A DNA stretch of 24,986 nucleotides from a virus. How positions within the stretch are numbered: the stretch's first letter is position 1; the number at the start of each line of letters is the position of its first letter. Made by a program: the position numbers and the translations under genes. The notes under the pieces were generated by a model. That model saw nothing but the letters and a program-made list of their open reading frames with translations, did no database searches and was not told the DNA's origin. Of this stretch, positions 1-24,986 are shown in pieces. Location of the stretch: the IMG/VR virus record IMGVR_UViG_3300020437_000052, positions 1-24,986 of that record; one strand, written 5' to 3'.

Positions 1-852
1 CCAGAAGATATGCCAGAAGCACAAGGATTCATCTACCAGGCAGGCAAGTGGTGGCAGACAAACCCCAAGGCAGAAAACATTAAGAACCTGCCAGACGGCT
101 ACTATGAGCAGCTTCTGGGGGGTAAGAATGCAGACTGGATAAAATGTTACGCACAAGGTGACTACACCTATGTGCAGGAAGGAAAACCAGTCTGGTCAGA
201 ATACAATGACAACCTTATGGCTTCTGACCTAGATGTAGACCCAACACTGCCTATACACATAGGGTTAGACTTTGGTTTGACACCTGCGGCTGCCTTTGCC
301 CAGCGCATGCGTAATGGTACATGGCATGTTCTGCATGAGCTTGTAACCTTTGACATGGGGCTAAATAGGTTTGTTACAGCCCTAAAGTCTGCCATAGACA
401 CACACTTTCCAAGAATGGAAGTGGCTGTGTGGGGAGATCCTGCAGGCATGCAGCGTGACCAGATCTTTGAATCTACTGCCTTTGATCATCTAAAGCAGCA
501 TGGGATTCTTGCCAAACCCACACATACAAATGATTTTAGAACAAGACGTGAAGCTATGGCAATTCCTATGGGAAGGCTTATAGAAGGCAAGCCTGGCTTT
601 CTGCTTGATCGAAAGTGTGTGCGATTACGCAAAGCCTTGGCAGGTGGCTACCATTTTAAGCGTGTGTCTGTAGGGGCAGGGCAGGAACGCTTTAGGGATA
701 CGCCTGTAAAAAATGAACATTCCCACGTGGCAGATGCAGCTGCCTATCTGTTTTTAGGGGGTGGTGAGCACAAAGGCATGACCAGAAGGGCACAACCTAT
801 GGGCATGGCAAACAATGCAAGGGTATTGGATTTTGATGTTTTCAACAGCTGA
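1..852 (+). CDS. Terminase large subunit, C-terminal part (5' truncated by window edge)
   Basis: Packaging motor subunit that translocates DNA into the prohead and cuts the concatemer. The reading frame is open from base 1, so the ATG at 10 is internal and only the last 283 residues are present; the ATPase domain lies left of the window. What remains is the RNase H-like nuclease domain. The three expected acidic positions are visible: D in I-G-L-D-F-G near base 268, D in W-G-D-P-A-G at 436-438, and D in H-S-H-V-A-D-A-A-A-Y at 733-735. This spacing fits the metal-binding nuclease triad of the family. The 3' end overlaps the next gene by 17 bases. The position directly ahead of the head genes fits a terminase. 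Large-terminase identity is confident; the subfamily is not resolved from this fragment. Confidence 0.93.
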   Translation, partial: PEDMPEAQGFIYQAGKWWQTNPKAENIKNLPDGYYEQLLGGKNADWIKCYAQGDYTYVQEGKPVWSEYNDNLMASDLDVDPTLPIHIGLDFGLTPAAAFAQRMRNGTWHVLHELVTFDMGLNRFVTALKSAIDTHFPRMEVAVWGDPAGMQRDQIFESTAFDHLKQHGILAKPTHTNDFRTRREAMAIPMGRLIEGKPGFLLDRKCVRLRKALAGGYHFKRVSVGAGQERFRDTPVKNEHSHVADAAAYLFLGGGEHKGMTRRAQPMGMANNARVLDFDVFNS

Positions 853-1327
853 ACTAAATGAAATCACTGGGTTAGACTATCCAGACCACAAAATTGTGGA
901 TTGGAATGAAAACCATATGCACATGCTGCATCTAAATGAACACGATGCTAAATGGTATGGAATGTATAAAAACTATGCAGGTGTGCTTGCATCGCATTCA
1001 CCAGAAGGATCTGCCTTCACAGGTGTAGGTCATGGGCAAGTGGTATGTTGTTTTGGATTTACATACATGTGGAATGGTGTTTATGAAGCATGGCTCATCC
1101 CAACAACAGAAAATATACGCAAATATGTTATCCCATTTCATAGGGCATCTATGCGGATTTTTGACTACGCTATGAGCAAACATAGTATGAAACGCCTGCA
1201 AATCACAGTCAGCTCTGAAAATGCTTTGGCTCTAAAGTGGGCAGAAAGATGTTATTTTAATCATGAAGGGGTCTTACAAAAGTACGGCCCAGAAGGAACT
1301 GATTATTATATGATGGCGAGGTATTAA
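836..1327 (+). CDS. GNAT-like protein resembling T7 gp13 (internal virion protein A / DUF2833 type)
   Basis: 163-residue protein with a GNAT acetyltransferase-like plan. A G-x-G-Q segment is followed by a strand with G-V-Y-E-A-W-L-I-P, a helix rich in R and Y, then L-Q-I-T-V and N-A-L-A-L-K-W-A-E-R-C-Y-F-N-H-E-G, which is the typical GNAT C-terminal strand-helix-strand. T7 gp13, an internal virion protein, is known to show this fold, and similar phage genes sit near the terminase or portal. I chose ATG 836 because A-A-G-G-G at 819-823 lies about 12 bases upstream; the in-frame ATG at 815 has no comparable site. It overlaps the terminase by 17 bases. Whether it acetylates anything is unknown; a structural or assembly role is equally possible. 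Confidence 0.72.
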   Translation: MFSTAELNEITGLDYPDHKIVDWNENHMHMLHLNEHDAKWYGMYKNYAGVLASHSPEGSAFTGVGHGQVVCCFGFTYMWNGVYEAWLIPTTENIRKYVIPFHRASMRIFDYAMSKHSMKRLQITVSSENALALKWAERCYFNHEGVLQKYGPEGTDYYMMARY

Positions 1328-1328
1328 T

Positions 1329-1574
1329 ATGGGCGGAATATTTAGATCACCAAAAGCTCCACCACCACCTGACCCAGTAGTTGATGAAACACTGTCTAGG
1401 CGGGAAAAGGCTGCAGAAAAAGAACGCGGCAAAGAAATCCGCAGATCTGCTGCAAGCAGGCGTGCAAGGCGTGGCGGTGGTTCTGTTTTGATGGATACAT
1501 CTAGACAATCTGGGCCGCAAGGCGGGAACACACAGTCAACACTAGGGCCTAGTGTAAGAAACCCAAGGGGGTAA
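1329..1574 (+). CDS. Small proline- and arginine-rich phage protein
   Basis: 81 residues starting M-G-G-I-F, then a proline run (A-P-P-P-P-D-P), a charged helical middle rich in E, K and R (about residues 20-48), and a glycine-rich tail ending near T-L-G-P-S-V-R-N-P-R-G. Short proteins with an M-G-G start, a poly-proline stretch and a T-L-G C-terminal motif recur beside terminase and portal genes in podoviruses, from memory and without an assigned function. It starts two bases after the preceding stop, within what looks like a co-translated run. No membrane segment or enzyme motif is seen. A head or core assembly role is a guess from position only. Confidence 0.7.
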   Translation: MGGIFRSPKAPPPPDPVVDETLSRREKAAEKERGKEIRRSAASRRARRGGGSVLMDTSRQSGPQGGNTQSTLGPSVRNPRG

Positions 1575-1575
1575 C

Positions 1576-1647
1576 ATGGCTAAAAAATATATAAGAAATC
1601 CAAAGCATACTAAACCTGTGCATGAAGATAAGGGCAATGGTAGCTAA
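1576..1647 (+). CDS. Candidate 23-residue ORF with strong ribosome binding site
   Basis: ATG at 1576 follows A-A-G-G-G-G-G at 1565-1571 at good spacing and opens a 23-codon frame encoding a basic peptide (M-A-K-K-Y-I-R-N-P-K-H...). It ends at a TAA at 1645-1647, overlapping the start of the next gene in another frame. The Shine-Dalgarno is among the better ones nearby, while neither candidate start of the following gene has a well-placed site. The peptide may be real, or may act as a leader that delivers ribosomes for reinitiation at ATG 1637. Peptide-level support is absent. Confidence 0.4.
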   Translation: MAKKYIRNPKHTKPVHEDKGNGS

Positions 1648-1909
1648 AAGGTTTCAAAACCCTAGTGGTGGCTTGAATGAAGCAGGCAGGAAGCACTTCA
1701 AAAGAACAGAAGGTGCTAACCTTAAAAAACCCCAACGGACTGGGACTGATGGGCGCAGAGTTTCCTTTGCTGCCAGATTCGCAGGAATGAAGGGGCCAAT
1801 GAAAAACAAAGATGGCACACCTACAAGGAAAGCATTAGCCCTAAAAGCATGGGGGTTTGGATCTGTAGAAGCTGCCCGCAACTTTGCCAATAGGCATAAG
1901 AAGGCATGA
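1622..1909 (+). CDS. Small basic conserved phage protein (DUF6321-like)
   Basis: 95 residues from ATG 1622, or 90 from the in-frame ATG at 1637. The core N-P-S-G-G-L-N-E-A-G-R-K-H-F, then a basic serine/arginine region with R-R-V-S-F-A-A-R-F-A-G-M, then D-G-T-P-T-R-K-A-L-A-L-K-A-W, matches a widespread small phage family that I recall as DUF6321 (name from memory). Function is unknown; the strong positive charge suggests nucleic-acid contact. Start choice is uncertain: 1622 has no Shine-Dalgarno, and the A-A-G-G-G before 1637 is only two bases away. Reinitiation after the upstream 23-codon ORF, which stops at 1647, would favour 1637. The stop TGA at 1907-1909 sits one base before the portal ATG. 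Confidence 0.75.
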   Translation: MKIRAMVAKRFQNPSGGLNEAGRKHFKRTEGANLKKPQRTGTDGRRVSFAARFAGMKGPMKNKDGTPTRKALALKAWGFGSVEAARNFANRHKKA

Positions 1910-1910
1910 C

Positions 1911-3473
1911 ATGGCAGAACTTCCCCTAAAAGAAATTAAAAAACGCTTCAAAGCTGCAGAAACGCATAAGGAACATTGGCGGTCAGAATATGAGCAGGCA
2001 TATGAATTTGCTTTGCCCATGCGCAATCTTTATGATGGCTTTTATGAAGCAGAAACCCCCGGAACTAGGAAGAACAAAAGGGTCTTTGACAGCACAGCAA
2101 TTCATAGTACAGCGCGCTTTGCTAACAGAATCCAATCGAGTCTGTTTCCTCCACAAAGAAACTGGTGTCGCCTAGCTCCGGGGAACCGTATCCCGCAAGA
2201 ACAACACATAGAAACACAAAGGGTTTTAGACTTCTATTCTGAAACTATGTTTGGTGTTATGCGCCAATCTGGGTTTGACCTAGCTATTGGTGAAATGCTT
2301 CTGGATCTAGCTATTGGCACTGCCTGTATGCTTATCCAGCCATCTGGTGATGACACAAAGCCAATCAAATTTACATGTGTGCCCGCCTATCATGTGTGTT
2401 TTGAAGAAGGGCCTAATGGTCAAATCAATACTGTATACAGAAAATTTAGACGCCCGTTTAATGTTCTGGAACGTGAGTTCCCAGACATCAAGATTCCAAG
2501 CGAAGTAGCAAAGAAGTATGAAGAAAAGCCAACACAAAAAATAGAATTGCTAGAAGCAACCTATGAAAACAATGGTTTTATCTACTATTGCCTTTCAACA
2601 ATGGAAGGCGATCACAAGCTAGTGTCAAGGCAGCTGCAAAGTTTTCCTTGGGTTGTGGCACGTTACATGAAGGCATCTGGAGAAATATACGGGCGTGGGC
2701 CTGTGTTATACGCCTTGCCTGATATTTTGACTGTTAACAAGGTGAAGGAACTTGCACTTAAAAATGCAAGCCTAAGTATTGGCGGTGTGTTTACTGCAGT
2801 AGATGATGGCGTTCTAAACCCACAAACAATCAACATACAGCCTGGTTCTGTCATTGCGGTAAATAGCAATGGCGGGCCAAGGGGTGCGTCATTGATGCCA
2901 TTACCAAGATCGGGGGATGCCAATCTATCACAGATAGAACTCAATGACCTACGTATGAATATCAAAAAGATGCTGCTTGATGATTCGCTTCCCCCTGATA
3001 CCATGTCTGCCAGATCAGCAACAGAAATCATGGAACGCATGAAGGATCTGTCTGCTAATCTAGGTGCAGCATTTGGGCGAATGATAGACGAAATTATGTA
3101 TCCCATTGTCGGCAGAACTCTTGCCATCATGAATGAAATGGGAATGATAGAGCTCCCCTTGAAGGTCAATGGCTTGGAGGTGCAGGTTATTCCTGTGTCC
3201 CCACTAGCCTTGGCTGGAAACACTGACAACATCAACAGTGTTATGCAGTTCATGCAGATTACACAGGCAATGGGGCCACAAGGTCAGATGCTTGTTGATC
3301 CAATGAAGGTAGGGGATTACGTGGCAGATATGCTTGGCATACCAGGTGAAGTTAGAACAACACAGGAAGAGCGCCAAGCTATGCAACAAGAAATGATGCA
3401 AGCTGCACAAGCTATGATGCAGCAACAGCAGGGCATGGCTGCACCTGCTCCAGAAGGACAGACAGATGGCTAA
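1911..3473 (+). CDS. Head-to-tail connector / portal protein (T7 gp8-like)
   Basis: 520 residues, the usual length for T7-type connectors. This dodecameric ring sits at the packaging vertex, binds the terminase and later joins the tail adaptor. Family hallmarks include an N-terminal helix-rich segment with W-R-S-E-Y-E-Q-A-Y-E-F-A-L-P, then F-D-S-T-A-I-H-S-T-A-R-F-A-N-R-I-Q-S-S-L-F-P-P, a central Y-G-R-G-P-V-L-Y-A-L-P-D-I, and M-S-A-R-S-A-T-E-I-M-E-R late in the protein. The C-terminus is rich in M and Q, a flexible tail. ATG 1911 was chosen over 1884 because it has A-G-A-A-G-G at 1899-1904 and starts just after the previous stop; 1884 lies inside the preceding gene. It is followed by an 8-base overlap with the next gene. 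Confidence 0.95.
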   Translation: MAELPLKEIKKRFKAAETHKEHWRSEYEQAYEFALPMRNLYDGFYEAETPGTRKNKRVFDSTAIHSTARFANRIQSSLFPPQRNWCRLAPGNRIPQEQHIETQRVLDFYSETMFGVMRQSGFDLAIGEMLLDLAIGTACMLIQPSGDDTKPIKFTCVPAYHVCFEEGPNGQINTVYRKFRRPFNVLEREFPDIKIPSEVAKKYEEKPTQKIELLEATYENNGFIYYCLSTMEGDHKLVSRQLQSFPWVVARYMKASGEIYGRGPVLYALPDILTVNKVKELALKNASLSIGGVFTAVDDGVLNPQTINIQPGSVIAVNSNGGPRGASLMPLPRSGDANLSQIELNDLRMNIKKMLLDDSLPPDTMSARSATEIMERMKDLSANLGAAFGRMIDEIMYPIVGRTLAIMNEMGMIELPLKVNGLEVQVIPVSPLALAGNTDNINSVMQFMQITQAMGPQGQMLVDPMKVGDYVADMLGIPGEVRTTQEERQAMQQEMMQAAQAMMQQQQGMAAPAPEGQTDG

Positions 3474-3765
3474 CCAAGCAGAAAAGATTAGATCCATCAA
3501 CACCCCCGGATGGGATGGTGTAAATTCAACTGCAGACACAGTAAGGCTCAACAACCTATCTGAACAGCAGTCTATGGATCTTTTATACAAGCGGTGCTTT
3601 AGCACAGAAGCAGGGCAAGAAGTCCTAAAGCACTTACAATCAATAACAATAGATCAACCTTGTTGGATTCCAGGCGCAGATTCATCCTTTGGCTATAGCC
3701 GTGAAGGACAGAATAGCATTGTGCGTGAAATACAACAGAGACTAAAAAGGACAGAAGATGGATGA
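3466..3765 (+). CDS. Bbp19-like phage protein
   Basis: 99 residues. The core Y-K-R-C-F-S-T-E-A-G-Q-E-V-L-K-H-L, a middle with aromatic and proline residues, and G-Y-S-R-E-G-Q-N-S-I-V-R-E-I match the small Bbp19-like family commonly placed between portal and scaffold or capsid genes in podoviruses. Biochemical function is unknown; position suggests a head assembly or virion role. ATG 3466 overlaps the portal end by 8 bases, with A-A-G-G-A-C upstream. The gene overlaps the scaffold start by 8 bases, so the three genes are probably translationally linked. Confidence 0.8.
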   Translation: MANQAEKIRSINTPGWDGVNSTADTVRLNNLSEQQSMDLLYKRCFSTEAGQEVLKHLQSITIDQPCWIPGADSSFGYSREGQNSIVREIQQRLKRTEDG

Positions 3766-4570
3766 TAACAACATGGATAATCAGACAGCTGAACAGAACA
3801 GCGATCAAGATCAGGGTCTTATGGGTAAAGTGCAAGCTGCACAGCCTGAAAGCACTGATGTTAATGAAACCGAAATCCCGCACCTTGAAACAGAAGAAGA
3901 AGTAGAAGGTGATGATGACGGTCTGTATGTAAGACCAGACTTTATTCCAGAAAAGTTCTGGGATGAAAAAGAAGGGCCAGACATTGAAGGCATAATGAAA
4001 AGCCTTGGTGAACTAGAAAAGAAGTTCCACCGGGGGGATCACAAAGTGCCAGAACAGTACAACCTTGATGTGCTTTCTGAATACAATGTACCAGAAGATG
4101 ATGCGCTTCTTACTGGGTTTGTGGCATGGGCAAAGGAAAACAATGTTAGTCAAAAAGGATTTGATGACATTGTAGGGCAATTCGTTGGCATGTCTGGTGA
4201 TGCAGTGCAACAACAACAGGTTAATAGGGCAGATGAACTAAAGGCACTAGGCCCTAATGCTGACGCTATTATCAAAGGCAACAAGGACTGGATGGATGGT
4301 CTGGAGCGTAAGGGCATTATTAGTGAAGATGATTTAGCAGAACTTTACTTTCTTGGTGATGTAGCTGCAGGGCAAAGGGTAATTAGCAAGCTACGCCAGA
4401 TGAGTGGTGACATGACGCCTATTCCAACTACACCAACTGCAGAAGGCAGAATGTCTAATCAAGAATTCAAAGAACATGCTGCTGTATTAATGAATGATCC
4501 TAAGTATGGCACTGATCCTGTCTACACCAGAAATGTAGAAAAGGAATTCAATGAATACTATGGAACGTAA
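3758..4570 (+). CDS. Capsid assembly scaffolding protein
   Basis: 270 residues and strongly acidic, especially the first 60, which are rich in D, E and Q. It contains the R-P-D-F-I-P-E-K-F-W-D segment (about residues 53-63) that recurs in scaffold proteins of podoviruses and other phages, followed by helical charged stretches. Scaffolding proteins direct major capsid copolymerisation into the prohead and then leave. Its position between portal and capsid, its acidity and its length all fit. It begins inside the end of the preceding gene and is followed by the longest non-coding gap in the window. A protease or decoration role is unlikely, as no catalytic motif is seen. Confidence 0.88.
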   Translation: MDDNNMDNQTAEQNSDQDQGLMGKVQAAQPESTDVNETEIPHLETEEEVEGDDDGLYVRPDFIPEKFWDEKEGPDIEGIMKSLGELEKKFHRGDHKVPEQYNLDVLSEYNVPEDDALLTGFVAWAKENNVSQKGFDDIVGQFVGMSGDAVQQQQVNRADELKALGPNADAIIKGNKDWMDGLERKGIISEDDLAELYFLGDVAAGQRVISKLRQMSGDMTPIPTTPTAEGRMSNQEFKEHAAVLMNDPKYGTDPVYTRNVEKEFNEYYGT

Positions 4571-4577
4571 GTTATTG

Positions 4578-4606
4578 TTTACAAACTGGGGTTTGTAACG
4601 TAAATT
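4578..4606 (+). promoter_or_regulatory. Candidate sigma70-type promoter for the capsid gene
   Basis: T-T-T-A-C-A at 4578-4583 (5 of 6 to the -35 consensus), a spacer of exactly 17 bases, then T-A-A-A-T-T at 4601-4606 (4 of 6 to the -10). The spacer and -35 coincide with the inverted repeat at 4579-4598, so this could also be an operator or simply the hairpin itself. The candidate lies 145 bases upstream of the capsid start. Short matches like this arise by chance in AT-rich DNA. Confidence 0.33.
4579..4598 (+). repeat. Perfect inverted repeat (8-bp stem, 4-base loop)
   Basis: T-T-A-C-A-A-A-C, loop T-G-G-G, then G-T-T-T-G-T-A-A, starting nine bases after the scaffold stop. As RNA it would form a moderately stable hairpin at the scaffold-capsid boundary. 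There is no following U-tract, so it may be a processing or stabilising element, or an operator overlapping the candidate promoter. Confidence 0.6.
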
Positions 4607-4750
4607 GTACTAGATTGATAACTCCCACTAGGGGGCCGATCTGGCGTGTAGAAATACACCGTTTGCACAAACGATATTTGTGAAGCGCAGGCTGGATTGT
4701 TCCAATAACCTGAATCGCGTTTGAGTGTAACTTAAACTGGGAGATGTCAA

Positions 4751-5608
4751 ATGACAACCAAAGCAAATCTGTCAGCCGCGTTCGTCCAGCTTTTTGATAG
4801 CGAAGTGCATCAAGCCTACCAAGGTTCTGCACAGCTACAGAATGTTTGCCGTATGCGCACTGGCGTGGTGGGGAACACAGTAAACTTCCCTAAAATTGGC
4901 AAGGGTCAAGCTACCCTTCGCAATCCTGGCACAGACGTTGTGCCACTTAACAGCTCGTTCACTTCCGTGAACGTTTCGATGTCTGACTATTCTGCATCAG
5001 AATATTCCGACATTTTTCTGCAAACTAAGATCAATTTTGATGAACGCCGTGAACTTGCCCAAGTGGTTGGTTCTGCTATTGGCAGACGTCAAGATCAGAT
5101 CATTATTGATGCTATCAACACTGCATCAGCAGGCACAACAGTTGCTAAGACTGTGGTGACTTCTGGTTCAGCAGCTGCTTCTAACCTTAATGTAGGTAAG
5201 ATTCTGGCAGCTAAGAAAGCATTGGATGCAGGAAATGTTCCACCAACTGATCGTCACTTTGTGATTCACGCTAACAACCTTTCTGGTTTGTTGGGTGATG
5301 AGCGGGCAATTAGTGCGGATTTTAACAGCATTCGTGCCCTCGTGTCTGGTGAGATCAATTCATACCTCGGCTTCCAATTCCACGTTATTGGAGACAGGGA
5401 TGAAGGTGGTCTGCCATTGTCATCAAATGATCGTACATGTTTTGCATTCCACAAGTCTGCAATTGGTTGTGCGGTAGCAATGGCCCCATCAACAGAAATC
5501 AACTACGTCGCGGAAAAGACTAGCTTCCTTGTCACAGCGAAGTTGTCTATGGGCGCAGTTGCAATCGATACTGCTGGTATCGTTGATGTAACCTGTGACG
5601 AAAGCTAA
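4751..5608 (+). CDS. Major capsid protein (HK97-like fold predicted)
   Basis: 285 residues. It follows the scaffold, has its own leader and a good Shine-Dalgarno (G-G-G-A-G at 4739-4743), and is rich in A, S and V with no basic or enzymatic motif. Segments such as F-P-K-I-G-K-G-Q-A-T-L-R-N-P-G-T-D, Y-S-D-I-F, F-D-E-R-R-E-L-A-Q-V-V-G-S-A-I-G-R-R-Q-D-Q-I-I-I-D-A-I and the late A-V-A-M-A-P-S-T-E-I-N-Y resemble major capsid proteins of marine podoviruses; the long helix near residues 96-120 corresponds to the HK97 spine helix (inference). Codon use differs from neighbours: arginine is mostly CGT or CGC and leucine CTA is almost absent, consistent with very high expression. No protease gene is seen, so maturation cleavage is not implied. 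Confidence 0.9.
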   Translation: MTTKANLSAAFVQLFDSEVHQAYQGSAQLQNVCRMRTGVVGNTVNFPKIGKGQATLRNPGTDVVPLNSSFTSVNVSMSDYSASEYSDIFLQTKINFDERRELAQVVGSAIGRRQDQIIIDAINTASAGTTVAKTVVTSGSAAASNLNVGKILAAKKALDAGNVPPTDRHFVIHANNLSGLLGDERAISADFNSIRALVSGEINSYLGFQFHVIGDRDEGGLPLSSNDRTCFAFHKSAIGCAVAMAPSTEINYVAEKTSFLVTAKLSMGAVAIDTAGIVDVTCDES

Positions 5609-5619
5609 GGAGGTACACA

Positions 5620-5901
5620 ATGGCTTTTGATATGGATGGGTGGAATCCCATTGGTGGTCAGTCCAAAAAAGGTACTGCTCCACAGCTATTTACCTACACC
5701 ACAACAGATGCTGTTGGCACAATTGATGGTGCAGGATACTTTAATGATGTAAGCACACACGTTGCTGTGGGTGATGTCATCATTTCTGTCACAAGCACTG
5801 GTGGTACATTAGCATCATCAATCCACACTGTTGTTTCAAATGCATCAGGGGTCGTGGATATAAGTGATGGTACAACCATAGCTCAGACTGATTCTGACTA
5901 G
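5620..5901 (+). CDS. Small virion protein downstream of capsid
   Basis: 93 residues, no cysteine, no membrane segment, rich in T, V and G. The start M-A-F-D-M-D-G-W-N-P-I-G-G, then P-Q-L-F-T-Y-T-T-T-D-A, G-Y-F-N-D-V and V-G-D-V-I, is a recurring pattern in small proteins encoded just after capsid genes of many phages; they look beta-rich and are often found with structural proteins. A head decoration or minor structural role is likely but unproven. Its ribosome binding site A-A-G-G-A-G-G-T at 5607-5614 is nearly perfect, which suggests high expression comparable to the capsid. Confidence 0.75.
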   Translation: MAFDMDGWNPIGGQSKKGTAPQLFTYTTTDAVGTIDGAGYFNDVSTHVAVGDVIISVTSTGGTLASSIHTVVSNASGVVDISDGTTIAQTDSD

Positions 5902-5909
5902 GTGATAAC

Positions 5910-6545
5910 ATGGCAGCAGGCGATACAGACGTTAAGATATGTAATAAGGCACTTACCTACTTGGGTGCTTCTACGATCACATCTTTTTCTGATGGATCGC
6001 CTGCAGCTAATGCTTGTGACCAGATATACAAGGAAGTCAAATCACTTTGCTTTGGCATGTATCCTTGGAGTTTTACAACAAAGAAAGCAACATTAGTCCG
6101 TGATAGCCACACCCCGGCTAGTGAATGGACGTATCAATATCTTCTACCTAATGACATGGTAAACCTTGTGCCACGTGCTGTAAGGGCATCTTCTGATCCT
6201 GGCGGTGTGTTACAGGTAGGTAATTGGGAAATGGCGCAAGCTACAGGTGGCTACCAAGTCCTAATGACAGACCTTACAGAAGTACATATTGATTATCAGA
6301 AACTTATAGCAGAAGGCTCTATGCCAACATATTTTGTGCAGTTACTAGCCTATCAACTAGCTTGGCATTTGGCAGAAGTCATTACAGATCAAACAACCAA
6401 GGCACAATATTGGCGCACTGTAGCTATTGGCACAGAAGCTGAATCTGGGCGTGGGGGCTATTTTAGACAGGCTGTTAACATTGATGCTGGTGGGCAATCG
6501 CCACAGGTGATTGGGCAGTATATGCTAACAGATATTAGGGCATGA
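5910..6545 (+). CDS. Tail tubular protein A / adaptor (T7 gp11-like)
   Basis: 211 residues, the usual size. It forms the ring joining the portal to the tail nozzle. Hallmarks are the N-terminal D-V-K-I-C-N-K-A-L-T-Y-L-G-A-S-T-I-T-S-F, then A-C-D-Q-I-Y, the W-S-F-T-T-K-K-A-T-L segment, and the helix A-Y-Q-L-A-W-H-L-A-E-V-I-T with a following aromatic/arginine segment, all typical of gp11-type adaptors. A-G-G-T-G-A-T upstream of ATG 5910 acts as the ribosome binding site. The stop overlaps the next start as ATGA, typical of adaptor-nozzle pairs. Confidence 0.93.
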   Translation: MAAGDTDVKICNKALTYLGASTITSFSDGSPAANACDQIYKEVKSLCFGMYPWSFTTKKATLVRDSHTPASEWTYQYLLPNDMVNLVPRAVRASSDPGGVLQVGNWEMAQATGGYQVLMTDLTEVHIDYQKLIAEGSMPTYFVQLLAYQLAWHLAEVITDQTTKAQYWRTVAIGTEAESGRGGYFRQAVNIDAGGQSPQVIGQYMLTDIRA

Positions 6546-8590
6546 GTGTAGTACAGCGCTATCAATCTAGCTTTGCCATAGGGGAAATAGATCCCTTATT
6601 GCGTGGGCGGATTGACATCAACCAATACTATGCAGGTGTACAGCAAGCACAGAATGTTATCTTTGAGCCACAGGGTGGCTTTAGCCGCAGACCTGGCTTG
6701 AAGTTTATTAATGATTCAACAGGAAACAATGCTGCCAATGGGTCAATGCTTATACCATTTGAATTCAATACTGAACAAACGTTCATGATTCATGCCATTG
6801 CCCATAATACTACAAGCACAATAAGATTTGAAATTTATAATAACCAGTCTTTGGTTGGCAATATCAATGGATCTGGCAATGCTTACGTAGATTATAGTGT
6901 TGGCACACTAACAGGTGTAACTAATTTTGATATTAACAAGTTAAACTTTGCACAAAGTGCAGACACACTTATACTTGTTCATCCACACTTTGCACCATTC
7001 CAATTAAAACGCGGTGCAACAAACAGCACATGGACAGCTACAGCACTTAGCCTTACTGTTCCAAAGCATCAATTTACACAGACAACTGCGAATGGAACTG
7101 TGGCTATCACCCCAGATGGCACAGATGATGCAGTTACTGTTACAGCAGCTTCTTCCTTGTTTGCTTCATCAGATGTCGATCAGTTTATAGAAGCAGACAA
7201 CGGTTTTGGTAGAGCAAGAATTGTTAAGTTTGTTAGTGCTACAGAAGTAGACGTTATTGCAGAAGTACCTTTCTTTGATGATGAACAGATAGCAGCTAAT
7301 GACTGGTTCTTTGACAGAGGCTTTGAAGATGCATGGTCTACATCTAAAGGGTGGCCCGCAACAGTTACTTTCCATGAAGGGCGGCTTTGGTTCGGCGGTA
7401 GTTATAGCCTGCCCACAACTTTGTTTGCATCTAAGGTAGGGCAGTTTTTTAACTTTAGGCAGGCAGAAGGACTAGATGATGATGCCATTAAAGTATCACT
7501 TCAGACAGATAGGCTAAATACAATTACTGGGATACAGTCTGGCAGGGACTTGCAGGTATTTACTACAGGTGGTGAATTCTTTCTGCCACAATCAGACTTA
7601 GATCCTATTACACCACTAAACACTGTTATTAGATCTGCAACAAAGCGTGGTGCAAAAGAAAACATTAAGCCAATCCAACAGGAAACAGGCACTTTGTTTA
7701 TACAAAGGCAAGGCAAAACCTTGCGTGAAATGTCATTTAGTGATGTGGAACTATCATATGTTTCACAGAACATATCACTATTGTCATCACATTTGCTTGT
7801 AGATCCCAAGCGTATGGCACTTAGAAGCGCCACAGACACCACAGAAGGGGATCTGTTGCTAATTGTTAATGGTGACAGCTCAACTGGCTATAGAGCGGCT
7901 TCTACGGGCTTTACAGGGGGTATTGCTGCTTTCATGCTAAACAAGCAACAGAATGTTGTTGCACCTAGTTTTCTTAAAACAGATGGTGACTTTGTAGATG
8001 TAGCAGTAGATCTGGACACAATCTATGTTGTGGTCAAAAGAACAATAGGTGGGTCTGCTAAATATTATGTAGAAGTCTTTGATGATGACATGACAACAGA
8101 TAGTGGTGTGCAGTCAAATGCTGCATTTGGCATGACTACTTATGCAGGTCATTCCCATCTTGAAGGAAAAACAGTTGCAGTAATTAGGGATGATATTGTT
8201 GATCCTTCTGTAACAGTGGCAGGTGGGATTGTGTCAGTTGCTTCTACAGCTTCAAGTTATGTGGAAGCAGGACTTGATTATGATGTAATTGTAGAAACTA
8301 TGCCTATAGAACTACAGCTACCTACAGGGAATGTTGTAAGCAAACAAAAGCGTGTTGTAGAAGCAAACCCTGTTTTATACCGATCACAGAACATTGCCAT
8401 CAATGGCAACACAGTCAACCTGCAATCATTGCCTGCATCTGGTGCAGGTGGTGTTCCAACTTTTACTGGGGTCAAAAAAGTGCAGGGCTTTACTGGGTAT
8501 AGCCTAGAAGCAACAATCAGAATCACAATGACACAGCCTGTTTTCCTTACTGTTCTTAGTTTGGATTATGCTGTGAGTGTAGGGAGTTAG
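6542..8590 (+). CDS. Tail tubular protein B / nozzle (T7 gp12-like)
   Basis: 682 residues, close to the size of T7-type nozzle proteins, which form the hexameric tail tip under the adaptor. The start Q-R-Y-Q-S-S-F-A-I-G-E-I-D-P-L-L-R-G-R-I-D, then Y-Y-A-G-V-Q-Q-A-Q-N-V-I-F-E-P-Q-G-G-F-S-R-R-P-G, is diagnostic for the family. Further motifs include W-P-A-T-V-T-F-H-E-G-R-L-W-F-G-G near residue 277 and the segment ending with I-R-S-A-T-K-R-G-A. The remainder is beta-rich. It starts by an ATGA overlap with the adaptor; A-G-G-G lies only one base from the ATG, so coupling rather than a free Shine-Dalgarno probably drives translation. Confidence 0.95.
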   Translation: MSVVQRYQSSFAIGEIDPLLRGRIDINQYYAGVQQAQNVIFEPQGGFSRRPGLKFINDSTGNNAANGSMLIPFEFNTEQTFMIHAIAHNTTSTIRFEIYNNQSLVGNINGSGNAYVDYSVGTLTGVTNFDINKLNFAQSADTLILVHPHFAPFQLKRGATNSTWTATALSLTVPKHQFTQTTANGTVAITPDGTDDAVTVTAASSLFASSDVDQFIEADNGFGRARIVKFVSATEVDVIAEVPFFDDEQIAANDWFFDRGFEDAWSTSKGWPATVTFHEGRLWFGGSYSLPTTLFASKVGQFFNFRQAEGLDDDAIKVSLQTDRLNTITGIQSGRDLQVFTTGGEFFLPQSDLDPITPLNTVIRSATKRGAKENIKPIQQETGTLFIQRQGKTLREMSFSDVELSYVSQNISLLSSHLLVDPKRMALRSATDTTEGDLLLIVNGDSSTGYRAASTGFTGGIAAFMLNKQQNVVAPSFLKTDGDFVDVAVDLDTIYVVVKRTIGGSAKYYVEVFDDDMTTDSGVQSNAAFGMTTYAGHSHLEGKTVAVIRDDIVDPSVTVAGGIVSVASTASSYVEAGLDYDVIVETMPIELQLPTGNVVSKQKRVVEANPVLYRSQNIAINGNTVNLQSLPASGAGGVPTFTGVKKVQGFTGYSLEATIRITMTQPVFLTVLSLDYAVSVGS

Positions 8591-8593
8591 TAG

Positions 8594-9076
8594 ATGGGCG
8601 GACCAGTATTAGCAGCAATGGGTGTGGCAGGGTCTTTATTATCTGCAAAAGCACAGATGGATGCAGGCAAGGCACAACGCTATCAGTATGAAGCGCAGGC
8701 AAAGCAGGCAGAAATTAAAGGCAGACAAGATGCTGTAGCTTATAAAGAAATGGGCAACCAGGTTCTGCGTGAAAGGCGTAGGATTGTTGCATCTGCCATA
8801 GCTAAAGGTGGTGCATCTGGCTTTAATTTTACAGAAGCAGGAAGCCCAACAGATATTGCTATAAGGCAAACAGATTATGAAGCTGTAAAAGATTTCACTA
8901 TTGCCAGAGACAACGCAACTATGGCTATCAAGATGGCAGAATATAACGCTGGTAGCCTAAGAACAGCAGGCAGAAACATACAACAAACTTCTAGGCTTGC
9001 TGCCTTTGGTACTGCAATGGCTGGCGTAGGGCAGGCAGGTCTATCTTATGGTGGCAAACAAGGATTTATGGCATAA
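8594..9076 (+). CDS. Internal virion protein (T7 gp14-like)
   Basis: 160 residues. A glycine- and alanine-rich N-terminal segment (M-G-G-P-V-L-A-A-M-G-V-A-G-S-L-L-S-A-K-A) is followed by a long helical middle rich in Q, A and K, with V-L-R-E-R-R-R-I-V-A-S-A-I-A-K-G-G-A-S-G, the segment G-S-P-T-D-I-A, and an A-G-L-S-Y-G-G end. This organisation, size and position after the nozzle match gp14-type core proteins, which are ejected and help form the channel through the outer membrane in T7. The stop and the next ATG overlap as TAATG. Confidence 0.8.
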   Translation: MGGPVLAAMGVAGSLLSAKAQMDAGKAQRYQYEAQAKQAEIKGRQDAVAYKEMGNQVLRERRRIVASAIAKGGASGFNFTEAGSPTDIAIRQTDYEAVKDFTIARDNATMAIKMAEYNAGSLRTAGRNIQQTSRLAAFGTAMAGVGQAGLSYGGKQGFMA

Positions 9077-11142
9077 TGGCGGAACGTGTACAAACATACA
9101 GACGCCAACTTCGCGGCTTAAATATTCCAGAAATGGATACATCTGCACAGCGTGAGCAGGTGCGTTACTATCAAACGCTATCTGAACAACTAAACAGAAT
9201 GTCATCATTCTTTTTTAAGTTGGCAGAAGGGCAGGCAAAGATAGAAGGTGCTGAATACGGCCCTGCAAATGCACCAGATGCTAAACAACTATCTGATGCC
9301 TTTTCTATGCCAACAGGCACTGCAGACAAAGATGCAGCTAGGGCAAAGGCAATAGAAGGCGCACAGACAGATATTGGCACAGCCCTTGGTTCTATTGGTG
9401 ATACCTATAGTGCATTTGGCAGGGCGGCTAGGGATTCTGCACTTACAACAACATACAACGATCTAGCAGTAGCAGCTAAACGTGCCATTGTAGATATTAA
9501 GCTATTAGCAGACAAAGATCCTAACAACCCTGCTTATGCGCCAGATGTTGTGATGTCGCAGTATGAAAGCATTGTAAGTGGTTATGCTGGGGTGTTTGAT
9601 GATGTAAACCCTGCATATGCCCGCAAATTTAGGGCAGAATTGAATTTGTACGCCTATGGCGAACTAGAAACAATTACCAAAAAATTTAATAAAGAAAACA
9701 AAAACCAGCTGCTTGCTGCTTTTGAAATTGGCTTCCAGCAAGATTTAGATGGTGTTAGCACATGGTTTGAAGTTGGTGTGCCGTATCAACTTGACCCAGT
9801 AAACAATATATATTCACGCCCAACAGATGACATTGTTGTTAACAACACAGACATGTCTGGGCCAGAGCCAACACTTAATGAAGGTGGGCGCAAAAGAAAT
9901 ATAGCAACCAAGCCTATGTTAGATCAGATTCTTCTGCAGCATCAGGCAACTGCAAAGTCATTAGGCAAAAGCCCAGAATACATCAAGCAGATGGAAACCA
10001 GATGGAATACTGCTGTGTTTGATTCTGCTAAAGGCGATGTATCTAGGTTTATATCTGATTATGGCAGAAGCAATGAAATGCGGGTGGTTGGTTACAACAA
10101 CCTTGATAATGCTACGTTCGAATTAAAAAAGGGCACAATGTATAAAACAACTGCAGATGGACAGCCAGATAGTGCATTCCTTGCTTTACCTAAAAACATA
10201 CAAAACATTCTGCAATATTATAGCAAAGATGATGCAGCACTTGTGGATATCAAGGCGGCTGCAAAGACACAGCTTGCTGCAGATCTGCAAATAGAAAATG
10301 CCGTAGAATCAAATAGGGAAAACACAAGAAAGAATAGTGTTGATTTCTATCACAGACAAATCATAGAGCTAATTGTTGATAATGATATAAACGCTGTGAC
10401 CAAGGTCAATCTTATTAGGGCAGCTGGTCAGAACATTATGGCAATTGATTCTGCAAAAGGCATGGAAGTAAACGCCATGCTAGAAGATCTGGTAGGCCCA
10501 TCATTTGACATGTATGGAATTGACACAAACTTCAAGTTCCAAACGCTAGAAAGCAATGGGCGTGTGTTCCAAGAATATGACATGGATATAAAAAATGATC
10601 CACAGTTCATGACTACAACACATGCAAAGCTACTTACATCATTCAGACTAGGTGATCTTACTTACAAAGATATGCAGATATTGTCAGACAAACTTGCAGC
10701 AAGGCAAAGTGTAGAAGGCAAAGAAATTATGGGTAGGGTGCGTAGTGCATTGAAGATGCCTGCAAACATTATTCTTGATCAAGCAACAATCAATTCAGCA
10801 AACCTTGCTTTGTATGGGCGCATAGAAAACAGATTAGCAGAAGCCATGAAGTCACAGGATTTTAATGCAGGTGCTTTCATGACAGAAGTATTAGATATCA
10901 TTCAAAGGGGTGAAGATGCTGATGGTGCAAACCTTATTGTGAATCTAGCTGCACGCATCAACTTGTCTGGTTTAGGCATCACCTTTACAGAATTCCAAAG
11001 AAACTATCAGGCAGAAATTGCTGCGCCTGGCACTAGTGAAACACGTAAAAGGGAATTGCGTGAATTGTATGAAGAAGTGTTATCAGTGAAACAAACACAA
11101 TCTAATCAACTTAATGAACATCTACCGGCGTTTTTCCAATGA
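9076..11142 (+). CDS. Large internal virion / ejection protein (T7 gp15 position)
   Basis: 688 residues, predominantly helical and charged, without signal peptide, membrane segment or enzyme motif. The N-terminal region has arginines (E-R-V-Q-T-Y-R-R-Q-L-R-G-L-N-I-P) and Q-rich helices; the remainder shows repeated short helices rich in A, K, D and N. No sequence family was recognised with confidence; the call rests on size and on its place between a gp14-like protein and the giant ejection proteins, where T7 carries gp15. Start by TAATG coupling; A-A-G-G-A at 9059-9063 is a weak, distant Shine-Dalgarno. It overlaps the next gene by 4 bases. Confidence 0.68.
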   Translation: MAERVQTYRRQLRGLNIPEMDTSAQREQVRYYQTLSEQLNRMSSFFFKLAEGQAKIEGAEYGPANAPDAKQLSDAFSMPTGTADKDAARAKAIEGAQTDIGTALGSIGDTYSAFGRAARDSALTTTYNDLAVAAKRAIVDIKLLADKDPNNPAYAPDVVMSQYESIVSGYAGVFDDVNPAYARKFRAELNLYAYGELETITKKFNKENKNQLLAAFEIGFQQDLDGVSTWFEVGVPYQLDPVNNIYSRPTDDIVVNNTDMSGPEPTLNEGGRKRNIATKPMLDQILLQHQATAKSLGKSPEYIKQMETRWNTAVFDSAKGDVSRFISDYGRSNEMRVVGYNNLDNATFELKKGTMYKTTADGQPDSAFLALPKNIQNILQYYSKDDAALVDIKAAAKTQLAADLQIENAVESNRENTRKNSVDFYHRQIIELIVDNDINAVTKVNLIRAAGQNIMAIDSAKGMEVNAMLEDLVGPSFDMYGIDTNFKFQTLESNGRVFQEYDMDIKNDPQFMTTTHAKLLTSFRLGDLTYKDMQILSDKLAARQSVEGKEIMGRVRSALKMPANIILDQATINSANLALYGRIENRLAEAMKSQDFNAGAFMTEVLDIIQRGEDADGANLIVNLAARINLSGLGITFTEFQRNYQAEIAAPGTSETRKRELRELYEEVLSVKQTQSNQLNEHLPAFFQ

Positions 11143-14100
11143 CAGACACATTTCTAAAACATCATATGAATACACAAGATGTCAGAACTGCTGGCAAAGG
11201 GTTTGTTTATAGAAACCCCCAAGATGGGGAAATCTATGAAGCACCTGGCGATATGCCATTGAACTGGGATCAAGGCTACCCAGAAGGAATCGAACCAGGC
11301 ACTGCAGAATCACAAAACTATGATGCGCATAGGGCAAAGTTTCAATCATTGCCTAACTATGCCTTTAGCCGTGATTACCTAGATGACCAGATATCTAAAA
11401 AAGAAAACAGCCAATATGATGACCCCTTGTGGATTGGCGCTAGTCGTATTCTTTATGACTTCATTAACAAGCAACCAGGCAGAAAGAAGCATGGCAGAAA
11501 CAAAGAAATCAAGCCACAGCCTGCAAAGCCACTAGATTCTGGTTATAGCTATGCAGATTGGGGTGTGAACTTCATGCTCAAGTTTAACTACAATCTGCCT
11601 AACATGGTTTACCAAGCATCAAGGGTAGCAGAAATGCCGCCAGATGTTGCCAAAGCTATGTACTATCTTATGGAAACAGCAGATCGTGATGGTATATCTG
11701 CATATAATACAGGTATGGGGATAGCTCATGCAGCATGGGATGCAACAAACTACATAGGGTTGGCGACTTTTGGAATAGGCGTTGCTGGCTCACAGGCAGG
11801 CAAGCAAGCCACTAAAGCAGGCATTAAGGGTATTCTCAAGGAAATTGTATTAGCCAACGTTACAAAGGCTTCTGTGGCTACTGGGGTAGAAGGTGCAGTG
11901 TTTGCAGCTGCAGATGACCTAGCAAGGCAGACTGTAGAAATAGCAGGTGATGATAACAAGACTAGTTTCGATCTTGCACAGACAGGAACATCTGCTGCTA
12001 TAGGTGCAACAGTTGGTGAAGAACTTACAAGAATTGGTGCGCCTGCAGTAAGCATAGCAGGTGAAGCTATTAAGAAAGGTGTTACAAACCTACGCAACAA
12101 AGCCCCAGACACAAACACAGTACCAGACACATCACCACCTATGAACCAAAGCCAGTCCATTGGTTCTGGTGCATTGCGTGAAAATGTACCTATGAATGAA
12201 ATAGACGAGCTAGGCTTTTATAGTGAATTGCTTAGTGTAGCAAGATTGTTGCCGCCAAAGATATCTACAGATGACGCTGTATCTATCTTAAAGAAAAAGG
12301 CAGGTGTTAAGGAAGATGAACTAAAGTGGGTAGGTATTGATGAATTTGTTGAACTGCAAAAAGCACAAGGCAGCAAGAGCTTTGACAGGCAAGAACTAGT
12401 AGACTTTATCCGCAACAACCAAGTCAAGCTAACAGAAATTAAACGTAGTGGCCCAGATGCAAATGATCCATTTGCAGATGACTTTGATGGTGGGCGTGGT
12501 GAAACAACAGCTACTACAGTTAGGCTAACATGGGATGATGTTTATGAAGATGGTGAATATGCTGTTGATCGTGACTTTTTCCAAATGGACGTAGACCGTG
12601 TTCTTGAAGAAGATGATATTGATGAACAAGAATTTGTTTTGTCTATCAAGCGTAGCCTTATAAATGAAAATAAGATGGACGAAATTGATGCTAATCTAAA
12701 AGCAGACAGCATCTACAAAAAGTTTCTTCAATACAAAGATGATGACCTAATCCCACTTATGGAAATTGCATATGGGGGTACATACAACGGCGAAACCCTT
12801 GATTCAGAAGTGCAGGACTTTTTGCAGTTATATGCTAAAGAACGTGCGCGTGATGCATATGAAAATCAACCTTGGAAAATCATTGGCAATGTTTTAGATA
12901 GCAACATGGCAGGTGGCTACACAACTGTACCAGAAGGTTTCTATGCAGTTGGAAATGATGACCTAGGTTTTGTTGTTATGCGCAATGGCGTGAAGGATGA
13001 TTCCCAACAACGGGAAATGTCAACCATGTTAGGTGATGGGTTTCGTGATGAAATTGCAGTGCAGCAATACATTGAACAATTAAATATAGATAATGGGTTT
13101 ACAGAAGGTGGTTTAAGCAGGGGGCAGACCTTGTTTGGTGAATATACCTTAGATGGTTTAGGGGATGAAAACTATGAAGAAATTACCCTAACCTTTGCAA
13201 ACCCAGATCAGATAAAAGCAAAACAACCTAGTAACGCTCGAGGCATTTACCAAGGTTCACACTTCAATGATGGTGAAGTTGTACACATTAGAAAAACATC
13301 TAGGACAATGTACTATCCAGAATCTGCACAAAAGGGTTTAGTCAAAACTAACATTAATAGTTTCTATGACAACTCTGGTGAATACACAGGACCAGTTGGG
13401 CCTAATGACCAGATAGTTATCTATGCTGTAGATGAAATCCAATCTGATTGGGCACAAAGGGCGCAGTATGGCAAAGGGTTAGCGTCACAAGAAAACCTAA
13501 CCAAGTGGGCATCATCTAACAAAGAAGCAGTAGAAGGCATCCGCACAGCCCTTAATACTGGGATTGTAAATGATCTGTTTGATTCTTACCAGATAGGTTC
13601 TATGCGGGGGATAGATGATGGTATTCGCAAAGAAATAACTGAAGGCATAGACTTTATGTTTGACCAGGCAGAAGCAGACACAGGTCAGATGGCATACTTC
13701 CTTCCATCATTGCCACAAGCCCTTAGTGAAATCTATGGTCTCAAACCAGCAATGGATGCAAGAAAACTAGCCACAGAACTAGTTGGTAACTTTAACCGTG
13801 TAATGGACACAATGCTAGTTGATCAATCAAACAGATTTAATCCAACAGGCAGAAGAACCAAGCTAGACCTTATGCTTGCACAAGATACTAAGTCTGTTGA
13901 TATTGGCACATTCAACAGCATTTATGAAGGGTTTGTTATATCAAGACCTGGCATGCCAAGGCTAAGTGCAGATGAATATGCTTTACTGCCAGATGCTGCA
14001 AGAATTGCAAACCTATTGCGGTTTGAAGGTAAGCAATTAACTGCAACAGACAGCACACCTTTAAGCAGAAACAAAGCAGAAGAAGCCATTTTGTATTGGC

Positions 14101-14987
14101 GTGAAAATGGCAAGCTGCCAGAAGGCTTCGCATTAGGTGTTGATAAAGATGTGACAACTTTCCAAAACACAGACTTTGGGAGTGGCCCAGGCGACTTTGC
14201 TGAAATAATGAATAAAATACAGCAACAAGGAAATAGCCCAGAACTTGTAAACGAAATTTTTGAAAATGCTGTGACACTAGATGAAAAAGAATTTATGGGC
14301 AGGATGGTCAAGCTACATGAAAGCATAGCGTCACAAGAAGAAGGGTTTGAACCAGCATCATGGTCTGTTGATGATGCATCAGACAAGTATGGAATTGCAA
14401 AACAACTAGCAGAAATCTTTATGCTAGATCTGTATAGCAGGTTGCGTACACAGCTAAAGGGGTCTGCGCCAAAAGAAACCTATGCTTTAGCCAACAAAAA
14501 ACCAACAATGCCAGATTCACCATTTGTAAAGGGTGGCAAGGACTTTAGTGTCTTGGCATTGAAGCGCATCATGGCAGATGCAGTAGCAACAGGACATGAT
14601 GCTATTAGCGTGCCTAGTCATGAATTGCTTACATCTATTCCAGGAATAGGTCTGCAATCAGACAAGCTATACGACACCATTATTCCTAAAGAAATAAACA
14701 AACTTATTGAAGGGACAGATGCAGAAATTGAACGTGTGCCTGCAGCTAGGATGTTCCTAAATGATACAGATAGCAGTGGCAACCCAAGGGGCGAAGGGTC
14801 AAGCGTGCCTGATTGGGATGAAAGCGTAAACCCAGAAGGCATGTACTTTAACCTTATAAGAATTACACCACAATTGCGTGATAGAATTAGGAAGGGCTTT
14901 GCCTTGTTTAGCGCCATACCACTAGCAATGACAGGCACAAGCTACATGAATGAAGAAAGGGGATCTAATGTCAATACCACCTATTGA
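11139..14987 (+). CDS. Giant ejection-type protein with large-polyvalent-protein module
   Basis: 1282 residues. Residues about 190-335 are glycine/alanine-rich and moderately hydrophobic, resembling membrane-active stretches. A recurring phage large-polyvalent module follows: S-I-L-K-K-K-A-G-V-K-E-D-E-L-K-W-V-G-I-D-E-F with Q-E-L-V-D-F-I-R-N-N-Q-V (about 380-430), E-I-Q-S-D-W-A-Q (about 766-773), L-A-L-K-R-I-M-A-D-A-V-A-T-G-H-D-A-I (about 1135-1152), and I-T-P-Q-L-R-D-R-I-R-K-G-F-A-L-F-S near the end. I recall the E-I-Q-S-D-W module from many large phage proteins; its biochemical role is unknown to me. By position it corresponds to part of T7 gp16, but no lytic transglycosylase motif is seen. 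ATGA-coupled start with no evident Shine-Dalgarno. Confidence 0.75.
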   Translation: MTDTFLKHHMNTQDVRTAGKGFVYRNPQDGEIYEAPGDMPLNWDQGYPEGIEPGTAESQNYDAHRAKFQSLPNYAFSRDYLDDQISKKENSQYDDPLWIGASRILYDFINKQPGRKKHGRNKEIKPQPAKPLDSGYSYADWGVNFMLKFNYNLPNMVYQASRVAEMPPDVAKAMYYLMETADRDGISAYNTGMGIAHAAWDATNYIGLATFGIGVAGSQAGKQATKAGIKGILKEIVLANVTKASVATGVEGAVFAAADDLARQTVEIAGDDNKTSFDLAQTGTSAAIGATVGEELTRIGAPAVSIAGEAIKKGVTNLRNKAPDTNTVPDTSPPMNQSQSIGSGALRENVPMNEIDELGFYSELLSVARLLPPKISTDDAVSILKKKAGVKEDELKWVGIDEFVELQKAQGSKSFDRQELVDFIRNNQVKLTEIKRSGPDANDPFADDFDGGRGETTATTVRLTWDDVYEDGEYAVDRDFFQMDVDRVLEEDDIDEQEFVLSIKRSLINENKMDEIDANLKADSIYKKFLQYKDDDLIPLMEIAYGGTYNGETLDSEVQDFLQLYAKERARDAYENQPWKIIGNVLDSNMAGGYTTVPEGFYAVGNDDLGFVVMRNGVKDDSQQREMSTMLGDGFRDEIAVQQYIEQLNIDNGFTEGGLSRGQTLFGEYTLDGLGDENYEEITLTFANPDQIKAKQPSNARGIYQGSHFNDGEVVHIRKTSRTMYYPESAQKGLVKTNINSFYDNSGEYTGPVGPNDQIVIYAVDEIQSDWAQRAQYGKGLASQENLTKWASSNKEAVEGIRTALNTGIVNDLFDSYQIGSMRGIDDGIRKEITEGIDFMFDQAEADTGQMAYFLPSLPQALSEIYGLKPAMDARKLATELVGNFNRVMDTMLVDQSNRFNPTGRRTKLDLMLAQDTKSVDIGTFNSIYEGFVISRPGMPRLSADEYALLPDAARIANLLRFEGKQLTATDSTPLSRNKAEEAILYWRENGKLPEGFALGVDKDVTTFQNTDFGSGPGDFAEIMNKIQQQGNSPELVNEIFENAVTLDEKEFMGRMVKLHESIASQEEGFEPASWSVDDASDKYGIAKQLAEIFMLDLYSRLRTQLKGSAPKETYALANKKPTMPDSPFVKGGKDFSVLALKRIMADAVATGHDAISVPSHELLTSIPGIGLQSDKLYDTIIPKEINKLIEGTDAEIERVPAARMFLNDTDSSGNPRGEGSSVPDWDESVNPEGMYFNLIRITPQLRDRIRKGFALFSAIPLAMTGTSYMNEERGSNVNTTY

Positions 14988-17900
14988 TGATAACAAAACC
15001 CCACCTGTTATCAATCAGAACACACAGGACATCACTAATCCTGTAGAAGCACCTGATGAACAGATTAATGAACAAAACCAAATACAGCTTGCAATGGCAG
15101 GGCCTGTACGCAAAACAGCTGTAGATGCTGCAGAAACCATAATTGATTCATTTACAAATCCAGATGGCACTCTGCAAAACAAAGCAGATGTCATTGAATC
15201 ACCCAATCAACGCAAAGCAAAGGCAGCAGAAAACCAAGGTGAAAATGTAGTTGTTGAAGGTGGTAGCGCACCTATGGTCAACATCACAGAAGATGGCAAG
15301 ATTATTATGCGTCCTGCCACACCAGAAGAAATGACAAAGCTACAGTTGTTTGCAGATACAGCAAAGAACAACCCAGCTGCAGGGCTTAACAATGTTGTGT
15401 TACCTAACCTTAAAAATATTAGCACAGGCAAAGGTGATGATGCAGATCTAGTTCTTAGGGAATTTGTTGTAGCAACATTCAACACATACAAAGATCTAAC
15501 CACATCTTCTGGTCAACGCATTATAAGGACTGGTGAACGTGGATTTAAAGATGTCATAAATGAAGCAAACAGGATTAGTTCTGTAGATGCATTCCTTATG
15601 CTCATGCAACGATCCCCCGGTGACAGACCATTTACAGATGCAGAGTTCTTAGCTGCCAGAAGAACTGTTGTGGCTATGCAGATAAATGCAGAAGCACTTA
15701 TCAAAAAGGCACGTGAAACAGGCAACCCCTTAGATAAAGTCAAAGCTGCACAAGCCATATCTATGGAAGGCTATGCATCTATTATCTTGTTTGGCGCACA
15801 AGGTGATTTAGCTAGGGGTCTGGCTACACAAAGAATCATTGCATCGCCTAGCAAGGCACGCATCCAAGCTATGTCACAGATGCTAGAAAAGAACCAAGTC
15901 ATTACAAATGGTGAAGTAACACAAGATAATTTAGTTGATTACATGGAAGCATATGGTGGGGAAAACGCCATTGACCAAATGCTATACTTCTATGAAACCG
16001 CACCCAATGACAGAACAAGGCATGAGTTTGCAAAGCGTTCTATGATGCGCAAGTATCTGCTAGATCCAATGGTAGAAATCTACCAATCCGCCCTTCTGTC
16101 TAATCCACTAACACATTCATTTAACCTTGTTGGGCAGGCAGTTATGCTTGAACTACAGGTGTTAGAACGTGCTGTGGAAGGCAGACCAGGCGAAGCACTA
16201 GCAATGCTAAAGGCACAATGGAAGTACATGGGGCAAGCTGCTAGGGCGTTTGGTCATGCACTTAGGTATGAAGAAGCATTAACAGATGGCACATCAAAAC
16301 TAGATGTAGATATGAAGGCTATTAGCTCAGAAGCCTTTGGTATTGATAAGACACAAGGTGGCATCAGATCTGCTGCAGGTCATGCAATAGATGGCTTTGG
16401 CATTCTTATGCGCATGCAAGGCTACAGACCAATGGTAGCCATTGATGAAACATTTAAGGTTCTTGCACGTGGGATGCAGATAGAAGCATTAGCAGAAAGA
16501 TCCAAGACAGAAGCTATGAAGGCTGCAAAGCTACGTGGTGCATCAGATGATGACATTCTAAAGGAAGGGCAAGCTGCATACTTAAAGACATTGCATAGTG
16601 AAGAAACCTTCCAAGAAGGTGCAGAATTTGCACGTATGGTTACATTCCAAGATGATTTGCCAGGTGTGTTTGCAAACTTCCAAGGTGCAATCAATCACCC
16701 ACTAATGAAGATCTGGATGCCTTTCTACAAGACACCAACAAATATATTCTTGCGTGTAACAGAAAGAACACCACTTGGCATTGTTATGCCTTCTAACATG
16801 AAGGCAATGCTAATGGGGACTAATGCAGAACGCAGGGCAATACTTGCAAAGATAGGGACTGGCACAACCTTTGGCGCACTTACTATGTCACTATCTTCTG
16901 GCATGTATGGTGATGGAATTGTTGTTACAGGCTATGGGCCAAGACGAAAACAAGATAGGGCTAACTGGCTAGAAACACATGAACCTTATTCTATTGGCAT
17001 ACCAAAAGATGATGGTAGTGGTTACACATGGGTAAGCTATTCTAGGTATGACCCGCTTTCTGGTGTGCTTGCACTTGCTGCAGACACTAAAGAAGTTCTG
17101 TATAATTCAGAAGATCCAGAAGCTATGGATGACATGGTTATGAATCTTGGCTTGGCTACAACACAATATGTAGGCACAGCCCTTCCTATGATGCAGTTTA
17201 TAGGCGAACTTATTGACTTACAAGGTTCACCATATGCAGACCATGACAGCAAGTTCGAACGTGTGCGTGAACTATTATCTAAGCAAGCTGTGCAAGCAGG
17301 CATTATTATTAAGGAACAGATTCAGACAGGTGGGCAATTTGGTCTGGGCATGCAGTCAACTGTAGAACGCATAACAGATCCTACACCTAGTGAAACAAAG
17401 CCACGTGACATCAATCAGATCTACCCCATGATTCCAGGTGTAGGTCTTACACCAGAACTACGCGGTGCATATGAAGCACTAGAATTAGCTTGTTCCAAGA
17501 CTATTGGCTGTAGTGACCAACTTCCTACAAGAACAAACAGATGGGGGGAAGTAGTACCACAAACGCCTGGCACTACATGGAATTACTTTGTGCCTGTGCG
17601 GGTTATAAGTAAGCCTGGTAAGAACATAGTCAACAAAGAACTAGAACTAATGATGACTGGTTTGCCACCTTTAAGCAGAACCATGAACACTAAAAATATA
17701 AAGCTAACTGGTCCTGCATATGCAGATTACAAGAAGTATTACAATGATCCTGCATCATCAGAGCTTGCAAAGCAGGTCTTTGGGCAAAGTGTTATGGGTG
17801 GTGTCAAACCACCAAAGCCTATCTTAGAAGCATTTGCAGAACTGTTTGCATCAGATGAATATAATTTCATGATTGCATCTGATGGCAAAACAAGGTTGGC

Positions 17901-18171
17901 TGCTAGTAGGGGTCACAAGTTACGCAAGATGCAAGAAATTGATGCCATATACAAGGGCTATGCAAAGAACCTAATACTTATGCATTACCCAGAATATGCT
18001 GCAATCAACAATGAATCAAAGCGATTTGAAGAAAACCTTGGTATGGAAATGCAGACAGTGCGCCCACCAACAAAGAATCAAGTGAACGCAGAAATTATGC
18101 GTTTAGAAAAGAAAATTAGCGGCAACCTCCTTGATAGTGACAAGGACAGAGCTGTGCAACAGGCGAGATAA
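14968..18171 (+). CDS. Giant ejection-type internal virion protein (T7 gp16 position)
   Basis: 1067 residues. ATG 14968 is preferred over 14950 because A-A-A-G-G-G-G lies at 14956-14962 at ideal spacing; it overlaps the previous gene by 20 bases. The first ~60 residues are low-complexity and rich in N, Q, P and D. Recognisable blocks are L-L-S-N-P-L-T-H-S-F-N-L-V-G-Q (about 376-390), a region with F-A-N-F-Q-G-A-I-N-H-P and F-Y-K-T-P-T-N-I-F-L-R-V-T-E-R-T-P-L-G (about 565-605), V-V-T-G-Y-G-P-R-R-K-Q-D-R-A-N-W (about 652), and S-Y-S-R-Y-D-P-L-S-G-V-L-A-L-A-A-D. I recall these blocks as a set in large internal proteins of marine podoviruses. No hydrolase motif is visible. The likely role is delivery through or under the inner membrane (inference). 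Confidence 0.75.
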   Translation: MSIPPIDDNKTPPVINQNTQDITNPVEAPDEQINEQNQIQLAMAGPVRKTAVDAAETIIDSFTNPDGTLQNKADVIESPNQRKAKAAENQGENVVVEGGSAPMVNITEDGKIIMRPATPEEMTKLQLFADTAKNNPAAGLNNVVLPNLKNISTGKGDDADLVLREFVVATFNTYKDLTTSSGQRIIRTGERGFKDVINEANRISSVDAFLMLMQRSPGDRPFTDAEFLAARRTVVAMQINAEALIKKARETGNPLDKVKAAQAISMEGYASIILFGAQGDLARGLATQRIIASPSKARIQAMSQMLEKNQVITNGEVTQDNLVDYMEAYGGENAIDQMLYFYETAPNDRTRHEFAKRSMMRKYLLDPMVEIYQSALLSNPLTHSFNLVGQAVMLELQVLERAVEGRPGEALAMLKAQWKYMGQAARAFGHALRYEEALTDGTSKLDVDMKAISSEAFGIDKTQGGIRSAAGHAIDGFGILMRMQGYRPMVAIDETFKVLARGMQIEALAERSKTEAMKAAKLRGASDDDILKEGQAAYLKTLHSEETFQEGAEFARMVTFQDDLPGVFANFQGAINHPLMKIWMPFYKTPTNIFLRVTERTPLGIVMPSNMKAMLMGTNAERRAILAKIGTGTTFGALTMSLSSGMYGDGIVVTGYGPRRKQDRANWLETHEPYSIGIPKDDGSGYTWVSYSRYDPLSGVLALAADTKEVLYNSEDPEAMDDMVMNLGLATTQYVGTALPMMQFIGELIDLQGSPYADHDSKFERVRELLSKQAVQAGIIIKEQIQTGGQFGLGMQSTVERITDPTPSETKPRDINQIYPMIPGVGLTPELRGAYEALELACSKTIGCSDQLPTRTNRWGEVVPQTPGTTWNYFVPVRVISKPGKNIVNKELELMMTGLPPLSRTMNTKNIKLTGPAYADYKKYYNDPASSELAKQVFGQSVMGGVKPPKPILEAFAELFASDEYNFMIASDGKTRLAASRGHKLRKMQEIDAIYKGYAKNLILMHYPEYAAINNESKRFEENLGMEMQTVRPPTKNQVNAEIMRLEKKISGNLLDSDKDRAVQQAR

Positions 18172-18224
18172 AACGGTGACTTGTCAAGCAAAAAGTGGTA
18201 TATCTTGTAGTGGAGTAATATAAA
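18172..18224 (+). promoter_or_regulatory. Gap upstream of tail fibre with weak promoter candidate
   Basis: 53 non-coding bases. G-T-G-A-C-T at 18176-18181 (4 of 6 to -35), a 17-base spacer, and T-A-T-A-T-C at 18199-18204 (4 of 6 to -10), preceded by T-G-N, form an extended -10-like promoter candidate. A short odd palindrome C-T-T-G-T-C-A-A-G lies at 18180-18188. The tail fibre Shine-Dalgarno G-G-A-G is at 18212-18215. This is the second largest gap of the rightward block. The match is weak and could be chance. Confidence 0.28.
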
Positions 18225-19982
18225 ATGGCTACATTTAGTCTAACAGATACAGTAAGAAGGTTTGTAGGAACTGGGGATGGAAGCAATGTTAATTTTGATT
18301 TTCCATTTCAGGTTAATGCTACAACTGATGTAAAGGTTTATGTGGATGACGCATTACAGACAGTCACCACACACTATTCTGTTGTTAATTCATCTAATGT
18401 TGCAGGTCTAGATTCAGACGGGACTGGCAGAATTAAGTTTGTAACTGCTCCTGCTAACCAAGCAAAAGTTTCTATCATTTCAGATCTACCATTGTCACGG
18501 TCAAATGTTTACACATCTGGCGGCAACATCACTAGTTCTGCTTTGGAATCAGACTTTGATACATTGCATATGAAGGTTGGTGATGCAGACGAACAACTAC
18601 AAAGGTCATTGAAAGCACCACCATCTGAATTGACTACTGTTGATATGTCGATTCCAGACAAGGACACAAGAAAAGGAACTGTATTAGGTTTCAATGCTAC
18701 ATCTGGTTTACCAGAAGCAGGGCCTAAGATAGCAGATGTTGCAACACTAGCAGCTATAACAGCTGACATTGGGGTGTTGGCAGACATAGAAGATGGCACA
18801 GATGCTACTGATGCAATACAAACGGTTGCAGCTAATTCAGCTAATGTCACCACAGTAGCAGGCATCAACACAACACACCTTGCTAATGTGTCTGGTGTAG
18901 CAACAGAAGTTGGAAGGCTTGGTACAGCAGACGCTGTATCAGACATGAACACCCTTGGTACTACTGCCATTGTATCTGACATGGATACCCTAGCTAATAT
19001 TGCAACAGACATCACTACGCTTGCCCACATTGAAGATGGCACAACAGCTACCAATGCTATTCAGACTGTAGTAACAAACATCACAGCAGTTCAAGGTGCA
19101 TCACAGGCAGCAACAGATGCAGCATCAGCAAGGGATAGTGCAAAGGCTATCGCAGCTGCAATGGGTGCGGCTCTTGATAACTTTGATGACCGTTACCTTG
19201 GCACAATGGCTGACACTGCAACAGCTACTACAACTGCAGTAACTACAATTACAACAACAAATGGTTCTTCTGAAGTAACAGCTACTAGTGCCGCAGGCAT
19301 TATTGTAGGAATGAAGTTAACATCTCTTAATATTCCAGCAGGCACAAATGTAATCGGGATTAGTGGCACAACAATTAATTTGGACAATGCAGCAACTGCT
19401 GCTGGTTCTGGCACATTAGCTTCATTTTCAGCGCATGGTGTATATGGTGCATTTAACACAAGCACAGACGGCCCATCAACTGACAATGACGGTGATGCCT
19501 TAGTTACTGGTGCGCTATACTTTAACACTACAGACAACGAAATGCGTGTCTATGACGGAGCAAACTGGATAGCTGCATCAGCGGCTGGATCTGCTTCTAT
19601 GAATATCTTTGAATACACAGTATCAGGTTCGCCCACCGATACATTTTCTGGAACAGATGATAACGGAGCAACATTATCCTATACTCAACAGAACATCCAG
19701 GTAGTTAAGGACGGTGTTATTCTTCATGCAGATGACTTTACTGCAAACAACGGAACATCTGTTGTCTTGCAATCGAATGCAGCTGTAGGTTCTGAAATTG
19801 TAATCTATGCTTTTAAATCATTCACGGTTGCTGACACAGTTTCAAAATCTGCAGGTGGCACATTTAGTTCTAACGTCACTGTGACAGGCACATTGAACGC
19901 AACCACAGATGTTCAAGTAAATGGGGCGTCTGTAGCAACAATGGGCAAATCAATCGCAATGGCTATAGTATTCGGAGGATAA
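18225..19982 (+). CDS. Tail fibre protein with T7-type N-terminal attachment domain
   Basis: 585 residues. Residues 1-130 match the T7 tail fibre N-terminal domain that docks on the adaptor/nozzle: R-R-F-V-G-T-G-D-G-S-N-V-N-F-D-F-P-F, V-K-V-Y-V-D-D, P-L-S-R-S, and S-A-L-E-S-D-F-D-T-L-H-M-K-V. Residues about 175-300 are a repetitive shaft with I-E-D-G-T-containing repeats and V-S-D-M-N/D-T-L segments, as in marine phage fibres. Then come L-D-N-F-D-D-R-Y-L-G and A-L-Y-F-N-T-T-D-N-E-M-R-V-Y-D-G-A-N-W (about 432-450), and a beta-rich C-terminus. No chaperone or enzymatic domain is evident. Binding specificity probably lies in the C-terminal third or in the following small genes (inference). Confidence 0.9.
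   Translation: MATFSLTDTVRRFVGTGDGSNVNFDFPFQVNATTDVKVYVDDALQTVTTHYSVVNSSNVAGLDSDGTGRIKFVTAPANQAKVSIISDLPLSRSNVYTSGGNITSSALESDFDTLHMKVGDADEQLQRSLKAPPSELTTVDMSIPDKDTRKGTVLGFNATSGLPEAGPKIADVATLAAITADIGVLADIEDGTDATDAIQTVAANSANVTTVAGINTTHLANVSGVATEVGRLGTADAVSDMNTLGTTAIVSDMDTLANIATDITTLAHIEDGTTATNAIQTVVTNITAVQGASQAATDAASARDSAKAIAAAMGAALDNFDDRYLGTMADTATATTTAVTTITTTNGSSEVTATSAAGIIVGMKLTSLNIPAGTNVIGISGTTINLDNAATAAGSGTLASFSAHGVYGAFNTSTDGPSTDNDGDALVTGALYFNTTDNEMRVYDGANWIAASAAGSASMNIFEYTVSGSPTDTFSGTDDNGATLSYTQQNIQVVKDGVILHADDFTANNGTSVVLQSNAAVGSEIVIYAFKSFTVADTVSKSAGGTFSSNVTVTGTLNATTDVQVNGASVATMGKSIAMAIVFGG
18783..19070 (+). repeat. Diverged internal repeat in tail fibre shaft
   Basis: Two 45-base units at 18783-18827 and 19026-19070, 243 bases (81 residues) apart, encode D-I-E-D-G-T-D-A-T-D-A-I-Q-T-V and H-I-E-D-G-T-T-A-T-N-A-I-Q-T-V, 12 of 15 residues identical with several synonymous codon differences. 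Shorter V-S-D-M-N/D-T-L repeats lie between them. This is typical of fibre shafts built by duplication. Confidence 0.7.
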
Positions 19983-19983
19983 A

Positions 19984-20346
19984 ATGGCAGCACCAAATAT
20001 AGTAAACGTAACAACAATCACTGCTAAAACAAAAGGGGCGGCACTTAGCACTTCCCTCACCACAGACATTCTGGCTAATTCCGCATCGTCAGGAAAGGTG
20101 TTTAAGGTCAACACAATCCTTGTGAGCAATGTTGATGGAACAAACAGCGCAAGCGTAAGTATGTATTATAACGATGGGTCAACTAATCATTCTATTGGCA
20201 CAACAATAGATGTACCAGCAGATAGCACTCTTGTTCTGACTGACAAGAACAGTGTTATTTACCTTGAAGAAAATACAGCTATCAAAGGTGGCGCATCTGC
20301 TTCAGGTGATTTAGTTGTCTTGATTTCTTATGAGGAGATTTCTTAA
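19984..20346 (+). CDS. Small tail-associated structural protein
   Basis: 120 residues, beta-rich, no cysteine, no membrane segment. The pattern A-A-P-N-I-V-N-V-T-T-I, then V-N-T-I-L-V-S-N-V-D-G-T-N-S-A-S-V-S-M-Y-Y, D-V-P-A-D-S-T-L-V-L and an ending I-S-Y-E-E-I-S is one I recall from small structural genes of marine tailed phages, with no proven function. It begins two bases after the fibre stop with G-G-A-G-G upstream, and its stop overlaps the next ATG as TAATG. A fibre-associated or virion decoration role is inferred from position only. Confidence 0.72.
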   Translation: MAAPNIVNVTTITAKTKGAALSTSLTTDILANSASSGKVFKVNTILVSNVDGTNSASVSMYYNDGSTNHSIGTTIDVPADSTLVLTDKNSVIYLEENTAIKGGASASGDLVVLISYEEIS

Positions 20347-20840
20347 TGCCAAGACTTATCAATGGCAGGTCATCTTATTCTGATGATCGTGGAACTATCC
20401 TTCAGGCCCAACACTCTGAAAGTTCTAGCGCGTACAATCTAACAGCACAACAAACATATGAAGCAATTGGTGCGAATCTAACACTTGTATCAAAGGGACG
20501 TAATAGTAAGTTTTTGTTGCTTGGTCACGCTCATATGTATGGTAATCAGACTGGTTCAAACAGGTTTAACATAGGTTTTAGTGTAACCATTGGCGGCTCA
20601 GAAACTAGGATACTTGGAACAGACGGAGGTTCTGGGGATTCATGGGCAAATGAACAAGATGGTGCTTCTGGGCAGAACGGTGATAGATGTTATATCACCA
20701 CTATTACTGCAGCACCAGGAACTAGCATGACGTTTAAATTGTTAGCTGCAAGTTGGGATAATTCTGGCACTGGCGCAAGGTTTAATTACGCAGGTTATTC
20801 CTTTAAAAATATATTAGAAGTTTTGGAAATAGCAACTTAG
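20346..20840 (+). CDS. Unrecognised small tail-region protein
   Basis: 164 residues, rich in S, G, N and T, predicted beta, with no signal peptide, membrane segment or catalytic motif. It has alternating hydrophobic and polar stretches (for example K-F-L-L-L-G-H-A-H-M-Y-G and N-I-G-F-S-V-T-I-G-G) suggestive of a jelly-roll or trimeric tip domain, which is an inference. It is translated by TAATG coupling from the preceding gene. Position between a tail fibre and a collar-domain protein suggests a virion component, possibly receptor contact. No family was recognised. Confidence 0.68.
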   Translation: MPRLINGRSSYSDDRGTILQAQHSESSSAYNLTAQQTYEAIGANLTLVSKGRNSKFLLLGHAHMYGNQTGSNRFNIGFSVTIGGSETRILGTDGGSGDSWANEQDGASGQNGDRCYITTITAAPGTSMTFKLLAASWDNSGTGARFNYAGYSFKNILEVLEIAT

Positions 20841-20851
20841 GGAAGGCAAAT

Positions 20852-21463
20852 ATGAGCAACGCAAGAAACTTATCAGACATTGTAGGCGGCAACTTCAACA
20901 TTCCTGTGGGCTCACTTGGCAATGCTCCTAACCCTATTGATGCTGGCACTATTGTTTCATGGGCAAAGGACAGCACACCAACAGGCTGGCTCCAATGTGA
21001 TGGATCTGCTGTTTCTCGTTCAACATATGCTACTTTGTTTACTGCTATCGGCACAACCTACGGCACTGGTGACGGCTCATCAACATTCAATCTGCCTGAC
21101 CTAAGAGGGCGTGTTGTTGCTGGAAAAGACAATATGGGCGGCAGTGCAGCTAGTCGGATTACATCTGCGGTTACTGTTGATGGAGCAACGCTTGGTACAA
21201 CTGGCGGCTCACAAAGTCACACATTAACTGAAGCGCAACTTCCTTCACACTTTCATAGACCAGGTGGTTATTCTGGCAATACTACCTATAGATTTTTTTA
21301 TGGCTTAAACACTACCTCATCTGGTTATGCTTACCCTGCGGTTGGCGGTTCTGGAACTTTTTTAAATACATTACTTGGAACACAGACAGACCCAGTCGGT
21401 AGTGGCAATACTCATAACAACATTCAACCTTTGTTGATTGCGTTGTATATAATCAAGACATAG
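20852..21463 (+). CDS. Phage tail collar domain protein (putative fibre tip)
   Basis: 203 residues. Residues about 28-85 match the phage tail collar domain: A-G-T-I-V-S-W-A, then P-T-G-W-L-Q-C-D-G-S-A-V-S-R-S-T-Y-A-T-L-F, Y-G-T-G-D-G-S-S-T-F-N-L-P-D-L-R-G-R-V-V-A-G-K-D. The C-terminal part has S-H-T-L-T-E-A-Q-L-P-S-H-F-H and ends with H-N-N-I-Q-P-L-L-I-A-L-Y-I-I-K, typical of short-fibre and tip proteins such as those related to T4 gp12. The histidine-containing H-x-H motif is a metal-ligand type in some of these proteins. A separate receptor-binding fibre or tip working with the T7-type fibre is likely. Shine-Dalgarno A-G-G-G-A-A-G-G lies upstream. Confidence 0.88.
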   Translation: MSNARNLSDIVGGNFNIPVGSLGNAPNPIDAGTIVSWAKDSTPTGWLQCDGSAVSRSTYATLFTAIGTTYGTGDGSSTFNLPDLRGRVVAGKDNMGGSAASRITSAVTVDGATLGTTGGSQSHTLTEAQLPSHFHRPGGYSGNTTYRFFYGLNTTSSGYAYPAVGGSGTFLNTLLGTQTDPVGSGNTHNNIQPLLIALYIIKT

Positions 21464-21470
21464 GTGACTT

Positions 21471-21746
21471 ATGGCAGTATGGAAAATTATACGAGAAACT
21501 AACAACAAAGGCACTATCTACAAAGATGGTGTTTCTTATGGGGATTTAGACATTAGCTGGCTACCTTCAACAATTAGGGTTGTGCAGGGGCAAAGCGATG
21601 GTTCTGCTTACTTGGAAAAGACAAACACAGAAACAGATTTTGTGGCTGATTTGTCAGCAGAAAGTTGGCACTCGAATGTGTCTGCAACATGGCAAGCTGC
21701 TGAAGATGCAGTGCAAAGTCCGCAACTATATGATGGGAGTGTGTGA
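21471..21746 (+). CDS. Small conserved phage protein after tail genes
   Basis: 91 residues. W-K-I-I-R-E-T-N-N-K-G-T-I-Y-K-D-G-V-S-Y-G-D-L-D-I-S-W-L-P-S-T-I-R-V-V-Q-G is a pattern I recall from small proteins near tail and fibre genes of marine phages, annotated as hypothetical. It is acidic and has no membrane segment. A-G-G-T-G-A-C lies at 21462-21468, with a short gap to the ATG. Its TGA overlaps the ATG of the following AT-hook microprotein (TGATG). A virion or assembly role is only suggested by position. Confidence 0.68.
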   Translation: MAVWKIIRETNNKGTIYKDGVSYGDLDISWLPSTIRVVQGQSDGSAYLEKTNTETDFVADLSAESWHSNVSATWQAAEDAVQSPQLYDGSV

Positions 21747-21859
21747 TGCCACACCTTTATGATCTTAACCCAAAGCTAAAAGGCAAGAAGCCTGAAGCAA
21801 AAACTAAACCTAAAGAAGAGCCACCTAAGAAGCGTGGGCGTCCAAAGAAAGTTAAGTAG
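21746..21859 (+). CDS. 37-residue lysine-rich microprotein with AT-hook
   Basis: Reads from ATG 21746, overlapping the previous stop by one base, to TAG 21857-21859. The protein is very basic, with 14 lysines; residues 28-37 are K-K-R-G-R-P-K-K-V-K, a textbook AT-hook core (R-G-R-P) that binds the minor groove of AT-rich DNA. The upstream half is a K/P/E-rich disordered tail. The TGATG junction suggests coupling with the preceding gene. Roles could include packaging-associated DNA binding or host nucleoid interference; both are inference. It is short, so translation needs proof, but the motif in a correctly phased frame is strong evidence. Confidence 0.68.
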   Translation: MPHLYDLNPKLKGKKPEAKTKPKEEPPKKRGRPKKVK

Positions 21860-21861
21860 AT

Positions 21862-22308
21862 ATGCTTGCGGAACTCGCGGCTGCGAACGCGGCATTCGCC
21901 ATCATCAAGAAGGCTATAGCCAACACAGGTGATTTAGCAAAAGCAGGCAAAGCGATTTCCGATTTTGTTATTGCAAAAGAAGAACTCCAAAGGAAAGGCA
22001 ATAGGAAAAAAAAGAAGGGCATACGATCATCAGACCTAGAAGAATTCATGGCGCTAGAAAAGATACGGGAACAAGAAGCAGAACTTAAACAGTTCATGAT
22101 CTACGCAGGCAGACCTGGTTTGTGGGATGATTGGCAAAGATTCCAAGCCAACGCCAGAAAAGAACGAAGGGTACAAGAAGAACTAGCTGCACGCAGGCGC
22201 AAAGAAATCATGGAGTATGTTGGTTATGGTGCAGCAGGTTTGTTAATAGCTACCATGATAGCAGCGTTGTTAGCATGGATTGCTTGGTTGAAAGGGTGGT
22301 TTGAATGA
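21862..22308 (+). CDS. Membrane-anchored helical phage protein of the lysis region
   Basis: 148 residues. The N-terminal helix M-L-A-E-L-A-A-A-N-A-A-F-A-I-I-K-K-A-I-A-N, a lysine-rich patch (K-K-K-K near 49-52), a charged coiled-coil-like segment D-L-E-E-F-M-A-L-E-K-I-R-E-Q-E (about 57-71), P-G-L-W-D-D-W-Q-R-F-Q, and one C-terminal membrane helix (about 119-141) can be seen. I recall this M-L-A-E-L-A-A-A-N-A-A-F-A type family from marine phages, function unknown. Location ahead of holins suggests a lysis or membrane role. Its opening codons are GCG-rich, unlike the rest of the window, and an in-phase A-AAA-AAG heptamer lies at 22008-22014. No type II signal peptide was seen, so a classical outer-membrane spanin is unlikely. 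Confidence 0.8.
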   Translation: MLAELAAANAAFAIIKKAIANTGDLAKAGKAISDFVIAKEELQRKGNRKKKKGIRSSDLEEFMALEKIREQEAELKQFMIYAGRPGLWDDWQRFQANARKERRVQEELAARRRKEIMEYVGYGAAGLLIATMIAALLAWIAWLKGWFE

Positions 22309-22526
22309 CAGACTTCTTTAACAAATATATGCGCTTCAATCTAACTGCACGAATAACCATGATTGCATCTGTGATCATGTCATGGCGATGTGCAGAATGG
22401 TTCATGGAATTAGAAGATCCAACAACTGCTCAATCCGCGTTTGTATCGGTGGTCATGGGAATCATGAGTGGCATTTATGGATTGTATCTTGGCAAGGAAG
22501 CCAAGATAGATAAGGGGGGTAAGTGA
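22305..22526 (+). CDS. Two-transmembrane small protein, candidate holin or antiholin
   Basis: 73 residues with two predicted membrane helices, about 17-35 (I-T-M-I-A-S-V-I-M-S-W-R-C-A-E-W-F-M) and about 43-62 (S-A-F-V-S-V-V-M-G-I-M-S-G-I-Y-G-L-Y-L-G), and a basic tail. Size and topology suit a class II type holin or antiholin. ATGA overlap with the previous gene, A-A-G-G-G-T-G-G upstream; the stop overlaps the GTG start of the next, holin-like gene. The W-R-C-A-E segment within the first helix is unusual for a simple membrane anchor. The exact lysis role cannot be told from sequence. Confidence 0.7.
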   Translation: MTDFFNKYMRFNLTARITMIASVIMSWRCAEWFMELEDPTTAQSAFVSVVMGIMSGIYGLYLGKEAKIDKGGK

Positions 22527-22915
22527 TAAATTTATTAGGAAGTTTGGTTGGCCCAGTCACTGGGTTGCTAGACAAGTTCATCGAAGATAAAGATCAAAGG
22601 GCACGCCTTGCCCACGAAATTGCGACGATGGCAGAAAAGCAATCGCATGAACAAGTCATGGCACAGATCGAAGTATTGAAAGCTGATGCAAAGGGCAACT
22701 GGTTTCAATCAAGCTGGCGCCCGTTGATTGGATGGATATGCGGGCTGTCTCTTGGAATCAACTACATGGTATCGCCAATCATGGCAGGCTTTGGTATCAC
22801 CATACCGCAGGCTGACATGTCTGTAATGATGCCTTTACTTTTCGGCATGCTTGGAATCGCAGGCATGCGGAGCTATGACAAGAAACAAAACACAGACACA
22901 AAGGAGGTGAAGTGA
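22523..22915 (+). CDS. Holin of the GTA 3-TM type
   Basis: 130 residues from a GTG start at 22523 overlapping the previous stop as GTGA, with A-A-G-G-G-G-G-G-T at 22512-22520. The pattern fits the GTA-holin 3TM family: an N-terminal amphipathic segment (L-L-G-S-L-V-G-P-V-T-G-L-L-D), a helical charged middle, then W-F-Q-S-S-W-R-P-L-I-G-W-I-C-G-L-S-L-G-I-N-Y (about 61-82) and a second hydrophobic block M-S-V-M-M-P-L-L-F-G-M-L-G-I-A-G-M. Holins of this kind release gene transfer agents and phages by permeabilising the membrane so that a cytoplasmic endolysin can reach the wall. The endolysin gene lies 314 bases downstream and has no secretion signal, which fits. Confidence 0.88.
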   Translation: MINLLGSLVGPVTGLLDKFIEDKDQRARLAHEIATMAEKQSHEQVMAQIEVLKADAKGNWFQSSWRPLIGWICGLSLGINYMVSPIMAGFGITIPQADMSVMMPLLFGMLGIAGMRSYDKKQNTDTKEVK

Positions 22916-22916
22916 A

Positions 22917-23039
22917 ATGCCACAAGGCCCAGGCACTTATGGTTCTAAGGTGGGTAGACCACCAAAGAAACCAATGATGAAAACTGCAGCAATGCGGAAA
23001 AAAATGAAAAAGAAATATGGTAAAAAGAAGGAGGTGTAA
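22917..23039 (+). CDS. 40-residue lysine-rich microprotein
   Basis: ATG 22917 to TAA 23037-23039, preceded by A-A-G-G-A-G-G-T-G-A at 22901-22910. The start M-P-Q-G-P-G-T-Y-G-S-K-V-G-R-P-P-K-K recalls short phage proteins whose G-R-P-x-K-K segment resembles a degenerate AT-hook; the C-terminus K-K-M-K-K-K-Y-G-K-K-K is strongly basic. The same M-K-K-K-Y-G-K-K octapeptide closes the next gene. The function is unknown; nucleic-acid or membrane-surface binding are plausible given the charge. The near-perfect ribosome binding site and correct phasing make it a real gene with good probability. Confidence 0.72.
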   Translation: MPQGPGTYGSKVGRPPKKPMMKTAAMRKKMKKKYGKKKEV

Positions 23040-23041
23040 GT

Positions 23042-23233
23042 ATGGCAAAACAACCTGGTTTGTATGCCAACATTCACGCGAAGCGTAAGCGAATTAAGGA
23101 AGGTAGTGGGGAAAAGATGCGCAAGCCCGGCGAAGCTGGTGCGCCTACTGCCAAGGCTTTTAGGCAGTCAGCAAAGACTAGCTTGCGTAACAAGATGAAA
23201 AAGAAGTACGGCAAGAAGCGACAGTACGCATGA
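23042..23233 (+). CDS. 63-residue basic phage protein
   Basis: Sequence opens M-A-K-Q-P-G-L-Y-A-N-I-H-A-K-R-K-R-I, then G-S-G-E-K-M-R-K-P-G-E-A-G-A-P-T-A-K-A-F, a pattern that recurs in short basic phage proteins of unknown function, from memory. It ends with N-K-M-K-K-K-Y-G-K-K-R-Q-Y-A. A-A-G-G-A-G-G-T-G at 23028-23036 serves as Shine-Dalgarno, and the TGA overlaps the endolysin ATG as ATGA, so it is probably expressed with the endolysin. No membrane segment; highly positive charge. A DNA- or virion-associated role is inference. Confidence 0.8.
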   Translation: MAKQPGLYANIHAKRKRIKEGSGEKMRKPGEAGAPTAKAFRQSAKTSLRNKMKKKYGKKRQYA

Positions 23234-23676
23234 AACATTTAGATGAAGTGCGCTTGATGACTGCCATCATTCGTGATGAAGGTGCGGTTATTGAAGATGG
23301 TTTGCATAAGATGTACAAGGATCATCTTGGTTACTGGACAATAGGTTATGGTAAACTTGTTGACCCAGAAGCAGGGGGTGGATTGACAGAACATGAAGCA
23401 CAGTTCTTGTTGAAGAATACCTTGTCAGATATGTGGGATGAACTACAGTCGAGCCTGCCTTGGATAGTAGAAAAGCATGAAGAAGTACAAGAAGCATTGC
23501 TTAACATGTGTTACAATCTGGGGATCACAAGGCTACTAAAGTTCAAGAAGATGCTTGCTGCCATTGAAGCAGACAATCCAGATGAAGCGTATGCCCAAGC
23601 ACTAGATAGCAAATGGGCACGCCAAGTTGGTCAGCGTGCCCAAAGGATTGCAGATATTTTTAAGGCAGAACTCTAA
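23230..23676 (+). CDS. Endolysin, GH24 phage lysozyme (T4 lysozyme family)
   Basis: 148 residues. It cleaves the peptidoglycan beta-1,4 bond between MurNAc and GlcNAc at the end of infection. The catalytic triad of the family is visible: E17 in I-I-R-D-E-G, D31 in Y-K-D-H, and T37 in G-Y-W-T-I-G-Y-G. Further family positions are L-L-N-M-C-Y-N-L-G and the R-A-Q-R-I-A-D-I-F end. No signal peptide or signal-anchor is seen, so it needs a holin, and two candidates lie upstream. ATGA coupling to the preceding gene. Its TAA at 23674-23676 shares bases with the stop of the opposite-strand gene. Confidence 0.95.
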   Translation: MKHLDEVRLMTAIIRDEGAVIEDGLHKMYKDHLGYWTIGYGKLVDPEAGGGLTEHEAQFLLKNTLSDMWDELQSSLPWIVEKHEEVQEALLNMCYNLGITRLLKFKKMLAAIEADNPDEAYAQALDSKWARQVGQRAQRIADIFKAEL

Positions 23677-23855
23677 GACTTATCTAATAGTCCTGCATTA
23701 ACCAAGTGTTCGCACATGTACTTGGCATAGTCTATAAAGACACCCTTGCCTTCAAAGGTGAAGGTGTCCTTGCCTTGTTGTAGTGCATCAACATAAGCAT
23801 CCCTAAATGCTTCTGCCTTTTCTTTTGTAAAGGTAATCCCTTCTTCCATACTCAT
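23673..23855 (-). CDS. 60-residue protein of unknown function (early cluster)
   Basis: Starts M-S-M-E-E-G-I-T-F-T-K-E-K-A-E-A-F-R-D-A-Y, an amphipathic helix, and continues through Q-G-K-D-T-F-T-F-E-G-K-G-V-F-I-D-Y-A-K-Y-M-C-E-H-L into a helical end. No membrane segment or known motif. It is ATGA-coupled to the LexA-like gene; a second ATG two codons in could also be used. Its TAG overlaps the endolysin TAA by 4 bases tail-to-tail. The strand and proximity to RecT suggest an early gene. Family not recognised. Confidence 0.75.
   Translation of the reverse strand: MSMEEGITFTKEKAEAFRDAYVDALQQGKDTFTFEGKGVFIDYAKYMCEHLVNAGLLDKS
23739..23768. repeat. Imperfect inverted repeat inside the convergent 60-residue gene
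   Basis: 30 bases: outer arms G-A-C-A-C-C and G-G-T-G-T-C are perfect, one mismatch follows, then the inner arms pair with two G-U pairs in the plus-strand RNA, leaving a tight loop. A stem this long lies 62 bases past the endolysin stop. It could act as a terminator or RNase-stable end for rightward transcripts, but the bases that follow on the plus strand are not a clean U-tract. It lies in coding DNA, so chance or codon constraint remains possible. Confidence 0.4.
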
Positions 23856-24091
23856 AGCAGTTCCAATCCCCTTGGCATGTGTGGGTTCTTTCTGATATGC
23901 CCACGCTGTTCTATTCTATCCAAGGTATCTTTGATTGTAGAAGATGCTGCCACCTTTGTAATGACCTGCCTTCCTTCTATCTTTCCATCTGCTATTTCCC
24001 TATGGCTTGGGAAGATTCCATACTCATTGTAGTATAGCTGCAAAAAACCAAGCACATCTTTCTGCCTTGGTGTGAGACCTGCCTTACTCAT
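23852..24091 (-). CDS. Stand-alone LexA-type winged-helix DNA-binding protein
   Basis: 79 residues matching only the LexA N-terminal DNA-binding domain: L-T-P-R-Q-K-D-V-L-G-F-L-Q-L-Y-Y-N-E-Y-G-I-F-P-S-H-R-E-I-A (about 6-34), a recognition region with S-S-T-I-K-D-T-L-D-R-I-E-Q-R-G-H-I (about 50-66), and the wing ending R-G-L-E-L. The domain normally continues into a self-cleaving S24 peptidase; here the gene ends at L-L with no cleavage site, Ser or Lys, so RecA-stimulated autocleavage is not possible. A-A-A-G-G-A-G precedes ATG 24091, which lies inside the recT end. It probably regulates early phage genes or host SOS-type operators (inference). Confidence 0.85.
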   Translation of the reverse strand: MSKAGLTPRQKDVLGFLQLYYNEYGIFPSHREIADGKIEGRQVITKVAASSTIKDTLDRIEQRGHIRKNPHMPRGLELL

Positions 24092-24986
24092 TGCCTGTCT
24101 CCTTTAGTTCTACACCAAGTTTTTTGTTTAGCTTTAACCTATGGTCAATAAGCTCATTGCCTTCTGGTGAAGATGACAATAGTCGTGCATTTGCATCTTC
24201 TAGTTCACGCAACTTAGTCATCTTAGATCTGGCATCAATGGTTGTTGCCTTCATGACAGAATCCATTAGTGCTTTGTATCTGTCAGAAAACTCTTGTGTT
24301 GTGCCATAAGATTCTGGTTCACACCTTGGAATGTTAAGTGTGTATGAACCTAAAGGCGATGCTTCTATTTCGCTCTGCCCTTGTTCAGTAGGTGACACCA
24401 CTACTTCACCTTCACCTAACTGCTCTGCATCATTAGTGGGCGTTTCAGCTTCACCAATAGCTTCCAAAATTTCTTGGCTAGTTACTGCCCCATCACCTAT
24501 GTTCACCACCTTGTCAACCTTTGTGTGGCTTTGGTTTTCTTCTGGGGGAATGTCATATGCTTCTTCTGTTGTGATCATTCCCTTCAATGCATCTGGAAAA
24601 GAATCACGCAAAGCAAATCCCCTAGCTCGCATCTGCAACATGCGGTTGGGGTACTGTGTCCATGGCCCTTTCTTCTGCCACAGATTAGCTTGCTTTGCCA
24701 TTGGAATAGAAAACTCACGCCTGGTTTCTTGCACATCACCATTGTCCAATAGTCTTTTGACAATGCAGATAGCTGTATCACCTTCAAACTTTTCTTCTAT
24801 TCCAAGAAACTTTTTGTGGGACGAAACTAGTGCAAGGGCAGAATCACCCCAGACTGTTGCACGTCCATTGATAACAGATATGTTTTGCAAGGCTTGCATT
24901 GGTGCAAGTCCTATTTCACTACCCCATTGCACAGCCACTACAATATTGTTTGGCTTGCCTTGGTAGTCATTGGGCACAAGACCAGA
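24084..24986 (-). CDS. recT: RecT-family single-strand annealing protein (N-terminus beyond window)
   Basis: 300 residues are visible; the frame stays open to the right edge, so the N-terminus is missing, and the GTG at 24977 is internal. RecT binds single-stranded DNA and anneals complementary strands in phage recombination. Hallmarks are N-D-Y-Q-G-K-P, G-S-E-I-G-L-A-P-M-Q-A-L-Q-N-I-S-V-I-N-G-R-A, then K-G-P-W-T-Q-Y-P-N-R-M-L-Q-M-R-A-R-G-F-A-L-R-D-S-F-P-D-A-L-K-G. After this core comes a long acidic Q/E/S-rich linker and a helical C-terminal domain of about 75 residues. A partner exonuclease is not in the window but may lie to the right. The gene overlaps the LexA-like gene by 8 bases. Confidence 0.92.
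   Translation of the reverse strand, partial: SGLVPNDYQGKPNNIVVAVQWGSEIGLAPMQALQNISVINGRATVWGDSALALVSSHKKFLGIEEKFEGDTAICIVKRLLDNGDVQETRREFSIPMAKQANLWQKKGPWTQYPNRMLQMRARGFALRDSFPDALKGMITTEEAYDIPPEENQSHTKVDKVVNIGDGAVTSQEILEAIGEAETPTNDAEQLGEGEVVVSPTEQGQSEIEASPLGSYTLNIPRCEPESYGTTQEFSDRYKALMDSVMKATTIDARSKMTKLRELEDANARLLSSSPEGNELIDHRLKLNKKLGVELKETGNE

Follow-up and report, generated by a model that had tools for sequence, protein, structure and literature searches.

Two adjacent microprotein genes of a marine phage, ORF1 and ORF2, encode proteins with unrelated N-terminal parts and one common basic tail close to the C-terminus. Comparison of related sequences indicates that this tail was added, in one clade, to two widespread and previously undescribed marine-phage families, since most members of either are without it, and that within the clade both proteins keep it at the protein level. 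In one lineage (L335) the tail is seen to change in step in the two proteins, and in another (L338) it is found joined to a third N-terminal module. ORF1 and ORF2 are small, strongly basic and probably nucleic-acid-binding late proteins of a podovirus-like marine phage, and the leading, still tentative explanation of the tail is a shared docking helix that would give such microproteins a single partner, the packaged DNA and/or the prohead interior.

Gene context

The window (the whole stretch of DNA that was analysed) comprises an entire IMG/VR virus record, 24,986 bases long, whose portal-like protein finds its nearest counterpart among the phage records searched in Methylophilales phage MEP301 (54.5% identity). 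Directly upstream of the portal-like gene lies a gene for a DUF6321 protein (1622-1909; Pfam E 3.2e-22), and the PHROG families of this protein often adjoin ORF2 homologues in other phages. The local order around the two microproteins is a 37-38 aa AT-hook-like ORF, proteins of 148 aa and 73 aa with predicted membrane segments, a holin, ORF1, ORF2 and a lysozyme. The holin gene (22523..22915, + strand) encodes a 3-TM protein assigned to GTA_holin_3TM (Pfam PF11351, E 2e-19) and to the holin family phrog_3427, while the phage lysozyme/endolysin (23230..23676, + strand) matches Pfam PF00959 (E 1.7e-13). Between them, also on the + strand, lie ORF1 (22917..23039; 40 aa, net charge +13), composed of an N-terminal module, a variable linker and the basic tail, and ORF2 (23042..23233; 63 aa, net charge +17), composed of a phrog_16028 domain, a short linker and the basic tail; the ORF2 stop overlaps the lysozyme start (ATGA). 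A Shine-Dalgarno-like AAGGAGGTG, read from the sequence, stands 5' of both genes, each time within the last codons of the preceding gene: at 22901..22909 (+ strand) in the 3' end of the holin gene, and at 23028..23036 (+ strand) inside the last ORF1 codons (K-E-V), before ORF2 starts at 23042.

Because ORF1 and ORF2 lie in a lysis cassette, a disruptin-like role (disruptins as defined in PMC12819732) can be envisaged, in which both would be cationic peptides that attack the outer membrane after holin and endolysin, with the tail as a membrane-active helix. This role is considered unlikely. The order holin, ORF1, ORF2, endolysin parallels the position of the disruptin phiKT gp28, likewise a small cationic peptide of a lysis cassette, between endolysin and holin, and a simple scan of the + strand beside the window's cassette returned no spanin-like lipoprotein ORF, although the window is a fragment and spanins may therefore be encoded elsewhere. 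Similarly, ORF2 homologues were found in six of 79 scanned holin-retrieved loci (L417, L437, L448, L456, L459 and L488), and an ORF1 homologue follows the holin in L156; yet the six ORF2 homologues all lack the tail. Moreover, phiKT gp28 has long hydrophobic stretches and a charge of +7, whereas ORF1 and ORF2 are not hydrophobic and carry +13 and +17. The hydrophobic face of the tail appears to be small (hydrophobic moments 0.34-0.54, mean hydrophobicity about -0.3), and the ORF2 family occurs mostly with terminase, portal and DUF6321 genes.

The shared tail

Re-reading of the sequence confirmed that MKKKYGKK is encoded at 23004-23027 (ATG AAA AAG AAA TAT GGT AAA AAG) and again at 23195-23218 (ATG AAA AAG AAG TAC GGC AAG AAG), with synonymous differences in four of the eight codons. 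The initial annotation had described this peptide as a C-terminal octapeptide; it does lie near the C-terminus, but ends 3-4 residues short of it in both proteins, being followed by one K and then KEV in ORF1 and by RQYA in ORF2. The octapeptides form part of longer tail modules, AAMRKKMKKKYGKK in ORF1 (22989..23030, + strand) and TSLRNKMKKKYGKK in ORF2 (23180..23221, + strand), and the likeness reaches upstream, with 10 of 14 residues identical between AAMRKKMKKKYGKKK and TSLRNKMKKKYGKKR. The longest exact peptide common to the two proteins spans nine residues (K + MKKKYGKK), a length reached by none of 100,000 shuffles of both proteins (maximum 7). The N-terminal parts are indeed unrelated, as first proposed: a profile comparison aligns the tail columns only, with a probability of 1.5%.

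The codon differences had also been taken as a sign of selection, a conclusion that does not hold. Two unrelated codings of MKKKYGKK are expected to differ at about 3.6 codons, as computed from the window's own codon usage, so that the four differences observed match random expectation and argue only against a recent copy, through either saturation or independence. Within one genome, the ORF1 and ORF2 tails stand at near-random synonymous distance (4/8 to 8/9), indicating no recent exchange between them. A recent tandem duplication of ORF1 and ORF2 is ruled out by the unrelated N-termini together with the saturated synonymous sites. Selection on the peptide itself thus draws no support from the codon pattern, whereas the comparative data do point to a tail kept at the protein level.

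Distribution of the tail

To define relatives independently of the tail, IMG/VR was searched with the lysozyme as query. Lysozymes of at least 65% identity were found in eight contigs (L120, L335, L336, L337, L338, L339, L368 and L362), and a repeat IMG/VR search with a lysozyme alignment added no further clade member. The complete ORF1-ORF2 locus is present in six of the eight, and in all six both proteins carry the tail; L339 starts inside ORF2 and retains the ORF2 tail, and L362 starts inside the lysozyme. The clade is small, comprising three groups only: the window with L120, L335 and L336; L337 with L338; and L368 with L339. L120 is identical to the window across ORF1, ORF2 and lysozyme. 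At the remaining loci of the IMG/VR lysozyme search the script reported no ORF1 or ORF2, and 11 lysozyme relatives in the genome collection, each of at most 43% identity, had no ORF1/ORF2-type or tail ORF reported.

The tail consensus is roughly [LM][RKQ]xK[ML]K[KRE]K[YF]GKK. In the aligned lineages, the N-terminal parts and the tails of both proteins are conserved and the linkers are not. Averaged over pairs drawn from four lineages, L335 being excluded because of its closeness to the window, identity amounts to 0.92 for the N-terminus, 0.20 for the linker and 0.80 for the tail of ORF1, and 0.81, 0.50 and 0.90, respectively, for those of ORF2. AF2 modelling predicts helices at residues 9-19 and 37-56 of ORF2 with modest confidence (pLDDT 78.5, pTM 0.45) and one at 21-38 of ORF1 with low confidence (pLDDT 73.1, pTM 0.26). 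The ORF2 tail would form the C-terminal half of its second helix, which stops at the Tyr before Gly; the predicted ORF1 helix passes the Gly, to residue 38.

The ORF1 and ORF2 families

The N-terminal module of ORF1, MPxGxGTYGSKVGRPxKK, has an AT-hook-like GRP core and no Pfam or PHROG match. It defines a family of widespread marine phage microproteins that start with MPxGxGTYGSKVGRP, usually run out in lysines and are often unannotated. All 27 of the ORF1 proteins aligned have GRP, partly by construction, the rows having been retrieved or picked with GTYG..GRP patterns. AT-hook proteins of the HMGA type possess a short basic peptide with a GRP core and flanking lysines. The GRP core of ORF1, flanked by basic residues, resembles this arrangement and may likewise bind AT-rich DNA, with the difference that ORF1 has V before GRP. 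Neither ORF1 nor the AT-hook-like ORF at 21743-21856 matched any Pfam family at E up to 10, including the AT-hook model (PF02178), which is short and insensitive.

Residues 4-50 of ORF2 correspond to positions 3-49 of the 50 in the phrog_16028 profile (E 1.2e-26), with the signature PGLYANIHAKRKRI..GSGEKMRKPG..GAPTAKAF..SAKT, and the profile stops where the ORF2 linker and tail begin. Relatives of ORF2 occur in 138 phage records, none spanning 80% of the protein, and among the matches listed all end before the tail; the domain is also found within larger phage proteins. A profile search of ORF2 against solved proteins returned a best E of 1.9, and its model had no match in the PDB; matches in BFVD were mostly to its own family, some of them within larger phage proteins, along with insignificant ones. 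A literature search found GTYGSKVGRP, YGSKVGRPP, GLYANIHAK and DUF6321 in no paper of the collection searched, and for KYGKK the matches listed were plant WRKY papers.

The tail was present in none of 80 ORF2-family (phrog_16028) loci, the best 80 of at least 600, and in none of 120 ORF1-family loci among the matches listed, implying that it is dispensable for the general role of either family. Absence of the motif from orthologues of both proteins, which the initial annotation would have read as chance or simple lysine-rich convergence, is therefore the case outside the clade and not inside it. The two families adjoin in many phages, in either order, with 30 distinct pairs of which six come from the tail clade. 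In the 24 neighbour pairs outside the clade, tail sharing was not significant (p = 0.097), leaving a general habit of ORF1/ORF2 pairs unsupported. The ORF2 family is usually located among head and packaging genes, with upstream neighbours of the DUF6321 type in 21 of 76 cases, a large terminase in 12 of 76 and an endolysin in 2 of 76, and a portal gene downstream in 19 of 71; in the tail clade, both genes instead lie in the lysis cassette, away from head genes.

Changes of the tail within the clade

Both proteins of L335 have MKKKFGKK in the tail. Relative to the window, the codon has changed from TAT to TTT in ORF1 and from TAC to TTC in ORF2, and Phe is most simply the derived state, as both proteins of the other lineages have Tyr. 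The synonymous differences beside the Phe codons are unchanged, making conversion implausible; gene conversion was ruled out for this change, as the tract would be about 3 bases. Across ORF1 and ORF2, L335 departs from the window at just four amino acids, the two substitutions among them; if each protein underwent two random amino-acid changes, an identical substitution at the corresponding position would arise with a probability of 0.003, a value that applies to one event judged after the fact. Phe is also present in many similar peptides, and Tyr and Phe alternate in the tail-like peptides of unrelated proteins.

Between its ORF1 and ORF2, L338 contains an additional gene of 64 aa, with an unrelated N-terminus, the tail SLQKKLKKKYGKRK and the C-terminal end SLQKKLKKKYGKRKEV. 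Over the N-terminal 42-45 residues its product is similar to proteins from Roseobacter phages CRP-902 and CRP-207 (58-60% identity), and the CRP-902 counterpart ends in KKKAKK, without the tail. One tail is thereby carried by otherwise unrelated co-encoded small proteins with three N-terminal modules in L338 and with two in the other five full-locus contigs. The third protein shares an exact peptide of eight residues with L338 ORF1, a length reached by 1 of 50,000 shuffles, and one of just four residues with L338 ORF2 (12,715 of 50,000 shuffles); L338 ORF1 and ORF2 share six (192 of 50,000). At the codon level, the third tail shows no synonymous difference from window ORF1 (0/8) and 2/10 from L368 ORF1, compared with 6/8 from L338 ORF2. 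Since its codons follow ORF1-type and not ORF2-type tails, recombination with the 3' end of an ORF1-type gene probably brought the tail to this new N-terminal module.

These observations bear on a further reading, in which the tail and the Shine-Dalgarno would together mark a DNA cassette boundary, a gene-end joint for microprotein gene swaps, and the peptide would be mainly a by-product. The codon choices of the third gene, suggestive of descent from an ORF1-type 3' end, favour such a joint, as does the distribution of gene ends in L338: the inserted gene, which abuts ORF2, carries the KEV/Shine-Dalgarno end, and ORF1, no longer adjoining ORF2, ends in KASY. The near-random synonymous distance between the ORF1 and ORF2 tails of one genome nevertheless speaks against it, and the parallel Tyr-to-Phe change of L335 cannot be conversion beyond a few bases. 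As an account of the tail it is even less likely than the lysis role.

Motif frequency and possible convergence

The exact MKKKYGKK occurs in 50 IMG/VR stretches, compared with 81 for the scrambled MKKKGYKK, so that it is ruled out as a motif enriched in phages globally. In 10 of the 50 loci the peptide sits C-terminally in a small ORF, as it does in none of the 80 control loci read; it is thus its placement, rather than its frequency, that is unusual. At least two small ORFs ending in K[KRE]K[YF]G[KR][KR] were found in 16 loci in addition to the window, many of them re-fetches of the same contigs, and in no locus with the scrambled motif. A broader tail scan returned, among the matches listed, mostly unrelated proteins.

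The second most likely reading is lysine-rich convergence without a common partner, which is possible, though less so than docking: both proteins are basic, the 3' ends of their genes can double as ribosome-binding sites, and a short basic helix that stops near Tyr-Gly would be an easy and common ending for such a protein, adding non-specific nucleic-acid affinity only. It owes its rank to the lack of enrichment over the scramble and to the recurrence of the peptide in other small-protein families, 34 of the 50 exact loci belonging to one unrelated family (VFYAS). The similar tail of a further microprotein (L508), the use of the last ORF1 codons as the ORF2 Shine-Dalgarno, and the Tyr/Phe alternation in unrelated proteins all fit convergence as well. 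Against this, sharing is restricted to neighbouring, co-encoded proteins within a single clade, where it is without exception, the Tyr-to-Phe change occurred in parallel in one phage, the Shine-Dalgarno spans only the last residues and not KKKYGKK, and the scrambled motif yielded no locus with two such small ORFs.

The VFYAS family (among loci L084-L133), mostly of about 38-56 aa, follows the pattern KGxKIMxxMKKKYGKKxxxxVFYASxNKGxIKGV, and a scan of one member found no match in Pfam or PHROG. The L508 microprotein (498-623; MPGHYG...) has the tail ALRQKAKKKFGKKK and lies directly upstream of DUF6321-like and portal-like genes.

A proposed shared docking helix

In the docking reading, a free linker joins the conserved N-terminal module of each protein to the common C-terminal tail, which as a basic helix would dock all of the microproteins on the same partner. 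A tail that is common to different N-terminal modules and changes in step suggests one common partner, and the head and packaging context of the ORF2 family, together with the GRP core of ORF1, points to nucleic acid; packaged DNA and/or the prohead interior would be the most likely site, among candidate partners that include virion proteins, DNA, RNA and membrane. Specific functions, such as AT-rich DNA binding by the ORF1 GRP core, would fall to the N-terminal modules. A bolder and more doubtful extension, which also ranks behind convergence, is that marine phages assemble microprotein clusters from interchangeable short basic modules and that in this clade all basic microproteins of the cluster, the newly inserted one among them, received one and the same C-terminal docking tag. 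The tag would co-evolve across the proteins as a result of their common docking site, and the cluster would form a multi-part DNA-condensing or DNA-delivery kit.

The capsid-targeting sequence (CTS) of phage T4 is N-terminal and is removed by the prohead protease. As described in PMC3012670, T4 internal proteins are diverse and have little in common beyond the CTS, and their lysines contact packaged DNA. The resemblance lies in several otherwise diverse small phage proteins bearing one short common peptide; it is formal, and the ORF1/ORF2 tail is C-terminal whereas the CTS is N-terminal. If the tag does send proteins into heads, it would be the C-terminal equivalent, in marine phages of the podovirus-like kind, of the T4 CTS, and might serve as a peptide for loading cargo. 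More generally, a tag common to unrelated microproteins offers a handle on the many very small phage genes, and finding its partner may reveal where the widespread GTYGSKVGRP and phrog_16028 families act.

Other observations

ORF1 of the window (22917-23036) differs from its L336 counterpart (3688-3807) at 0 of 120 nucleotides, while ORF2 differs at 10 of 189 positions and the lysozyme at 26 of 444, a contrast that hints at either a recent exchange or constraint at the DNA level.

The AT-hook-like microprotein upstream of the holin (21743-21859, + strand, ATG at 21746; 37-38 aa; MPHLYDLNPKLK...PPKKRGRPKKVK) has a classical-looking AT-hook core and the C-terminal end PPKKRGRPKKVK. It recurs in L335, L336, L338 and L368 with M[PA]HLY[DE]LNPxLK, the relatives keeping the GRP core while the remainder has diverged.

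Several basic modules (GTYG, GLYANIHAK, HKMPNGxLHT, AQHRLM and DUF6321) appear either as standalone microproteins or fused in varied combinations, as seen at L145:3197-3466, L078:1866-2150, L045:1420-2109 and L236:6749-6922, suggesting that marine phages shuffle short basic modules.
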